From Inediibacterium massiliense (lineage in GTDB: Bacteria; Bacillota; Clostridia; Peptostreptococcales; Thermotaleaceae), in contig NZ_LN876587.1 of the NCBI RefSeq assembly GCF_001282725.1, forward strand, positions 1,173,695-1,237,694: 64,000 nt of DNA, read 5' to 3'. The translations under genes and the position numbers were made by a program. How positions within the stretch are numbered: position 1 is the stretch's first letter; every line of letters begins with the position of its first letter. Under the pieces are notes generated by a model that made no database searches, was not told the origin of the DNA, and was given only the letters and a program-made list of their open reading frames with translations. Positions 1-64,000 of the stretch are shown piece by piece.

Positions 1-47
1 TATCTAATGTTCCATTAATAAATTTCATAATATTTCATATTTTTCTA

Positions 48-298
48 TAATATTATATGATATATTAGATTTGTGTACACAAAAAATAGCTTATATTAGA
101 CGGATGTGTATAATTGTGTTGTACATTTTAATACTAAAAAATTGCCTTATTTGCAGATATAATAATCATAAAGTACCAAGAAGGAATTGATGTAGAGTAA
201 GATGCAAAAAAGCATTTTATGCTGATTCTCAAGTAAGGAAAGTTTTAGAAAAACAAATTCAATCATATGAAATAACAGCAAGTAAAATCAAGCAGTAA
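48..298 (+). pseudogene. Broken duplicate of the SurA-like locus at 6963-7770
   Basis: Bases 48-185 closely match 6963-7106, the region upstream of the SurA-like gene. Bases 186-290 match the inside of that gene (about 7636-7765). The join falls at the word GAATTGAT, which is present at both matching places, so roughly 540 bp were probably lost by recombination between short direct repeats. A second 24-base loss lies within the coding part. No open frame survives. This stretch up to the AraC-type gene holds nothing else I recognise. Confidence 0.75.
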
Positions 299-353
299 TC
301 TCTCTATTTCTTTATAATACATGTAGGGTGATTGAAACGAGGTGAATAGACGA

Positions 354-1319
354 ATGTACGAGTGGCAGAAACAAATTCAAATAATCGTTGATGAAATTGA
401 CAAATGTATTAAAAATTATAATAACGAAGCCTTGACACTACGCTTTCTTTCTCGCAGACTGGGTTATTCCGAATTTTATACAACGAAAAAATTCAAAGAA
501 ATATTGGGTATGCAATTTAGGGAGTATCTGCGGCATAGAAAATTAGCCTTTGCACTAAAAGAGGTTCGGGATAGTGAAAAAAGCCTTTTAGATATTGCTT
601 TTAATTATGGTTTTTCATCACATGAAGCTTTTACCAGAGCTTTCAAGGGAATATATGGTGTAACTCCAAGTAAATACCGAAAAAAGCCTAAGCCTGTCGT
701 TCTTCGTACAAAAATAAACCCTTTTGATCGCTACTTTTTAGGATTGGGAGAGATTGGTATGATGAAATCTACAGATGATGTTAAAATTTATTTTGTAACC
801 ATTCCCGCACACAAATTTTTGCACATTAAAAACTATGAGAGTAATGGGTATTGGGATTTTTGGCAAAAGCAAAATCTTATTCCGGGACAGGACTGCGAAA
901 CAATTTGCGGCTTACTCGATAGTATCAAGGGCAAATTGGATGATGATGGTGGGAGCGAATCTAACGGCGGCAGCGGTCAGATTATGGCGTACATTAATGA
1001 CCCGGACGGCAGACTCTGCGATTGGGGTATTCCACGTACAGAGTGTTATGGTGTACGACTTCCTTTTGATTATAAAAGCGAAGTACCACCACAAATGCTT
1101 ATGATTGATGTTCCTGAAGCCGAGTATATTGTTTTTGAACATGGCCCATTCGATTATGACCAGGAAAATCGTAGTGTGGAGGAAAAGATTGAAAAGGCAA
1201 TGGCAACTTTTGATTTTGCAGGTACTGGTTACTGCTTTGATACTTCCCCCGGTAAAATAATTTACTTTTATTATAATCCGGAACAGTTTTTTAAGTATAT
1301 CAGACCCGTGCGGAAGTAA
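354..1319 (+). CDS. AraC-family transcriptional regulator with GyrI-like effector domain
   Basis: Predicted DNA-binding regulator of 321 aa. An AraC-type double helix-turn-helix occupies about residues 15-110, ending in the typical FTRAFKGIYGVTPSKYR signature. A GyrI-like small-molecule binding domain follows to the C-terminus (about 140-320). Proteins of this Rob/SoxS-like build usually sense drugs or other small ligands. I chose the ATG at 354 because GAGGTGA lies 8 bases upstream; a GTG at 342 overlaps that site. No obvious target gene is adjacent: the next gene is convergent, and the upstream DNA is a gene relic. The ligand is unknown. Confidence 0.85.
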   Translation: MYEWQKQIQIIVDEIDKCIKNYNNEALTLRFLSRRLGYSEFYTTKKFKEILGMQFREYLRHRKLAFALKEVRDSEKSLLDIAFNYGFSSHEAFTRAFKGIYGVTPSKYRKKPKPVVLRTKINPFDRYFLGLGEIGMMKSTDDVKIYFVTIPAHKFLHIKNYESNGYWDFWQKQNLIPGQDCETICGLLDSIKGKLDDDGGSESNGGSGQIMAYINDPDGRLCDWGIPRTECYGVRLPFDYKSEVPPQMLMIDVPEAEYIVFEHGPFDYDQENRSVEEKIEKAMATFDFAGTGYCFDTSPGKIIYFYYNPEQFFKYIRPVRK

Positions 1320-1414
1320 ATAAAATTGACTTCCTATCCACTATACAGACGCTAATGAAGAAATCAAATAGAATATTAAGTAAGTACACACTTGCCAATT
1401 TTCTATAGCTATCT

Positions 1415-1565
1415 TTAATAGTAAACTCAAAAAGAACTTCTAGATTTATTAATACTTAGAAGTTCTTTCTCTATTGGGGCATAACAAATAACCCCTTTTA
1501 TAAAATTTATTTAATTTTATACAGTCATAATCAATCCTTGTACAAAGCCTTTTATAAAAGAAACC
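1415..1565 (-). repeat. Relic of the right end of an IS200-like/REP-type transposase element
   Basis: On the minus strand, the last codons read KGFVQGLIMTV-stop, matching the SFIQGLIKTA-stop end of the transposase relic at 3733. The same AAAAGGGGTTATTTGTTATG stretch and an AGAAGTT hairpin follow. The rest of the transposase is absent here. Related end sequence recurs at about 3565-3732 and 8160-8280. Confidence 0.6.
1431..1475 (+). terminator. Hairpin terminator after the AraC-type gene
   Basis: A perfect 12-bp stem (1431-1442 with 1457-1468) is followed by a T-rich run. Related hairpins occur near 3640-3690 and 8225-8275, so this is probably the end hairpin of a transposase-element relic reused as a terminator. 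Confidence 0.55.
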
Positions 1566-1615
1566 TCATTTCTAATTCTTAATTAGTGTACCAGAGATAT
1601 ATTTTTTCATTGCAA

Positions 1616-3409
1616 CTATTCTTCTATCCCTATTATCTTCATGAGATGTAATGCATTCCTTGTAGTAGAAATACCTGGTCTTAGTTTGTAATCAAAACAA
1701 ATCTGACCATCCTTATAATATTCTTGAAAATGGTAATTTTTAATTGTATTTTCCTGTTCTAGGATACCTAACTCAAGATCATGGGTTGATACAAGACCTA
1801 TAGCTCCATTATGCTGTAATTTTTTAATTAGCTTTTTTGCACCTATATGTCGATCATAGGAGTTTGTCCCTTTAAATATTTCATCCAGTAAGAAAAATAC
1901 TTGTGTATCTTCCTTAGTTGCCTTTACAATTTCTTTAATCCTCAATAGTTCTCCATAGAAAGAGGATATCCCTTTCTCAAGATTATCACTTATTCTCATA
2001 CACGTATGAATACTAAAAATTGAACATCTCATGTAACTTGCACAGACTGGTGCCCCTACATAGGCAAGGATCAAATTGATTCCGACTGTCCTCAGAAAAG
2101 TGCTCTTTCCAGACATATTAGACCCAGTTATTAATAATATTCGAAAAGGATCTTGTATATTTACATCATTACAAACCTGTCTATTTGTAAGTAAAGGATG
2201 TCCTATTTTCTTGGCTTGAAGCATCGAAGACTCTTCTGTGATTTTAGGAATTGCCCAGTTTGGATAATCATATGCTATGATCCCTAAACTAGATAAGGCT
2301 TCAATTTCCCCTATTTTTTGTAACCATTCCTCAAGTATTAATCCACATTCACTTTTCCAGCGTTCTAGTTCAATTAAGCATTGATAATCCCAGAGAGAAA
2401 TCATATTAATTGGAAAAAATAAAAGATTATTTCGATTTTCAATCCTATCCACTAATACTTCTAATCTTTTTAGTTGCTTCATTGCTGATAATCCTTTATT
2501 ATTGCCTAGACTCATGCTTAATTCCCTAAGGTATTCAGACTGAAAACTCATTTTTTCAAAGTGTCTTAATATACTTCTGTATACCTTGATACTTTTTTGG
2601 TATTTATATACCAAGGCAAAATCTCTATTCCGCTTTTTTATATTAATTAACAATAGCATAAGCTGAAATATTATAAAAAATATTGGAATCCCTTTGATGA
2701 TGCTATGGCCTACAAATGCTAGCAGGAAAGTACTAACTGTAAGAAGTGGTAATACTCGAAAGACTACAATCATCCAAGAATTCGTATATAATGAATGTCT
2801 ATCTTTGGCCCAATTTATAAAAACTTCAATGTTTATGTTTTTTTCTGTAAACATCTTTGCTTCTGCCTGAAGTTTATGTCTCCACCATCTTTTAGTAGAT
2901 AACTCACTGATTGCTTTCTGTCTTTTAAGGATTGTCTCTTTATCACTATATGGGTAAGTCAATATATCCGCAAGCCTAGTTCTTCCCATATAAGTACTCG
3001 CTGAATTAATCCATTGAAAGAGAGATCCTTGTCCTAAAATATCAAGATCATAAGAAAAATTATGATCTTCATCTTGAAAGTCATCTCCCTTATCGTTAAA
3101 CTCTGTCCATCTGCCCTCTAGTCTCATGATTGAATCAACATTTACTTGTTTAAGAATAGATACATATTTATATGTTTCCTTAAGTCTTCTATGCCTACAA
3201 ACAAGGTAAACAAACAATATAATCCAAAACAAAGATATTCCCCAAGAAATCAGATAGCTTTCCAGGCTGTTTGTAAAACTTACAGTAGCAATTATAGCTC
3301 CTACCACTAATATTCTTAGAGTACTAATACAAGTTATGTTTTTTGATAGCTTGTCTAATAACCTTCCGTAATATCTGACTCTTTTTTCATATATCTTCCT
3401 TGAACCCAT
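1616..3409 (-). CDS. Membrane-anchored MutS-like ATPase
   Basis: Protein of 597 aa with a MutS-family ATPase domain in its C-terminal third: Walker A TGSNMSGKST, Walker B FFLLDEIFKGTNS and the STHD switch motif. It lacks the MutS1 mismatch-recognition domain and the MutS2 Smr domain. Instead it has two pairs of predicted membrane helices, at about residues 27-72 and 210-258, then a lever/clamp-like helical region. Such MutS-related membrane proteins are widespread in Firmicutes but their role is not established, so mismatch repair should not be assumed. The start is well supported by AGGAGGTGA six bases upstream of the ATG. It stands alone between transposase relics. Confidence 0.85.
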   Translation of the reverse strand: MGSRKIYEKRVRYYGRLLDKLSKNITCISTLRILVVGAIIATVSFTNSLESYLISWGISLFWIILFVYLVCRHRRLKETYKYVSILKQVNVDSIMRLEGRWTEFNDKGDDFQDEDHNFSYDLDILGQGSLFQWINSASTYMGRTRLADILTYPYSDKETILKRQKAISELSTKRWWRHKLQAEAKMFTEKNINIEVFINWAKDRHSLYTNSWMIVVFRVLPLLTVSTFLLAFVGHSIIKGIPIFFIIFQLMLLLINIKKRNRDFALVYKYQKSIKVYRSILRHFEKMSFQSEYLRELSMSLGNNKGLSAMKQLKRLEVLVDRIENRNNLLFFPINMISLWDYQCLIELERWKSECGLILEEWLQKIGEIEALSSLGIIAYDYPNWAIPKITEESSMLQAKKIGHPLLTNRQVCNDVNIQDPFRILLITGSNMSGKSTFLRTVGINLILAYVGAPVCASYMRCSIFSIHTCMRISDNLEKGISSFYGELLRIKEIVKATKEDTQVFFLLDEIFKGTNSYDRHIGAKKLIKKLQHNGAIGLVSTHDLELGILEQENTIKNYHFQEYYKDGQICFDYKLRPGISTTRNALHLMKIIGIEE

Positions 3410-3564
3410 AAATTCTCACCTCCTTTAATCTTTAAAATAATAATATGGGTTTGTTTTCTAACCTACTTATTTTTATTATAAGTATTTTCTTTGACCATAT
3501 TCTACTACTACAATACTAGTTTCTCCAAGATTTTCCTTTATCCTTTTTATTTCTTTCTACAGTA

Positions 3565-3732
3565 TATACAGTAGACTTATGGCCTATGGGACAGTTATAA
3601 TTTTTCATAAACTAATTTTCTCTAGTCATCTCCCATAGCAAATTCAAAAAAACTTCTAGTTTTATTAATTATTAGAAGATCTTTCTATATTTGGCCATAA
3701 CAAATAACCCCTTTTATAAAATTTATTAAATT
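3565..3732 (-). repeat. Right end of an IS200-like element
   Basis: This is the non-coding tail after the transposase relic. It contains an AGAAG/CTTCT hairpin and the block TTATGAAAAATTATAACTGT, which recurs almost identically at 8180-8210. Together with the bases up to the MutS-like gene it fills the gap 3410-3732; nothing else is recognisable there. Confidence 0.55.
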
Positions 3733-4070
3733 TTATGCTGTCTTAATCAGTCCTTGTATAAAACTTTTTATATGATCATCTTCACTCTCACATTTATTTA
3801 CTAATTCTAAGTAGTTTTTAAAATTCTTTTTATTATATAATTTAAGCATGTTTCCCAAAAAACTCTTATCTAATATTTGATATTCATTAGTCTGATTCAT
3901 GTATTCTTTTAAGCCTGAAAAAGAATATTTCTCAACACGCCCCTTAAATCTAGCTACGTCTCTTGGATTATTATGAATATAAGCTGATAACATGATTAAA
4001 TATTCGTTTTTATCTACTATTGTGCTTTTAATATGAAATTTATACTTTTCATTCTAGCTACTCTTGGCAT
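3733..4070 (-). pseudogene. IS200-like/REP-associated (Y1) transposase, internally deleted
   Basis: A start codon at 4070 gives MPRVARMKSINFI, the usual N-terminus of REP-associated tyrosine transposases. After a large deletion and frame change, the C-terminal part continues as STIVDKNEYLIMLSAYIHNNP and about 70 more residues to the stop at 3733. YIHNNP is a family hallmark. The central HUH and catalytic tyrosine part is missing, so it cannot be active. A second relic of the same family, keeping more of the N-terminus, lies at 6692-6838. Confidence 0.75.
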
Positions 4071-4176
4071 ACAAATACTACTTCCTCTCTTTATGTGATT
4101 AGAAGTAGTGTTTGTGTTCTTATAGTTGTTTATTATATCGTAACTATCCCTCTTCTTTACATTGCTAAAAAAACAC

Positions 4177-4238
4177 ATTATAAAATGGATAACTCTTTTA
4201 AAAAATTAATCCTAATAAAGAGTTATCCATTTTATAAT
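4177..4238 (-). terminator. Long perfect hairpin terminator after the MATE gene
   Basis: Two 22-base arms (4177-4198 and 4217-4238) pair perfectly around an 18-nt loop, just beyond the stop of the minus-strand MATE gene. The T run is within the A/T-rich stem end, so it may work in either direction. Confidence 0.65.
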
Positions 4239-4253
4239 TTATAGTTTGAAAAT

Positions 4254-5588
4254 TCAAGCTACTTTTACACATAAAGTATAATTTTTTTTAACTAAATACA
4301 TACCTATAATAAATGTCATACATTCAGCAAATGGAACTGTAAGCCATACTCCGTTCATTCCTATCATCATAGGAAGTATATTTATTCCTAAAATTATAAA
4401 TACAATCCCTCTACTTGCTGATATTATAATAGATGCTTTCGCATCCCCTATTGCTGTAAAATATCCTGAATTAATGATATTAAATCCACACAGTAAAAAG
4501 GAAAATGCATATATTCTAGCTCCTCTTACTGCTAAATTTAAAATCTCTTCATTGCCATTTGTAAATAATCCTATTAATTGTTCTCCTAATACAAATATGA
4601 TAAAGAATAAGACTACCCCAACAACTACATTTACCTTTGATGCTAACTTTAACGTATGATTCAACCGATCATATTTTTTATATCCATAGTTATAGCTCAG
4701 TATAGGTCCTATTCCATCTGATATACCAAACATTATAAGTATTCCAAATTGAGATATATAATTTATAATTGTAAATGCTGCAACACCAGATTCACCAGCT
4801 ATTTTCATGAATGTCATATTAAACAAATATGAAGTTGTAACTGCTGAAATTGCAATGACTCCTTCTGATGAGCCATTATATGCTATCGGTAATATAGTTG
4901 ATTGATCAAATTTTCCACTAAATATATTTACTATATTATTTTTACTTAACATAGGAGGTGCTACTATAAAAAATGCTGCTACATATGCTGTTCCTGTAGC
5001 AAATGCTGCCCCTCTTATTCCTAAACTTAACTCTTTTATAAGTATATAATCTAAACCTATATTTACAATCACACTTAAAACCATACCCCTTAAATATAAT
5101 TCTGGCTTTCCTACAACCCTATTAATAAATCCAAATAAAAACATCCAAGACATCAGTGGCGCAAATATACATATAGTCTCTATATATATTGATACACCTT
5201 CTAATAATACTGCATTTGCCCCTAATAATACTGCAATTTCTCCATTAAATAACCTTCCAACTAATAATATAGCTAAAGAGATTATTGTAATAAATACAAA
5301 TGCTGTTTTAAGTATATTTTGTGCCTCTTCTTTGTTACCTTCTCCCAAACATCTTCCCATGAAGCTTAAAGAACCTACACTTATGATCATACTAAAACCT
5401 ATTATCACTTGCATAAATGGTTGGACTATATTTACGCTAGCCAGTGCATTTTGCCCAACAAAATTCCCTAAAAATATTCCATCTATGATAATTTGTGCAC
5501 CTGCTATGACCATAGCGATGATTGCTGGGATTGAATATTTAATAAATAATTTAGATATTTTCTCTTTTCCTAATATATTTTCTCTCAT
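4254..5588 (-). CDS. MATE-family multidrug efflux transporter
   Basis: Integral membrane protein of 444 aa with about 12 predicted helices, the usual MATE size. The N-terminal signature (KLFIKYSIPAIIAMV, then GIFLGNFVGQNALASVNIVQP) places it with the MepA-like MATE antiporters, which expel cationic drugs using Na+ or H+ gradients. The start is supported by GGAGGGAGAG just upstream. It lies downstream of a MerR-type regulator on the same strand, with a MerR-style promoter in between, so drug-induced expression is likely. The substrate cannot be told from sequence. Confidence 0.92.
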   Translation of the reverse strand: MRENILGKEKISKLFIKYSIPAIIAMVIAGAQIIIDGIFLGNFVGQNALASVNIVQPFMQVIIGFSMIISVGSLSFMGRCLGEGNKEEAQNILKTAFVFITIISLAILLVGRLFNGEIAVLLGANAVLLEGVSIYIETICIFAPLMSWMFLFGFINRVVGKPELYLRGMVLSVIVNIGLDYILIKELSLGIRGAAFATGTAYVAAFFIVAPPMLSKNNIVNIFSGKFDQSTILPIAYNGSSEGVIAISAVTTSYLFNMTFMKIAGESGVAAFTIINYISQFGILIMFGISDGIGPILSYNYGYKKYDRLNHTLKLASKVNVVVGVVLFFIIFVLGEQLIGLFTNGNEEILNLAVRGARIYAFSFLLCGFNIINSGYFTAIGDAKASIIISASRGIVFIILGINILPMMIGMNGVWLTVPFAECMTFIIGMYLVKKNYTLCVKVA

Positions 5589-5610
5589 TTACTCTCCCTC
5601 CAAAAAACAT

Positions 5611-5650
5611 AACAAAACATACTGTAACCATCTAATAAGTATGTTTTGTT
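5611..5650 (-). promoter_or_regulatory. 12-bp palindrome in the MATE 5' leader
   Basis: AACAAAACATAC (5611-5622) and GTATGTTTTGTT (5639-5650) form a perfect inverted repeat with a 16-nt loop. It lies between the predicted transcription start (about 5655) and the MATE ribosome site. It could be a second operator or an mRNA hairpin that affects stability or translation. It lacks a U run, so a terminator is less likely. Confidence 0.5.
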
Positions 5651-5662
5651 CTAATGGAATCC

Positions 5663-5693
5663 ATTATAAACCTTTGTGTAGCACAAAGGTCAA
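5663..5693 (-). promoter_or_regulatory. MerR-type promoter and operator for the MATE gene
   Basis: On the minus strand the -35 TTGACC (5688-5693) and -10 TATAAT (5663-5668) are separated by 19 bp, the over-long spacer typical of MerR-activated promoters. The spacer region carries the palindrome ACCTTTGTG-N3-CACAAAGGT (5670-5690). The -35 overlaps the stop codon of the merR-type gene. Confidence 0.85.
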
Positions 5694-6529
5694 TGCTTTT
5701 TTATAGGTATTTGTATTTCGAATAATACTTCATCCCTTTTATCTGTAACACTAATGTCTATTTGATCTATTTGAAGGATATCACCACATATGCTATATCC
5801 CTCTTTCTCAATATATGCAATCATTTTCTTTAAATGCACTTCTATATCCCAAATACTCCCTTTCCCATACAAGCAAGCATAAGTCCCTTTCTCTATCTTT
5901 TTAATATGCTTTTCATCAATATTTTCTTTATCTTTAATAAAAAGAAACATTACAATTGATTCTTTGTACTTATTCAATGCTATATCTTTTTGTTTTCTAA
6001 TTGCTCCAAAGCGATTACTTGCAAGTATCGGTGCTATTTCTTTTAATGTATTCTCTAATTCAAGACATGCATAGCTTAAATCAATTTCATTTTTTATAGA
6101 TTTATCAAATGTAATGATTTCTCTTTCTTCAATTTCTTTAATCACTATACCTTCCAAATCTGATACTTGAGAAATATCTTCTAAGTGTTTTATTTTTTCA
6201 CTTATATTTTTTTCTAATTCTTGTAATTCATTTATTTTCTTTATAAGTTTATCATGTTTATCCTTTAATATATGAACAGACTGTTTTAAATTTCTATTAT
6301 TAAAGTACTTCTTAATTTCATCAATACTCATACCTAGTTGGCGAAGCTCTTTAATAGTTCCTAATTGTTCATATTGTAAAATAGAATAGTATCTATATCC
6401 AGTTTTAGGATCTACTTTTATAGGCTTAAGTAAACCTATTCGATCATAGTGTCTTAATGTTTCAGTCGTAATATTTCTTAATCTTGCAAATTCACCAATT
6501 GATAATTTATCTTTCACTTTTCTCCTCAT
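5690..6529 (-). CDS. MerR-family multidrug-sensing regulator
   Basis: Regulator of up to 279 aa. A MerR winged HTH occupies about residues 8-78 (LSIGEFARLRNITTETLRHY, then GLLKPIKVDPKTGYRYYS), followed by a coiled-coil linker and a GyrI/BmrR-like effector domain (about 125-279). This is the BmrR/BltR layout; family members bind lipophilic cations and twist over-long promoters. Exactly such a promoter lies at its 3' end, ahead of the MATE gene. The ATG at 6529 touches a Shine-Dalgarno site; a GTG at 6517, preceded by GAGGAG, is an equally good start. It probably autoregulates and activates the pump. Confidence 0.9.
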   Translation of the reverse strand: MRRKVKDKLSIGEFARLRNITTETLRHYDRIGLLKPIKVDPKTGYRYYSILQYEQLGTIKELRQLGMSIDEIKKYFNNRNLKQSVHILKDKHDKLIKKINELQELEKNISEKIKHLEDISQVSDLEGIVIKEIEEREIITFDKSIKNEIDLSYACLELENTLKEIAPILASNRFGAIRKQKDIALNKYKESIVMFLFIKDKENIDEKHIKKIEKGTYACLYGKGSIWDIEVHLKKMIAYIEKEGYSICGDILQIDQIDISVTDKRDEVLFEIQIPIKKH

Positions 6530-6601
6530 CTCCTAACTATATATAGTATACTATCATTTTTAATAGCTTTTATTTATAGTTAGTTTTGTTGCATGAAAGC
6601 C

Positions 6602-6691
6602 TTATGCCTTTTTAGCAAATTGAGATTTTAATTTCATTCCTCCAAAACCATCAATTTTGCAATCAATATCATGATCGCCATCAATCAAACG
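6602..6691 (-). pseudogene. PhnA/YjdM C-terminal fragment
   Basis: Reading the minus strand to a stop at 6602 gives [18 protein letters not shown] and then [11 protein letters not shown]. This matches the end of the zinc-ribbon protein YjdM (formerly PhnA), whose C-terminus reads [20 protein letters not shown]. Only about 30 residues remain, joined in frame to a transposase relic, so it is a broken gene piece. Confidence 0.75.
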
Positions 6692-6838
6692 TGGCTTATA
6701 TTTGTATTGGTATCTCTTTATTAGAGAAAAATATTTTATTTTGTCACTATTTTTTTAAAATAAATCAATTTCACTAATACTGTGAATCATTACATGATAT
6801 ATGGAATTTATACTTTTAAGTCTAGCTACTCTTGGAAT
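6692..6838 (-). pseudogene. IS200-like/REP-type transposase N-terminal relic
   Basis: The minus strand reads PRVARLKSINSIYHVMIHSI, then an in-frame TAA, then [16 protein letters not shown]. This is the N-terminal part of a Y1/REP-associated transposase, close to the relic at 4030-4070. The start codon is lost (ATG region mutated), and the frame runs directly into the PhnA/YjdM tail. Confidence 0.7.
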
Positions 6839-6962
6839 ATTTTTCTTATTTTGTGTATTTTGTATTTTTTACTTATTTTTTATTTTCTAAATAAATAATT
6901 ATCACATATATTAAAATTTTTATATTATGCTAACAATTTTCAGCATATTCTACATTTTATTA

Positions 6963-7106
6963 CAATATTGTATGATATATTAGATTTGTATACACAAAGA
7001 ATAACTTAGATTAGACGGATGCGTATAATTGTGTTGTACCTTTTAATACTAAGAAATTGCATTGTTTGTAGATATAATAATCATAAAATACCAAGGCAGA
7101 ATTGAT
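6963..7106 (+). repeat. Upstream copy of a direct repeat shared with 48-185
   Basis: About 140 bp are roughly 85-90% identical by eye to 48-185, in the same orientation. They form the untranslated DNA ahead of the SurA-like gene. Their retention in the broken copy indicates duplication of the whole locus before decay. Confidence 0.75.
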
Positions 7107-7128
7107 AAAAATTTTGGGCAAGCAAATC

Positions 7129-7155
7129 TTGACAGAAATTTAGATATGGAATAAT
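7129..7155 (+). promoter_or_regulatory. Candidate promoter upstream of the SurA-like gene
   Basis: TTGACA at 7129-7134 is followed 15 bases later by AATAAT (7150-7155). The -35 is perfect; the spacing is short and the -10 imperfect. The predicted start lies immediately before the hairpin at 7168. Confidence 0.4.
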
Positions 7156-7167
7156 GAATGTACAAGT

Positions 7168-7203
7168 AATATGGCTCTTTTTATAGAGAGCCATATTTTT
7201 TAA
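7168..7203 (+). terminator. Terminator-like hairpin in front of the SurA-like gene
   Basis: An 11-bp stem, AATATGGCTCT (7168-7178) with AGAGCCATATT (7187-7197), is followed by T6. It lies only about 15 bases before the gene's ribosome site, so it would end upstream transcripts or attenuate this gene. Confidence 0.6.
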
Positions 7204-7219
7204 GTAATGGAGGGATCAT

Positions 7220-7915
7220 ATGAGAAAAGGATATTTGTTAATAGGTGGTATAGGAATAGCTATTATAGTTTTTGTAATACTTTATACAAATTCTATTTTG
7301 GGATCAGACACTGAGCAGGGAAAGAGCGAATTTGGAGAAACAGGCTCTTCTACTGATATAATGACAATAACTACGACTTATTCTAATTCTAATTCAGATT
7401 CGAATTGTAATGATGAACTTGAACTTCAAGTGGCTCATATTTACAAAAATATTAATGAAGATCATTCTAATAAGGCCAATCGAATAATTGGAAAGATAGA
7501 AGATAAACCTATAACTGCTAAGGAACTAGAATTGAGAGCTTTAAAATTTCAAGCAAACGGATCAAAAAATCCTTATTATGATGCTTGGAATGCAATGAAA
7601 CTGAATATTGAAGAAGAAAGGTTAGCTAAAAAATATGGAATTGATGTAGAGCAAAATGCAAAAAAAGATACTGAAAATGCAAAAAAAGCATTTTATGCTG
7701 ATTCTCAAGTAAGGAAAATTTTAGAAAAACAAATTCAAGCATATGGAATAACAGAAGAAAAGTATTGGGAGTTATCCTTCACAAGCACTAAAAGAGTGAT
7801 TTTACATAATCGTTTATTAGAATACTTGCAAAAGAATCAATTGCCATTGATAAATGTAAATGACATAAAATTTGATATATTCGATAAAGAGTATATAAAA
7901 AAAATAGGAAAATAG
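7220..7915 (+). CDS. Membrane-anchored SurA-like hypothetical protein
   Basis: Protein of 231 aa with one N-terminal membrane helix (about residues 4-25) and no lipobox cysteine. A low-complexity Ser/Thr/Asn/Asp-rich linker (about 35-70) leads to a helical region (about 85-200) reminiscent of the N-terminal chaperone domain of SurA/PrsA-type proteins (ITAKELELRALKFQ). There is no peptidyl-prolyl isomerase domain. GGAGGG lies at a good distance before the ATG. It probably faces the outside of the membrane. A broken duplicate of this locus starts the window. The function is unknown; the SurA-like assignment is only by pattern. Confidence 0.7.
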   Translation: MRKGYLLIGGIGIAIIVFVILYTNSILGSDTEQGKSEFGETGSSTDIMTITTTYSNSNSDSNCNDELELQVAHIYKNINEDHSNKANRIIGKIEDKPITAKELELRALKFQANGSKNPYYDAWNAMKLNIEEERLAKKYGIDVEQNAKKDTENAKKAFYADSQVRKILEKQIQAYGITEEKYWELSFTSTKRVILHNRLLEYLQKNQLPLINVNDIKFDIFDKEYIKKIGK

Positions 7916-8159
7916 ACAGATATAAAAAAATAATCAAGAAATTAATTGTTTTAAAACTACACTATATAAAGAAAATAATTTTTAAGATTACTTCAACCCA
8001 TAGTAGTTTTCAAATACACTGTACAGAATTTTTTATACCTTATAATTTAAGTACATTTTTTGAGATAATTCCATCATACTCATTAATATGTTTAAACCTT
8101 AAAACCATGATAGAAGATATAAAATATCTTCTTGGATAAATAACTATAGGAACTTTCTG

Positions 8160-8280
8160 AGTACTATTGGTTATTGGAACAGTTATGATTTTTCATAAAC
8201 TAATTTTTCGATAGCCTTTTTCCATAAGAAACTCAAAAAGAACCTCTAGATTTATTAATAATTAAAAGTTCTTTCGATAT
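8160..8280 (-). repeat. Third relic of the IS200-like element right end
   Basis: Contains GGAACAGTTATGATTTTTCA and the hairpin GAACCTCTAG...TAAAAGTTC, matching the ends at 3565-3732 and 1415-1480. No transposase codons remain. The rest of the gene-free stretch 7916-8160 holds no recognisable gene; a short minus-strand frame near 8040-8110 could not be identified. Confidence 0.5.
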
Positions 8281-8392
8281 ATAACTCTATACACCCTTTA
8301 TCTATAAGAGATTGTAGTCCTTTTAATGCTCTGTTCATGTAAGTCCCCATTGAAAATAAACAGCATATGGCTCTTTAATAAGGGTACATCAA
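8279..8392 (-). pseudogene. Detached 3' end of a ynbB-type gene (copy 3)
   Basis: The minus strand carries the reading KEPYAVYFQ, then after small frame breaks ALKGLQSLIDKGCIEL, identical to the end of the intact gene at 17563-18855. The natural stop is mutated. It lies directly beside an IS200-like end relic and just upstream of the small membrane protein and BcrAB module. Confidence 0.75.
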
Positions 8393-8518
8393 TAATCTTT
8401 TTGATTCTTCCTAACTATATAAACATTTACCAAATAATGTTATAGTATAACTTAGATATTACACTAATGGTCAATAGTAAAGTACTTATAATAATGTTTT
8501 ATAATGGAGGAATGTATA

Positions 8519-8719
8519 ATGAATGATGAATTAATAGTTTTTATCATAACATTAATTTTTTACTATATAGTTAGATATTTTATTGATAGTTCTTTACCAC
8601 TAATACCAGGAATTAATGGCTATAGGAACATCGATGATGTAATAAGTGGTATTATTCAATTACTTATTTTAGTGATAGGGAGTTTTATAGGTTTTATAAT
8701 TTTATATATTATGAGATAA
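8519..8719 (+). CDS. Small two-helix membrane protein, unknown
   Basis: Protein of 66 aa with two predicted membrane helices (about residues 4-24 and 42-64) and a short loop containing PGINGYRNIDD. The ATG at 8519 is chosen because GGAGG lies 8 bases upstream; an upstream in-frame ATG at 8504 overlaps that site. A hairpin with a T run follows at 8784. No family is recognised. It lies between a ynbB relic and the convergent ABC exporter genes. Confidence 0.6.
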   Translation: MNDELIVFIITLIFYYIVRYFIDSSLPLIPGINGYRNIDDVISGIIQLLILVIGSFIGFIILYIMR

Positions 8720-8783
8720 AAGAAGCTATTATAGTATATATTAATAATGACAAAATATTAAAACTCAATATATGTAAATTATT

Positions 8784-8820
8784 AGGAATCCTAATTTCAA
8801 AAAGGGTTCCTTTTATTTTT
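8784..8820 (+). terminator. Terminator after the 66-aa membrane protein
   Basis: AGGAATCC (8784-8791) pairs with GGGTTCCT (8804-8811), with one G-T pair, and is followed by TTTTATTTTT. Confidence 0.55.
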
Positions 8821-8917
8821 GTAGAATATATTAATATATTGAAATCTTTCAGAAGAGATTGATCTATCTGTTAACTCGAAAAGAAGAAAAACACGTTTCC
8901 TTGTTTCTATATATTTT

Positions 8918-9661
8918 TTACTGTACATCTCTCTTTATACTTTTTATACTTAATATTGTTCCTACAGTAAAGGTTGTAGATAATGTAACAATTCCTAAAG
9001 TATAATTAGTATATGTTCTCCCATTTTCATGAGGACTTAATATGGTTGGAACGCTCCAAGGAAACAGTGTGTTAAACGGAGTATTCATTATTATAATACT
9101 AAAAGCCATAGCACTTACCCCCAATATAATTGGTGGTATTATACTTTTATTATGAATACCTAAAAATGCCGCTACAGGAATTAATGCATAGTGCATGATA
9201 ATCATAAATATATATACTTTAGTATAATAGAGTAAAATGTTAAAAGTTAACGGCTCATGCTTTATACTTAATCCTAATAGTAATAATATAATAAACGAAG
9301 AAATAATTGTGACAATAATGAGCATTAGAATAACAATAAGTTTGCTAATGAAAAATTGCATCCTACTTATTGGATATGTAAACATAGTATTTATAGTGTT
9401 TTCTTGATACTCTCTTGAGTATATAAATCCTGTTAGTAAAGAAAAAAATCCTATCCCAAACAATATATTAATCAACATTATGGCACTAGTAAAGTACTCT
9501 TTCCAAACAACTATAGGATACTTTGGATTAAAGGCATAAATAAGAAATATTAGTATGTCTGGTAACAAAGAGCATAAAGGGACACACCATAAAATTTTAC
9601 ATTTCCTTAGCTTAAGAAATTCGGTATTGATTACTGTTAGTAAACTTGCAATTTTACTCAT
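8918..9661 (-). CDS. ABC exporter permease, BcrB/lantibiotic-immunity type
   Basis: ABC-2 type membrane subunit of 247 aa with six predicted helices and the segment FIYSREYQENTINTMFTYPI typical of ABC-2 permeases. It overlaps the ATPase gene upstream by 8 bp, so the two are translationally coupled and form one exporter. The set of response regulator, kinase, ATPase and single permease on one strand is the usual layout for peptide-antibiotic resistance and immunity pumps (BcrAB, NukFEG-like). The substrate is not known from sequence. GGGGGAAAGG precedes the ATG. Confidence 0.88.
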   Translation of the reverse strand: MSKIASLLTVINTEFLKLRKCKILWCVPLCSLLPDILIFLIYAFNPKYPIVVWKEYFTSAIMLINILFGIGFFSLLTGFIYSREYQENTINTMFTYPISRMQFFISKLIVILMLIIVTIISSFIILLLLGLSIKHEPLTFNILLYYTKVYIFMIIMHYALIPVAAFLGIHNKSIIPPIILGVSAMAFSIIIMNTPFNTLFPWSVPTILSPHENGRTYTNYTLGIVTLSTTFTVGTILSIKSIKRDVQ

Positions 9662-10574
9662 TATCCTTTCCCCCTATCAGTTCAATAAAATAATCTTCAA
9701 GACTATCCCTCATTATGGATATTTCTTTAACATCAATATTATTTTGTATTAATATTTTATTGATATCTGAAGTTTCTGTTATCCTTTCATAAATCTTAAT
9801 AACCCCTTGCTCTGAAACTATATAATCTTTTATATTACATTTCTGCTCTAAAATAACTGTTGTATCTCTATCGTTATTAACCTTTAGTTCTATATAATGT
9901 CTATTTTTCTGTTTCAAAGCCTCAGAATTTATCTCTTCTAGTAGCCTCCCTTTATGTATTATACCTACTTTTGTAGCTAATTGCTGTACTTCACTTAAAA
10001 TGTGACTGGATATAAGTACAGTTATATTTCTCTTTTGTGAAAGTTCTAGTATAAGTTGACGCATTTCTTTTATACCCATAGGATCTAATCCATTTGTTGG
10101 TTCATCTAATATCAAAAGTTCAGGATTGTGAATCAATGCTCTTGCTATACCTAGTCTTTGTTTCATTCCTAAAGAGAATTCTTTGGCTTTTCTATTCTTA
10201 GCCTCAAGTATTCCTACAGTTTCTAAGGATTCTTCTATGCAGTTTGTACCTGGAATCCCCATAAGCTTTCTATGAATATTTAGATTTTCTACTGCCGTTA
10301 AATTTTCATAAAAACCAGGAAATTCTATAATAGATCCAACCCTATCAAAAATATATTTTTTATTTTCGCTTACCTTTTCACCGAATAGCTCAATCTCTCC
10401 AGTGGTAGATTTAATTAATCCCATAATCATTCTCATAGTGGTAGTTTTACCTGCACCATTTTGTCCTAAAAATCCATAAATATCACCCTTTTCAATAGTT
10501 ATATTTACACCATCAACAGCCTTATGATGTTTGTATTTTTTTGTTAGATTATATGTTTTTAATACAGTCTCCAT
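9654..10574 (-). CDS. ABC exporter ATP-binding protein, BcrA-like
   Basis: ATPase subunit of 306 aa. Walker A is GQNGAGKTTT, the ABC signature is FSLGMKQRLG, Walker B is LLILDEPTNGLDP and the H-loop is ISSHILSE. An extra C-terminal domain of about 90 residues follows the ATPase core, as in BcrA-type exporters. It pairs with the permease gene just downstream (8-bp overlap). CTTA direct repeats about 65-95 bases upstream suggest control by the neighbouring response regulator. Confers, by family, resistance to cell-wall-active peptides; the exact drug is inferred only. Confidence 0.92.
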   Translation of the reverse strand: METVLKTYNLTKKYKHHKAVDGVNITIEKGDIYGFLGQNGAGKTTTMRMIMGLIKSTTGEIELFGEKVSENKKYIFDRVGSIIEFPGFYENLTAVENLNIHRKLMGIPGTNCIEESLETVGILEAKNRKAKEFSLGMKQRLGIARALIHNPELLILDEPTNGLDPMGIKEMRQLILELSQKRNITVLISSHILSEVQQLATKVGIIHKGRLLEEINSEALKQKNRHYIELKVNNDRDTTVILEQKCNIKDYIVSEQGVIKIYERITETSDINKILIQNNIDVKEISIMRDSLEDYFIELIGGKDNE

Positions 10575-10638
10575 CGTTATCTACTCCTAACATTAATTAA
10601 TCTTATAGGTTATATACTACTGCAGTATTTTAAAATAA

Positions 10639-10670
10639 TCTTAACAAAAACCTTACAAATACCTTAAATA
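10639..10670 (-). promoter_or_regulatory. Direct-repeat response-regulator site upstream of the BcrA-like gene
   Basis: The plus strand shows CTTA at 10640, 10652 and 10663 within CTTAACAAAA, CTTACAAATA and CTTAAATATA, spaced 12 and 11 bases. OmpR-family regulators typically bind such one-turn direct repeats. They lie just upstream of the likely promoter (TATAAC near 10611). Confidence 0.4.
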
Positions 10671-10673
10671 TAT

Positions 10674-10713
10674 AAATAGCCAATATAAAGTTTTTACTTT
10701 ACATTAGCTATTT
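10674..10713 (-). terminator. Hairpin at the 3' end of the sensor kinase gene
   Basis: AAATAGC (10674-10680) pairs with GCTATTT (10707-10713), extended by AAT/ATT, overlapping the kinase stop codon. It may separate the two-component genes from the exporter genes. The T run is weak. Confidence 0.4.
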
Positions 10714-11631
10714 ATATAAAGGCAATGAAAATGAAAAGGTAGTTTTTTCATTTGGTATGCTATTAACTGAAATTTCTCCTTTTAAGCTCTCTACAAGTTC
10801 TTTAACTATTGCAAGGCCTAGTCCACTTCCATATACTCTTTTATTTCTTGAAGGTTCTACAGTATATAATCTATCAAATATGTACGGAATATCTTTCTCT
10901 GGGATGCCAACCCCTCCATTCCATACATCTACCCATATCATAGCATTTTCCTCTCTTATTTTTATTCCAATTATTTTTCCTTTTTTTCCATATCTGAGAG
11001 CATTGAGTAATAGATTCGATAATATCCTATCAATTAATTTACTATCCCCCCACACAAAAAAATCTTTTTCTGGTATATCTATAACAGGTTCAATACTTTC
11101 ATTTATAAATTCCCAATAGAATCCTACCAATACTTCTTGAACTGTATTAGTTAAGTTAATTTTTTCTACTTTAATCAATATATCTTCTGATTCTAATTTA
11201 GATATCTCAAAAAATTCTTCAAGTAATTTATATAGTTTTTCCGACTTGTCATACGCTATACTCAAGAAATATTGTCGTTCTTCATCACTTAAATTTTTAT
11301 CTTTATTTAAAGCTTCTAAATATCCTAGAATTGAAGTTAAAGGAGTTCTTATATCATGTGATATATTTGATATCATTTTTTTCCTTGATTCTTCAAGATA
11401 TTCTTTTTTTTCAACAGTACGCTGAAATTGATCTATTATAGAATTTAAACTGATTCCTAGGTTTTGTATATCTTTAATATGAGAATAAAAACGCAATCTC
11501 ATATTAAAATTACCATCTTTTATATATTCTAGAGTTCTATTAATTCTATTTATTTGAGTTGAAAAATAAATATTTCTAAATATTGATATGCAACAAATAC
11601 ATATTAAAATAATATAAAAATATATATTCAT
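10708..11631 (-). CDS. Sensor histidine kinase of the BcrAB-like module
   Basis: Kinase of 307 aa with one N-terminal membrane helix (about residues 2-20) and a short linker. The HisKA phospho-acceptor motif is SHDIRTPLTSILGYL. The HATPase region has NLLLNALRYG (N box), VWNGGVGIP (G1) and GSGLGLAIV (G2). There is almost no extracellular domain, so, as in BceS-type kinases, the signal may come through the transporter; this is inference. The gene follows its response regulator by 2 bases and precedes the exporter genes. Confidence 0.9.
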   Translation of the reverse strand: MNIYFYIILICICCISIFRNIYFSTQINRINRTLEYIKDGNFNMRLRFYSHIKDIQNLGISLNSIIDQFQRTVEKKEYLEESRKKMISNISHDIRTPLTSILGYLEALNKDKNLSDEERQYFLSIAYDKSEKLYKLLEEFFEISKLESEDILIKVEKINLTNTVQEVLVGFYWEFINESIEPVIDIPEKDFFVWGDSKLIDRILSNLLLNALRYGKKGKIIGIKIREENAMIWVDVWNGGVGIPEKDIPYIFDRLYTVEPSRNKRVYGSGLGLAIVKELVESLKGEISVNSIPNEKTTFSFSLPLYK

Positions 11632-11633
11632 TA

Positions 11634-12332
11634 TTATACCTCACCTAACTTATAGCCTATCCCCCAAACCGTTTTTATATATTCAGGGCTAGATGAGCTA
11701 TCTTCAATTTTGTTTCTAAGACGACTTATATGTACCATTACTGTATTTTGATCAGCAATATATTCTTCCCCCCAAACAATGCTTAAAAGTTGACATTTGG
11801 TAAATACCTTATTAGGATAAGTCATTAAAAGCTTCAGTATTTCAAATTCTTTTGCAGTGAGAGATATATTTTTTTCTCCCACTTCAACCTCATAAGTATT
11901 TAAGTTCAACTTGAGTTTTCCATGTTCTAATATTTCTTTTTGTTTAATTTTATTGTCAAAATATAGGTATCTTCTTAATTGAGCTTTAACTCTTGCAATA
12001 ACCTCTCCTATCTCAAAAGGTTTTGTAATATAATCATCTGCTCCTAATTCAAGTCCAAATATTTTATCTGTTTGCTCATCTTTTGCAGATAAAATAATAA
12101 CTGGTATTGTTGCTTTCTCTCTAATCTTTAAAAGAACCTCACCTCCATTAAGAAGTGGTAACATTAAATCTAATATGACTAATTGATATGTGTTATTCTC
12201 AAATTTATTTATGGCCTCTATACCATCAAAACTACAGTCAACATTATATCCTTCTTTTCTCAAATAATTTGTAATTAGATAGTTAATTTCTTTGTCATCC
12301 TCAACTATTAAAAGATTTGCATTATTCAACAT
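11634..12332 (-). CDS. OmpR-family response regulator of the BcrAB-like module
   Basis: Regulator of 232 aa with a receiver domain (acidic pair ED near residue 11, phospho-acceptor D in LVILDLMLP, Lys in TKPFE) and a C-terminal OmpR-type winged helix (LTAKEFEILKLLM, then TVMVHISRLRNKIE). It is the first gene of the response regulator-kinase-ATPase-permease set. CTTA direct repeats ahead of the ATPase gene are a plausible target. DNA upstream (12333-12414) is short and AT-rich, leading into a repeat copied from the ynbB region. Confidence 0.92.
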   Translation of the reverse strand: MLNNANLLIVEDDKEINYLITNYLRKEGYNVDCSFDGIEAINKFENNTYQLVILDLMLPLLNGGEVLLKIREKATIPVIILSAKDEQTDKIFGLELGADDYITKPFEIGEVIARVKAQLRRYLYFDNKIKQKEILEHGKLKLNLNTYEVEVGEKNISLTAKEFEILKLLMTYPNKVFTKCQLLSIVWGEEYIADQNTVMVHISRLRNKIEDSSSSPEYIKTVWGIGYKLGEV

Positions 12333-12414
12333 TCTTCATCCTTATCATAATTTATATTTTGCCTAACTTACGATACAGTTTTTAACTACAAAAACTATCC
12401 TTAACTTAGTAATA

Positions 12415-12729
12415 TCAATACTTAACTACTTTAATTCTAAAATTCCACCAATATAATATAGGTTTTGATTGCGATAACATCAATGTTATATTTACAATCC
12501 ACATTATAACATAATTATTAATATCATTGCATATTTCAAGTTCCATCAACTCCCTTTTCCTACCTTAAATTTAAACACAAAAAACTTGCAAAACACTTTC
12601 GGTTTTGCAAGTTCAGTCTACAACTTTATTTAACAACTATACTTCTATAACTCTATACACCCTTTATCTATAAGGGATTGAAGTCCTTTTAGTGCTCCAA
12701 GCTTAGCATGCTCATAAGTAAGTCCCCCT
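12415..12729 (-). repeat. Left copy of a direct repeat: ynbB 3' end plus terminator and downstream DNA
   Basis: This stretch closely matches 17327-17650 in the same orientation, including non-coding DNA, the terminator hairpin and the last codons of ynbB. The two copies flank the NhaC/two-component cassette (about 12.74-17.3 kb). Similarity is high over roughly 12500-12729 and looser on the left. Confidence 0.8.
12584..12612 (-). terminator. Copied ynbB terminator
   Basis: ACTTGCAAAAC (12584-12594) pairs with GTTTTGCAAGT (12602-12612), with a T run on the minus-strand side. The same hairpin lies at 17501-17531 after the intact gene. Confidence 0.65.
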
Positions 12730-12730
12730 T
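12644..12730 (-). pseudogene. Detached 3' end of a ynbB-type gene (copy 2)
   Basis: The minus strand reads GGLTYEHAKLGALKGLQSLI and then DKGCIEL-stop. This differs from the intact gene end at one residue (L for F). Upstream the frame continues in unrelated sequence (ISKYTQ, then RYPRAE with an in-frame stop nearby) that I do not recognise, to about 12836. Confidence 0.8.
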
Positions 12731-12838
12731 GGGTATACTTACTTATATTATTGGTCTTATGTCCATGTTCAAAGCGAATTCATTCTGCTCTTGGATATCT
12801 TTCTCCTACCCAATTTGAAGAATTAAATTCATAAAATC

Positions 12839-12873
12839 AAAAGTGCCTGATGTCCAAAGCTCCAGGCACTTTT
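12839..12873 (-). terminator. Terminator of the NhaC cassette
   Basis: AAAAGTGCCTG (12839-12849) pairs perfectly with CAGGCACTTTT (12863-12873). It lies 25 bases after the 137-aa gene on the minus strand. Confidence 0.75.
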
Positions 12874-12897
12874 AAAATTATAGAATTTGATTATTTA

Positions 12898-13311
12898 CTA
12901 TTTGTGATTCACTTCTGCGATATAAATCTTTGAATTCATTCTGCCTGCAATATCTATTGCTTCGCCGGCATCATCCACTGATAAAATAAACCTTCTAGAT
13001 ACCACATCCTTACCAATATGCAGTTCCACATTTGGTCTGGATTTGATTGAATCTGTATGAATTGTTTTTATTTCGGCCCAGTCCCACATATTATGAAACT
13101 GGACTCCACAGACAGTGTACAGAATATCCACTCCTTCTTGTGAAATCACATGTTTTCTGTCAGAAAAAGTGGCAAGAATCATGATAATTCCAAATGGCAG
13201 GTAAAACCAGTTATGATTTACAGCTGCGTTATAAACAGCATAAGCTCCAAAGATGATAACTGCCACCTTTACCCACAGTTTTCGTTCCGGCATGATTCCG
13301 TAATATTCCAT
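12898..13311 (-). CDS. Small membrane protein with PH-like C-terminal part, unknown
   Basis: Protein of 137 aa with two closely spaced predicted helices (about residues 13-46). A cytoplasmic-looking beta-rich part (about 52-130) resembles bacterial PH-like domains in its pattern (ISQEGVDILYTV, WAEIKTIHTD). GAGGAG precedes the ATG. It is the last gene of the NhaC cassette, 34 bases after the antiporter gene, and shares that cassette's higher GC content. I do not recognise a named family. Confidence 0.6.
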   Translation of the reverse strand: MEYYGIMPERKLWVKVAVIIFGAYAVYNAAVNHNWFYLPFGIIMILATFSDRKHVISQEGVDILYTVCGVQFHNMWDWAEIKTIHTDSIKSRPNVELHIGKDVVSRRFILSVDDAGEAIDIAGRMNSKIYIAEVNHK

Positions 13312-13345
13312 AGTATCTCCTCTCTTATATTAGCTAGATTTGTTT

Positions 13346-14866
13346 CTATAGGCTCTTACATAATCCAGCATTTCTTCTTTCTGCAAGCGCTTTCATAGCC
13401 TTTTCATGTGCTTCTTCAGGTGCACCAGCAGGTCCATGACCTTTTTTTAGCTTACCAAACATATTAGTTCTTGATCCATCAGCATATAAAATATTTCCAC
13501 CCCAGCTTACAGTAGCAATAGCATAAATAGGATTGATGATATTCATGAAGCAAAATGGCAAGTATGACAGTGTTGGAACTCCAAGCACTGCTGAATGGTA
13601 TGCACCGCAAGATGACCAAGGGATAAGTGGTGACCATAAAGTACCACCGTCTTCAAGTGTTCTTGACAGCATGTTCCTACCAAGACCCATTTCGTCAAAG
13701 TTATTCTTATACATTGATGAAGGAATGATTAATCCTAAGTACTGGTCGCACATAGTTGTGATACAGAACATTGAAGTCGTAAGGGTAACAAGAACTAACT
13801 GGAATGGAGTCTTAACCTTCTTGATAAGTCCACCAAGAAGTGATTCTACTGAACCAATCTTCTGAAGTATACCACCAAAAGCAACCGCAACTATTACAAG
13901 ATTGTTAGTCCAAAGCATACTATCCATACCACCTCTGTTTACAAGCTTTGTAAACAATGCGTTTTCTGATTCAGCTGCATATCCATAGTGTAACATTTTG
14001 ATGCAGTCAGAGATTCCAGCACCCTGGAAAATTAAAGCAAATACACATCCAATCAAGGAAAGAAGTACAACTGAAGGAATAGCTGGCATCTTTATTACTG
14101 CTACTACTATAATCAGTAAAATAGGAATAAGAAGAATTGGACTCATATATGTATAGTGGTCAATGATTGCAGCTGATAACTCATTTGCAAGAGTAGGGTC
14201 ATAGTTCTGAACCTCTGAAAGTGAGAAAAATGCAAATATACATGTTGCAATAACTAAACTTGGGAAAGTTGTAGTTACCATAGCTGCTACATGATCAAAA
14301 AGTCCAGTCTGTGCAGAACCAGCAGCCAGATTTGTTGAGTCTGAAAGTGGTGAGAATTTATCGCCACAACATGCGCCTGAAAGAATAGCACCTGCAATAA
14401 GTGCTGGATTTAGTCCCATTGTTGTACCTATAGCCATAAATGCAATACCAAGAGTTGCTGTTACTGTCCATGCTGATCCAAGTGCAATACCTACAACTGC
14501 ACAAAGAATTGTTACAAATGGAAGGAATATAGACGGTGTAAATAGCTTCAGCCCATAATAGACTACCGCTGGGATAGTTCCACATGCAGTAAATGAACCA
14601 ATCAGGCATCCCACAAGAAGAATGATAATGATTGCTTCAAGGGACTGATTAACAGCTTCAAGACCTGCAGCAAGCATTTCCTTGTAGTTGTAGCCGCACA
14701 GTTTTCCAATAACCATGGCAACTGCACATGCAAGAGTTACAGGAATATGAGGATCCAGTCCCCAGCCAAGTGCATAGTTTGTGATCATTACTGTCAGAAG
14801 AAAAACAATTGGAATAAGAGCTTCCACTTTGTTAGGCAATCTGACTGTTTTGTTTTTTTCACTCAT
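13346..14866 (-). CDS. nhaC: NhaC-type Na+/H+ antiporter
   Basis: Integral membrane protein of 506 aa with about 11-12 predicted helices. Typical NhaC-family blocks are ILSGACCGDKFSPLSDSTNL and LWSPLIPWSSCGAY. Family members exchange Na+ (or malate/lactate in relatives) for H+. The ATG at 14866 is chosen because GGAGGTG lies 5 bases upstream; an in-frame start at 14899 has no such site. Base composition and codon choice look GC-richer than the neighbours. It follows the kinase and regulator genes and is probably under their control. Confidence 0.88.
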   Translation of the reverse strand: MSEKNKTVRLPNKVEALIPIVFLLTVMITNYALGWGLDPHIPVTLACAVAMVIGKLCGYNYKEMLAAGLEAVNQSLEAIIIILLVGCLIGSFTACGTIPAVVYYGLKLFTPSIFLPFVTILCAVVGIALGSAWTVTATLGIAFMAIGTTMGLNPALIAGAILSGACCGDKFSPLSDSTNLAAGSAQTGLFDHVAAMVTTTFPSLVIATCIFAFFSLSEVQNYDPTLANELSAAIIDHYTYMSPILLIPILLIIVVAVIKMPAIPSVVLLSLIGCVFALIFQGAGISDCIKMLHYGYAAESENALFTKLVNRGGMDSMLWTNNLVIVAVAFGGILQKIGSVESLLGGLIKKVKTPFQLVLVTLTTSMFCITTMCDQYLGLIIPSSMYKNNFDEMGLGRNMLSRTLEDGGTLWSPLIPWSSCGAYHSAVLGVPTLSYLPFCFMNIINPIYAIATVSWGGNILYADGSRTNMFGKLKKGHGPAGAPEEAHEKAMKALAERRNAGLCKSL

Positions 14867-14976
14867 AAAAACACCTCCGAAAATATGATGATTTATCAAA
14901 TTACAATTCCATCATAATATTCTCTCCGTCAAGGAAGTGTCAATAAATATGAATATTAGTCAATTTTTTTTAATAT

Positions 14977-15792
14977 TTATTTTTGATATTTTTCCCTTTC
15001 GATGAAAGCATTAACCTCTTCAGCCCAAGAATATTGAGCCATATATTCGCCATGATAAAGCCTTCTGCCCTCTACACTGTTTTCTACCCATTTAAAGTAG
15101 TCACACTGGATACATTCTAAGTTTGACAGTCCAATCTGGCCTCTTTCACTATATATTATTTTTCCACATCCAAGCTGGTTCAACACATCCTGCAAGTCTT
15201 TTTTGAGCATCCTGTAGTACGAATCATGACCATCTTCCTCCCATAAAGTTGCAATTACTTCCTTTGAAGTACATCTTGCGCCCTTTCTGTGAACAAGATA
15301 TGCCAGAAGCTCCTTTGTCTTATCAAATTTAAATTTTGCAGGTTTTCCATCTATACGTATCTCAAAATTTCCAAAGCAGGTTATCTGTATCCTCCGTTCC
15401 TCTTCCCCTACTGGATTCTCCTGAGATGAATATCTAAGATTTTCAAGTGCATGACGTATCTGCTCCACATTTGCTGGCTTCATGATATAGTCACTGGCAT
15501 CCAGTCTAAATGCCTCTCCCATATGATCCGAATAACCAGTCACAAATATGAAGTTAGTCTTAGGGTACAATTTCTTAAGCTCGTTGGCAAACTCTATGCC
15601 ATTTAATCCCGGCATTTGTATATCAATAAAGCACACATGAAACTGCTGCTGCTTGGCAAGCTCCAGTGACTGAAGAGGATTATTTGCCGTTACAACTTCT
15701 GCTTTTTCATCAGCTTCACATATTAATGCTGCAAGATACTCTGCTGCAATTATCTCATCGTCCAATACTAAGTATTTCACGTCGTTCACCAC
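14977..15792 (-). CDS. Response regulator with SARP/BTAD-like output domain
   Basis: Protein of about 271 aa. The receiver domain (about residues 5-125) has LVLDDE, the phospho-acceptor in VCFIDIQMPGLNG and Lys in YIMKPA. The C-terminal part (about 140-225) is an OmpR/SARP-like winged helix (ITCFGNFEIRIDGKP, then FDKTKELLAYLVHRKGARCT) with a short BTAD-like tail. This is an unusual partner for a LytS/YesM-type kinase, where LytTR or AraC outputs are more common. Several GTG codons (15780, 15789, 15792) could start it; all overlap or adjoin the kinase gene end, implying coupled translation. Confidence 0.85.
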   Translation of the reverse strand: MVNDVKYLVLDDEIIAAEYLAALICEADEKAEVVTANNPLQSLELAKQQQFHVCFIDIQMPGLNGIEFANELKKLYPKTNFIFVTGYSDHMGEAFRLDASDYIMKPANVEQIRHALENLRYSSQENPVGEEERRIQITCFGNFEIRIDGKPAKFKFDKTKELLAYLVHRKGARCTSKEVIATLWEEDGHDSYYRMLKKDLQDVLNQLGCGKIIYSERGQIGLSNLECIQCDYFKWVENSVEGRRLYHGEYMAQYSWAEEVNAFIEREKYQK

Positions 15793-17059
15793 TCTCCAGT
15801 CTTACATTTTTTCTTTCTCCCGGAATAATAATTTTTACAGTTGTTCCAATTCCTATAAAACTTGTAATTTCCATTTCTGCCTTAACCATACTTTTGAGTC
15901 GTTCATTTACATTATGTATGCCAACATGAGGTTTTCCATCATTTAATGCCTTGTCTATTTCAAAGCCTATTCCATTATCTGCAATTGTTATAATGTGATC
16001 TCTCCCCTGCTTTTCTGTAGAAATCTTTATTGTTCCTCCCTCAAGCTTTTTGCATATTCCGTGCTTAACTGCATTTTCCACAATTGGCTGCAACGTCAGG
16101 ATTGGCATATTAAAATCATCTGATTTTATATCATATTCTACCTTTACCCTATCCCCAAATCTCAGTTTTTCTATATCAAGATAAATATTTGTATGCTCCA
16201 GCTCCTGAGAAAAAGGATGTGTGTCATTTTCGCCCATACTATACATATTTTCCCTAAGATATCTGGAAAATTTTATAGTAGTTTCCTCTGCAAGCTTCGG
16301 ATTTGCTCGGCAAAGTGCAGTGATAGTATTTAATGTATTGTATAAGAAGTGAGGCTGTATCTGTGAAAGCATCAATGATACTCTTTGCTCCCTCAGCTTC
16401 ATTTCCTTTTCCTCATTTACCTGCTGTGATATATATACATGTATTACAAGGTAATAAAACAAAAATGCTACAGCATAAGTTTCGTTCAATATTCCTGCTC
16501 GTACCCCTATTGATTCCATAATATTGGCAGTCATCAGCCAGGCTATACAGAAGAAAGCTCCAAGAGAATTTACATCTGTTTTTCTATAAAATTCCATATT
16601 CAATATAAGAAGGAATATAACCCAATATACCCAGTCCGTAACAATAAAGGTATATCCCACAAGTCCAAGTTCAAGGCTTCCATCGGACCCAAAATAAAAT
16701 ACATTATTTTTAAAAAATGCACGGCAGTAAAAAAGGAAATTCACTATGGCGGGAACATAGATTAATTTATTTTTTGGTTCCACCATATTTATGACTGTAG
16801 CCATAACCAAAGGTTTTAGAGAGTAATAGGTTATACCTGTTATGATGAGGGGCAATCCCACCATAGCTTGCTCCTTAAGATAATTCATATAGAACTCCGC
16901 TATAGACAGAATCAAAAGCAGTGTCATATTTATAACCATTCGTTTTTTTATAGATATATCTACTGCCGATTTCATGGAAACAACAAAATATATACCCACT
17001 ACTATTGCAATAAGTATATAGTTTTCAACAAGATAATTTTGCAAATATGTCTCTTTCAC
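15755..17059 (-). CDS. LytS/YesM-type sensor histidine kinase
   Basis: Kinase of 434 aa with six or so predicted helices in the N-terminal half (about residues 12-215). A His_kinase domain follows (MLSQIQPHFLYNTLNTITAL), then HATPase motifs VENAVKHGI, IADNGIGFEI and GIHNVNERL. The multi-helix sensor resembles no specific named type. The GTG at 17059 is preferred because GAGGTGA lies 5 bases upstream. It heads the cassette kinase, SARP-type regulator, NhaC, 137-aa protein, and is GC-richer than the housekeeping genes. Confidence 0.87.
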   Translation of the reverse strand: MKETYLQNYLVENYILIAIVVGIYFVVSMKSAVDISIKKRMVINMTLLLILSIAEFYMNYLKEQAMVGLPLIITGITYYSLKPLVMATVINMVEPKNKLIYVPAIVNFLFYCRAFFKNNVFYFGSDGSLELGLVGYTFIVTDWVYWVIFLLILNMEFYRKTDVNSLGAFFCIAWLMTANIMESIGVRAGILNETYAVAFLFYYLVIHVYISQQVNEEKEMKLREQRVSLMLSQIQPHFLYNTLNTITALCRANPKLAEETTIKFSRYLRENMYSMGENDTHPFSQELEHTNIYLDIEKLRFGDRVKVEYDIKSDDFNMPILTLQPIVENAVKHGICKKLEGGTIKISTEKQGRDHIITIADNGIGFEIDKALNDGKPHVGIHNVNERLKSMVKAEMEITSFIGIGTTVKIIIPGERKNVRLESGERREILSIGR

Positions 17060-17326
17060 GTACTTCACCTCATACTATTCAAAAACAATTTAAACTCTGC
17101 CTAGCCTTCTTTCAAATCAAGTGAATTTTAATGAAATTACCACTTTTTCGCAAAATGGATATGTCATTTTTTCACTTCCATATAAGCATACAATAACTAC
17201 CACTAGGAATTTTATTTTTACTTATAATATTACTATATCATGTTTACTTAATCAATATGCACATGATATCCGTCGTTATTTATGGTACGGTTCAACCTAT
17301 CATATTATAAACTTAAATATATTTAC

Positions 17327-17650
17327 TCAATACTTAACTACTTTCATTCTAATTTTTTACTTCTCATTATAAAAATTAATCTTATTTGCCAAAATTATAC
17401 TACAACACCTTTAATCCATATTATAACATAACTATTAATATCATTGCATATTTCAAGTTCTCTCAACTCCCTTTTCCTACCTTAAATTTAAACACAAAAA
17501 AACTTGCAAAACACTTTTGGTTTTGCAAGTTTCCTTTACAACTTTATTAAACAACTACACTTCTATAACTCTATACATCCTTTATCTATAAGGGATTGTA
17601 ATCCTTTTAATGCTCCAAACTTAGCATGTTCATAAGTAAGTCCACCTTGA
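17327..17650 (-). repeat. Right copy of the direct repeat flanking the NhaC cassette
   Basis: Matches 12415-12729. It includes AT-rich spacer, the terminator and the last 29 codons of the intact ynbB-type gene. The remaining gap 17060-17326 is AT-rich; it should hold the kinase promoter, but I see no confident motif. Confidence 0.8.
17501..17531 (-). terminator. Terminator of the ynbB-type gene
   Basis: AACTTGCAAAAC (17501-17512) pairs with GTTTTGCAAGTT (17520-17531), followed on the minus strand by TTTTTTTG. Confidence 0.8.
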
Positions 17651-18855
17651 AAATAAACAGCATATGGTTCTTTGATAGGAGCATCTGCACTAAGCTCTAT
17701 AGATGATCCTTGGACAAAAGCTCCTGCTGCCATAATCACAGGACTATCATATCCTGGCATATTCCAAGGAACAGGAGTTACAAATCCATCTACTGGAGCT
17801 GCTCCTTGTATTCCTTCACAAAATGCAACTACAGCTTCTGGACTTCTAAGCTTGATAGCTTGTATAATATCACTTCTTTTTTCATCAAAACTTGGAGATA
17901 CTTCATATCCTAAATGGTCAAATAATTTTGCGCAAAATATTGCTCCCTTTATAGCTTCACTTACAACGTGAGGAGCTAAAAATAATCCTTGGAACATACT
18001 TCTTGTCATTCCAAATGTCAGTCCACATTCTTTTCCAATTCCAGGAGATGTCATACGATAAGAAATCATTTCAATCAAATCTTTTCTTCCTACAATATAT
18101 CCTCCTGTAAGAGCCAATCCTCCACCTGGATTTTTAATTAAAGATCCTGCTAGAATATCTACCCCTACCTCTGTAGGCTCTATAGTATCTAAAAATTCTC
18201 CATAGCAATTGTCTACCATACAAATAATATTTGGATTGATTTTTTTTGCTACTTCTACAACTTTTTTCATATCCTCTATTTGTACAGCTTTTCTAAAGCT
18301 ATATCCAGTAGATCTTTGCATATATACCATCTTTGTTTTAGGGGTAATACTTTGTTTCATCTTTTCTATATCTATACTTCCATCTTCTAAAAATCCAATC
18401 TCTTTATATGTAACACCAAATTCTTTTAAAGAACCATTGTAGTCTCCTCTGATTCCTATTACTTCTTCTAATGTATCATAAGGTCTTCCTGTAACAGAGA
18501 GCATCTCATCATTTGGTCTTAATATTCCTGTTAAACACAAAGTAAGTGCATGAGTTCCATTTACAATAGTAGGTCGTACTATAGCATCTTCTGCTTTAAA
18601 AAGTGCTGCATATACTTCCTCTATTTTTTCTCTTCCAGGATCATTGTATCCATATCCTGTATTCCATTGAAAGTGCATATCGCTCACTCTCATATCCTGC
18701 ATAACCTTTAGAACTTTATATTGATTGAGTTCTCTGATATCATTAATTTTTTCAAATTGATCTTTCACTTCTTCTTCTATCTTTTGTGCTAGATCTACTA
18801 CTTTTTCACTAATGTTCATGTGTTTTTTCAAAAATTCTTTTGTATAAATTCCCAT
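17563..18855 (-). CDS. ynbB: Methionine gamma-lyase family protein (YnbB/aluminium-resistance type)
   Basis: PLP-dependent enzyme fold of 430 aa, full family length. The lysine region is GSLIKNPGGGLALTGGYIVG and the substrate/cofactor part includes MVDNCYGEF. The family is annotated as methionine gamma-lyase-like or aluminium resistance protein; its true substrate is not settled. In Bacillus the homologue ynbB follows hfq-spoVK-hflX, and the same block order is seen here. AGGAGAAGGTG precedes the ATG. Two extra copies of its 3' end lie at 12644-12730 and 8279-8392. Confidence 0.88.
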   Translation of the reverse strand: MGIYTKEFLKKHMNISEKVVDLAQKIEEEVKDQFEKINDIRELNQYKVLKVMQDMRVSDMHFQWNTGYGYNDPGREKIEEVYAALFKAEDAIVRPTIVNGTHALTLCLTGILRPNDEMLSVTGRPYDTLEEVIGIRGDYNGSLKEFGVTYKEIGFLEDGSIDIEKMKQSITPKTKMVYMQRSTGYSFRKAVQIEDMKKVVEVAKKINPNIICMVDNCYGEFLDTIEPTEVGVDILAGSLIKNPGGGLALTGGYIVGRKDLIEMISYRMTSPGIGKECGLTFGMTRSMFQGLFLAPHVVSEAIKGAIFCAKLFDHLGYEVSPSFDEKRSDIIQAIKLRSPEAVVAFCEGIQGAAPVDGFVTPVPWNMPGYDSPVIMAAGAFVQGSSIELSADAPIKEPYAVYFQGGLTYEHAKFGALKGLQSLIDKGCIEL

Positions 18856-18907
18856 AAATTCACCTTCTCCTTAGTTGTCCTTTTGTATTGTAACATATTC
18901 CATCTAT

Positions 18908-19060
18908 TCAATCAATTTCATCATATTCTGCTTTTTTTATCTTTAAAGGAGCATATAAAATACCTTTTTCATATCCTTCTTTGATCCCTACCCTTCTCCC
19001 TATAGCATAGCCTAATAAAAATATTATTAAAAATATCATTACGTATAGTAGATAATTCAT
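18908..19060 (-). CDS. 50-aa single-helix membrane protein
   Basis: Reads MNYLLYVMIFLIIFLLGYAI then GRRVGIKEGYEKG and a short charged tail. It has one N-terminal helix (residues 3-20) followed by a basic, then mixed-charge cytoplasmic part. The ATG overlaps the stop codon of the upstream membrane gene (ATGA at 19057-19060), and AGGTGA lies 7 bases upstream, so translation is coupled. It ends the spoVK-GTPase-membrane chain. The pattern of a helix followed by GxxxGxxxG-like spacing suggests partner contact, but no family is recognised. Confidence 0.7.
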   Translation of the reverse strand: MNYLLYVMIFLIIFLLGYAIGRRVGIKEGYEKGILYAPLKIKKAEYDEID

Positions 19061-19632
19061 TTTAGTTCACCTGCCTTTAAAGGCTTTGTAATTTTTATAT
19101 ATATCCACTCAGTACATAAATAGCTTAGTAATATGATAAATATCTTTAATGGATCTAATAATATAAGTCCTATTCCTAAAATAAAACATGTAAGCAAAAC
19201 CTCTATTTTTCCAAATTCATTTGCAAAATTTTTATAACCATATTTATGATCATATTCTTGATCACATAAATCATCTATCAATTGAATCAAAAGGACACTA
19301 AAAAAAGAAGTTATAGTAAATAAAAAGGAAAATAATAAGCTATTGATCAAAAATAAAAATATATTTTCTTGATAAGCTTTTAATCTTGTAGGTAAAAAAT
19401 GATTCAAATCATGAAACATGCCAACCATATAAGCTGAGCTTAATAAAGTCACTGAATAATGAGTATTGAACCCTGTAGCCAATGAAAAAATAATAAGTCC
19501 ATAAGAAAGGATAGCCCCTGTATGTATATCTTTTAATTCTTCATCTATCACATCATCTAATAATTTAATGACTACTCCACATAAGATACATGCCCCTATT
19601 TTTGTAAAAGTATTATAACCTACGACAAACAT
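19057..19632 (-). CDS. UbiA-like polytopic membrane protein
   Basis: Protein of 191 aa with about six predicted helices. It carries two aspartate-rich segments, LLDDVIDEELKD and QLIDDLCDQEYDHKYG followed by YKNFANEFG. These resemble the DxxxD motifs that bind prenyl diphosphate and Mg2+ in UbiA prenyltransferases. At 191 aa it is about 100 residues shorter than usual UbiA members, so it may be a distant or reduced homologue. It overlaps the GTPase gene by 20 bp, with GGGAGG 9 bases before its ATG, and overlaps the 50-aa gene by 4 bp. A role in sporulation is inferred only from context. Confidence 0.6.
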   Translation of the reverse strand: MFVVGYNTFTKIGACILCGVVIKLLDDVIDEELKDIHTGAILSYGLIIFSLATGFNTHYSVTLLSSAYMVGMFHDLNHFLPTRLKAYQENIFLFLINSLLFSFLFTITSFFSVLLIQLIDDLCDQEYDHKYGYKNFANEFGKIEVLLTCFILGIGLILLDPLKIFIILLSYLCTEWIYIKITKPLKAGELK

Positions 19633-20200
19633 AGCTTTTTACCTCCCTAAATCCCTCTTTCGTAAGGGCTGAGATAGGGATAACATAGTGATTGATAAAT
19701 TTCCTTTGAAATTTTATGATTTCATCTTTTCTATCTAATAAATCTATTTTATTTCCTAAAATTACATATCCCCCTTGAGTCATTCCATACTTTGCCAACT
19801 GTTCATCTACCTCTTCAATATGATCATCTGTAAGATCAAATACATGAAAAATCACATGACTATTTTGGATTTGTTCTAAAGTTTGAGCCATGGCTCTTCT
19901 AATCTGTATATCTTTATGAATTCCATCTGTAAACCCACTACTATCCATCATAATGATTTCTTTTTTTCCCTTTATCATGTGAATTTCAAGCTTTATAGAT
20001 TGTAAACATTGGGTTTTATATGGAATAGGAGATGATAAGATTTTTTTTGCTTCCTCTAGGTCATATTCTTTTGTGTCCACCTTATGATTTATCTTTGTAT
20101 GTTCAATTTTTACTTTTTTAAGTCCTATATATTCTGCAAAGTTTAGTAAAAATAAAGTTTTGCCAGCATTGGGTTTTCCAATGATCAAGCATGTTTTCAT
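19613..20200 (-). CDS. Small Era-like GTPase
   Basis: P-loop GTPase of 195 aa with all five motifs: G1 GKPNAGKT, G3 DSSGFTDG, G4 GNKIDLLD and G5 SALTKEG; a G2 threonine is plausible near residue 60. It is a minimal GTPase without the extra domains of Era, HflX or EngA. It occupies the place where Bacillus has hflX between spoVK and ynbB. Its ATG overlaps the spoVK stop (ATGA), and GAGGAGG precedes it. It may act with the neighbouring AAA ATPase or the membrane protein; no known named family is assigned. Confidence 0.75.
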   Translation of the reverse strand: MKTCLIIGKPNAGKTLFLLNFAEYIGLKKVKIEHTKINHKVDTKEYDLEEAKKILSSPIPYKTQCLQSIKLEIHMIKGKKEIIMMDSSGFTDGIHKDIQIRRAMAQTLEQIQNSHVIFHVFDLTDDHIEEVDEQLAKYGMTQGGYVILGNKIDLLDRKDEIIKFQRKFINHYVIPISALTKEGFREVKSYVCRRL

Positions 20201-21126
20201 CCATCATCCTCCTCGGTGATATCTTCTCTTTTTAAAATCATTAAATCTTCTCTAGAAAAAGTTTTAGATTTTTTAAGCCTTACTGCTTGCTTTCTTATGG
20301 CTCTTTCTACTATATTCCTTACAAGTCTTGCATTTCCACTATTTAAAGAATCTTCTACTCTTTTTTGAGAAATAATTTTAGATATTTTGGCTTTTGCAGT
20401 CATAGATAATTCATATTGTCTTTTTTGAACCATAATTTCTCCGATCTGTAGTAGTTCTTCCAAAGTATAGTCTGGAAAATCTATATGAATAGGAAATCTA
20501 GATTTAAGCCCTGGATTGACTTTTAAAAATCTATCCATTTCTTCTTTATATCCTGCAAGAATTAATATAAAATCATCCTTATGGTCCTCCATTCCTTTTA
20601 CCAATGCATCTACTGCCTCTTTTCCAAAATCTTTTTCTCCTCCCCTTGCTAAAGAATATGCTTCATCAATAAACAAAATACCTCCTAAAGCTTTCCTGAT
20701 GTGATCTCTGACCTTTACTGCTGTATGACCTATATATTCTCCTACCAAATCGGCTCTTTCTACTTCTATCATATGTCCTTTTTCTAAAACCCCCATAGTA
20801 GAAAATATTTTTCCCAGTAATCTTGCTACTGTAGTTTTCCCAGTCCCAGGATTTCCTTTAAAAATCATATGTAATACTAAGGAATTTGCTGATAAACCTT
20901 CTTCTTTTCTCTTTTTTTGAATATAGATATAAGCCTGCAATTCTTTTGTGAGTTTTTTCACCTTATCTAATCCTATCAAGCTATCTAATTCCTTCATTAA
21001 AGCTTCTAATTCTTTTTCATCTTCTTTGTCATCTTGTTGTTGTATCATTTTTTGAATGGCATATTCTGTTGGAATCTTTCCTTCTTCTAAAAGCTCAAAT
21101 ACATGGGAATATTCTTTATTATGCAT
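20197..21126 (-). CDS. spoVK: SpoVK-like AAA ATPase (CbbX/CfxQ family)
   Basis: AAA+ ATPase of 309 aa. Walker A is GNPGTGKTTVARLL, Walker B is GGILFIDEAYSL, followed by sensor and arginine-finger segments (GLKSRFPIHIDF, NARLVRNIVERA). A coiled N-terminal part of about 60 residues precedes the ATPase. Its place next to hfq and its sequence fit stage V sporulation protein K, required for spore maturation in Bacillus. It is followed by three translationally coupled genes. GGGGTGA precedes the ATG. Confidence 0.88.
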   Translation of the reverse strand: MHNKEYSHVFELLEEGKIPTEYAIQKMIQQQDDKEDEKELEALMKELDSLIGLDKVKKLTKELQAYIYIQKKRKEEGLSANSLVLHMIFKGNPGTGKTTVARLLGKIFSTMGVLEKGHMIEVERADLVGEYIGHTAVKVRDHIRKALGGILFIDEAYSLARGGEKDFGKEAVDALVKGMEDHKDDFILILAGYKEEMDRFLKVNPGLKSRFPIHIDFPDYTLEELLQIGEIMVQKRQYELSMTAKAKISKIISQKRVEDSLNSGNARLVRNIVERAIRKQAVRLKKSKTFSREDLMILKREDITEEDDG

Positions 21127-21179
21127 TTTATCACCCCAAAACTAATTACTATAACACTATATGCTCAAAATAGAAAAAA

Positions 21180-21197
21180 GAGTAACTTTCGTTACTC
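21180..21197 (-). terminator. Terminator of hfq
   Basis: GAGTAAC (21180-21186) pairs with GTTACTC (21191-21197) around a TTTC/GAAA tetraloop, with T6 after it on the minus strand. The stem overlaps the hfq stop codon. Confidence 0.8.
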
Positions 21198-21434
21198 TTC
21201 ATCTTGTTTTTTTCCTAATGTTAAATTCATAGATTTTAATGGCGTAATAGTAGAGATAGCATGTTTATAGACCATATTTTGTTTTCCATCACTATCTAAC
21301 ACTACTGTATAACTATCAAATCCTTTAACCGTTCCTTTTATTTGAAATCCATTTACCAAATATACGGTAATGGGAACGCGTTCTTTTCTTGCTTGATTTA
21401 AAAATACATCTTGTATGTTAATTCCATTCTTCAT
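21192..21434 (-). CDS. hfq: RNA chaperone Hfq
   Basis: Sm-like protein of 80 aa. Sm1 ([37 protein letters not shown]) and Sm2 ([11 protein letters not shown]) motifs are intact. It forms hexameric rings that pair small RNAs with mRNAs. The ATG at 21434 starts MKNGINIQD; an upstream in-frame start at 21461 would overlap the purine-rich ribosome site and is rejected. It follows miaA by about 40 bases, the usual Firmicute order. Confidence 0.97.
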
Positions 21435-21474
21435 AAATAATACCCCTCTCCTCTCCGTCATTACTTAACATATT

Positions 21475-22413
21475 CTATATAAACTTCCATTTTCCTTCTA
21501 GGTATTTTAGAATATCATTTTCTAATTCATAGGTTGAAGTATTATCATTTATGAAAAACCACTTCATTTTATCATATCTTTTAAACCAAGTAATTTGCCT
21601 TTTTGCAAATCTTCTAGTGTCTCTTTTGATAATCCTTATGGCTTCATCTAAATCATACTCTTTTTTTAAGTATTTGATCACTTCTTTATACCCTAAGCCT
21701 TTCATAGAAATATCTTCTTCATCAAGACCTAGATCTACTAATCTCTTTACTTCATCAACAAGTCCCATCTCAACCAACAAATCTACTCTTTTGTTGATTC
21801 TTTCATATAATCTTTCTCTATCTCTCATAAGTCCTATAAGTACATAGTCATATTCTTCATTTTCTACTAAGTTGGATTGAAAATCTTTTATTCTTTCTCC
21901 ACTTTCTATAACTTCTAGGGCTCTTATAACTCTTTTTACATTGTTAGGATGAATCCTATTTGCAGCTTCCATATCTTTTTGAGCTAACTTGTCATGTAAA
22001 TATTCATTTCCAAATTCTTCTGCTTCTTTTTCTAATGCTTCTCGATATTCCCAATTTCCACAAGTCTTCGTAAAATCTATATTATAGATAATAGAATTTA
22101 CATAAAGCCCTGTTCCTCCTACAATCATAGGTAGTTTATTTTTACTTAAGATAAGATCTATATATTCTTTTGCCCTTTTTTGAAATTCTGCTACAGAAAA
22201 ATTTTCTCTAGGATCTATTTCATCCATCAAATAATGAGCAATTCCTTGTCTTTCTTCTAAAGTGGGTTTTGCACTTCCTATATTCATACCTTTATAGACC
22301 TGCATGGAATCTGCAGAAATAATTTCTCCATTTAATTTTTTAGCAAGTTCTATAGCTACCTCTGTTTTCCCTACAGCTGTAGGGCCAACCATAATAAAAA
22401 GAGGTTTTTTCAT
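21475..22413 (-). CDS. miaA: tRNA dimethylallyltransferase
   Basis: Enzyme of 312 aa that adds a dimethylallyl group to A37 of tRNAs reading UNN codons. The P-loop is GPTAVGKTEVA. Further family blocks are ISADSMQVYKGMNIGSAKP, GGTGLYVNSIIY and the KRQITWFKR end motif. Its product is the substrate of MiaB, encoded in the same cluster. The gene is 12 bases after mutL, likely co-transcribed. GGAGGAG precedes the ATG. Confidence 0.97.
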   Translation of the reverse strand: MKKPLFIMVGPTAVGKTEVAIELAKKLNGEIISADSMQVYKGMNIGSAKPTLEERQGIAHYLMDEIDPRENFSVAEFQKRAKEYIDLILSKNKLPMIVGGTGLYVNSIIYNIDFTKTCGNWEYREALEKEAEEFGNEYLHDKLAQKDMEAANRIHPNNVKRVIRALEVIESGERIKDFQSNLVENEEYDYVLIGLMRDRERLYERINKRVDLLVEMGLVDEVKRLVDLGLDEEDISMKGLGYKEVIKYLKKEYDLDEAIRIIKRDTRRFAKRQITWFKRYDKMKWFFINDNTSTYELENDILKYLEGKWKFI

Positions 22414-22425
22414 GATACTCCTCCT

Positions 22426-24384
22426 TTATGTTCTTTTAAATTTTCTCTCTATTTCATATTGTGTCATCTTTACAATAACAGGTCTTCCATGAGGACAAGT
22501 ATATGGATTCTCAAGCTCTGATAATTGTTTCATTAAACTGTCTATTTCTAATGCATCTAGTTTGTCATGAGCTTTGATGGCTTTTTTACAAGACATAGAA
22601 ATAATTTTCTCTACCTTCATATCATAACTATTTTGAATAGAATCTTTTAAGTGATCTAGTGCTTCCATAAAAAATTTTTTTGCCTCTGGCTCTCCAAATA
22701 GCATAGGTACAGAACGAATCATAAAAGTATTCACTCCAAATTCATCTATATCAAATCCTAAGCTTGTAAAAAAATCTATATTATTTTTTACTCTTTCATA
22801 TTCTATGTAAGATAATTCTAATACAATAGGTACCAATAGATTTTGACTTGCAATAGATTGATTTTTATAATGATTTGTAAGATATTCATACATGATTCTT
22901 TCATGAGCAGCATGTTGATCAATCAAATACATATTTTCTCCATCTTGTCCAATCAAATAAGTATTAAAAATCTGTCCTATAATTTGAATATTTTTAATTT
23001 CTAAATGAATTTTTCTTTCTTTTGGCTCAGTGTTTTGAGAAACTTGAATACACTCTTCTTGGAATTCTTCTTTGCTTTTATTATTTGTAATATAATGAGG
23101 CTTATCCTCTATGACAACAGGCTCATCTATATATTTTGTAGAAGGTTCTATCTTTATATCTTCTTTTATATTTGGTTTTATATGTCCCTTTACATCTGGT
23201 TTTATATCTGGTTTTATATCTTCTTTTATAGTATTCTCTATTTTTCTTATAGGACTTATAAAATTTTCTTTAACTGGTATCTCTTTAGGAGGTAATTTAT
23301 ATTCTTCCTTTTGTATAGGAAGATCTAATATCCTTTCTTGATGACCTTCTTCTTTTTTTACTTTTTTTTCAAAAGAAACTTTAGGAATCAAATCTTCATG
23401 AAATAAAGCATCCTTTAAGACTTTTATGATAAACTTTTTTATCGTTTCTGGATCATCAAATCGAATTTCTATTTTTGTAGGATGAATGTTTACATCAATA
23501 GAATTTGGATCTACCTGAAGGTATAAAAAACATATAGGAAATCTGTTGACCATAGTTAAAGTCTTATATGCTTCTTCTATAGCCTCACTAATCATTTTAT
23601 TTTTTACATACCTTCCATTGACAAAAAATACTTGTAGTTTTTTATTTCCTCTTGATATATTTGGTTTTGAAATATATCCTTGGAGGGTAACTCCGTTTTC
23701 TTTTTCATCTGCACATAACATATTTTGAGCAATTTCTTTTCCATATATATTAAAAATATTATCTATTACTTTTCCATTTCCTGATGTAGTAAATACAATG
23801 GTTCCATTATTAATAAATCGAAAAGAAATGTTTGGATAAGCTAGGGAAAATTTGGTCACCAAATCACTAATGTACGCAGTTTCTGTGGTATTAGACTTTA
23901 AAAATTTAAGTCTTGCAGGTACATTATAAAATAAATTTTTTACAATAAAAGTAGTTCCCTTTGGACAACCCACTTCTTTTTTGTGAATAACCTCTCCCCC
24001 ATGAATTTGAATTTGGGTCCCTATATAAGAATCTTCTACCTTTGTAATGAGTTCTACCTGAGATACAGCAACAATACTTGCTAAGGCTTCTCCTCTAAAA
24101 CCTAAAGAAATGACTCTGTTTAAATCTTCTATATCTCTTATTTTGCTTGTAGCATGTCTTTCAAAAGCTACTTCTATATCTGAAGGATGAATCCCACTTC
24201 CATCATCTGTAATTCTTATGTAGCTTTTTCCTCCTTCTTTGATTTCAACCGTAATTTTTAAAGCTCCTGCATCAATAGCATTTTCCATCAATTCTTTCAC
24301 TACAGAGGAAGGCCTGTCCACAACCTCACCAGCTGCAATTTTATTTGCAATATGCTTCTTTAGCTTGTAAATTCTTCTTACCAT
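22426..24384 (-). CDS. mutL: DNA mismatch repair protein MutL
   Basis: Protein of 652 aa. The GHKL ATPase motifs are VVKELMENAIDAGA, DDGSGIH and SLGFRGEALASI. The C-terminal dimerisation/endonuclease domain keeps DQHAAHERI, SCKKAIKAHDKLD and CPHGRP, the metal-binding set of nicking MutL proteins. The linker (about residues 385-415) is built of short repeats of the type DIKPD/NIKED, encoded at about 23147-23240. Works with MutS, whose gene ends 13 bases upstream. Confidence 0.96.
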   Translation of the reverse strand: MVRRIYKLKKHIANKIAAGEVVDRPSSVVKELMENAIDAGALKITVEIKEGGKSYIRITDDGSGIHPSDIEVAFERHATSKIRDIEDLNRVISLGFRGEALASIVAVSQVELITKVEDSYIGTQIQIHGGEVIHKKEVGCPKGTTFIVKNLFYNVPARLKFLKSNTTETAYISDLVTKFSLAYPNISFRFINNGTIVFTTSGNGKVIDNIFNIYGKEIAQNMLCADEKENGVTLQGYISKPNISRGNKKLQVFFVNGRYVKNKMISEAIEEAYKTLTMVNRFPICFLYLQVDPNSIDVNIHPTKIEIRFDDPETIKKFIIKVLKDALFHEDLIPKVSFEKKVKKEEGHQERILDLPIQKEEYKLPPKEIPVKENFISPIRKIENTIKEDIKPDIKPDVKGHIKPNIKEDIKIEPSTKYIDEPVVIEDKPHYITNNKSKEEFQEECIQVSQNTEPKERKIHLEIKNIQIIGQIFNTYLIGQDGENMYLIDQHAAHERIMYEYLTNHYKNQSIASQNLLVPIVLELSYIEYERVKNNIDFFTSLGFDIDEFGVNTFMIRSVPMLFGEPEAKKFFMEALDHLKDSIQNSYDMKVEKIISMSCKKAIKAHDKLDALEIDSLMKQLSELENPYTCPHGRPVIVKMTQYEIERKFKRT

Positions 24385-24397
24385 GCCTTACTCCCCT

Positions 24398-27034
24398 TTA
24401 CTCTTTTGCTAATTTGACCAAACGATACAAATGGTTCATAGCATCCATAGGTGTAAGATTTAAAATGTCAATTTTTTTGAGTTCATCTATGACATAATTT
24501 TTTTCTTCATTTAAAAAATTAAGCTGTACATCTTCTTCTTTTACTACTTCTGTCTTTATTTCTTCTTTTTCTATATCTGTTTTTATTTTTTTATGATGAA
24601 TATCATTTTCTTCTAATTGTATTAAAATTTCTTTTGCTCGATCAATGACTTCATCTCTTACTCCTGCAAGCTTTGCAACTTGTATTCCATAGCTTTGATC
24701 AATGCTTCCTCTAATGATCTTTCTTAAAAAAATAATATCGTCGTTATTTTCCTTTACTGAAATAGAGTAATTTTTCACACCTTCAAATATTCCTTCAAGC
24801 TCTGTGAGCTCATGATAATGGGTAGCAAATAATGTTTTGGCTCCTATCTTATCCTTTGAACTAATATATTCTACCACTGCCCAAGCAATACTAAGACCAT
24901 CATAAGTACTTGTTCCTCGTCCAATCTCATCTAATATAATCAAGCTATTTTTTGTAGCCTGATTTAATATATTTGCCAGTTCACTCATCTCTACCATAAA
25001 AGTACTTTGCCCTTGTGCCAAATCATCTGAAGCTCCTACTCTTGTAAAAATTCGATCTACTATTCCTATTTTTGCATTTTGTGCAGGAACAAAGCATCCT
25101 ATTTGAGCCATTAAAACGATTAAAGCTACTTGTCTCATATAAGTGGACTTTCCAGCCATATTCGGTCCTGTAATAATAGAAAATCTATTTTCTTCTCCAT
25201 CTAATAGAGTATCATTTCCTACAAACAAATCTACATCCATAGTTCTTTCTACTACAGGATGACGCCCATCACAAATTTCTATCTCACAATCGTCAGAAAC
25301 TACAGGTTTTACATATCCAAATCGATCACTTACCTCAGCAAAGGATAATAATACATCTAAGGATGCCACTGCATGAGCTGTATCTTGAATTTCTTTTGTG
25401 AATCTTTTGATTTCCTCTCTCACACGAATAAAAATTTCATATTCTAATTCTATAATTTTATCTTCTGCTCCTAATACTTTGGATTCTACTTCTTTAAGTT
25501 CTGGAGTAATATATCTTTCTGCATTGGCAAGAGTTTGTTTTCTAATAAAGTAATCTGGAACTAAATGTAGATTTGATTTGGTCACCTCTAGATAGTATCC
25601 AAAAACTTTATTAAACCCTATTTTTAAAGATTTAATTCCCGTACTATTTTTTTGATCATTTTCAAGATTTGCAATCCACTGTTTGCTATTTCTCACTATA
25701 TCTCTTAATTCATCTAATTCTTTGTCATATCCATCTTTTATGATTCCTCCTTCTTTTAAAGCCAAAGAAGGCTCGTCCATAATCGATCTATGAATTAATT
25801 CTCTTACTTCTTCTACAAGATACATTTGATTCATCAATTTCCTTAAGATTGAAGCATCTATATCCTTTAAAATATCTTTAATTTTAGGAAGGGCTCCTAA
25901 TGATGATTTTAAATTTACCAAGTCCCTTGCATTGGCATTTCCATAAGATATTCTTACTACCAATCTTTCTAAATCATATACATTTTTTAATGCTTCTTTT
26001 AATTCTTCTCGAATCATTAGATGATCCTTTAGAGACTTTACTCCATCTAGTCTAGCACGAATAGAATCAACCTCTTTTAAAGGTTCTTCAATCCATTTTC
26101 TGAGCATCCTTGCTCCCATGGCTGTGCTCGTTTTATCTAGTACCCATAAAAGAGAACCTCTTCTTTTTTTATCTCTCATAGTTTCTGTAAGTTCTAAATT
26201 TCGTCTTGTAGATTTGTCTAAAATCATAAAAGAGTCTGTTGCATAAACTTCTATATTATTTATATAAGATAGGGCATTCTTTTGTGTATCTTGTAAATAT
26301 TCTATCAATGCTCCTGTCGCACAAATGCTTTTGTCTTTATGATTTAGTCCCAAACCATCTAAAGAAGCTACTTTAAAATGATCCTTTATTTTTTGTTCTC
26401 CATATTTTTTTTCAAAAGCCCAGCTGTCAAATTCATTCATATAAGACGAAGTTATCAAAGAAATTTCTTTTTCTATATTGACCCCAGCACAATCAAAAGT
26501 ATTGATAATGATTTCTTTAGGATTTACTTTTACGATTTCATCTAAAAGCTTTATAAAAAATTTTTCATCTATAAATTGAGTTGTTTTTAATTCTCCTGTT
26601 GAAACGTCAGAATAGGCAATTCCTGCTCCATTTTTATCTATGTAAATAGACATGATATAATTATTTTGTTTCTCTTCTAACATATGAGCATCTATAATGG
26701 TTCCTGGTGTGATAATTTTTACAACATCTCTTTTTACAATTCCTTTTGCTTGTGAGGGATCTTCTACTTGTTCACAAATGGCTACCTTAAAACCTCTATC
26801 TACTAATTTTGCAATATAGCTTTCCGATGAATGATGGGGTACTCCACACATAGGAGCTCTCTCTTTCATTCCACAATCTCTACCAGTCAGTGTAATTTCT
26901 AGTTCCTTAGAGGCAAGTAATGCATCTTCGAAAAACATTTCATAAAAATCACCCAAACGAAAAAACAAAATACAATCTTTATATTTTTCTTTTAATTCCA
27001 TATATTGCTGCATCATTGGAGTTAATTTTGTCAT
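24398..27034 (-). CDS. mutS: DNA mismatch repair protein MutS
   Basis: Full-length MutS of 878 aa. The mismatch-reading FYE motif is in FFRLGDFYEMF near the N-terminus. Connector, lever and clamp domains follow. The ATPase has Walker A TGPNMAGKST, Walker B LIILDEIGRGTST and the ATHYHELTEL switch. An acidic, Lys/Glu-rich stretch (about residues 812-850) precedes the C-terminal helical end. AGGGGGAAG lies before the ATG. It sits between miaB and mutL in the conserved Firmicute cluster. Confidence 0.97.
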   Translation of the reverse strand: MTKLTPMMQQYMELKEKYKDCILFFRLGDFYEMFFEDALLASKELEITLTGRDCGMKERAPMCGVPHHSSESYIAKLVDRGFKVAICEQVEDPSQAKGIVKRDVVKIITPGTIIDAHMLEEKQNNYIMSIYIDKNGAGIAYSDVSTGELKTTQFIDEKFFIKLLDEIVKVNPKEIIINTFDCAGVNIEKEISLITSSYMNEFDSWAFEKKYGEQKIKDHFKVASLDGLGLNHKDKSICATGALIEYLQDTQKNALSYINNIEVYATDSFMILDKSTRRNLELTETMRDKKRRGSLLWVLDKTSTAMGARMLRKWIEEPLKEVDSIRARLDGVKSLKDHLMIREELKEALKNVYDLERLVVRISYGNANARDLVNLKSSLGALPKIKDILKDIDASILRKLMNQMYLVEEVRELIHRSIMDEPSLALKEGGIIKDGYDKELDELRDIVRNSKQWIANLENDQKNSTGIKSLKIGFNKVFGYYLEVTKSNLHLVPDYFIRKQTLANAERYITPELKEVESKVLGAEDKIIELEYEIFIRVREEIKRFTKEIQDTAHAVASLDVLLSFAEVSDRFGYVKPVVSDDCEIEICDGRHPVVERTMDVDLFVGNDTLLDGEENRFSIITGPNMAGKSTYMRQVALIVLMAQIGCFVPAQNAKIGIVDRIFTRVGASDDLAQGQSTFMVEMSELANILNQATKNSLIILDEIGRGTSTYDGLSIAWAVVEYISSKDKIGAKTLFATHYHELTELEGIFEGVKNYSISVKENNDDIIFLRKIIRGSIDQSYGIQVAKLAGVRDEVIDRAKEILIQLEENDIHHKKIKTDIEKEEIKTEVVKEEDVQLNFLNEEKNYVIDELKKIDILNLTPMDAMNHLYRLVKLAKE

Positions 27035-27060
27035 AAACTTCCCCCTTCTTTCACAATAAA

Positions 27061-27078
27061 GCCAGGGATTTCCCTGGC
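27061..27078 (-). terminator. Hairpin between miaB and mutS
   Basis: GCCAGGG (27061-27067) pairs with CCCTGGC (27072-27078) around a 4-nt loop, followed on the minus strand by TTTATTG. The weak T run suggests partial termination or attenuation rather than a full stop. Confidence 0.5.
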
Positions 27079-27086
27079 TATTATGT

Positions 27087-28520
27087 CTATTTTTCTTCTA
27101 CAAAAATACCATTTAAACTAAAAGTTTTAGGTTCTGTGATTTTTACATGTACAAGTTTTCCCATTAGATCATCAGGACCTGTAAAATTCACAAGCTTACT
27201 CTCTCTTGTACGCCCCATCCATTTTGTTTCATCCGTTTTGCTTTTTCCTTCTACCAACACTTCTACTATTCTATCTTTAAGCTCCATATTTTTTCTTGCA
27301 ACAATAGGATTTAAAACATTTAACAATCGATCAAATCGGTCATGCTTAACATTTTCCAAAACTTGCTCTGTATACTTTTCTGCCGGGGTTCCTTTTCTTA
27401 TGGAATAAAGGAAAGTAAAGGCTGCATCATATTCTACTTTTTTGACTAAATCTAGTGTTTCTTCAAAATCTTCTTCTGTTTCTCCTGGAAATCCTACGAT
27501 CATATCTGTAGTAATTGCAATACCTGGAATTTCTCTTTTTATAGTTTCTACTAATTTTAAATAATCTTCTTTTGTATAATGCCTATTCATTTTCTTTAAA
27601 ATATTTGTACTTCCAGATTGAACAGGTAGATGAATATGCTCACATATTTTATGACAATCTCTCATTGCTTCTATTAATCTATAAGATAGATCTTTAGGAT
27701 GTGAAGTCATAAATCTTATTCTTTCGATTCCATCTATTTCATTGATCTTATATAAAAGATCCGCAAAATCCATTTTTTCTTCTAAAGTCTTTCCATATGA
27801 ATTTACATTTTGACCTAAAAGTGTAATTTCCTTTGTACCGTTTTTTGCAAGTCCCTTGATTTCTTTTAAAATATCTTCTGGATTTCTGCTTTTTTCTCTT
27901 CCTCTTGTATAAGGTACAATACAATAGGTACAGAAGTTATTACATCCATACATAATAGTTACAAATGCCTTTAATTCATATTTTCTAATCGCAGGAACTC
28001 CTTCTATGATTTCTCCTTCTTCCCATATATCTACCAACATTTCTTTAGATTGCTTTTTTTCTGTTAGCAATTGAGGGAATTTATGAAGATTATGAGTTCC
28101 AAATATTAAATCTACATGATTGTATTTCTTCTTGATAGCTTGTACTACATGAGGTTGTTGCATCATACACCCACACACTACAATAATCATATCTTTTTTC
28201 TTCTTTTTTAAAGGCTTAAGTTGTCCTAAGTTTCCATATACTTTAAATTCTGCATTTTCTCTTACACAGCATGTATTATAAATGATTAGATCTGTCTCTT
28301 CCATAACAGTAGTTTCTTCATATCCCATATTGTCAAGCATTCCTAATAGTTTTTCAGAATCGTGCTCATTCATTTGACAACCATAGGTTACCACCATAGC
28401 TTTTTTTCTTCGTCCATTTTTTTCAAAAAATATCTCATTTTCCATTTTCATCATTTCTATATATTCATTTTGAAGGGCTATTTCCTTCAAAGAAACATTC
28501 ACTTCTTTTCTTTCGCTCAT
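27087..28520 (-). CDS. miaB: tRNA methylthiotransferase MiaB
   Basis: Radical SAM enzyme of 477 aa that adds the 2-methylthio group to isopentenyl-A37 in tRNA. The N-terminal UPF0004 domain holds cysteines of the second cluster ([30 protein letters not shown]). The radical SAM motif is [11 protein letters not shown], and a TRAM domain ends the protein. The first 40 residues are an extra extension common in Firmicute MiaB. First gene of the miaB-mutS-mutL-miaA-hfq cluster. Confidence 0.97.
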
Positions 28521-28639
28521 TCAATTATCGCTCCTTCATACTTCATACTTTTTAAATTTAGCTTGTTTTATATCATAACATATTATAACAGTTTGATGTA
28601 ATTATATTCAAGGTTATACTATTGGTTTTGGCAATTCAG

Positions 28640-28750
28640 TCATAAATTTTGCATATCATTTTTCATATTTAATAAAAATGATCCATTTGTTTCTTTCATA
28701 GTTAAATTACTTTCAACCCAATTATAATCATTCATTTTAAAAACTTTCAT
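28640..28750 (-). CDS. 36-aa small protein, possibly truncated
   Basis: Reads MKVFKMNDYNWVESNLTMKE then TNGSFLLNMKNDMQNL. GGGAGGAG stands 5 bases before the ATG. The start MKVFKMNDYxWV resembles small clostridial/phage-type proteins I recall, in which the frame goes on further, so this may be a C-terminally shortened copy. The rest of the gap 28521-28840 shows nothing else. Confidence 0.4.
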   Translation of the reverse strand: MKVFKMNDYNWVESNLTMKETNGSFLLNMKNDMQNL

Positions 28751-28849
28751 CTACTCCTCCCTTTCTCGTTAATTAACCTTTAGCTTTTTTGATATCTACT
28801 ATCATATTTGGTATAATTTACCTAAATAAACTGAAAGGTTGTGCATTCC

Positions 28850-29146
28850 ATGAATTATTCAATATCAATTATTTCTGCATTTCTCACTATCTTAATTCTT
28901 CATATTTTAGATACCAAATATCATTACAAAACTAAACTTATTAAATTTTTCGGTTCAAATTTCAAATATGATATATCTCTTGGAATACTAATTTTTGTTC
29001 CTTACTTATTTCTTAAGGATTTAACAAATGAATTTCCAATACATGCTTATGAACCAATTTTTTTTGATATTTTAAATAGACCTATTTATTGTACTGTTCT
29101 TTCTTCATATTTTTACTTATGTCGTAGACCTAAAGACCTCCGTTAA
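28850..29146 (+). CDS. Small membrane protein, unknown
   Basis: Protein of about 98 aa with two or three predicted helices (about residues 2-18, 43-58 and possibly 78-92) and a basic C-terminus. GAAAGG lies 11 bases before the ATG at 28850; an alternative GTG at 28841 is too close to it. No family is recognised and the ribosome site is poor, so it may be a relic. The gap that follows (29147-29405) shows no gene. Confidence 0.4.
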   Translation: MNYSISIISAFLTILILHILDTKYHYKTKLIKFFGSNFKYDISLGILIFVPYLFLKDLTNEFPIHAYEPIFFDILNRPIYCTVLSSYFYLCRRPKDLR

Positions 29147-29464
29147 ATACAACGTTCTCATTTCTGATATTCAACAACTTTTCTCATTCTATTCCATCTG
29201 TCCGCAATCCTAAAGGGTACCTTTATTTTCTAGGATATGAGAGAATCAAAGCATAAAAAAAGCTTCATGTAGTACACACAAAACTTTTTGAAATCATCTT
29301 TTGTCCAAATTCCCCCTTTTCGCTTATATTATAAATTTCATACAAATGGTTAAAATAACAATATAATCTTAATCAATTTTATATTTAATCGTTCTGTATT
29401 ACTTTTATGGGGATGATTTTTACCATTGTTGCAATATTTACTACTAGTTAAGGGAGGTAATAAC

Positions 29465-29512
29465 ATGGTTTATACAATGATTGTAAAAATTTCATTTATG
29501 AAAGGAGGTTAA
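29465..29512 (+). CDS. 15-aa leader ORF upstream of a small membrane protein
   Basis: MVYTMIVKISFMKGG-stop has a strong ribosome site (AGGGAGG, 7 bases before the ATG). Its last codons AAA GGA GGT are themselves the Shine-Dalgarno site of the next gene, whose ATG is 5 bases after the stop. This is a typical layout for translational coupling. Confidence 0.5.
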   Translation: MVYTMIVKISFMKGG

Positions 29513-29517
29513 TCTAT

Positions 29518-29712
29518 ATGTTATCTGTCTCTTTTCAACAATTTATTTTTGGTGTTTTTCTGAATTGTATTGCAATATATATGGTAAAATACATTGATGA
29601 TATCATACAAAGAATCATTGAAAATTCAGCCCTCAACAAAATATTAGTTACAATAAATGTGCTAATGATAATTGCTATATGCCTACTTATCGCAAATATA
29701 AATATCTTCTAA
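29518..29712 (+). CDS. 64-aa membrane protein
   Basis: Two predicted helices (about residues 6-24 and 41-62) flank a polar stretch with KYIDDIIQRIIENSALNK. AAAGGAGG stands 8-9 bases before the ATG, formed by the end of the leader ORF. The gene lies inside 13-bp inverted repeats. The small size, two helices and leader resemble toxin-like or holin-like small proteins, but no family is recognised, so this is only a suggestion. Confidence 0.6.
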   Translation: MLSVSFQQFIFGVFLNCIAIYMVKYIDDIIQRIIENSALNKILVTINVLMIIAICLLIANINIF

Positions 29713-29894
29713 TCATAAATATATATAATTTATAATTCAGCATAGATTTTTTAATAATCATCCCCATATTTTATGAAAATACACTTTATTAACCTTATAT
29801 TTTGTACTTTTTTGTATTAGAATTACTTTTTTGATATAATGTTCTTAAATTTAACATTAGTGGATATCCATTAAATAAATGGAGGTACGTTTAC

Positions 29895-30218
29895 ATGGTA
29901 AATCCAATCATCAATAAAGTATTTCTAACAAAGGTTTATAAAATTATTGAATTTTCAATACAACACATATTTCTTAGTTTTGTCCTCTATATTACTTTAT
30001 CTCCAATTTATATGTTTATGAGGATACAAAATAGTTTTCTAAAAAGTACATTAGTATTAGCTATTTTTTTAATATTATTCAGAAAATTTATTATATCCAA
30101 AGCAAACGACGATAAACTATTTGGTAAATATACTTTGTATGTTGAATCTCTAATAAGTATATTAATAGTTATAATTCTTTTATATACCTTTGGAATTCCT
30201 CAAATAACTTTCCATTAG
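29895..30218 (+). CDS. 107-aa membrane protein, unknown
   Basis: Three or four predicted helices (about residues 18-36, 46-62 and 83-101) with basic loops. GGAGG lies 8 bases before the ATG. A terminator-like hairpin follows at 30281. It stands alone on the plus strand between two AT-rich gaps. No family is recognised. Confidence 0.55.
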   Translation: MVNPIINKVFLTKVYKIIEFSIQHIFLSFVLYITLSPIYMFMRIQNSFLKSTLVLAIFLILFRKFIISKANDDKLFGKYTLYVESLISILIVIILLYTFGIPQITFH

Positions 30219-30280
30219 CTTAAGTAAATTGTGTCATTTCTCTCTCACTAACTATCAATTTAGAGATTTCCATATAAATA

Positions 30281-30322
30281 TAAAACACCGCAAAATTCAG
30301 TCTTGAATAATACGGTGTTTTA
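30281..30322. terminator. Terminator between convergent genes
   Basis: TAAAACACCG (30281-30290) pairs with CGGTGTTTTA (30313-30322) around a 22-nt loop. It lies between the 107-aa gene (plus) and the GNAT gene (minus), and could serve both. Confidence 0.6.
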
Positions 30323-30415
30323 TAAATTATCTAATTTTTTGATTGTTATACTAAATAGAAATACAGCTATCTAATAAAAGTTAAAGATCATGCTCATAAT
30401 CTCACATGACAAAGT

Positions 30416-30928
30416 CTAGCAATCAATCGTTCCACTTACTCCATCTAATGCGCCTTTAACTAATTCACAAGCCAAAACATTTTCTTCTGGAATCTCATGC
30501 AAATATTTAATCCCAAAGTCAACAGACTTTTTAAATCCGAATTTGCTATAATAAGCAGTATCCCCTACAAGCACGATAGATTTATATCCCATATCTTTCG
30601 CCAATTCAAAACTTTTGTTTATTAATTTAGAACCAACACCTTTATTACGATATTCCAAAGCAACAGAAATAGGTGCTAATAAAAGCGTTTCTGTTTTGTA
30701 ACCACTATTACTGATATAACTTTTAGTTAGCATAATATGTCCAATTAATACATTATTCTCTTCAGCTACTAAAGCAAGTTCAGGAATATAGTTATCGCTA
30801 CTTCGTAATTGGTTAACAAAATCTTGTTCCTTACCATTAGAAACTTTTGCAGTTTGAAATGCAACCTTTACTAAATCATATATTTGCTTACAATCATCTT
30901 GTTTTTCTTGCCTAATAATTATATTCAT
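30416..30928 (-). CDS. GNAT-family N-acetyltransferase
   Basis: Acetyltransferase of 170 aa using acetyl-CoA. The fold pattern is clear: IIIRQEKQDDCKQIYDLVKV (beta1-alpha1), LLLAPISVALEYRNKGVGSK (beta4 and the pyrophosphate-binding Q/RxxGxG-like loop) and YYSKFGFKKSVDFGI near the end. It resembles the YhbS-like subgroup of predicted acetyltransferases. The acceptor is unknown. TTGGAGG precedes the ATG. A 19-codon ORF lies about 50 bases upstream. Confidence 0.9.
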   Translation of the reverse strand: MNIIIRQEKQDDCKQIYDLVKVAFQTAKVSNGKEQDFVNQLRSSDNYIPELALVAEENNVLIGHIMLTKSYISNSGYKTETLLLAPISVALEYRNKGVGSKLINKSFELAKDMGYKSIVLVGDTAYYSKFGFKKSVDFGIKYLHEIPEENVLACELVKGALDGVSGTIDC

Positions 30929-30980
30929 ATATAAACCTCCAATATTAATTGTAATTAGTAATCTGTGGGAGGCTATACTT

Positions 30981-31040
30981 TTATTTTATTTGTATATACC
31001 CCCCTGTTGATACCAGCTCCAATGTACCCAAATTGAACAT
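30981..31040 (-). CDS. 19-aa ORF upstream of the GNAT gene
   Basis: MFNLGTLELVSTGGYIQIK-stop follows AGGAG by 7 bases. It could be a leader peptide. Alternatively it is a stub of another acetyltransferase, since GTxELxTxRL is a common N-terminus in RimJ/L-type enzymes. The remainder of the gap 31041-31339 is AT-rich without a recognisable gene. Confidence 0.35.
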   Translation of the reverse strand: MFNLGTLELVSTGGYIQIK

Positions 31041-31339
31041 AAAATATCTCCTTTTTATTTATTAAAATATTAATAACCTTAATATTATTAATTTATCACC
31101 ATTATCTTACAGATTCATCTATATTCTATAATAATCAAAACATATTTACAAGATTATCAGCCAGAGAAAATATGCATATTTCTATTTTCAAACACCACAT
31201 TATTCAATTTTCAGAGAACATTATATTTTTCCCATTAGTAATCATGTATTATTTATTTCATAATTTTATCTCTTTTAAATTATTAATATATCTTTAGTAT
31301 ATTTGCCAACTTACTCTTATTTTAATGGCTATTCTCCTT

Positions 31340-31465
31340 CTACATTATCCTCAATAGTTCATCTAATGTACTATATGTCTCAATATAAGCCAGATTACCT
31401 ACAGTAAATTTTTCAATAATTGGTATAATATGATCATGACATTCAGAAGGAGGTGACACAAATGA
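31340..31465 (-). pseudogene. Unidentified C-terminal coding relic
   Basis: A 41-codon minus-strand frame reads SECHDHIIPIIEKFTVGNLA then YIETYSTLDELLRIM-stop. It has protein-like composition but no start codon, and it overlaps the ribosome site of the plus-strand DUF2569 gene. It is probably the leftover end of a lost gene; I cannot name the family. Confidence 0.35.
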
Positions 31466-31953
31466 CTATTGATAATAAGACTGAGCTATTAGAATATAGT
31501 GGTATAGGTGGATGGCTACTACTGTTTACAATTACTGCAATCATTAGGCCAATATATATGGCATATGAGACCTATTCTACATTCTCCACTTCTCTTACTG
31601 AGGATACATGGTATGCACTAACATCGCCTAGTAGTCCTGTTTACCATGTTCTATGGAAACCAACTATAATTTTTGAACTTGTTGCAAATATAATTTCTGT
31701 TCTTCTAGCTCTTACAGCTTTGTTTTTACTTTTTAAAAAATCCAGATTTTTTATTAAAATGTGGTCATTTTCTGTGATCATGAGTATACTTTTCATGGTA
31801 ATTGATATGATTTTATGTAATCAAATTCCAGCATTGGGTAACGAAACTTTTGAAGTTTTAGTTCAAAATTTATTCAAAAATATAGGTTACTTAACAATCT
31901 GGGGAACTTATCTACTGAAATCTCAACGAGTAAAGAATACTTTTATAAGATAA
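31462..31953 (+). CDS. DUF2569-type membrane protein
   Basis: Protein of 163 aa with four predicted helices and the GIGGWLLLFTITAIIRPIYM segment characteristic of DUF2569-family membrane proteins. The ATG at 31462 has a near-perfect AGAAGGAGGTGA 5 bases upstream; an upstream in-frame start at 31453 overlaps that site. The function of the family is not known to me. It stands alone and converges with ald. Confidence 0.75.
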   Translation: MTIDNKTELLEYSGIGGWLLLFTITAIIRPIYMAYETYSTFSTSLTEDTWYALTSPSSPVYHVLWKPTIIFELVANIISVLLALTALFLLFKKSRFFIKMWSFSVIMSILFMVIDMILCNQIPALGNETFEVLVQNLFKNIGYLTIWGTYLLKSQRVKNTFIR

Positions 31954-32001
31954 TTACATTGAATCGATTATTTTATCAGATGGTTTTCTTTATACAAAAA
32001 A

Positions 32002-32023
32002 GAAGCTACTGAAATAGTAGCTT
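32002..32023 (-). terminator. Terminator of ald
   Basis: GAAGCTACT (32002-32010) pairs with AGTAGCTTC (32015-32023), and TTTTTTG follows on the minus strand. It could also end the convergent DUF2569 transcript. Confidence 0.8.
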
Positions 32024-32047
32024 CCCATTTTTTATAATTTCAATTTA

Positions 32048-33187
32048 CTAAATCGTAGCTTCAGCTTCACAACCTAGGATTTCTTCAATAGGTGTATATT
32101 CTAAATTATGAACTTTTGCTACAGATTCATAAGTAATTTTTCCATCAATTACATTTAATCCTTTTGCCAATGCAGGATCTTCACGAAGAGCAGCAAGATA
32201 TCCTTTATTCGCAATTTTTAATCCGTAAGGTATTGTTGAGTTTGTAAGAGCAAAAGTAGCAGTTCTAGCTACTGCACCAGGAATGTTTGGTACTGCATAA
32301 TGAAGTACACCATGTTTTTCATAAGTTGGTTTATCATGAGTTGAAATTCTATCAATAGTTTCAATAGAACCACCTTGGTCAATAGCTACGTCTACTATAA
32401 CAGAACCTGGTTCCATAGTTTTTACCATTTCTTCTGTTACAAGTGTAGGAGCTTTTGCACCAGGAATAAGTACAGATCCGATCAATAAATCTGCCTTTTG
32501 AACAGCTTTTGCTATATTATAGCTATTAGACATAATTGTATTTACTTTTCCTTCAAATAAATCATCTAAGTATAAAAGTCTTGCTGGATTAATATCTAAA
32601 ATCGTAACATTTGCACCTAAACCTAACGCCATTTTAGCTGCATTTGTTCCAACAATTCCTCCACCAATAACTACAACTTCTCCAGGCGCAACTCCAGGAA
32701 CGCCCCCAATTAACATTCCTTTTCCACCTTCATGCTTTTCTAAGAATTGTGCCCCTACTTGTGTAGCCATTCTTCCAGCAATCATACTCATAGGAGTAAG
32801 AAGTGGTAAAGATCCATCTGCTAATTGAACTGTTTCATAAGCAATACCAATTACTTTTTTCTCTATAAGAGCTTTTGTAAGTTCTGGTTCTGGTGCTAAA
32901 TGTAGGTATGTATATAGAATTTGTCCTTCTCTAAAATATCCATATTCTTCTTTTAATGGTTCTTTTACTTTTATAATCATATCTGCTTTATCAAATACTT
33001 CTTTTGCTGTAGGTATAATTTCAGCTCCTGCACTTTTAAACGCCTCGTCATCTATCCCTATTCCCATTCCAGCATTATGTTCAATGATTACTTTGTGCCC
33101 ATTTTTTACAAAAGATTCTACTCCTGCAGGTGTAATGGCTACTCTGTTTTCATTGTTTTTAATCTCCTTTGGAACTCCAATAATCAT
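32048..33187 (-). CDS. ald: Alanine dehydrogenase
   Basis: NAD-dependent enzyme of 379 aa that interconverts L-alanine and pyruvate plus ammonia. The N-terminal signature is [20 protein letters not shown] and the Rossmann motif is [20 protein letters not shown]. The catalytic Lys and His lie in MIIKVKEPL and [13 protein letters not shown]. The length fits the family (about 370 aa). It is a single-gene unit with its own terminator. In sporulating Firmicutes it serves alanine catabolism. Confidence 0.96.
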
Positions 33188-33353
33188 GTTAATCCCCCCA
33201 TTTATTTTTTATGTACACTATATATAATACATAGTGTATGTCCTGAAATTATTATAACATAGAAAACATTTTTAAGATACAGAATTTTGTTTATTGTTTA
33301 AAATTTTCTAATAAATGATTCGCACATTTTTACATATTTCATCATTCTATTTA

Positions 33354-33974
33354 TTAAGAGCTCTTGGAAAATATTTTTTTCCAGAAAGGCTTATTTTTTT
33401 CTTCTAATCTTTTCATCTTTTCTCTCAATTGAGCCATCTCATAAGACTTCTCTTTTACTTTCATCTTAAGCCTTGCATTTTCGCAGATTAAAACATCTTT
33501 TTCTTTTCGGATCACATCTGTATTCTCAATCTCTTCTTCTTCTTTTTTCATAGAATGAAAATAATCAATAATTTCATCCTTTGCTTCTTCTAGCTTGTTC
33601 CCTATATTGAGTCGAATCGTCTCATGAACTTGATCACAAATTCTTTGAATCATGTCTTTTGCAGGATCTTTATCTATCACACATAACTCTTGTGATTCTG
33701 AAGTTGCGGCCACTTCACTAGTTGAAGGAATCACTAATTCTGGGGCTTCTAAAATCAATTTAATTTGTTTATTGGTAAGGCCTCTCTCTTGAAGCTCTTT
33801 AATATAAAATAATCTTTCTATTTCTTTATAAGTATAGTACCTACGATTTGTAGGTGTTCTAGGAATCTCTAAATTAAAATCACTTTCATAATATCTTAGT
33901 ACATGAGCTTCATATCCTGTTAATTTACTTACTTCTGAAATAGAATATCTTTTTTCTTTATCAATCACATTCAT
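33354..33974 (-). CDS. MerR-type HTH protein with coiled coil
   Basis: Protein of about 206 aa. A MerR-like HTH (YSISEVSKLTGYEAHVLRYY, then TNRRYYTYKEIERLFYIKEL) lies at residues 8-75. A Ser/Thr-rich linker follows, then a long charged coiled coil (about 155-195). It lacks an effector-binding domain and cysteines of metal sensors. Such proteins resemble RacA-like or uncharacterised clostridial MerR-like proteins. Start choice among 33977 (GTG), 33974 (ATG) and 33968 (GTG) is unclear; AAGGAG lies just upstream. The target is unknown. Confidence 0.75.
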   Translation of the reverse strand: MNVIDKEKRYSISEVSKLTGYEAHVLRYYESDFNLEIPRTPTNRRYYTYKEIERLFYIKELQERGLTNKQIKLILEAPELVIPSTSEVAATSESQELCVIDKDPAKDMIQRICDQVHETIRLNIGNKLEEAKDEIIDYFHSMKKEEEEIENTDVIRKEKDVLICENARLKMKVKEKSYEMAQLREKMKRLEEKNKPFWKKIFSKSS

Positions 33975-34084
33975 CACTCCTTCAATGTAAATATTCTTGG
34001 ATCATTTGATAATTCCTGCAATTTTGTAGTAAATTTAGAATATTAATTTTAGTCAAACTTTAACAACAAACAGACATTTATAAC

Positions 34085-34134
34085 AAAAAATACTACTTCT
34101 TTACAACGTAAATTGTAAAGAAGTAGTATTTTTT
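34085..34134 (-). terminator. Long hairpin terminator of cheR
   Basis: A perfect 22-bp stem (34085-34106 with 34113-34134) encloses a 6-nt loop and ends in T/A runs on both sides, just after the cheR stop. Confidence 0.85.
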
Positions 34135-34166
34135 TGTACTTTACGTATAAAATTATATAAATAATC

Positions 34167-34937
34167 TTAAATTCTCTTATAAAAAAACGTTTTTACAGAA
34201 TCCAACTGATATCTTGTAGGCAATATAATTTGTTCTGTACTTCCTACAAATAATACTCCATTCTCTTTTAATGCATCTCTAAATTTTTTATACATAATTT
34301 CTTTAGATTCTTCTGTAAAATAGATCATCACATTCCTACATACAATCAAATCACATTGATCTGGATATGGATCTTTTAATAAATTATGCTGTTTAAATTG
34401 GACACAATTTTTAATTTCATCTTTGATTTTAAAAGATTCTCCTATTTTTTCAAAATATTTACTTGCTAAATGCTTAGGTACATTTTCAATACTCTTAGCA
34501 GAATAAATTCCTGTCTTAGCTTTTTGAATTACTTCTTTATCAATATCTGTAGCCAAAATTTTTATATTGCTTAAAGGCACTAATTCACTCAAAGCCATAA
34601 CTAATGAATAAGGTTCATCTCCAGTAGAACATGCAGCACTCCATATTTTTAAAGTTCTACTCTTTTTTAAAAGATCAGGAAAAATATCCTTTTGTAAAAT
34701 AGTCCATTGACTAGCATTTCTAAAAAATTCAGAAACATTAATGGTAAGATAATTAATAAATTCTTCAAAAATCTTTGCATCTTTATTCATTGCATTAAAG
34801 TAATCATCATAATTTGAAAAGTTGTTTCTTTTCATTAAAGAATCAATTCTTCTTTTCATCTGTCTTTCTTTATAATAAGATAAATTGATTCCTGTCTTTT
34901 TATGGACTTTCTCTTTGAATAGCTCATAATTGTTCAT
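34167..34937 (-). CDS. cheR: CheR-type protein-glutamate methyltransferase
   Basis: SAM-dependent enzyme of 256 aa that methylates chemoreceptor glutamates. The N-terminal helical domain (about residues 1-75) is followed by the SAM-binding core LKIWSAACSTGDEPYSLVMA and CDLIVCRNVMIYF. The length fits CheR. No other chemotaxis gene is nearby, so it may serve receptors encoded elsewhere or another methylation target. AAGGGGGCAAG precedes the ATG. Confidence 0.9.
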   Translation of the reverse strand: MNNYELFKEKVHKKTGINLSYYKERQMKRRIDSLMKRNNFSNYDDYFNAMNKDAKIFEEFINYLTINVSEFFRNASQWTILQKDIFPDLLKKSRTLKIWSAACSTGDEPYSLVMALSELVPLSNIKILATDIDKEVIQKAKTGIYSAKSIENVPKHLASKYFEKIGESFKIKDEIKNCVQFKQHNLLKDPYPDQCDLIVCRNVMIYFTEESKEIMYKKFRDALKENGVLFVGSTEQIILPTRYQLDSVKTFFYKRI

Positions 34938-35000
34938 AGCTTGCCCCCTTTAATATTCATTCTTTTTCATACTAAATTTATATATACCCCTAAATTTAGA

Positions 35001-35033
35001 AAAGAATAAGGAAGATGATCTTCCTTATTCTTT
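35001..35033 (-). terminator. Hairpin at the end of ispH-rpsA
   Basis: A 16-bp self-complementary stem (35001-35016 with 35018-35033) overlaps the stop codon, followed by TTTTCTAAATTT on the minus strand. Confidence 0.65.
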
Positions 35034-37007
35034 AGATCCTAATATTTCTCCTATAGTAGTTGGTTCATCTTGATTGATTTGTTCTAAATTCGGTTCATTT
35101 GTATCCTCAACAGCTTCTTTGATACTTAAACTCATTCTTTTAGTTTCTTTATTTAAATCAAGTATTTTCACGTTTACTTTTTGTCCTACATGAATTTCTT
35201 CAGATGGCTTTGCAATATGTCTATCACAGATTTGAGAAATATGAACAAGTCCATCTATTCCTGATTCTACTTCAACAAATGCACCAAAATCTACAAGCTT
35301 TAATACTTTTCCTTCAACAATATCTCCAACATGATATCTCTCTTCTACAGTTTCCCATGGTTCTTTTGTAAGTTGTTTCATTCCCAATGATATTCTCTCT
35401 TTTTCTTTATCAAAGTCCAATACAATTACTTTTACTTTATCTCCTACTTTAACTACTTCTGTAGGATGTTTGATTCTTCCCCAAGCAAGATCAGAGATAT
35501 GAACAAGACCATCTACTCCTCCAATATCTACAAATGCACCAAAATCTACAATTCTTCTTACTTCTCCTTCTATCACTTTGTCCTTTGAGATGTTTTCCCA
35601 TAACATACGACGTTTTACTTGATTTTCTTCTTCCATAACTGCCTTACGAGAAAATACAATTTTTTTCTTTTTTTGATCAAACTCAATTACTCGTACATAT
35701 AATTCTTTCCCTAGAAAGATTTTCATATCCTCTACATAGCTAGTAGATAATTGAGATGCTGGGATAAATCCTCTAATTTCTTTGTATCCAGCAATGACTC
35801 CACCCTTTACTACCTCTAAAACTTTTACAGAAATTACATTGTTTTTTCCTTCTGATTCTTCTAGTTCTTCCCAATCTTTTTTTGCATCTACTCTTTTTTT
35901 AGATAAAAGAAGGTTTCCTTCTCCATCATCTGTACTTACTATATATACTTCTATTTCATCTCCTTCTTTTACTATGTCACGAGGATTGATCGAAGGATCA
36001 TTAGAGATTTCGCCTTTAGGAATAATTCCATCTGATTTATATCCTACATTTACCATAATTTCTTGATTTGTAACAAGAATAACAGTTCCTTTTACAACTT
36101 CTCCTCTTCTAAGGACTTTAAAACTTTTTTCATATTCCTCCATCATATTCATCATATCATTGTTTTCTGTATTATTCATTTTATGAATAGCCTCCTTAAT
36201 AATCCAGTCCGGTGTTGAAGCTCCGGCTGTTACTCCAATTTTATCAAATTTTTTTATTTCTTCTAGTGGTAACTCTTCAGCAGTTTCTATATGATAAGTA
36301 TTCTTGCAATACTTTTTACTGATTTGTACCAATTTCTGTGTATTTGAACTATGATAGCCACCAATCACAATCATAGCATCTACCATCTGGGCTACCTGGG
36401 CACATGATTTCTGCCTTTCTATTGTAGCTGTACAAATAGTATTAAATGTTTTTAATGTAGTAGATTTTTTTTCTAGTTCTTCTACTACATGATTCCATAA
36501 CTCTTGAGTAATAGTGGTTTGTGCTACTACACAAATTTTATTTAGAGATTCTAATTTTGAAACAGCTTCTAGATTTTCTATAATATAAGCTTGATTATTA
36601 CACCACCCATTAATGCCTATGACTTCAGGATGTTTTGGATTTCCTACAATAACAATATTATAACCTTTGTCATAATATTCTTTTGCAATTTTTTGTACTT
36701 TTCTTACAAAAGGACAAGTAGCGTCAATCAATTGTATATTATGTTCATGAGTAGAATCATAAAAATTAAGAGGAACTCCATGAGACCGTATAATTAAAGT
36801 TTTATCTTGTGCCTTTTTTATATCTTCAATCGCAAAGACTCCCATAGACTCTAACTTATCTATTACTTGATGATTATGAATCAGTGGCCCATAGGTATAT
36901 ATTTTTTTATTATGGTCTTTATCAATAGCATCTATCGTTTGATTCATAGCTCTCTTGACCCCAAAGCAAAAACCTGCATTATCTGCAACAATAATTTTCA
37001 ATATCAT
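35025..37007 (-). CDS. ispH: IspH-ribosomal protein S1 fusion
   Basis: Bifunctional protein of 660 aa. Residues about 1-280 are 4-hydroxy-3-methylbut-2-enyl diphosphate reductase of the MEP isoprenoid pathway. Its iron-sulfur cysteines are visible in NAGFCFGVKRAM, DATCPFVRK and TICTATIERQ. Residues about 300-640 carry four S1 RNA-binding repeats; the last two are the best conserved (VDFGAFVDIGGVDGLVHIS, VDFGAFVEVESGIDGLVHIS). This fusion is known in Clostridia. The ATG at 37007 with GGAGGG upstream is preferred over a start at 37025. Confidence 0.95.
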   Translation of the reverse strand: MILKIIVADNAGFCFGVKRAMNQTIDAIDKDHNKKIYTYGPLIHNHQVIDKLESMGVFAIEDIKKAQDKTLIIRSHGVPLNFYDSTHEHNIQLIDATCPFVRKVQKIAKEYYDKGYNIVIVGNPKHPEVIGINGWCNNQAYIIENLEAVSKLESLNKICVVAQTTITQELWNHVVEELEKKSTTLKTFNTICTATIERQKSCAQVAQMVDAMIVIGGYHSSNTQKLVQISKKYCKNTYHIETAEELPLEEIKKFDKIGVTAGASTPDWIIKEAIHKMNNTENNDMMNMMEEYEKSFKVLRRGEVVKGTVILVTNQEIMVNVGYKSDGIIPKGEISNDPSINPRDIVKEGDEIEVYIVSTDDGEGNLLLSKKRVDAKKDWEELEESEGKNNVISVKVLEVVKGGVIAGYKEIRGFIPASQLSTSYVEDMKIFLGKELYVRVIEFDQKKKKIVFSRKAVMEEENQVKRRMLWENISKDKVIEGEVRRIVDFGAFVDIGGVDGLVHISDLAWGRIKHPTEVVKVGDKVKVIVLDFDKEKERISLGMKQLTKEPWETVEERYHVGDIVEGKVLKLVDFGAFVEVESGIDGLVHISQICDRHIAKPSEEIHVGQKVNVKILDLNKETKRMSLSIKEAVEDTNEPNLEQINQDEPTTIGEILGSKE

Positions 37008-37085
37008 ACTCCCTCCTATAGGCACATTTATTTTAGATTCTACATATTCCTACAAACTCCTTCTTTAAAATTAGAAAAATCTCTT

Positions 37086-37736
37086 TTATTCTTTTAAATA
37101 TTTTAATATTTCATGGATGACTTGTTCAATTCCTTTTCCTGTAGTATCTATTTCAATAGCATCTTGAGCTTTTTTAAGAGGTGCAATTTCTCTTTCCATG
37201 TCCATTTTATCTCTTTCTTGTATTTCATCTTTAATTTGTTCTAATGTCACTTCAAATCCTTTTTCTTTTAATTCTATATATCTTCTTTCTGCTCTTTCTT
37301 CTATAGATGCAGTCAAATAAAATTTATAAGTAGCATTAGGAAGAACAAAGGTACCAATATCTCTACCATCCATAACTACATCTTTACAAGATGCAATTTC
37401 CCTTTGTAAATAAGTCATTTTTTCTCTAACTGCTAAAATCTTCGCTACATGAGAAACCATTTTGTTTACATTAGGATTTCTGATCTCATCTGTGACCATT
37501 TGCCCATCTAAAAATATATCATTTCCCTTTATATCAATTTTAGTAGATAATAGCATTTTTTCTATATGATCCTGATTTTCAAGGTCTATATTTTCCTTAA
37601 GTACTTTTAAAGCAATTGCTCTATACATAGCACCTGTATCAATATACGTAATATTTTTAATCTCTGATATTTTTTTTGCAATAGTACTTTTTCCAGCTCC
37701 TGCAGGTCCATCTAAAGCAATACTCATACTATTCAT
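37086..37736 (-). CDS. cmk: Cytidylate kinase
   Basis: CMP/dCMP kinase of about 216 aa. The P-loop is ALDGPAGAGKSTIAKKI. YIDTGAMYRAIAL, VVMDGRDIGTFVLP and the RRYIELKEKG lid are typical. It usually precedes ispH-rpsA in Firmicutes, as here. The ATG at 37736 follows GGGGAG by a suitable distance; upstream in-frame codons to 37763 would extend into the preceding flavoprotein gene. Confidence 0.95.
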   Translation of the reverse strand: MNSMSIALDGPAGAGKSTIAKKISEIKNITYIDTGAMYRAIALKVLKENIDLENQDHIEKMLLSTKIDIKGNDIFLDGQMVTDEIRNPNVNKMVSHVAKILAVREKMTYLQREIASCKDVVMDGRDIGTFVLPNATYKFYLTASIEERAERRYIELKEKGFEVTLEQIKDEIQERDKMDMEREIAPLKKAQDAIEIDTTGKGIEQVIHEILKYLKE

Positions 37737-37755
37737 CTCATCTTCTCCCCATTCT

Positions 37756-38991
37756 TTATACATTGCTTCCTGCTACAAAACCCGTAGAAAAAGCAATTTG
37801 AAGATTATATCCTCCTGTTAAAGCATCTACATCAATTACTTCTCCTGCAAAATAAAGATCTTTTATTTTTTTAGATTCCATAGTAGAAGGATTAATTTCT
37901 TTTGTATTGATTCCACCTGAAGTGATGATAGCTTCCTTTATAGGTCTTATGTTTTCTACTGTCATTTTCATATTTTGTAATAAATTCACAAGACTGATTC
38001 TTTCCTCTTTTGTAATTTGGTTTACATATTTTTCTTCTGATATACCAGACAAAGAAATCACAATTGGAATCATTTTTAAAGGAAGTAAATCTTTCAAAGC
38101 ATTTTTAAATTGTTTTTTAGAATATTTTTCAAAATCTTTAATGATTCTTTTATCCAATTGTTCTGAAGTTAAAGCTGGCTTTATATTTAAAAAAATCTCA
38201 ACTTTTCCTTTTTCTATATGATTTTTAATATAATTGCTCATACTAAGGACAATGGGACCTGAAATACCAAAATGTGTGAAAATCATTTCTCCAAATTCTT
38301 CGTAAATTAGTTTTCCCTTAAAACTAGCTTGTAAAGATACATTTTTAAGAGATAGTCCCTGTAACTTTTTTACCCAATCCTGTTGAATTTCTAGTGGAGC
38401 TAGAGAAGGCTTTAGAGAAACAATATCATGTCCAAAAGCTTTTGCAAATTTGTATCCATCTCCTGTAGAACCTGTAGTTGGATAACTCATTCCTCCTGTA
38501 GCTACAATCACTTTATTTCCGAATATTTTTTGTCCATCTATCAATTGTACTCCTGTAACTTGTCCATTTTCTTCTAAAATTTTACTTACTTGTTTTTGAA
38601 GTCTTATATCTACATGATATTCTTTCATATAGTTTTCAAATGCTTTGATTACATCACTTGATTTATCTGACTTTGGAAATACTCTATTTCCTCTCTCTAC
38701 TTTTGTAAAAACGTTATATTTATGCATAAGATTGATTAAATCTTCATTGGTAAAAGTATAAAAGGCACTATACAAAAAATTTTTATTGGTAGTTACATGA
38801 TTTAATAAATCTTCTATATCTCCATTGTTTGTAACATTACATCTTCCTTTTCCAGTAATATAAATCTTTTTTCCAAGCTTTTCATTTTTCTCAAGTAAAA
38901 TCACTTTATTTCCTTTAGCTGCGGCAGTTCCTGCTGCCATCATCCCTGCAGCTCCGCCTCCGATAACAATAACCGTTTCCAATCGTATCAT
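37756..38991 (-). CDS. HI0933/YhiN-type flavoprotein
   Basis: Predicted FAD-binding oxidoreductase of 411 aa. The N-terminal dinucleotide motif is VIVIGGGAAGMMAAGTAAAKG. Further family blocks are GRCNVTNNGD, VATGGMSYPTTGSTGDGY and DALTGGYNLQIAFSTGFVAG at the C-terminus. The family (BaiN/HI0933) is widespread; most members have no proven substrate. It is 3 bases after the histidine-phosphatase gene and runs into cmk, so these are one operon. Confidence 0.92.
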   Translation of the reverse strand: MIRLETVIVIGGGAAGMMAAGTAAAKGNKVILLEKNEKLGKKIYITGKGRCNVTNNGDIEDLLNHVTTNKNFLYSAFYTFTNEDLINLMHKYNVFTKVERGNRVFPKSDKSSDVIKAFENYMKEYHVDIRLQKQVSKILEENGQVTGVQLIDGQKIFGNKVIVATGGMSYPTTGSTGDGYKFAKAFGHDIVSLKPSLAPLEIQQDWVKKLQGLSLKNVSLQASFKGKLIYEEFGEMIFTHFGISGPIVLSMSNYIKNHIEKGKVEIFLNIKPALTSEQLDKRIIKDFEKYSKKQFKNALKDLLPLKMIPIVISLSGISEEKYVNQITKEERISLVNLLQNMKMTVENIRPIKEAIITSGGINTKEINPSTMESKKIKDLYFAGEVIDVDALTGGYNLQIAFSTGFVAGSNV

Positions 38992-38994
38992 CCT

Positions 38995-39609
38995 CTACTT
39001 TATATTTTCTAGATGGCAAGTATCATTTAGGGACACAAGTACAGGTCCATAATCTTTAAAATCAATAATATTAATACAAGTATTATCTAAACTTATTTTA
39101 TAAAAATTAGAAAGATCTATATCCATAATACCAAGTAAAATAGACTTGATAGCTACTCCATGAGAAACAATGACAATATTTTTACCCTCATTTTCTTTCA
39201 CTATATCATATACTGCCCTTAAAGCTCTTTTTTGTACTTCTACTAATGTCTCTCCTCCAGGAATTTGTGCTTCATGAGGTTGGTCTCTCCAAACTGTATA
39301 GTGGCTTTTATAAGTTTTTTGAATTTCATCCATAGTAAGTCCTTCCCAATCACCAAAAGACATTTCTCTTAAATCGTTTATTTTAGAAACAGGTATCCCT
39401 ATTTTTTCTCCTAAAGTTAAAGCCGTCTCATAGGCTCTATCTAAGTTGCTGCTATAGATAGAATCAATTTTATATTTTTTCATTTTTTCTGCCAAAAGAG
39501 CAGCCTGCATTTTTCCTTTGTCTGTTAGTTCGATATTTTGAGAACCTTGTGCTCTAAATTCTAAGTTCCATTTTGTTTGTCCATGTCTTACTAAGTATAA
39601 TCTAGTCAT
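38995..39609 (-). CDS. Histidine phosphatase family protein
   Basis: Phosphatase of 204 aa of the phosphoglycerate-mutase superfamily. The catalytic RHG motif is LYLVRHGQTKWN and the second histidine is in IVIVSHGVAIKSIL. Size and sequence fit CobC/GpmB/PhoE-like cytoplasmic phosphatases; which substrate it uses cannot be decided. First gene of the run to flavoprotein, cmk and ispH-rpsA. AAAGGGGG precedes the ATG. Confidence 0.9.
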   Translation of the reverse strand: MTRLYLVRHGQTKWNLEFRAQGSQNIELTDKGKMQAALLAEKMKKYKIDSIYSSNLDRAYETALTLGEKIGIPVSKINDLREMSFGDWEGLTMDEIQKTYKSHYTVWRDQPHEAQIPGGETLVEVQKRALRAVYDIVKENEGKNIVIVSHGVAIKSILLGIMDIDLSNFYKISLDNTCINIIDFKDYGPVLVSLNDTCHLENIK

Positions 39610-39727
39610 TATTTTTCCCCCTTTAAAATGTCAAATTTATTATACCATTAAATGAATATATTTCTTATTATTTTTCCCTATTTATTAAAAAAATTCTCAT
39701 ATTCTTATTCAAACTATCATAAAATAA

Positions 39728-39754
39728 AAAGCTACGGAAACTCCGTAGCCTTTT
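39728..39754 (-). terminator. Terminator of the RpiR-type gene
   Basis: GCTACGGA (39731-39738) pairs with TCCGTAGC (39742-39749), with A and T runs on the two sides, directly after the stop codon on the minus strand. Confidence 0.85.
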
Positions 39755-39757
39755 ATT

Positions 39758-40633
39758 TTATAATATGGTATTTTTGTCATTATACACATTATGTTTTTCC
39801 CAAATGTGCTCTAATGTATTAAATGTATTGGCTATTTCTGATTTTTCTCTCATTCCTACCGCAACTACTAAAGCATTAATCAAACTTAAAGGTGCCACTA
39901 AAGAATCTACAAAAGATGCCATATGACTTCTGGCAATAAGTGTATAATCTGAAATAGCTGCAATAGGAGAAACTTTACTATCTGTAATTCCTACAACTAA
40001 AGCTCCCTTTTCCTTTGTAAAGTTTATTGCATTTAATGTATTGGCAGAATATCTTGGAAAACTCATTCCTATTACTACATCATCTTTTCCTACTCTTAAC
40101 ATTTGTTCAAATACATCACTTACTCCAGGTGTTACAATTTTTACATTGTCCAATATAAGGTTTAAATAAAATCCCAAATATTCAGCTAACGTACTTGAAC
40201 TTCTAAGGCCTATAATATAAATTCTTTTGGCATTGAAGATACTATCTACAACATTTTGAAAAACATCATCATCAATCTCTTCAATAGTAGCTTTAATGTT
40301 ATCCATATCTTCTTTTAAAACCTTCTTGAGCACTGCTCCTTCATTTGTATAGTCATTAGACATTTCAAGTCTTTGTACCGTAGTAAGTTTTGTCTTAATC
40401 AGTTCTTGCAGTTCTTGTTGAAGTTGTGGATATCCTTCATATCCTAACGCATTTGCAAAACGTACAACTGTAGACTCACTTACTCCTACTTTGTTTCCTA
40501 ATTTAGATGCAGTCATAAAAGCAGCTTTATCATAATTATTCATAATAAATTGAGCAATTAATTTTTGACCTTTACTCAGTCTTGAAAAACTTTTCTGTAT
40601 GATTTTTATTAAATCTACACGATCATCTCTCAT
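39758..40633 (-). CDS. MurR/RpiR-family transcriptional regulator
   Basis: Regulator of 291 aa. An N-terminal RpiR HTH (LSKGQKLIAQFIMNNYDKAA, then SESTVVRFANALGYEGYPQL) is followed by a SIS sugar-phosphate-binding domain (about residues 125-260; RIYIIGLRSSSTLAEYLG, VVIGMSFPRYSANTL). RpiR-type proteins usually respond to phosphosugars. Here the gene follows the kor genes by 30 bases on the same strand and ends in a terminator, so it may sense or control 2-oxoacid oxidation. The ligand is unknown. Confidence 0.9.
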   Translation of the reverse strand: MRDDRVDLIKIIQKSFSRLSKGQKLIAQFIMNNYDKAAFMTASKLGNKVGVSESTVVRFANALGYEGYPQLQQELQELIKTKLTTVQRLEMSNDYTNEGAVLKKVLKEDMDNIKATIEEIDDDVFQNVVDSIFNAKRIYIIGLRSSSTLAEYLGFYLNLILDNVKIVTPGVSDVFEQMLRVGKDDVVIGMSFPRYSANTLNAINFTKEKGALVVGITDSKVSPIAAISDYTLIARSHMASFVDSLVAPLSLINALVVAVGMREKSEIANTFNTLEHIWEKHNVYNDKNTIL

Positions 40634-40663
40634 GAAAATTTTCCTTTCGAGCTGAATTAAATT

Positions 40664-41203
40664 TTATCCTCTAGCAATCAGTTTATATCCTTCTTCTAGA
40701 GCTTTTTTGTTTAAATCTTCTGTCCCTTTTGGTACTCTGTTTAAAACAGCAGCTTCTAAAGATTCTTTAGACGCTATATTCATTATACCATTTATTGCGC
40801 CAATTGCAATAATATTTGCGACCATCGGTTTTTTTAACGCTTCACTTGCAGTTTGTAGAATTGGAATTCGAATAACTTCTTTTGATACTATATCAGAAGA
40901 AACCTCTACACTTGAATCTACTAATACAATAGTATTTTCTTTTGTATCATTTGCATATTTATTACAAGCTACCTGTGTTAAAGATAGTAATAAGCCAACA
41001 TTTTGAACTTTAGGAAAGTCTATTTCCTCACTACTAATGATTACTTCTGCTTTACTAGCACCTCCACGAGCTTCAGGCCCATAGGATTGAGATTGGATAG
41101 CATTTTTCCCATCCATAATAGCAGCTTCTGCTAAAATGATTCCTCCTAAAATAAGACCTTGCCCTCCTGAACCAGTTAATCTTAATTCTATTTGTTTAGA
41201 CAT
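40664..41203 (-). CDS. korC: 2-oxoacid:ferredoxin oxidoreductase, gamma subunit
   Basis: Subunit of 179 aa of the ferredoxin-dependent 2-oxoacid oxidoreductase. The family start LRLTGSGGQGLILGGIILAE and the middle SYGPEARGGASKAEVIIS are clear. It works with the alpha, beta and ferredoxin-like subunits encoded just upstream (1- to 2-base gaps). Whether the substrate is 2-oxoglutarate (Kor) or branched-chain 2-oxoacids (Vor) cannot be decided; the symbols are provisional. Confidence 0.9.
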   Translation of the reverse strand: MSKQIELRLTGSGGQGLILGGIILAEAAIMDGKNAIQSQSYGPEARGGASKAEVIISSEEIDFPKVQNVGLLLSLTQVACNKYANDTKENTIVLVDSSVEVSSDIVSKEVIRIPILQTASEALKKPMVANIIAIGAINGIMNIASKESLEAAVLNRVPKGTEDLNKKALEEGYKLIARG

Positions 41204-41204
41204 A

Positions 41205-42026
41205 CTATCTCTCCTTTATAAATCTATCAATGATTTTTTGATATGACTCTGTATATTCTGGAGCTTGAGTATTTTTAAACTCTCCAATTACAAACTTTCC
41301 TTCTAATTGCTCTGGTGACATTTTTTGTGCTGCTTTTACATCTACTGCATGATCTTTTTGCCATTTTAAAATATCCACAGCTGAACCCTTTTTATTTTTT
41401 CTTGCATAATATGTTGGACAGTTACTTAAACCTTCAATCAATGAAAATCCTTTGTTTTTAATACCATTTTCAATTAATTTAATCATTTGATTTGCATGAT
41501 AAACAGTTCCTCTAGCTACATAAGTAGCTCCTGCACCATCTACAAGCTTTGGAATATCAAAAGGTCTATCTACATTTCCAAAAGGTGCTGTAGTACCTAA
41601 ATCTCCAGTAGGCGTTGTAGGAGAGAATTGTCCTCCTGTCATTCCATAAATATTGTTATTAAATACAATTGTTGTAATATCAATATTTCTTCTTGCTGCA
41701 TGAATTAAATGGTTTCCTCCGATGGCTGTTGCATCACCATCTCCAGTAATTACGATTACTTCAAGTTCTGGTCTAGCCATTTTTACACCTGTTGCAAAAG
41801 CTAACGCTCTACCATGAGTAGTATGAAGCGTATTAAAGTTCATATATCCTGGTGCTCTCGAAGAACATCCTATTCCAGATACGATACATACTTTATCTCT
41901 ATCTAATCCTAAATTGTCAATTGCTTGTGCAATGGCTCTCATTAAAGTACCATGACCACATCCAGGACACCAAATATGGGGTAATTTGTTCATTCTAAAA
42001 TAATCTTGAATCAATGGGCTCGTCAT
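41205..42026 (-). CDS. korB: 2-oxoacid:ferredoxin oxidoreductase, beta (TPP) subunit
   Basis: Thiamine diphosphate-binding subunit of 273 aa. WCPGCGHGTLMRA and the TPP motif GDGDATAIGGNHLIHAARRN, followed by NNIYGMTGGQFSPTTP, are diagnostic. It decarboxylates the 2-oxoacid and passes electrons through iron-sulfur clusters to ferredoxin, making an acyl-CoA. Encoded 1 base after the alpha subunit and 1 base before gamma. Confidence 0.94.
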   Translation of the reverse strand: MTSPLIQDYFRMNKLPHIWCPGCGHGTLMRAIAQAIDNLGLDRDKVCIVSGIGCSSRAPGYMNFNTLHTTHGRALAFATGVKMARPELEVIVITGDGDATAIGGNHLIHAARRNIDITTIVFNNNIYGMTGGQFSPTTPTGDLGTTAPFGNVDRPFDIPKLVDGAGATYVARGTVYHANQMIKLIENGIKNKGFSLIEGLSNCPTYYARKNKKGSAVDILKWQKDHAVDVKAAQKMSPEQLEGKFVIGEFKNTQAPEYTESYQKIIDRFIKER

Positions 42027-42027
42027 C

Positions 42028-43167
42028 CTAGATTACCTCCTCAATTTTAGATAGTATCTCATCAGGAGTAATAATATCACCATTTACTTTTCCAATATGG
42101 AAAATCTCTGATGCACCTTTTACCACTCTCTCAACTTCCATCACTAATTGTCCATAGTTTAATTCTGCAACAATAATACCTTTTGTTTTTTGTGCGAATT
42201 CTTGTACTTGTTTTTCTGGAAAAGGCCAAATAGTAACTGGTCTAAACATACCAACCTTTAATCCTTTTTCTCTAGCTTTTTTTACCGCACTCTTTGCAGA
42301 TCTTGCACTTCCTCCATAAGAAAATACAACGATTTCTGCATCTTCCATACAAAACTCTTCATAAGTTACAATATCATCTATATTATCTTCTATTTTTTTC
42401 ATAAGTCTAGTACAAAGTTGATCTGCTATTTCATGGCTATTTACTGGGAATCCAGATTCATCATGAACAAGACCTGTTACATTGTATCTAAAACCATCTC
42501 CAAATCCTGCCATAGGTGAAACATATTCCCCTTCTTCTACATGATATGCTAAATAGTTTTGATCCCCTTTTTCAGGTCTTTTGCGATCAATAATTTCTAA
42601 TTCACTAGGATCAGGAATCGCAATTCCTTCTCTCATATGGCCTACAATTTCATCTAATAATAATATAACCGGTGTTCTATATTTTTCAGCAAGGTTAAAT
42701 GCTCTTACTGTTAAATCAAAAGTTTCTTTTACAGAAGATGGAGATATAGCAATCACTGGATGATCTCCATGAGTTCCCCATCTTGCTTGCATTACATCTC
42801 CTTGGGATGGAGAAGTAGGAAGTCCAGTACTTGGGCCATGTCTTTGCACATTTACAATCACACATGGAACTTCTGCCATAGCAGCATAACCAATATTTTC
42901 TTGTTTTAATGAAAATCCAGGACCACTTGTAGCAGTCATAGCTTTCACTCCTGTAAGAGCAGCTCCTATTGTAGCAGCCATTCCTGCAATTTCGTCTTCC
43001 ATTTGAATGAATTTTCCGCCTACTTTAGGGAGTTTCTCAGCAGATCCTTCTGCAATTTCTGTCGAAGGAGTAATCGGATATCCTCCATAAAAACGCATTC
43101 CAGCAGCAATAGCTCCCTCCACACAGGCTTCATTCCCCTGCATAAGTTTGATATTATTTTTCTTCAT
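42028..43167 (-). CDS. korA: 2-oxoacid:ferredoxin oxidoreductase, alpha subunit
   Basis: Subunit of 379 aa with the pyrimidine-binding domain (GNEACVEGAIAAGMRFYGGY, PITPSTEIAE) and the transketolase C-terminal-like domain. TATSGPGFSLKQENIGYAAM is a family hallmark. Overlaps the ferredoxin-like subunit gene by 14 bp. Often annotated VorB or KorA; the four-gene order delta-alpha-beta-gamma is common in Clostridia. Confidence 0.94.
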   Translation of the reverse strand: MKKNNIKLMQGNEACVEGAIAAGMRFYGGYPITPSTEIAEGSAEKLPKVGGKFIQMEDEIAGMAATIGAALTGVKAMTATSGPGFSLKQENIGYAAMAEVPCVIVNVQRHGPSTGLPTSPSQGDVMQARWGTHGDHPVIAISPSSVKETFDLTVRAFNLAEKYRTPVILLLDEIVGHMREGIAIPDPSELEIIDRKRPEKGDQNYLAYHVEEGEYVSPMAGFGDGFRYNVTGLVHDESGFPVNSHEIADQLCTRLMKKIEDNIDDIVTYEEFCMEDAEIVVFSYGGSARSAKSAVKKAREKGLKVGMFRPVTIWPFPEKQVQEFAQKTKGIIVAELNYGQLVMEVERVVKGASEIFHIGKVNGDIITPDEILSKIEEVI

Positions 43168-43369
43168 CTTCTATACCTCCTAGATAAATTGCATAATCAG
43201 GACAGCGAAGTTCACATAAACCACATTTTATACAGTTTTCTAAATCAACTATTTCAATCTTTTCATTTTTTAACGCAAGTACCTTCTTAGGACAGAATTC
43301 CACACAAATTCCACAACCCTTACACCAGCTTTTTTTAATAATCAATTTCTTTTCGTTTTGGTTGGCCAT
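43154..43369 (-). CDS. korD: Ferredoxin-like (4Fe-4S) delta subunit
   Basis: Protein of 71 aa with two complete 4Fe-4S cluster motifs, CKGCGICVEFCP and CIKCGLCELRCP. It carries electrons from the TPP site to ferredoxin. First gene of the korDABC-rpiR unit. The ATG at 43369 is preferred; a GTG at 43381 lies against the GGAG site. Confidence 0.92.
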   Translation of the reverse strand: MANQNEKKLIIKKSWCKGCGICVEFCPKKVLALKNEKIEIVDLENCIKCGLCELRCPDYAIYLGGIEDEEK

Positions 43370-43547
43370 TTTATCTTTCACTCCATTTCAAGATAATGTT
43401 TTCCTTACATTCATCATAACAAAAAAAAATATGAAATGCAATTTATATTTCATATTTTTAAGAAAATATACAATAATGCAATTTTACTTTCAAATCACAT
43501 GCAAGTTTACCATTATTATTGTATGCATTTATTCAGTGTTAATTCTT

Positions 43548-44309
43548 TTATAATTGAATATCCCATTTTTTTACTTTTTTCATCAAATCAAATCTTGTCA
43601 AATCAAAGTGAATAGGTGTAATAGCTATATAATTGTTTTCTATGCTATATGTATCTGTTCCCTCTTCGTTTTTTTCATCTACTAGCTCTCCACCTAACCA
43701 ATAATAAGCTTCTCCCCAAGGATCTTTTCTTTCAATAAATGTATTATTATATTTTCTAACTCCTAATGTGGAAATATGTACTCCTTTTATTTCTTCTTTT
43801 GTACAATTCGGAACATTCACATTAAGCAATGTATCTGGTGGTAATTTGTTTTCTATCAATTTTTTTGCTATCTTGGTAGAAAATTCAGCAGCACAATTAT
43901 AATCAAGATCTTTAAAAGATGCTAAAGATATAGCCACAGAAGGATATCCTAAAATTGCTCCTTCAATAGCTGCTGATACTGTTCCAGAATACAAAACATC
44001 TGTTCCTAAATTAGGTCCTTTATTAATTCCTGAAAAAACCATATCTATTTTTTCTTTAATCAATCCTTGGATTCCAATTTTTACACAATCTGCTGGTGTT
44101 CCACTCACTGCCCAGGCATCAAAATCTTCATCAAAAAATTTCACTTTTTCTGCTCGAATAGGTTCATGCATGGTAATAGCATGTCCTGTAGCACTTCTTT
44201 GTCTATTTGGAGCTACAACATAAACCTTTCCTACTTTAGATAATGCACAAGCTAAACTATATATTCCTGGTGCAAAAATACCATCATCATTTGTCACTAA
44301 TATATTCAA
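43548..44309 (-). CDS. surE: 5'/3'-nucleotidase SurE
   Basis: Phosphatase of 253 aa acting on nucleoside monophosphates. The metal-binding start is MNILVTNDDGIFAPG, followed by PNRQRSATGHAITM, VSGTPADCVKIG and SGINKGPNLGTDVLYSGTVS. The start is a TTG at 44309, since GGAGGT lies 7 bases upstream and family proteins begin with MNILVTNDDG; an ATG at 44324 overlaps that site. Divergent from the 212-aa gene. Confidence 0.94.
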   Translation of the reverse strand: MNILVTNDDGIFAPGIYSLACALSKVGKVYVVAPNRQRSATGHAITMHEPIRAEKVKFFDEDFDAWAVSGTPADCVKIGIQGLIKEKIDMVFSGINKGPNLGTDVLYSGTVSAAIEGAILGYPSVAISLASFKDLDYNCAAEFSTKIAKKLIENKLPPDTLLNVNVPNCTKEEIKGVHISTLGVRKYNNTFIERKDPWGEAYYWLGGELVDEKNEEGTDTYSIENNYIAITPIHFDLTRFDLMKKVKKWDIQL

Positions 44310-44403
44310 ATTTATTACCTCCATTTACATAGAATTCTTATTATAGTAATTTGTCATATAACCAATACTATGAGTATAACATTTTTTATAAGGAGTGATT
44401 GTA

Positions 44404-45042
44404 TTGATTCAAATTGACGACTCAGGAAGCGGAAGTTTAATTGGCGGTACTTGTATTGGTGCTATGCGTAAAGAAACAAAAGAATATGCCTTTGATATTA
44501 TTCCTCTACAATTTTATCACGATCATGCTTTTGAAAAAAAATTATATTTAAATTATGTAATCACTATCATCAAAGATTTGTTTGATAAACTAGAAGTAAG
44601 TAAAAATGAAGAAATAGAAGTATGTAGAGGATATATGTTTGACGAACTTAGGATTTACTTAAAAGAAGAAGGTTATCATTTTCATAATACTATTATTGAA
44701 GATCCTCTACAATCACAAATTGAAAAAACCTTTGAAGAATATACAATTTCCTTAGGTCTTCCTCCACAGTTTTTAAATTATACCAAATACCCTTTTCATT
44801 TTCATCGCCTTTTAAGATGGGTATATGCCGATTATGAAAATCGGTGTTCTCTTTGTAAAACCGGTTGGAAAAGTTGGAAAAAGTATGGAAACCTAGATCT
44901 TGAAATCGAAGAAACTCATTTGGATCATTCTAAATATAGATGCTTAAAATGTTTTCAAAAAATAGAAAACAATTCTCATGTAAAGGTATTAAAATATCAT
45001 AGCAATAAACCAAATATCATCTACCTTCATATGAATTGTTAA
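44404..45042 (+). CDS. Conserved hypothetical protein with paired CxxC motifs
   Basis: Protein of 212 aa. The N-terminus IQIDDSGSGSLIGGTCIG has the look of an RNase H-like first strand with an acidic residue, but a full catalytic set is not evident. The C-terminal part has CSLC and CLKC about 45 residues apart, a possible zinc site. AGGAG lies 8 bases before a TTG at 44404, which I prefer to the GTG at 44395. It is divergent from surE and convergent with the methyltransferase gene. I recall similar clostridial proteins but no assigned function. Confidence 0.7.
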   Translation: MIQIDDSGSGSLIGGTCIGAMRKETKEYAFDIIPLQFYHDHAFEKKLYLNYVITIIKDLFDKLEVSKNEEIEVCRGYMFDELRIYLKEEGYHFHNTIIEDPLQSQIEKTFEEYTISLGLPPQFLNYTKYPFHFHRLLRWVYADYENRCSLCKTGWKSWKKYGNLDLEIEETHLDHSKYRCLKCFQKIENNSHVKVLKYHSNKPNIIYLHMNC

Positions 45043-45045
45043 AAT

Positions 45046-45612
45046 TTATTTTTTGATAATCCCTAAAATCATTGGAGGTTTTTTGTTTTGGTTTGTATAA
45101 CTAATTTCAAATACATGATATGTAGTAGAATCAAGATTTTTTGTAAATTTTAGTATTCTTTCCTTTTCTACTTCTCCTTCTTCATGCCCTGGATAAATAA
45201 CCATTATAGTCAGCCCTTCTTTTTTTAATAATGTTAAAGATTTTTGAAGAGCTGATATGGTTGTATGAGCCTTTGTAACAATTTCATGATCTCCCTTTGG
45301 AAGATATCCTAAATTAAAAATAATAGCACAAACCTCTTCTTTGATATACTGATCCATATTTTCATGTCCATCTTGAATCAGACAAACATTTTCAATTTTA
45401 TTTTCTTGCAACAATCTTTTTGTATTCTCAATAGCCAAATCTTGTATATCAAAAGAAAATACTCTTCCATCTTCTCCAACCATATTAGCTAAAAAAAGAG
45501 TATCATGTCCATTTCCCATAGTAGCATCTACTACTACATCTCCTTTATGGATGATATCTTTTAAAATTTCTTGTGCAAAATTTGTCGGTCTTGTTAGTGT
45601 TTTGATATTCAT
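45046..45612 (-). CDS. YtqB/MnmM-like SAM-dependent methyltransferase
   Basis: Class I methyltransferase of 188 aa. Motif I is VVVDATMGNGHDTLFLA and the acidic residue after beta2 is in VFSFDIQDLAI. CAIIFNLGYLPKGDHEI and MVIYPGHEEGE match the YtqB family, which in Bacillus is MnmM, completing mnm5 tRNA wobble modification. The ATG at 45612 with GAGGTGG upstream is chosen; the frame reads further upstream to 45696 but would overlap the GNAT gene. Confidence 0.85.
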   Translation of the reverse strand: MNIKTLTRPTNFAQEILKDIIHKGDVVVDATMGNGHDTLFLANMVGEDGRVFSFDIQDLAIENTKRLLQENKIENVCLIQDGHENMDQYIKEEVCAIIFNLGYLPKGDHEIVTKAHTTISALQKSLTLLKKEGLTIMVIYPGHEEGEVEKERILKFTKNLDSTTYHVFEISYTNQNKKPPMILGIIKK

Positions 45613-45622
45613 TTTGCCACCT

Positions 45623-46033
45623 CTATTTCTTATGTTTGCATCCTTGTAAAAAATAATCTGGTAAAGTAACAAATAATAAATTTTTATCTGCATCATCTTT
45701 TTTAAATCTTAATTTTTCAAAAAAAGAAGCATACTCCTTTGGATTTACATATACTTTTTGAATACCTTTGTAATTTGCTAAATTTAAAACAGATTTTACA
45801 ATAGCATCTCCTAAATATTCATTTTGTCTCTCTTTTTTTACTACTACAAATGAAAGGCTGCATTGATTTTCTTGATAATTAAACCCTCCTGCTCCAACAG
45901 GTATTTCATTATCATAGGCAATCATACAATTTGAAATATCTTTTTTTATATCTTCTAGATCTATGTCATACAAACCTACTAATTGTTCAATCACTTGTAT
46001 TTCATTCTCTGTAGCTGGTTTGATTTCTAACAT
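45623..46033 (-). CDS. Small GNAT-family acetyltransferase
   Basis: Protein of 136 aa with a GNAT-like pattern: IKPATENEIQVIEQLV at the start, VGAGGFNYQENQCSLSFVVV in the core, and YASFFEKLRFKKDD near the end. The acetyl-CoA loop (KKERQNEYLGDAIVKSVL) is less typical than usual, so activity is uncertain. It lies between the RluB-type and methyltransferase genes on the same strand with about 10-base gaps. Confidence 0.8.
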   Translation of the reverse strand: MLEIKPATENEIQVIEQLVGLYDIDLEDIKKDISNCMIAYDNEIPVGAGGFNYQENQCSLSFVVVKKERQNEYLGDAIVKSVLNLANYKGIQKVYVNPKEYASFFEKLRFKKDDADKNLLFVTLPDYFLQGCKHKK

Positions 46034-46043
46034 TTTATCCCCC

Positions 46044-46751
46044 CTAACTATTTTTTAAATAATTCACTTCTTCCTTTGTAAGGTTTCTCCATTTGCCTTC
46101 TTCTAAATCATTCATTTTGATTTCTCCTATAGAAACTCTTTTTAATGCTACAACAGGATGATTAATTTGATCAAACATTCTTCTGATTTGTCTATTCTTT
46201 CCTTCATGAATCATTACTCTTGTTGTACAAAAGACTCTACTCTGTTTGATCATTTCAATATGGGCAGGGGCTGTTATATATCCTCCTATGTCTACACCAT
46301 TTTTAAACTTCTTCAATTCTTCTTTTGTGGGTACTCCTTTTATTTTAGCAATATATGTTTTTTTTACTTCATGCTTTGGATGCGTAAGATGATATGTAAA
46401 ATCTCCATCATTCGTTAAAAGTAAAAGTCCTGAAGTATCAAAGTCAAGTCTTCCTACAGGATAAATCCTTTCATTTATATCTTTTACTAAATCAAGTACT
46501 GTAGGTCTACCAAATTCATCAGATACAGTAGTTACATATCCTTTTGGTTTGTTTAACATTATGTATACATTTTTTTGTTCTAACTCAATAAAATTCCCGT
46601 CTACATATATTTTATCCTTTGTAGGCTCAATTTCAACTCCCATATCCTTTACAACTTGATCGTTTACTTTTACTCTTCCTTCTTTTATCATTTCTTCTGC
46701 TTTTCTTCTAGATGCAATTCCTGCATGAGCAATATATTTTTGTAGTCTCAT
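46044..46751 (-). CDS. rluB: RluB/RsuA-type pseudouridine synthase
   Basis: Enzyme of 235 aa. An S4 RNA-binding domain (LQKYIAHAGIASRRKAEEMI) is followed by the catalytic motif VGRLDFDTSGLLLLTNDGDF containing the essential aspartate, and the C-terminal EGKNRQIRRMFDQINHPV. Family members modify 23S rRNA near position 2605 (RluB) or 16S rRNA (RsuA); RluB is the usual Firmicute assignment. First gene of a three-gene minus-strand run. Confidence 0.93.
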   Translation of the reverse strand: MRLQKYIAHAGIASRRKAEEMIKEGRVKVNDQVVKDMGVEIEPTKDKIYVDGNFIELEQKNVYIMLNKPKGYVTTVSDEFGRPTVLDLVKDINERIYPVGRLDFDTSGLLLLTNDGDFTYHLTHPKHEVKKTYIAKIKGVPTKEELKKFKNGVDIGGYITAPAHIEMIKQSRVFCTTRVMIHEGKNRQIRRMFDQINHPVVALKRVSIGEIKMNDLEEGKWRNLTKEEVNYLKNS

Positions 46752-46839
46752 TTTTTGTCTCCTTTATCATATGTACATATCTATTATATATTCTATACCA
46801 TATTTTGTTCAAATATATTTCATTTTTATCTCTATAGAA

Positions 46840-46878
46840 AAAAGCTAAAGATTTTTTCAGATATAATCCTTAGCTTTT
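46840..46878 (-). terminator. Terminator-like hairpin in a divergent spacer
   Basis: AAAAGCTAAAGATT (46840-46853) pairs with AATCCTTAGCTTTT (46865-46878), with one imperfect pair. The T run is on the minus-strand side, but no gene ends there: it lies upstream of rluB and upstream of the 99-aa gene. It may be the terminator of a lost gene or an attenuator of rluB. Confidence 0.5.
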
Positions 46879-47013
46879 GAATGCTCAATACAGTTCAAAA
46901 AGATATTAGAAAAATATGACTAGAACAAATGATATTAATATAGACAATTATAGGTTGTTTTTATAATATATACATATACACAATATGTATAATTTCATTA
47001 AAGGAGTCTTATT

Positions 47014-47313
47014 ATGAAAGCAAAAAAAATATTAGGCCTGTTTTTATTAATATTAATCCCATTTTCAATTGTATTCTCTTTCAAATTTCCTAATGGCTTT
47101 GTATTAGGCGAAGTTATTTTAAAAAATATAGGAATATCTATATATTCTAATCTAAACACTGGATTGTATTTTCCTGGAATATTGGCTTTAATCTTTTTAG
47201 CAACAGGTTGGATAGGATCTAGTAAATTGCTAAAAAATAAATACCCTAAATTAGTTAAAAATCTCTTTTGGTTTATATTCATTTTTTTAATTTTACTAAA
47301 ATCTATGAATTGA
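47014..47313 (+). CDS. 99-aa membrane protein, unknown
   Basis: Three predicted helices (about residues 5-24, 48-67 and 79-95). AAAGGAG lies 8 bases before the ATG. It is a lone plus-strand gene between rluB and the two-component genes. No family recognised. Confidence 0.6.
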   Translation: MKAKKILGLFLLILIPFSIVFSFKFPNGFVLGEVILKNIGISIYSNLNTGLYFPGILALIFLATGWIGSSKLLKNKYPKLVKNLFWFIFIFLILLKSMN

Positions 47314-47424
47314 ATTAGTCTAAAAATATGTAAATGTCTTGTATTATAGCAAAAATCATTTCATTAATTAACACTATATTCATATAGTGAACCATTCTCA
47401 GCTAAGTATTCTTCAAACAAAAAA

Positions 47425-47462
47425 AGCAAAGCAGATTCATACAGACCGAAATCTACTTTGCT
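47425..47462 (-). terminator. Terminator of the RND two-component genes
   Basis: AGCAAAGCAGATT (47425-47437) pairs with AATCTACTTTGCT (47450-47462) with one mismatch, followed by TTTTTTTG on the minus strand. Confidence 0.8.
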
Positions 47463-47483
47463 CCTAAATGCATTAATGCCTCT

Positions 47484-48704
47484 CTACTTTTCCATAGGAA
47501 AAACGACTGTAAACTCTGTTCCTTTCCCTACATCACTTACAACATGAATCTTTCCATTATGTTCATTGATAATACATTTTGCAATGGCTAAACCTAATCC
47601 TGAACCTCCATAGTTCCTTGAGCGTGATTTATCAACTCTATAAAATCTATCAAAAATATGGTTTAGACATTCCTTTGGAATCCCTTCCCCAGTATCTTTG
47701 ACGGATAGTTGGAATGTGTTTATACCAATATCCAATCTTAATTCGATGATTCCTCCCCTATTTGTATACTTTATTGCATTGTCCAATAATATAGTTATCA
47801 GTTGCTTGATTTTAAACTCATTTCCCCAAAAGGTCACATCTTCTTTATTATGCAAAATTAATTCTAATCCTTTTTTCTGAGCAAGGGGCATAAAAGTATC
47901 TTTTACTTTGCATAAAAGACCACTTAGATCAAAAGGTTCTTTAAACCATTCATCATCTTTCGCATCTGATCTTGCTAAAAACAACAAATCATCAATAAGT
48001 TTTTTTAACCGCTCTAACTCACTTTGAACATTTATAAGCCACTTACTTTGACTAGCAACAGTTTCATTTTCATTTTCCATTACTATTTCTAAATTTGAAG
48101 TTACTACTGCAAGAGGGGTGCGAAGCTCATGGGATGCATCTGCCACAAAGGTATTTTGTTTTTCCCAAGAAACTCTAACTGGCTTAATGGCTTTGTTGGC
48201 AAGAAAAAGACTTATGAAAAAAACTAGTGCTAAACTGATTAACCCTATATATATAGAAATCCGAATAAGCCATTTGAAAATGTCTTTCTCCCTGCTATTA
48301 TCAAGAAATACCATAATCAATCCGTATTCCTTTGGAACCTTTAAAAATTTTAGCCTATAATTGTTATTTTCAATATTACCATTCTTACTTTCTTTTCTTA
48401 GAACAATTTCTTTTAATTCTTCAACATCTTCTTTTGAAATAAAAAATTCTGAAGAATGCTCTATAATTTCTCCTGATGTATTTACCTTGATAAAAAAGCT
48501 TCCTAAAGCTACTTTTCTTCCATCAGGTGTACTAATTGAAGGGAATAAATGCTCTTCTTGTGCAATAGTATTCATCAACATATATGATTGCTGATTCATT
48601 CCGTGTTGCATCATAAAATATAGTCCAGAAAAAATGATGAGCAGTACAATAGTTAATAAAATAACATTAATTGAAATAAGTTTCATTTTTAGTTTTTGAA
48701 ACAT
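47484..48704 (-). CDS. Sensor histidine kinase divergent from the RND pump
   Basis: Kinase of 406 aa with two membrane helices (about residues 7-29 and 148-172) enclosing an extracytoplasmic sensor of about 115 residues. The phospho-acceptor is in FVADASHELRTPLAVV and the ATPase motifs are LLDNAIKYTNRGG, VKDTGEGIP and GGSGLGLAIAK. It is encoded 1 base after its response regulator. It probably senses membrane stress or a compound expelled by the divergent pump. Confidence 0.93.
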   Translation of the reverse strand: MFQKLKMKLISINVILLTIVLLIIFSGLYFMMQHGMNQQSYMLMNTIAQEEHLFPSISTPDGRKVALGSFFIKVNTSGEIIEHSSEFFISKEDVEELKEIVLRKESKNGNIENNNYRLKFLKVPKEYGLIMVFLDNSREKDIFKWLIRISIYIGLISLALVFFISLFLANKAIKPVRVSWEKQNTFVADASHELRTPLAVVTSNLEIVMENENETVASQSKWLINVQSELERLKKLIDDLLFLARSDAKDDEWFKEPFDLSGLLCKVKDTFMPLAQKKGLELILHNKEDVTFWGNEFKIKQLITILLDNAIKYTNRGGIIELRLDIGINTFQLSVKDTGEGIPKECLNHIFDRFYRVDKSRSRNYGGSGLGLAIAKCIINEHNGKIHVVSDVGKGTEFTVVFPMEK

Positions 48705-48705
48705 G

Positions 48706-49383
48706 TTAATTTATCTCCTTCACACAATAGCCTCTTCCCCTGAAGGTTTCAATAATGACGTTGCAGTTTAATAATGCAAGCTTCTTTCTAAGATAAGAAA
48801 GATATACTTCAATATTATTAAGTTCTATGTCCGATTGGAAACCCCATATTTTTTCCAACAATTGTTCCTTTGTAACAACCATATTTTTATTTTTAATAAG
48901 TATTTCAAAAATCTGTGACTCTTTTGATGAAAGCTTTGTTATTTTGCCATCTATATTTATTTCCCCTTTTAAAGTATTAAATATTATGTTTCCGATTTTT
49001 ATTTCTTCGTTTATAATTGTTTCTGTTTGTCTTCTTCCTAAAGCTCTTACTCTTGCTAATAGTTCTTGGTTTGAGAAAGGCTTTATTACATAATCGTCTG
49101 CTCCGCTGTTTAAACCTTCAACTCTGTCTTTGATGGCATCCTTTGCAGTTAATATAAGTACAGGCGTTGTAATTCTTTGGCTTCTTATTGCCTTTAAAAC
49201 TTCAACTCCTTCCTTTCCAGGCAACATCCTATCTAGAATAATAATATTATAAATCCCTGTTTCAGCCATTTCCTGACCTGTTATACCATCAAAAGCTGTA
49301 TCAACTATATAATTATTCTTTTTCAAAATATATTCAAGAGCTTCAGAGAGACGTAATTCATCCTCAACAAGCAATATTCTCAT
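48706..49383 (-). CDS. OmpR-family response regulator divergent from the RND pump
   Basis: Regulator of 225 aa. Receiver residues are visible (ILLVEDELRL, D in IIILDRMLPGKEG, KPFSNQELLARV), followed by a winged helix (LSSKESQIFEILI, NNIEVYLSYLRKKL). A TATAAT about 45 bases upstream of its ATG is a likely -10. The divergent spacer to the pump has several TTAAG words that could be its binding sites. Confidence 0.93.
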   Translation of the reverse strand: MRILLVEDELRLSEALEYILKKNNYIVDTAFDGITGQEMAETGIYNIIILDRMLPGKEGVEVLKAIRSQRITTPVLILTAKDAIKDRVEGLNSGADDYVIKPFSNQELLARVRALGRRQTETIINEEIKIGNIIFNTLKGEINIDGKITKLSSKESQIFEILIKNKNMVVTKEQLLEKIWGFQSDIELNNIEVYLSYLRKKLALLNCNVIIETFRGRGYCVKEIN

Positions 49384-49611
49384 TTTTTCACCGCTTTCCT
49401 TATTTTATGACTTTATTATACATGATTAACCTTAAGAGTAGCTTAATAAATTATTTATCATTTTTTAAGGAAAGATTAAGCTTACTGATTTAATATAGAC
49501 TTTGTAGCTCATTTTAATGAAGGATATCTATCTAAAATAGTACCTAAAGTTGATGATTTACAATTGCTTTTATATAGCAAAAACGTACAAATATATTTTG
49601 GAGGTATGGAT
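49384..49611. promoter_or_regulatory. Divergent promoter region of the RND pump and its two-component genes
   Basis: About 230 bp with repeated TTAAG/CTTAA words between 49420 and 49490 and a TATAAT on the minus strand near 49420. Likely contains operator sites for the response regulator. A pump promoter could not be fixed. Confidence 0.35.
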
Positions 49612-50880
49612 ATGAAGGTTATTAAAAATAAGAAATCCATTTATCTAATTATGGCCGCTGTTGTAGTTGTAATTGCTGTCCTTGGGATTGTAAACAACAA
49701 AAAAGTAAGTTCTGCTGATATGAAGGAATCAGCCGTTTCTACCAGTGTTGAAACCCAGAAAATAGCTCCTAAATCTATTGAAGAATATATCAATGTATCT
49801 TCAAAGGTAGCTGGAAATAATGAAATATCTGTCATCCCTGAGGTAAGCGGTACAGTAAAAAATGTATATGTCAATCTAGGAGATACGGTAAAAGCTGGGG
49901 ATGTTTTATTTGAAATAGATGATACAAATCTAAAATTACAAGTAAAACAAGCAGCAGCTTCTCTTGCTTCCGCACAGGCAAGTTATGAAATGAATGTGGG
50001 AGCAACTCTTCAAAATCAGGTAATGCAGCAGCAAGCTTCTGTGGATTCATATGAAATCCAGTATAATGACTTAATCAAAGACCTTGAAAAGACTAAAATT
50101 TTATATGAGTCTGGAGCCGTATCAAAGCATGAATTGGATACTTTACAGTCTAGTACGGATAAAATGAAGCTTCAGCTTGATACTGCAAGAGAAAATTTGA
50201 AACTAACCAAGGAAAAAATTATAGATGGAACAAAAAAGACAGGGCAAGCATCTATAGCTCAAGCTCAGATAGCATTAGAAATAGCCCAAACTCAACTAGA
50301 AAAAACAAAAGTAAAAGCAGAAATTGATGGAGTAATTAGTACTTGCAATGTAACACTAGGATCAATAGTTTCAATGCAAAGTCCAGCTATGACTATTGTA
50401 AACACGGACAAACTCAAGTTTTCCTTTAATATATCAGACGATTATATAAACAAAGTTTTTGTAGGATCAAAAGCATATATCACCATATCATCAGCATCAG
50501 ATAAGCCTTATGAAGGTACGGTTACCTATATTTCTCCAGCAGCAAACAGTACGACAATGTTGTATCCAATAGAAGTGTATCTTGATAAACAAGACAATCA
50601 CATAAAATCTGGTATGTTTGCTTCTCTAAAACTTGTTGTAGATAAAAAGGAAAATAGTATTTCGGTTCCATTGAATGCAGTTATTAAAAAAGGTAGTGAA
50701 AATTTTGTTTATGTTGTTGATGGAAATAATATGGCACACAAAAGAATTGTTCAAACAGGAATAAAAAATGATGTGAATATAGAAATAATAGATGGAGTAA
50801 AAATAGGTGAATTAGTAGTTGTGAAAGGTCAAAGCTTCGTCTCAGATGGAAACAAAGTAAATATTACGGCCAAGAATTGA
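49612..50880 (+). CDS. RND efflux adaptor protein (MFP/HlyD family)
   Basis: Adaptor of 422 aa with an N-terminal membrane anchor (about residues 9-27). The lipoyl-like barrel half VYVNLGDTVKAGDVLFEIDD is followed by a coiled-coil hairpin (about 110-215), the second lipoyl half VKAEIDGVISTCNVTLGSIV, then beta-barrel and membrane-proximal domains. The ATG at 49612 is chosen because GGAGG lies 7 bases upstream; earlier in-frame codons overlap it. It works with the RND transporter 31 bases downstream. As in other Gram-positive bacteria there is no outer-membrane channel gene. Confidence 0.92.
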   Translation: MKVIKNKKSIYLIMAAVVVVIAVLGIVNNKKVSSADMKESAVSTSVETQKIAPKSIEEYINVSSKVAGNNEISVIPEVSGTVKNVYVNLGDTVKAGDVLFEIDDTNLKLQVKQAAASLASAQASYEMNVGATLQNQVMQQQASVDSYEIQYNDLIKDLEKTKILYESGAVSKHELDTLQSSTDKMKLQLDTARENLKLTKEKIIDGTKKTGQASIAQAQIALEIAQTQLEKTKVKAEIDGVISTCNVTLGSIVSMQSPAMTIVNTDKLKFSFNISDDYINKVFVGSKAYITISSASDKPYEGTVTYISPAANSTTMLYPIEVYLDKQDNHIKSGMFASLKLVVDKKENSISVPLNAVIKKGSENFVYVVDGNNMAHKRIVQTGIKNDVNIEIIDGVKIGELVVVKGQSFVSDGNKVNITAKN

Positions 50881-50911
50881 GATTCCTACGAACAGAAAGG
50901 ACTGATAAAAA

Positions 50912-53900
50912 ATGGATTTTGCAAAAATTTCAATTAAAAGGCCTGTAACAATATTTGTAGCAATGGCAATCGTACTGATTCTTGGAGTAGTTTCTATAAG
51001 TAAAATGCAGATGGCTCTGACACCTGACGTAGATATGCCTATTGCAGTTATTATGACCCAATATTCAGGGGCAGGCCCAGAAGAAGTAGAAAACCTCGTT
51101 ACAGAAGTTATAGAAGGTGCTGTAGCAAATGTAGAAAATATAGATTCTATTTCCTCCACATCTTCAGAAGGGGTATCTACAGTAATAGTACAATTTAATT
51201 ATGGAATAGATCTAGATAAGTCCATAAACTCTATACGGGATAAATTAGGTACAGTCAGTCACATGCTTCCAGATGATGCAAATTCTCCTACAATCATGAA
51301 ATTTGATATGAATTCTCAGCCTATAGCAAATATAGCTGTTACTTCTAAAAATATGGATAAAGATGCACTAAAAATATTTTCTGAAGATACGATACAACCT
51401 CGTATTGAAAGACAGCCAGGGGTTGCTTCTGTTGCTATTACTGGTGGTTATGAAAAAGAAATTAAAATCCAAATTGATCCTGAAAGAATGGAAGGACTTG
51501 GACTTACTATAGGAAATATTGGTCAAACATTAGCTTCTGAGAATACAAACCAAGCTGGGGGAAGTATTAAATATGGAGAAAATTCCCTTACTATAAGTAG
51601 TAAATTAAAAATGGAGAATATTGATGATATAAAGGCAACACCTATTAAGCTTTCTAGTGGAGCTGTTATTGGGTTGCAAGAAATCGCCGAAATAACAGAA
51701 GTGAATAAAGAAATTAAGTCTATCAGTCGTTATAATGGAGAAGAAAGTATCCTGATATCCGTAACAAAAGCCAGCGATGGAAATACAGTTACTACAGTAA
51801 ATGCAATTAAAAAAGAAATTGAAAAAATTTCTAAAGCATATAGTGATATTGATATAGATATAGTAAATGAATCTGGAAGTGTCATTGAAAATTCTGTAAA
51901 TAACGTAATATCCAATATTTTCATTGGTGGAATACTTTCAATTCTAATACTTTTTATTTTCTTAAAAAATGTGAGTCTGACTGGAGTTATCGCTGTTTCT
52001 ATGCCATTATCTGTTATTGGTAGCTTTGTTTTACTCTATTTTTCTGGAACAACACTCAATATGATTTCACTGGGAGGTCTTTCAATCGGTGTGGGTATGC
52101 TTGTAGACAACTCAGTTGTAGTATTGGAAAATATATATAGATATAGAACGACAGAAAGTTTTAGTAAAATAGGAGGAACCTACAGGGGTACAAAAGAGGT
52201 AGCATTATCAGTAGCAGGCTCTACCCTTACAACAATAGCAGTTTTTATACCTTTTATCTTTGCAAGTGGTTTGCTATTAGAAATGATGATGGATCTTGCT
52301 TTTGCAGTAGTTTTTTCATTGATCATGTCACTTATAGTTGCGGTTACGGTTGTTCCTATGTTGAGTGCAAATTATGTAAATAACATACATAATAGTAGGG
52401 CTCCAAAACCTCTTAACTTTATTAATCATTTGCTAGATTCATTTGATAAATTTATCAAACATATCGGCAATATATATGAGAAAGCTCTTAACTGGTCTTT
52501 ACATCACAAGAAGAGAACCGTACTCATCATTGTTAGTATTTTTATAGCTTCACTTTTCTTGATGCCTTTTGTTGGCATTGAACTAATGCCTTCTTCGGAT
52601 GAAGGAACCTTTACTGTAAAGGTAGAAGCTCCTAAGGGTAGCAAGCTTGAGAGTGTAAATGAGCTTTCCTTAAAAAGTGAAGAAATACTAGAAAAAATAC
52701 CAGAAATAAAGTCAATGACCGTTTCAATGTCTGGCTCATCAGATGGTATGAATTCCTTAAGGGGTGGAGGAAGTGCAGAAAGTTCAATTACTGTTAAATT
52801 GATAGATAAAAAAGAAAGAAGCAAAAATATTGAACAAATTATGGAAGAAGTAAGAAATCTTACAAAGAATATTGCTGGAACAAAAATTGCAGTTTCCGCT
52901 TCTTCAAGTATGGGCTCTTTAGCAGGAGGAGGCGTTACAGTAGAAATTCATGGTGAAGATTTAGATACAATGAAAGAAATCAGCGATAAAATCCAGCAAC
53001 AAATGGCTAAGATACAGGGATTAAGACAGATAAAAAGCTCCCTAGAAGAACAAAACCAACAAGTTGCACTTAAAATAGACAAAGACAAAATAAGGCACTA
53101 TGGTCTTACGGGTTCACAAGTATCTTCACAGGTTAGAAATATCATTTCTGGACATACAGCAACAACTTTAAAGGTAGACGGATCAGAAATGGATATAAGA
53201 ATTGTATATCCAGAAAAATTCGTAACAACATTGACCAATCTTGGTGATATCAGAATTAGCACAGGAACAGGAGCATATATTCCCCTTTCTTCTATTGCTA
53301 ATATTACAATGGAGGACGTTCCATCATCTATCCAAAGATCTGATCAAACTCGTTATATAACAGTTACCAGTGATGTTTTTGGCCGTGCCTCTGGTAGTGT
53401 GGGAAATGAAGTACAGGATATCATCAATCAAATGACTTTTCCAGATGGCTATACTGTCTCCCTTGGAGGAGCTAATGAAATGATGGAAGAAACTTTCAGC
53501 TCACTTTTTCTAGTAATTATTTTGGCCATAATTCTTGTATACTTAGTTATGGCTGCACAATTTGAATCGCTGATCAATCCTTTTATCATTATGTTTACCA
53601 TCCCATTAGCCTTTACTGGTGCAATATTGTTACTTTTTATAACTGGAGAGTCCCTAAGCATGATGGCATTGATCGGTTGCCTAGTACTTGTAGGAATTGT
53701 TGTAAACAATGGTATTGTCCTTGTAGATTATATTAATATCTTGCGTGAAAGAGATGGATATGATTTAGAAGAAGCTATCTTAAAAGCTTGTCCTACAAGG
53801 CTTCGTCCTATACTTATGACCGCCATGACTACGATTCTTGGACAGTTGCCACTTATATTCTCTAATGGGTCAAATAGCGAAATGCTAAAGGGGATGGGTC

Positions 53901-54067
53901 TTGTAATTGCTGGAGGACTTGCAGCATCTACTTTCCTTACCTTGTTCTTTGTACCAATGCTTTATATTTATTTTGATAAGTTTGCAAATAAAGTAAGAAA
54001 ATTATTAGGAATAAAACCTAAAATGAAACAATTAGAGATCGAACAAGAACTAAGTGAAAGCATATAA
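50912..54067 (+). CDS. RND-family efflux transporter (AcrB/SwrC-like)
   Basis: Transporter of 1051 aa with the standard 12-helix RND plan: one helix at about residues 13-31, a first extracytoplasmic domain, helices about 335-470, one near 540, a second extracytoplasmic domain, and helices about 850-1020. Motifs include FAKISIKRPVTIFVAMAIVL, GGLSIGVGMLVDNSVVVLEN and the proton-relay region around it. Similar in context to the Bacillus surfactin exporter SwrC. The substrate is unknown. Likely controlled by the divergent two-component system. Confidence 0.94.
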   Translation: MDFAKISIKRPVTIFVAMAIVLILGVVSISKMQMALTPDVDMPIAVIMTQYSGAGPEEVENLVTEVIEGAVANVENIDSISSTSSEGVSTVIVQFNYGIDLDKSINSIRDKLGTVSHMLPDDANSPTIMKFDMNSQPIANIAVTSKNMDKDALKIFSEDTIQPRIERQPGVASVAITGGYEKEIKIQIDPERMEGLGLTIGNIGQTLASENTNQAGGSIKYGENSLTISSKLKMENIDDIKATPIKLSSGAVIGLQEIAEITEVNKEIKSISRYNGEESILISVTKASDGNTVTTVNAIKKEIEKISKAYSDIDIDIVNESGSVIENSVNNVISNIFIGGILSILILFIFLKNVSLTGVIAVSMPLSVIGSFVLLYFSGTTLNMISLGGLSIGVGMLVDNSVVVLENIYRYRTTESFSKIGGTYRGTKEVALSVAGSTLTTIAVFIPFIFASGLLLEMMMDLAFAVVFSLIMSLIVAVTVVPMLSANYVNNIHNSRAPKPLNFINHLLDSFDKFIKHIGNIYEKALNWSLHHKKRTVLIIVSIFIASLFLMPFVGIELMPSSDEGTFTVKVEAPKGSKLESVNELSLKSEEILEKIPEIKSMTVSMSGSSDGMNSLRGGGSAESSITVKLIDKKERSKNIEQIMEEVRNLTKNIAGTKIAVSASSSMGSLAGGGVTVEIHGEDLDTMKEISDKIQQQMAKIQGLRQIKSSLEEQNQQVALKIDKDKIRHYGLTGSQVSSQVRNIISGHTATTLKVDGSEMDIRIVYPEKFVTTLTNLGDIRISTGTGAYIPLSSIANITMEDVPSSIQRSDQTRYITVTSDVFGRASGSVGNEVQDIINQMTFPDGYTVSLGGANEMMEETFSSLFLVIILAIILVYLVMAAQFESLINPFIIMFTIPLAFTGAILLLFITGESLSMMALIGCLVLVGIVVNNGIVLVDYINILRERDGYDLEEAILKACPTRLRPILMTAMTTILGQLPLIFSNGSNSEMLKGMGLVIAGGLAASTFLTLFFVPMLYIYFDKFANKVRKLLGIKPKMKQLEIEQELSESI

Positions 54068-54106
54068 GGGTTATCTTTTAACCTTTACAACACTATTGCT
54101 AATAAT

Positions 54107-54132
54107 AAGGCTCCTAAGTTGCTAGGAGCCTT
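54107..54132. terminator. Bidirectional terminator after the RND gene
   Basis: AAGGCTCCTA (54107-54116) pairs with TAGGAGCCTT (54123-54132), followed by TTATTTTG on the plus strand. It lies between convergent genes. Confidence 0.85.
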
Positions 54133-54159
54133 TATTTTGTACTATATATTTTTTTAAAA

Positions 54160-54927
54160 TTATAAAGAAAACATATCACTTCTTTTTATTTTAAATGCTT
54201 TACTTCCTAAATTCTTTATTTCTCTCCTTGATTCTCTATAAATATCTAGTAATTCATTTGAAATTTCCTCAAATCTTTTATCTGTTATACCAAGTTTTTT
54301 CTTAAATCTTTCATCTTCTATTCTTTCAATGATTATATTATTCGGAGATATTTCCTTAATAATATTTTTTATCTTCTGAATTGATTCTTCATCATCGTTA
54401 TAACCCTTAATAATAGTAATTTCAAATATAAATTTTCCTTTGTATTGTTTATTAAAAGAAACCATATTTGAAATGTATTCTACTAACGTATACCCTTCAA
54501 TAGGTCTTTGGATTTTTTGAAAATCTTTTTCTGTGATTACTTTTATCTCTCCAACAACCTCATCACATTTATTAGCAATTTTTATATATTCATCTCTACC
54601 TAGTAAATATCCATTAGAAAGAAGTCTCACAGGTAAACCTTTGACTTTGATAAAGTCAATAATATCAGCAATTCTATCATTTACTAAGGCTTCTCCTTTT
54701 GAGTTAATAAAGATTAATTCTGCTTTTGTACTTTCTATCATTCTTTCTAGTTCAATCAATGAAATATCTATTTTATCAAATGACCTTTGGGTATCTACCT
54801 TATTTTGAGACCTTCCAATAGGACAAAATATGCAGTCAAAATTACAATACTTTTCTGGAAGTATATCAACCTCCAGTACCCTTCTTCCATCTTCAATATA
54901 AATATCTTTGTAACTAAAAACACCCAT
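54160..54927 (-). CDS. Radical SAM protein
   Basis: Protein of 255 aa. The CxxxCxxC motif is CNFDCIFCPIG near residue 28. LLSNGYLLGRDEY and the partial barrel fit a short radical SAM enzyme of the type often annotated wyosine-like or Fe-S oxidoreductase. There is no extra cluster-binding C-terminal Cys region, so it is a minimal enzyme. It stands alone; its substrate is unknown. AGGAGGAC precedes the ATG. Confidence 0.85.
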   Translation of the reverse strand: MGVFSYKDIYIEDGRRVLEVDILPEKYCNFDCIFCPIGRSQNKVDTQRSFDKIDISLIELERMIESTKAELIFINSKGEALVNDRIADIIDFIKVKGLPVRLLSNGYLLGRDEYIKIANKCDEVVGEIKVITEKDFQKIQRPIEGYTLVEYISNMVSFNKQYKGKFIFEITIIKGYNDDEESIQKIKNIIKEISPNNIIIERIEDERFKKKLGITDKRFEEISNELLDIYRESRREIKNLGSKAFKIKRSDMFSL

Positions 54928-54994
54928 TATCAGGTCCTCCTCTTTCAGTAATATTATTACTTATTTTTTGTTATTTTTAAACTATATAGGATTA

Positions 54995-55315
54995 TTAATC
55001 TATTGGTATTAATTTCAGACCAACGATTCCAAAAACTATAAATGCAATACAAATCATACGCATTACATTAATGGGTTCTTTAAATAAAATAATACCTAAG
55101 ACTACAGTACCAACAGTTCCTATACCTGTCCAAATTGCATATGCATTGCCTAGTGGTAAGCTTTTTAAAGACAATGATAAAAAATAGAAGCTTGCAACCA
55201 TTCCTATAACAGTTAATATACTAGGTGATATTTTTGTAAATCCTTGTGAATACTTCATGCCCATTACCCAGCCTACTTCTAAAAAACCTGCTATAACTAA
55301 ATAACTCCATTCCAT
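54995..55315 (-). CDS. gdx: SMR-family guanidinium exporter (Gdx/SugE type)
   Basis: Four-helix transporter of 106 aa. The first helix has AGFLEVGWVMGMKYSQGF, with the essential glutamate in the order typical of Gdx rather than EmrE. The guanidine-I riboswitch immediately upstream strongly supports export of guanidinium. It works as an antiparallel dimer driven by protons. GGGAGGTAAAG precedes the ATG. Confidence 0.93.
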   Translation of the reverse strand: MEWSYLVIAGFLEVGWVMGMKYSQGFTKISPSILTVIGMVASFYFLSLSLKSLPLGNAYAIWTGIGTVGTVVLGIILFKEPINVMRMICIAFIVFGIVGLKLIPID

Positions 55316-55369
55316 AAACTTTACCTCCCTAAATCAATAGTTAAAGTTGTCTCATAGCCTTTTAAAGAA

Positions 55370-55497
55370 AAAAAATAAAAAGCCTAAGGAAATATTATAA
55401 AAATATCTCCCAGGCTTTTATCCTTCCGTGTACACAGTTACCTGTGCGTCTTCTCTCGGACCAGCCAGTTGTAAACTGCGGAACCCTAGAAAACTTA
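55370..55497 (-). promoter_or_regulatory. Guanidine-I (ykkC) riboswitch with terminator platform
   Basis: On the minus strand, conserved ykkC blocks occur in order: CTAGGGTTCCG, CTGGTCCGAGAG, ACACGGAAGGATAAAAGCCT and GGGAGA. The GCCT is also the 5' arm of a terminator, pairing with AGGC and followed by TTTTTATTTTTTT (about 55365-55420). Guanidine binding should hold the aptamer and prevent the terminator, turning on gdx. This riboswitch and spacer fill the gap 55316-55497; the remaining bases to 55706 hold no other gene. Confidence 0.95.
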
Positions 55498-55706
55498 AAT
55501 GTATATTTAATTATAATCTACAAATTAAAATTACAATTAATTTTAGCATAATATAAAAGATTTATCAACTAAATGAATCAAAGGGATAGGTACTTTGATT
55601 TCAAATGTGATTCCAGGTTCTTTTTGTTTCTAGAAATATATGGTATTCTAAAAGAAGATTATTAACCTTTATTACATAAAGTTCATCCGAAAGACTCGTG
55701 ATAAGA

Positions 55707-56957
55707 ATGAAAGAAAAACGTGTAGCAATAATATCAGATATCAATGCAAATAGATATGTTCTTGAAAGTTTTTTAAACTATATTCATAACAAAGATATTG
55801 ATCATATTATCAATTTAGGTAATTTTCTAAAAAACGGACCTCATCCTCAAGAAGTAATAGAGATGATTACTACAGACAAAAGATTTATCAACTTATTAGG
55901 AGCAGATGAGTATGATCTGTTTTACAATGAAAATAAAGAAGAACCATGTTTATATGAAAACTGGATGAAAGATAGATGTAAAAATGAAATATTAGAAAAG
56001 ATAAAAACATTTCCTGTATCTTTGCCACTTGAAATGTTTGGGCAAAAAGTATTGCTAATGACTCATGATTTAGGAGAAGATAGTCTAGGTCATGAACACT
56101 GGAATATACGTGCTTTAATTTTAAAATCAAATATTGTGAGAAAAATAGATATTACAAACATACTTGAATATGATTATATTTTTTGTGGGCGAAAAGGGGT
56201 ACAAGAATTAAAGGTAGAGAATTTTTCATCAGATCATCCAGTAACCATTCTTTGCCCAGGGAATTTGTCTTGTTTAAGAGATAATTTAATGACTTTTGCA
56301 ATGTTAGTTTTTAAAGAGAATGAAGGTGAAGTTTCTTTTAAAAAAATTTCTTATGATATAAACCAAGTATTCAGAGATTTATATGACTTAGATGTTCCTG
56401 ATAAAGAAAGCATTATTAATGAAATATATAAAGTACAAAATGTAGAAACCCTACTAGATGAAGATAATTATTTGAAAAAATATGCAAAACAAGAAGGGGA
56501 TGTAGTCATTTATACAAACCATTCTGAAGATCACATGGATAGAAAATATAAGGAATTTTGGGATAAAATATTAATGTATATGATACCTACATGTAGGTAT
56601 GTAGAATTTGGTTGCTGGAAAAATGACACATTTATTATGACTGAACTTGAAGAAATAGCACACATCATATCAATAGAAAAATATGGATGTGAACAAATGA
56701 GTATTACTTGTATGATCAATGAAGATATTATGGAGCTATTAGCAAAAGATTTTATAACAGAAAATGGTAGCTTTAAATGGTTTGAGCTAACTTTATTAAA
56801 AGAAATGGATAATGAAGATGACGAGGATGATGATTCCTTAATATTAAATACAAGACATTTTGGAACTGAATATTGTTTATATCATTTAACAAAAGAACAA
56901 ACAAAATATATCAAGTCCCTATGTAATCAATATGGTTTGAAATATAATATTTTTTAA
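55707..56957 (+). CDS. Degenerate calcineurin-like phosphoesterase-type protein
   Basis: Protein of about 416 aa. The first 200 residues follow the order of a YfcE/DNA-repair-type metallophosphoesterase: VAIISDINANRYVLESFLNY, IINLGNFLKNGPHPQEVI, INLLGADEYDLF, LLMTHDLGEDS. But key ligands are altered (DIN for DIH, GNFL for GDxV, GADE for GNHD), so metal catalysis is doubtful. The last 200 residues are of unknown type. Start is ATG 55707 or GTG 55698; no strong ribosome site is seen. Possibly a binding or sensory protein; this is inference. Confidence 0.65.
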   Translation: MKEKRVAIISDINANRYVLESFLNYIHNKDIDHIINLGNFLKNGPHPQEVIEMITTDKRFINLLGADEYDLFYNENKEEPCLYENWMKDRCKNEILEKIKTFPVSLPLEMFGQKVLLMTHDLGEDSLGHEHWNIRALILKSNIVRKIDITNILEYDYIFCGRKGVQELKVENFSSDHPVTILCPGNLSCLRDNLMTFAMLVFKENEGEVSFKKISYDINQVFRDLYDLDVPDKESIINEIYKVQNVETLLDEDNYLKKYAKQEGDVVIYTNHSEDHMDRKYKEFWDKILMYMIPTCRYVEFGCWKNDTFIMTELEEIAHIISIEKYGCEQMSITCMINEDIMELLAKDFITENGSFKWFELTLLKEMDNEDDEDDDSLILNTRHFGTEYCLYHLTKEQTKYIKSLCNQYGLKYNIF

Positions 56958-56970
56958 GAAGGGGTAAATT

Positions 56971-57147
56971 ATGGCTTTCTTCATTTTTTTAATAACATTC
57001 ATTATATGTTTGTGTATATCGTACATTTTAATGTTGTGTATACCTTTTGATACAATAATACACATGTATATAGCAACAAGTTTTCTTATATCTGTAGTCA
57101 TTGCTATATATTATGATTATAAAAATAATAACCAAAAAGATAGGTGA
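56971..57147 (+). CDS. 58-aa two-helix membrane protein
   Basis: Begins MAFFIFLITFIICLCISYIL and ends with a polar tail YDYKNNNQKDR. It has two predicted helices (about 2-24 and 31-48). AAGGGG lies 6 bases before the ATG, and the gene starts 13 bases after the phosphoesterase-like gene, so they may be co-transcribed. No family recognised. Confidence 0.55.
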   Translation: MAFFIFLITFIICLCISYILMLCIPFDTIIHMYIATSFLISVVIAIYYDYKNNNQKDR

Positions 57148-57249
57148 ATTGAGCATTCACGACTCATAAATCATGTGTTATATAAACAAAATCAACCATA
57201 TTGACGATAATTTACATGTATTGATATTTATTGAAAGAAGGAATTTATT

Positions 57250-57618
57250 ATGAAGATTAATAGTGTTCAAAGTGTAATAAACTCAACTATCCAATCTCAA
57301 CAAACATCTTTAAAATCAGAAAACAAAGAAGAGAATGACTCATCAACCAGGAAAATAGAATATGTTTTGGAAGGTGGAGTGATAAAAGTTTATGTTATAG
57401 ATGGGAAAAGTGCACCAAGATGTGTCAAAACTATATTATTAAGTATTGCTACTCCAGAAATACTTGCAAAGGTAAAAAATCCAAGCTTTCTAGATATGAT
57501 GAGGCTCCAAGACATAAACAAAAATGAACAAAAAGAAGAGAAAGATCTACATTCTAATGGGAATAATATGCTTCAAAAGAAAGTTAAAGAATATGAAAAA
57601 TTTGCTGCTACTTTTTAA
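57250..57618 (+). CDS. Hypothetical soluble protein, 122 aa
   Basis: Hydrophilic protein with a Ser/Gln-rich N-terminus (SVQSVINSTIQSQQTSLKSE), a short beta-like middle (IEYVLEGGVIKVYVIDGKSA) and a charged helical C-terminus. The N-terminal style is reminiscent of FlaG or other flagellar-type small proteins, but this is not a firm match. GAAGGAATT lies before the ATG. Its end overlaps the end of the convergent GyrI-like gene by 11 bp. Confidence 0.55.
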   Translation: MKINSVQSVINSTIQSQQTSLKSENKEENDSSTRKIEYVLEGGVIKVYVIDGKSAPRCVKTILLSIATPEILAKVKNPSFLDMMRLQDINKNEQKEEKDLHSNGNNMLQKKVKEYEKFAATF

Positions 57619-58102
57619 CTATAGCAATCCATACTGCTTGTCTGTTATTTTGCATATAGCTTTCAATGACTGGAAGATCACTGAGTTCATAGCCGGAATT
57701 GGGAAGCCACTCTGTATAAAACTTTGTATAAACTCTTTGAACAGCATCTGGTAATTGTCCGTTTGCTTCTAATATTACCCATGTAGCTTGAGGAAATTCA
57801 AAGCTGATCATATCAGCATATGAATCAATTCTTTTACATTCTAAAGCATCCACATATGTTGTCACAGCAATATAATAATCCATCTTTTCAGAATCTCCCC
57901 ATTGCCCTCCTACACTGATTCCAAGAAACCCCGATGGACGATAATCTGCTTTCATACAAATTTCCATCATAGAATCTATTGTGCCATCTTTCCATGCAGT
58001 ATCCCAAATTTGAGGGACAATATGAAAAGCATCATTTGTGCAAATGGTTTGTTTATATCCTGAAACTGTAAAAGCAGGCCATTGTTCAATTTTATAGTTC
58101 AT
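57608..58102 (-). CDS. GyrI-like effector-binding domain protein
   Basis: Stand-alone GyrI-like domain of 164 aa (MNYKIEQWPAFTVSGYKQTI, PQIWDTAWKDGTIDSM, FPQATWVILEANGQLPDAVQ, then YTKFYTEWLPNSGYEL). Such domains bind small amphipathic or aromatic molecules and occur alone or fused to AraC/MerR regulators. It has no DNA-binding part. The ATG at 58102 follows AGGAG by 8 bases; the earlier in-frame start at 58147 is rejected. Related in domain type to the AraC- and MerR-type regulators at the start of the window. Confidence 0.85.
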   Translation of the reverse strand: MNYKIEQWPAFTVSGYKQTICTNDAFHIVPQIWDTAWKDGTIDSMMEICMKADYRPSGFLGISVGGQWGDSEKMDYYIAVTTYVDALECKRIDSYADMISFEFPQATWVILEANGQLPDAVQRVYTKFYTEWLPNSGYELSDLPVIESYMQNNRQAVWIAIVKK

Positions 58103-58298
58103 ATTTGTTTCTCCTTTAATCGTTATTTGAAGAGTAATATAAATCATTTGAATGCATATAAAAAATGATCATATGAATTATACCATTAAATGCCTTTGTA
58201 TAGGAATTGTTTTTCATTAATTTTTTATTATATTAATTATTTTAATAATATTATTTTTAATTTATTTTTTCTTAAGGGGCTTTGTCGTGAAACATTTT

Positions 58299-58859
58299 CT
58301 AATATTCTTCATGTTTTATTGGGATATACTTGAGTATGTCTCCTGATTTTACACTCTCAGATAAACGCTCTAGCCAAAAATAATATTCTTTTGATTTTTC
58401 TAATTGCTCATAATAGTATTTCGCTTCTTCTTTGATTGTTTCATCAGCTTTAGGATCATTCAAAACATCTTTTAAATTTTCTTCTGCCATTGAAATGGCT
58501 TCTAAATTTATCCTTACTTCTCTATTCCATTTTTCACAGAAAAAAGTTTCGAAATACTTAAAGAAATCTTTTTCCGCTAAATAAAAATCTTTACGAGAAC
58601 CTTTTTGCCAAACCTTTTTAACCAGATTGTTTTCAGATAAGGTACGTACAGCTTTACTCATGCTAGGTTTACTCATACCTAGTTCATTTTTCATTTCATC
58701 TAAGGACATGGCATTTTTATGAAAATACATAGTTCCATACAAACGTGCAATAGAATTGGTAACACCATATAAATCCATTGTTTCAGCAATAGCATTGATC
58801 ACAGTATCTTTACTTTTTTCGATTTTTTCCTCTATTTCAAGTTTTTCTTTTCTATCCAT
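58299..58859 (-). CDS. gbsR: GbsR/MarR-type regulator of betaine/carnitine-type genes
   Basis: Regulator of 186 aa with a GbsR-type winged HTH (AETMDLYGVTNSIARLYGTM, then LDEMKNELGMSKPSMSKAVR). In Bacillus, GbsR/OpcR-type repressors control choline and betaine uptake or synthesis. Here the gene lies next to an acyltransferase and a betaine-type binding protein, and shares a 26-bp site with that operon's promoter, so it likely represses both. AAAGGAG precedes the ATG. Confidence 0.9.
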   Translation of the reverse strand: MDRKEKLEIEEKIEKSKDTVINAIAETMDLYGVTNSIARLYGTMYFHKNAMSLDEMKNELGMSKPSMSKAVRTLSENNLVKKVWQKGSRKDFYLAEKDFFKYFETFFCEKWNREVRINLEAISMAEENLKDVLNDPKADETIKEEAKYYYEQLEKSKEYYFWLERLSESVKSGDILKYIPIKHEEY

Positions 58860-58899
58860 ATTTCTAACTCCTTTTGCAATTTACTTTTCTATTAACTTT

Positions 58900-58925
58900 G
58901 TTTGAAATATTAAAAACGTTTCTTG
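58900..58925 (-). promoter_or_regulatory. Putative GbsR operator in the gbsR leader
   Basis: Plus-strand GTTTGAAATATT followed by AAAAACGTTTCTTG matches 62115-62140 at 21 of 26 positions; the core is AAACGTTTCTT. It lies about 10-35 bases downstream of the predicted gbsR start point. Confidence 0.6.
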
Positions 58926-58940
58926 CTTTTCCTGAGTATT

Positions 58941-58969
58941 AATATATTCACTATACAATAAGTTGTCAA
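58941..58969 (-). promoter_or_regulatory. gbsR promoter
   Basis: On the minus strand, TTGACA (58964-58969) and TATATT (58941-58946) are separated by 17 bp, a near-consensus sigma-A promoter. Confidence 0.75.
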
Positions 58970-58972
58970 ATA

Positions 58973-59022
58973 TTTATATGAAATAGCTAATACAATATAT
59001 TTTATTAGCTATTTCATATAAA
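58973..59022. terminator. 19-bp perfect inverted repeat between gbsR and the acyltransferase gene
   Basis: Arms at 58973-58991 and 59004-59022 are exact reverse complements around a 12-nt loop. It lies beyond the acyltransferase stop and just upstream of the gbsR -35, so it may both end the operon and lie next to the gbsR promoter. A second, weaker hairpin (GCCTAAGA/TCTTAGGC) lies at about 59027-59069. Confidence 0.55.
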
Positions 59023-59083
59023 TACAAGCCTAAGAAAGCAACTTCCACTTTTGTTACACTCTTAGGCTAAAAATAAATAAACT

Positions 59084-60853
59084 TTAAGATAAAAGCTTCA
59101 TGATCTTTGCCATTTCTATCAAAGACTCTTCTATATTGAGTACCAGCCTGTTTAATTTTTCTTTCATATAGGTTCTACTTGTTATATTAAAACAAATATA
59201 ATCATTCTCTTTAAGATATCGAATACCAAACCCATCCTCAACAACAGGTCCATATCCAGCTAGCTTTAATCCCTTTATAGAACTTGTACTGGTACATATT
59301 GTACTATGAGTCAATGTTACATATCCCTTATCCGTAAAAATTTGGGGTAAAGTATCAACTCCTATCTCCTTATCAAAAGAATCATACATATTGAGTAATC
59401 CCAATAAATGACCATCTATTCCTCTTCCATTTTTGCATTCTTTAATTCGTTCTACATGCTTTTGTGCTGCTTTTTTTAAAGATGCTGCTTTTTTATTATG
59501 ATCACAACAATCAGATATCATATTTTTTATAAACTCAATAGATTCCATAGATACACAATACATAACTTCTATACGACCTGCCAAAAACTTTCTAGTCATT
59601 ACAGCTTCATATACACTATAACACCTTCCATATAATTTATACTGGGCCAATTGCAAAGCTAATTGAACAAAAGCATCAGGACTTATTCCAAATGTTTTTA
59701 TTAGTTTTTTTCCAAACTGATCAAAATGAAATACCCGTGTTTCTGTATTAGAAACAACTTCATTAAATTGATTGAAAGCCTTACTAATTTGTTTTTTCAA
59801 TGGATCATTTAAATGAAATGTTAGTTTTTCAGGTCTATTTTGAAGATATTTCTTTTCATGTGTATGAATTTTATCCATATCTTCATAAATCCATTCCGTA
59901 AATCTTGCCATAACAGAACCATCTATTCCAGTATGTTCCATATTGATCCCTAATTCTCCGTTTTTGGCAACTATAAACTGCAATGATTTATCAAACCATC
60001 TGTTTTTTCCATTCCCATGAAGCATCATATTGGAAGCTTCTTCTAAGCTATTTGGACTTTCATCATCTAAACATAATGCAAAAATAGCATTTTCTATTTT
60101 TTCTATATTTTCTTTGTTCGTCTCATCTATTTTTAGTAAAGATTTTCTCGTATCTGCCCATTCATCTCTATTCATGGTAGTAAGTATTCCCAGACCTTCT
60201 CCTTCTCTTCTTTTGCTTATATTGATGATATACTTTAAATCCTCTTGGATTTCTACAAAAGACCTCATATCTCCTGAATCTAGCAGTACATCTAGGATAA
60301 ATATTTGCCCTTTGTATAAAACAACAATATATTTTTGAGAAGGTGTTATTTTTAATAAATCCTTTTCTCTTCTAGGAATTCTTGTAGCAGAAAATAATCT
60401 TTTATACTGAAGCATACAAATAGGTCTGTCTTCCTGTAAATCAACATCTAATTCTTCTCGATCAATTAAACCCTTAAATCTACAAACAGATAGAATAAGA
60501 GCAGTAGCCATATACTCTTGTGTAACCCCTAAATCTTTTAGCTTATTTTTTATAATATAAAAAACATTCCCCTCTATGATAAGAGGGTTTCTAGATGCTA
60601 AATATAGATTCTCCCAAAGAGGTGCTGTCCAGTTGGATAGATTGTTTCTTTCTGCCCACCTTATAAGCTCTTCTTGTAGCTTTTTTCCATCTCCATCTTT
60701 ACTTTTAAATTTTTCAACCATTTTTTTTGTTTTAAGAAACTCTTCTTCTGTAAGCAATGGTTGAACCCATTCTATGAATCGATTACAGGTATCATTTAAT
60801 TTAGGAATAGGTATTTTAGGTAGATTGTCTTGATTAGCAAATGTTCTTTTCAT
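59084..60853 (-). CDS. Choline/carnitine O-acyltransferase family protein
   Basis: Protein of 589 aa, full length for the carnitine/choline acyltransferase family. The N-terminus LPKIPIPKLNDTCNRFIEWV is the family start. The catalytic histidine is in INMEHTGIDGSVM, equivalent to the EHxxxDG motif. The CoA/carboxylate region is LTHSTICTSTSSIKGLKLAG, then YGPVVEDGFGIRYL. Such enzymes, common in eukaryotes, are rarer in bacteria. It transfers acyl groups between CoA and carnitine or choline. It follows the binding protein gene and is probably under GbsR control. Confidence 0.88.
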   Translation of the reverse strand: MKRTFANQDNLPKIPIPKLNDTCNRFIEWVQPLLTEEEFLKTKKMVEKFKSKDGDGKKLQEELIRWAERNNLSNWTAPLWENLYLASRNPLIIEGNVFYIIKNKLKDLGVTQEYMATALILSVCRFKGLIDREELDVDLQEDRPICMLQYKRLFSATRIPRREKDLLKITPSQKYIVVLYKGQIFILDVLLDSGDMRSFVEIQEDLKYIINISKRREGEGLGILTTMNRDEWADTRKSLLKIDETNKENIEKIENAIFALCLDDESPNSLEEASNMMLHGNGKNRWFDKSLQFIVAKNGELGINMEHTGIDGSVMARFTEWIYEDMDKIHTHEKKYLQNRPEKLTFHLNDPLKKQISKAFNQFNEVVSNTETRVFHFDQFGKKLIKTFGISPDAFVQLALQLAQYKLYGRCYSVYEAVMTRKFLAGRIEVMYCVSMESIEFIKNMISDCCDHNKKAASLKKAAQKHVERIKECKNGRGIDGHLLGLLNMYDSFDKEIGVDTLPQIFTDKGYVTLTHSTICTSTSSIKGLKLAGYGPVVEDGFGIRYLKENDYICFNITSRTYMKEKLNRLVLNIEESLIEMAKIMKLLS

Positions 60854-60904
60854 ATGATTCCCCCTATTCTTTCATTGAATCTATAAACTATTTTCTAAGT
60901 ATTA

Positions 60905-61918
60905 TTAGATTGCTTTTTTTACTTTTTTGGCTATTTCATTTGGAACCCACTTTGTCCATAAGTCTTCATATTCTTTTAAAAACCATTTTGCTGCTTCATC
61001 TGCATTTACTTCATTCTCTTGCATATAAGCTAATGCCTTGCTTGTAATTTCACTACTTGTTTTATACTGTTTTAAAAAATCTACAACTTCAGGTGCTTCA
61101 TTTAAAAATTCTTTATTTACTGCAATGGTCAAATCCTGTGATGGATACTCACAAGCATAGTTATTCTCCCATTTTTCTTTTGTATAAGGTTCATCTTCAA
61201 GTAATGTCATATCATATTTTCCTGTAATCCAAGTAGGTTCCCAATAATATCCTAACCAAGGCTCTTTTTTTTCAATTGCTTCTGCAATGGATGCAGCTAA
61301 AGCGGGAGCTGAACCTGCTTGAAAATAGTTGTAGTTTTTGTCTAGCCCATAGCTTCCCATTTTCTTCCGTAGGCTTGTATCTGCTGTCCATCCAGGTATT
61401 GAACCATAGATTCTCCCTTTATTTGGATCTTCTGGATCTTTGAAAATTTCCCAATACTTATCTAAGTCTTTTACAGATTTCAATTCTGGCGCCATTGGTT
61501 CTATGCCTCTTTGAGGATCTCCTTTTATAACATAAGTTGGAACATATAGTCCTTGCTTATTGTCAGAATAGTTAATAGACAATTCAACAATCTCTCCACT
61601 TTCAATGGCTTCGTTATATAAATCTATAATATTTCCTGTCCAGATCTCTGTATAAACATTAATGTCCCCGCGTCTTAATCCTAATAATGATGTTTGTTCT
61701 GAACCCATTATTTCATTCGTTGAATATCCATATCCTTTTTCAAGGATCATCCTTGCTACTGCATTATGAAAACGAATACTGTCCCATCCAGCATCTGCAA
61801 AAACAATAGTCTCTTTTGTGCCTTGACTTTGACTGTTTGCTTCATGAGAACAAGCTGCTAATATAGAAACCATTAGCATCCATAACATTATGATCATTAA
61901 ATGTTTTTTAAATTTCAT
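60905..61918 (-). CDS. Glycine betaine/carnitine/choline-type binding lipoprotein (OpuAC)
   Basis: Substrate-binding protein of 337 aa. The lipobox is ILAAC near residue 22. The mature part starts IVFADAGWDSIRFHNAVARM and contains GWTADTSLRKKMGSYGL and WLGYYWEPTWITGKYDM; the Trp/Tyr-rich segments suit an aromatic cage for trimethylammonium groups. No permease or ATPase gene is adjacent, so it must use a transporter encoded elsewhere. First gene of the operon with the acyltransferase (51-base gap). Confidence 0.9.
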   Translation of the reverse strand: MKFKKHLMIIMLWMLMVSILAACSHEANSQSQGTKETIVFADAGWDSIRFHNAVARMILEKGYGYSTNEIMGSEQTSLLGLRRGDINVYTEIWTGNIIDLYNEAIESGEIVELSINYSDNKQGLYVPTYVIKGDPQRGIEPMAPELKSVKDLDKYWEIFKDPEDPNKGRIYGSIPGWTADTSLRKKMGSYGLDKNYNYFQAGSAPALAASIAEAIEKKEPWLGYYWEPTWITGKYDMTLLEDEPYTKEKWENNYACEYPSQDLTIAVNKEFLNEAPEVVDFLKQYKTSSEITSKALAYMQENEVNADEAAKWFLKEYEDLWTKWVPNEIAKKVKKAI

Positions 61919-62114
61919 ATTTTGTAATTCCCCCTATTTTATTTTGTATAAATAAAGATTGATATCATCTAGCTGTATCTTTCCTCCTTTCAAATCTTTT
62001 TAAATTTCATTTGTCCATATAAAAATGTCTTGCATTACTTTATACATTGGGATAAAAAATTGATTTTAAAATGATAGGTAAGTTGATCATAGGAAGTTTT
62101 TGAGAGTTTCTTTT

Positions 62115-62140
62115 GTTAAATATATTCGAAACGTTTCTTT
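62115..62140 (-). promoter_or_regulatory. Putative GbsR operator of the binding protein/acyltransferase operon
   Basis: Plus-strand GTTAAATATATTCG followed by AAACGTTTCTTT matches the site at 58900-58925. It lies about 7-32 bases downstream of the predicted start point; part of it (TTTCTTTTGTTA) is repeated at 62107-62118 and 62134-62145. The rest of the gap 61919-62517 holds no recognised gene. Confidence 0.6.
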
Positions 62141-62153
62141 TGTTATATACAAT

Positions 62154-62181
62154 ACTATACGTAAATACCCTTATTTGTCAA
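62154..62181 (-). promoter_or_regulatory. Promoter of the binding protein/acyltransferase operon
   Basis: On the minus strand, TTGACA (62176-62181) and TATAGT (62154-62159) are separated by 16 bp. The arrangement mirrors that of gbsR. The resulting leader is about 230 bases long. Confidence 0.6.
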
Positions 62182-62517
62182 ATTCTAATGGGTTAGATGT
62201 CCTGTGATACCTTGTATAAAGCTTTATTTTTTCTTTGAAATAATTATCGTTTAATTTAATATAATAGAGTTAATATCTATAAAAGAAAGGATTTTACCAT
62301 TTACATAAATATATTTTTTAGCCATAATAGTCCTTTCTTTGTATCAAAACTTAGTTTTTCATTTTATAATTGAACTTTTTAAATAATGTTTTACTGAAAA
62401 TAAATAAAAAAAATAGAAGATATATAAAATATCTCCAGGTTCTTAGGATAGGATCGGTGATATCTGGTTTTGTACTAGGAAGTAAATTTGTTTATACATA
62501 GTCTCTGTAGCATTACT

Positions 62518-62985
62518 TTATTTGACTGGTTCCGTTGATATCCAAATTTTTAATATATCCGTCAAAATTATTTTAGCAACTTTCAAATGATATTCTTTGT
62601 TGGCTACCTTGAAAATTCTGTTATCAATAATATCTTCTATTATGTCAGCGTCAATAGTTTCTACCTCACAACCTAATAATTTATGGTATTTATGTTCAGC
62701 ATATTTTTCAATGGTGATTTTATCTATTTCATCTCCTTCGTATGTTAATATAATATTTATATCTTTAAGAATTAACTTTTGTCTATTGATAGATTGTTCA
62801 AGCTTTTTCAATCTTTCATCTCGTTCTTCTATTGAAGCATTAAGCTTTTGAATTTCTTCGTAGTACTTATCCACTCTATAGCTAACTAAGGCAATTATTA
62901 TGAATGCTCCAATTATAATTCCAATCATTATTCCCGATAGTACGGAAACAAAGTATTTTATATTTATTGAGTTTATTTTTCCCAT
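62518..62985 (-). CDS. ytrI: Sporulation membrane protein YtrI-like
   Basis: Protein of 155 aa with one N-terminal helix (about residues 11-33), a coiled-coil stretch (about 38-70) and a small C-terminal domain. Its place after ytrH, with a 13-bp overlap, is the same as in Bacillus, where ytrHI are SigE-dependent sporulation genes. Sequence identity to YtrI itself is low by eye, so the name rests mostly on order and layout. Confidence 0.7.
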   Translation of the reverse strand: MGKINSINIKYFVSVLSGIMIGIIIGAFIIIALVSYRVDKYYEEIQKLNASIEERDERLKKLEQSINRQKLILKDINIILTYEGDEIDKITIEKYAEHKYHKLLGCEVETIDADIIEDIIDNRIFKVANKEYHLKVAKIILTDILKIWISTEPVK

Positions 62986-63308
62986 AGTTTTTCACTCTTG
63001 TATAATAGTTTAACAATTAAATATCCAAGATTTGCTCCAATAAAGGCAGAGATAATATATATTATTTGTTTTACTACAGATCTGATTTCTCCTTTGAATA
63101 TTCCTTGTTCAATGATTTCAAAGGACGAAAATGTTCCTCCAAGGCTAACAGCTATTGCCCAAATTTTAATGGAGCTAGCTATATCAATCATAGTTTTAAG
63201 TGGAGGATGATTATTGATTAAAGCTCCAATTCCTGCAAAAAACCCAGCACCAATTATGACTCCTAATGCAATTAAAAATGTATATATAAGATTATTAATA
63301 AAAAGCAT
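62973..63308 (-). CDS. ytrH: Sporulation membrane protein YtrH
   Basis: Membrane protein of 111 aa with three predicted helices. FLIALGVIIGAGFFAGIGAL, PPLKTMIDIASSIKIWAIAV and SLGGTFSSFEIIEQGIFKGE match the YtrH family. The ATG at 63308 has AAGGTGG 8 bases upstream; a GTG at 63320 is less likely. It overlaps ytrI. Needed for normal spore formation in Bacillus. Confidence 0.87.
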   Translation of the reverse strand: MLFINNLIYTFLIALGVIIGAGFFAGIGALINNHPPLKTMIDIASSIKIWAIAVSLGGTFSSFEIIEQGIFKGEIRSVVKQIIYIISAFIGANLGYLIVKLLYKSEKLWEK

Positions 63309-63444
63309 ATCTATAACCACCTTTACTCTTTTTATTAAAATATGTAAGCAAAGTATATAAAATTCTTTTAAAATACAAATCCATTTTAGGATCAGTTATT
63401 TTCTAATGGATCTCCTTTATATTTACAAGCATCATGACTCTATC

Positions 63445-63620
63445 TTACCTCCCTAAATTAAGAGTTAAGGTTATCTCATGGATTACTTAAAAGAAAATAA
63501 AAAAGCCTAAGGAAATATTATAAAAATATCTCCCAGGCTTTTATCCTTCCATGTATACAGTTACTTGTGCATCTTCTATCTGCCCAACCAGTTATAAACT
63601 GCGAAACGCTAGAAAACTTA
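63445..63620 (-). pseudogene. Decayed second guanidine-I riboswitch and gdx leader
   Basis: This stretch aligns with 55321-55500, from the gdx ribosome site TTACCTCCCTAAAT back through terminator and aptamer. The terminator arms and ACATGGAAGGATAAAAGCCT survive. However CTAGGGTTCCG is now CTAGCGTTTCG, and the conserved CTGGTCCGAGAG is altered to GGGCAGATAG. The exporter gene that should follow is absent; next on this strand is ytrH, about 140 bases on. Most of the gap 63309-63660 is this relic. Confidence 0.85.
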
Positions 63621-63660
63621 AATCTATAATTATAAAATACCTATCCCTTTGATTTGCATC

Positions 63661-64000
63661 CTATTCTAAAGATTTTGCATATTTGTAGACTATTTTTTTC
63701 GTATATTTAGGAATGAATATATTATCTTTTTGTTCTACATCTATATGGAAAACATCTATATAGAAATTATTTTTACTATTTATCTGCCATATGAGCCCAT
63801 ACTTGACGTTTAGAATTTGTTCTAGTTTTTTGGGATTTCCTATACATTTTATTTCAAAAGGAAAAGTCATTTTTTTATCATTTATGATTATTGTATTTTT
63901 AGAAAAAATAATATTTGTATCAAAAGCTATTCTTTCATTATTTATGCAAATAGCTTCTGCATCAGATGAATTTAAAATATTTGTTATTAATAATAAACAT
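63661..64000 (-). CDS. DUF881-family protein, C-terminal part (cut by window edge)
   Basis: The frame stays open from the window end (63999) to a stop at 63661, 112 codons. It reads NSSDAEAICINNERIAFDTN then IIFSKNTIIINDKKMTFPFE and IKCIGNPKKLEQIL. This matches the C-terminal domain of DUF881 proteins (pattern AGAEAIxINxxRI...I..NG....PY.I..IG). These are membrane-anchored proteins often encoded near cell division genes. An internal ATG at 63870 is not the real start; the N-terminus lies outside the window. Confidence 0.75.
   Translation of the reverse strand, partial: CLLLITNILNSSDAEAICINNERIAFDTNIIFSKNTIIINDKKMTFPFEIKCIGNPKKLEQILNVKYGLIWQINSKNNFYIDVFHIDVEQKDNIFIPKYTKKIVYKYAKSLE

Follow-up and report, generated by a model that had tools for sequence, protein, structure and literature searches.

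Four overlapping genes behind hfq

We analysed a window of 64,000 nucleotides (the whole stretch of DNA presented here) from a 3.5 Mb genome that belongs to the same genus grouping as G001. A chain of four genes lies on its minus strand, preceded by miaA and hfq and followed by ynbB. The first, spoVK (20197..21126, minus strand), encodes an AAA+ chaperone of 309 residues that matches AAA and AAA_lid_6 above the Pfam cut-offs and scores 423.3 bits with TIGR02881, barely over the cut-off of 422.95. It is followed by the gene of a dedicated small GTPase of 195 residues with its G motifs kept (19613..20200, minus strand), by that of a 191-residue protein, here UBI, predicted to span the membrane with seven helices, carrying two Asp motifs and UbiA-like in AF2 and Foldseek (19057..19632, minus strand), and by that of SML, a companion of UBI recognised by alignment, with 50 residues and one helix predicted from its sequence (18908..19060, minus strand). 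The original prediction described a tightly coupled four-gene chain, and the ORF coordinates bear it out to the base: spoVK and the GTPase gene overlap by 4 bp, the GTPase and UBI genes by 20 bp, and the UBI and SML genes by 4 bp.

The arrangement is conserved. The GTPase/UBI overlap, the only one quoted across loci since start codons were chosen by rule with a possible error of one codon, is of 20 bp in 23 of 25 loci and of 23 bp in the other two. The GTPase gene lies 78 to 242 bp away from spoVK in five loci of family f3. In six species pairs the dN/dS ratios of the four genes ranged from 0.03 to 0.36 (two of the 24 values, both for SML, were undefined, and some dS values were close to saturation), and the four genes are thus under purifying selection. 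The constant overlap and the low dN/dS argue that the chain is more than a chance arrangement.

The GTPase scored 40.1 bits with the MMR_HSR1 profile (cut-off 21.9). Motifs G1 to G5 were read by eye in the alignment (GxxxxGKT, T63, DxxG, NKxD and SA), where T63 and the glycine of G3 are not present in every one of the 16 aligned rows. The protein stayed below the NCBIfam equivalog cut-offs for Der (41.9 bits for a cut-off of 306.7), Era (35.4 for 237) and Obg (33.9 for 300). In a midpoint-rooted tree with long branches and with reference rows labelled from their P-loop motif, a 99/99 branch separated 30 chain GTPases from five HflX, ten Obg, one Era, two Der domains and one MnmE. The gene order in B. 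subtilis is spoVK-ynbA/hflX-ynbB, which agrees with the remark in the original prediction that HflX takes this place in Bacillus. We considered the GTPase as a descendant of HflX and rejected this origin: the score with TIGR03156 is 40.7 bits against a cut-off of 216.75, the match covers the G domain only, and the proteins lie on separate sides of the tree. A true HflX (467.6 bits) is encoded elsewhere in the genome of the window.

Upstream of the chain, a terminator-like hairpin 3' of hfq (21177..21200, minus strand) sets hfq apart from spoVK, and at the chain end there is a sigma-A-like site for ynbB, TTGATT-17-TACAAT (18887..18915, minus strand). Given these two elements, the four genes are probably transcribed as a single unit. 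A sigma-70 scan of the chain returned 11 sites for a shuffle mean of 14.9, so there is no excess of such sites.

Just 5' of the spoVK ribosome site, the block G[CA]ATATGAT..TATAG is kept in most loci of families f1 and f3. It provides, in the window, a -10-like element of the sigma-E/K type, CATATAGTG (21155..21163, minus strand), with a -35-like AC (21182..21183, minus strand) at a spacing of 18 nt. The arrangement AC-N17-[CA]ATANNNT precedes spoVK in 10 of the 13 anchored f3 loci and in three of the 11 anchored f1 loci; these counts are inflated by the relatedness of the loci, are to be read against an AC background of 0.037 per position, and leave out five unanchored loci of 29 (G001 and G013 of f1; G049, G487 and G456 of f3). 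Other AC spacings occurred in one f3 locus (16) and in two f1 loci (one each at 16 and 18), and in the family to which the window belongs the -35 of the spoVK promoter is weak. In the five f3 loci with a gap before the GTPase gene, ATTC-N15-CATATG was read by eye before that gene at constant spacing; in f3, none of the six gaps that separate spoVK from the GTPase gene (or from UBI) held a site of the type AC-N16-18. According to the accessible portion of PMC3789822, sigma-E and sigma-K of C. difficile have a common type of -10 element with ATA or AC at -35, and an excerpt of PMC517825 gives one sigma-E and one sigma-K promoter for spoVK of B. subtilis. The original prediction had proposed to look for SigE/SigK-type promoters; elements of the sigma-K type do precede spoVK.

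Distribution of the chain and its link to sporulation

Among 247 genomes of the order, 29 encode a SpoVK scoring at least 392 bits. These 29 proteins form one block (392 to 423 bits), the next protein being at 319 bits, and what lies below the block, at 319 bits or less, are longer CbbX-like proteins. The TIGR02881 cut-off was passed in only two of the 247 genomes, although 29 form one block. The GTPase profile matched 28 genomes at E 1e-15, which shows that the chain is not confined to one strain. All 28 are among the 29 with SpoVK; the exception is G491, whose status without a match, like that of G483 and G495, is partly deduced from the equal size and order of the samples. UBI was found in 16 of the 20 genomes of the family of G491.

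In a sample of the class (n = 393), SpoVK was present in 13 genomes, the GTPase in four and UBI in three. The chain is therefore not general in Clostridia. The four genomes with the GTPase are all within the 13 with SpoVK, and the gene adjoins spoVK each time, while the other nine have neither GTPase nor UBI. In eight of these nine loci, read by eye, a ynbB-like gene comes next after spoVK with nothing assignable between the two (the ninth, G083, had no frames and was left out of the count). No GTPase of this kind was found outside the SpoVK genomes in the order sample (247) or the class sample (393). What stands behind spoVK thus varies with the lineage of spore-formers: ynbB directly, HflX (in Bacillus), or the UBI-SML-GTPase module.

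Among 59 relatives, any GTPase-like match was found in 41 genomes, of which 15 had the dedicated type, at 39-100% identity; that of G013 is a shorter relative. The UBI alignment, when used to scan named genomes, returned 15 loci, in Anaerophilus, Marinisporobacter (two), Thermotalea, Geosporobacter (two), Anaerovirgula, Natronincola, Alkaliphilus (four) and two MAGs, the fifteenth being the end of a plasmid record that repeats a Geosporobacter chain.

We used spoIVA as a marker of sporulation. It was detected in 48 of the 55 genomes tested, including all 31 with an inspected spoVK locus, and is broken or split in G006 and G448. The seven genomes without spoIVA have neither a GTPase nor a SpoVK of the chain type, in line with the absence from asporogenous relatives to which the original prediction had tied its case. 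Five genomes with spoIVA (G008, G028, G039, G483 and G495) have no match for SpoVK or the chain. Hence, the module tracks spoVK and not sporulation at large. We regard the link of the chain to sporulation as well supported.

The probable UBI-SML membrane pair

The GTPase is present in 30 of the 31 inspected spoVK loci. Scoring the pair at these loci, where alone SML was sought, and with a threshold of at least 40 bits, we found UBI and SML together in 26, both absent from five (G003, G009, G010, G013 and G088), and neither of them ever on its own. The five loci without the pair keep the GTPase and SpoVK, which can thus do without UBI-SML. The profile that matched UBI in other samples found none elsewhere in these five genomes at E 0.001. 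The presence or absence of the pair changed at least three times on the SpoVK tree.

UBI carries two Asp motifs. The first, DDxxD (residues 26-30; 19543..19557, minus strand), is present as DxxxD in 25 of 26 homologues, and the second, DDxxDxxxD (residues 120-128; 19249..19275, minus strand), in 25 of 26 as well. In UbiA proteins such motifs bind Mg and diphosphate, and between the two lies the UbiA motif 2, Y-x5-K (passages of PMC9385802). The corresponding Y-x5-[KR] occurs between the UBI Asp motifs in only four of the 26 sequences, at differing places, and is absent anywhere in eight, including the protein of the window. The Pfam profile UbiA (PF01040) gave 19.5 bits against a gathering score of 34.2. 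A profile-profile comparison with UbiA (probability 18%, E 0.0013) placed the second Asp motif of UBI on the first of UbiA. Searches of PDB sequences with the UBI protein and alignment returned nothing usable.

The AF2 models have a pLDDT of 83 for UBI of the window and of 88.8 for an Alkaliphilus-type homologue (26 sequences), and contain seven long helices where UbiA has nine. For the homologue, the top Foldseek matches were Archaeoglobus UbiA homologues (probability 0.97, E 0.03, TMq 0.35), followed by digeranylgeranylglyceryl phosphate synthase and class I terpene synthases. For the protein of the window, UbiA came third (E 0.44), behind ABC transporters. These scores are weak overall: no E value was under 0.001, and the TM values of the UbiA and synthase rows were 0.35-0.45. 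VIA-align matched the window model with prenyl synthases (Z up to 7.4) and the homologue model best with an unrelated transporter (Z 5.9), the top rows being MsbA and Gdx-Clo at Z below 6; values of this size can reflect a common helical arrangement. For UBIAD1, an alignment of 127 residues placed positions 1-167 of the homologue model on positions 80-273 of the chain (Z 5.2), a span that would fit a UbiA core lacking the helix at either end.

Two closer assignments were tried and not retained. UBI as a soluble prenyl synthase relied on a motif match of 18 columns at E 0.0007, which is hardly over noise since the reversed control gave E 0.007. UBI as an established member of the UbiA family fails on size and helix count, on motif 2 and on the Pfam score. 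The earlier description of UBI as UbiA-like is fair; to call it a UbiA would go too far. The structural comparison with UbiA that had been proposed gave UbiA as the best rows for the homologue, but with weak scores and only a third place for the window protein. The models are reminiscent of a UbiA/isoprenoid-synthase fold in shortened form, with both Asp motifs on the same face of the membrane.

With loop bounds set by hand, the loops on the Asp-motif face hold 11 of the 13 Lys/Arg residues of UBI in the window; the other two, Lys11 and Lys163, are at helix ends on the opposite side. SML has GRRxGxxEG after its helix and then, in 10 of 12 aligned orthologues, a CPxC tail that is absent in the genus of the window. 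No family was found for SML in NCBIfam, and Pfam gave one chance match (E 0.89). From these charges and the models we infer a membrane sidedness in which the conserved parts of both proteins would face the cytosol.

In G491, the one genome of the order sample with SpoVK and no GTPase, the locus holds no GTPase frame, and the frames of UBI and SML stay open. Its UBI has LNKEAEG in place of the LDDEVDE of its relatives at motif 1, and GEDLLQ in place of DDLLD at motif 2, so that two of four Asp remain. Taken over all sequences, DxxxD is found in both motifs of the 25 UBI beside a GTPase (25/25) and nowhere in the protein of G491, the one without (0/1). This single genome gives the strongest hint that the GTPase switch and the UBI pocket act jointly. 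Yet, the loss of Asp may be general decay, because UBI and SpoVK of G491 are divergent overall: its UBI is 40% identical to the first row of the UBI alignment and its SpoVK is on a long branch.

Possible roles and comparison with known systems

We see the locus as a sporulation gene of known kind to which a three-gene module, so far undescribed, is joined. In the open-licence literature we found no paper describing the GTPase, UBI and SML together with spoVK, and none in which spoVK occurs with hflX or with ynbA. The accessible text of PMC3789822 does not contain 'spoVK'; its table gives a ratio of 0.39 for CD0982, a ubiA gene of C. difficile. The role of SpoVK, formerly given as unknown, is so no longer: according to the part available of a 2023 preprint (PMC10659427), it is a chaperone that acts at the surface of the forespore and activates MurG, the enzyme of lipid II synthesis. 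The three other proteins probably help SpoVK to construct the spore wall.

The reading we favour, to which we give slightly less than an even chance, is that UBI, SML and the GTPase form a mother-cell membrane accessory of SpoVK, in which UBI-SML offers a site for polyprenyl (di)phosphate under the control of the GTPase. The four genes would make up one mother-cell sporulation operon, with SpoVK as the activator of MurG at the surface of the forespore. In the membrane, UBI and SML would be a pair, with the pocket of UBI built as a trimmed UbiA and its Asp motifs holding Mg2+ and the (di)phosphate head of the polyprenyl carrier of the lipid II cycle. The GTPase would be the switch between the lipid-occupied membrane site and SpoVK, which might then promote the synthesis of cortex precursor only at places and times at which there is carrier to use. 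The protein contacts, the polyprenyl (di)phosphate ligand and the direction of the switch are the conjectural elements of this scheme. The original prediction had suggested a sporulation membrane complex; of this, the conservation, the link to sporulation, the mother-cell-type promoter and the pairing of the membrane part are supported, and the physical complex itself is a surmise. A stronger version, which we find doubtful, makes the module a GTP-controlled sensor at the outer forespore membrane: UBI-SML would read or gate the bactoprenol carrier and signal through the GTPase to SpoVK, which would turn MurG on, and with the switch lost the pocket would become dispensable, as in G491.

The same motifs and matches can be explained by UBI being a working enzyme. 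It might be a prenyltransferase or terpene-type enzyme for a prenylated lipid specific to spores, with SML as a subunit, the GTPase as a regulator and no tie to lipid II. Sporulene originates from prenyl diphosphate. A comparable purpose is at hand in the sporulenes, e.g., the curcumene-derived sporulene of B. subtilis spores (as the available parts of PMC13123705 and PMC11708026 describe it), and both the conserved Asp motifs and the fold matches with UbiA and class I isoprenoid synthases suit such an enzyme. However, the Y-x5-K of UbiA motif 2 is not conserved, seven long helices are modelled and not nine, and the hypothesis leaves unexplained why the genes follow spoVK rather than a pathway gene. 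We consider it somewhat unlikely. The decay of the Asp motifs of G491 in an open UBI frame, observed in that one genome, would also fit a non-enzymatic role of UBI-SML as a membrane receptor: it would hold SpoVK and the GTPase in place at the outer membrane of the forespore, and its Asp motifs would bind the GTPase or a metal and no lipid. One UbiA protein, the human UBIAD1, binds a partner enzyme and protects it (PMC9314443), but Asp-rich motifs that come in pairs are a usual mark of Mg-diphosphate sites (PMC9385802, same passages), and we judge a receptor of this sort to be unlikely.

The three genes might also have a separate role, e.g., ribosomal or in the envelope, and merely reside in an old miaA-hfq-spoVK-ynbB neighbourhood, as HflX does in Bacillus. 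The eight class loci in which a ynbB-like gene directly follows spoVK suggest that genes come and go at this place, and in five f3 loci the GTPase gene is detached from spoVK. Against this, the GTPase was never found outside SpoVK genomes in our samples, the sigma-K-type elements and the hfq terminator make the chain a unit of its own, and the element read before the GTPase gene in the five gapped loci keeps a constant spacing. Plain synteny is in our view quite improbable.

Under the accessory reading, if correct, three families that lack annotation could be assigned to a process, and SpoVK would have partners in the membrane as well as an input from GTP. The natural loss in G491 would then yield a direct genetic prediction. 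The sensor version, if true, would add a new kind of sporulation checkpoint and two new families, one of GTPases and one of reduced membrane proteins of the UbiA type. Both bear on the question of how the supply of cortex precursor is turned on at one membrane of the sporulating cell.

The chain has partial counterparts among known systems. HflX/YnbA of Bacillus shares the place behind spoVK and is also a TRAFAC GTPase, but the chain protein has no match with the N-terminal domain of HflX and lies apart from it in the tree. SpoVK of B. subtilis is a further counterpart: the first gene of the chain meets the curated SpoVK cut-off, and the sigma-E/sigma-K control of the B. subtilis gene (same excerpt of PMC517825) agrees with the promoter type of the chain. 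The accessible text on SpoVK and MurG (PMC10659427) contains neither hflX nor ynbA and names neither a GTPase nor a partner in the membrane; the operons selected for its Fig. 3A, with a zinc-binding label, 'ZnBd', in the legend, could include part of the chain. The UbiA superfamily (UbiA, DGGGPS, UBIAD1 and the polyprenyl-phosphate phosphoribosyltransferases) has in common with UBI that both Asp motifs sit at the ends of helices and on the same side of the membrane, and some of its members use polyprenyl phosphate for envelope glycans (part of PMC11127046). Its proteins have nine helices and about 290 residues, whereas UBI has 191 residues and seven predicted helices. The class I trans-prenyl diphosphate synthases (PF00348) have a second motif of the QxxDDxxD kind, as in UBI, and match residues 102-168 of UBI in VIA-align; they are soluble, whereas UBI is a membrane protein.

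A possibly redundant copy of the chain, and tandem AAA proteins

The chromosomal spoVK chain of Geosporobacter ferrireducens recurs on the record labelled 'plasmid' of the same genome (L053 and L129; G011:C2). The GTPase has equal score and identity in the two copies, and this 'plasmid' may be a redundant contig end.

Proteins with at least two tandem SpoVK/CbbX-like AAA domains were observed in the genomes G350, G432, G488 and G365, among others, in open frames of approximately 980–1500 aa. One of them belongs to G350, where our search for the sporulation gene spoIVA gave no match.

Apparently interrupted spoIVA genes

The spoIVA match of G006 (C1:1291918-1293394) consists of two overlapping stretches with internal stops, perhaps reflecting a frameshift or an assembly error.

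G448, whose UBI (the UbiA-like membrane protein of the chain) matched by eye that of Anaerovirgula multivorans (L045), encodes spoIVA in two pieces on the same strand, separated by about 109 kb: codons 1-404 and 400-492 (L167 and L168; G448:C28:19500-27500 and 127000-135500). The 3' piece contains the end of a 631-aa frame, the start of which resembles, by eye, a serine recombinase. This arrangement looks like a skin-type excisable element within spoIVA.
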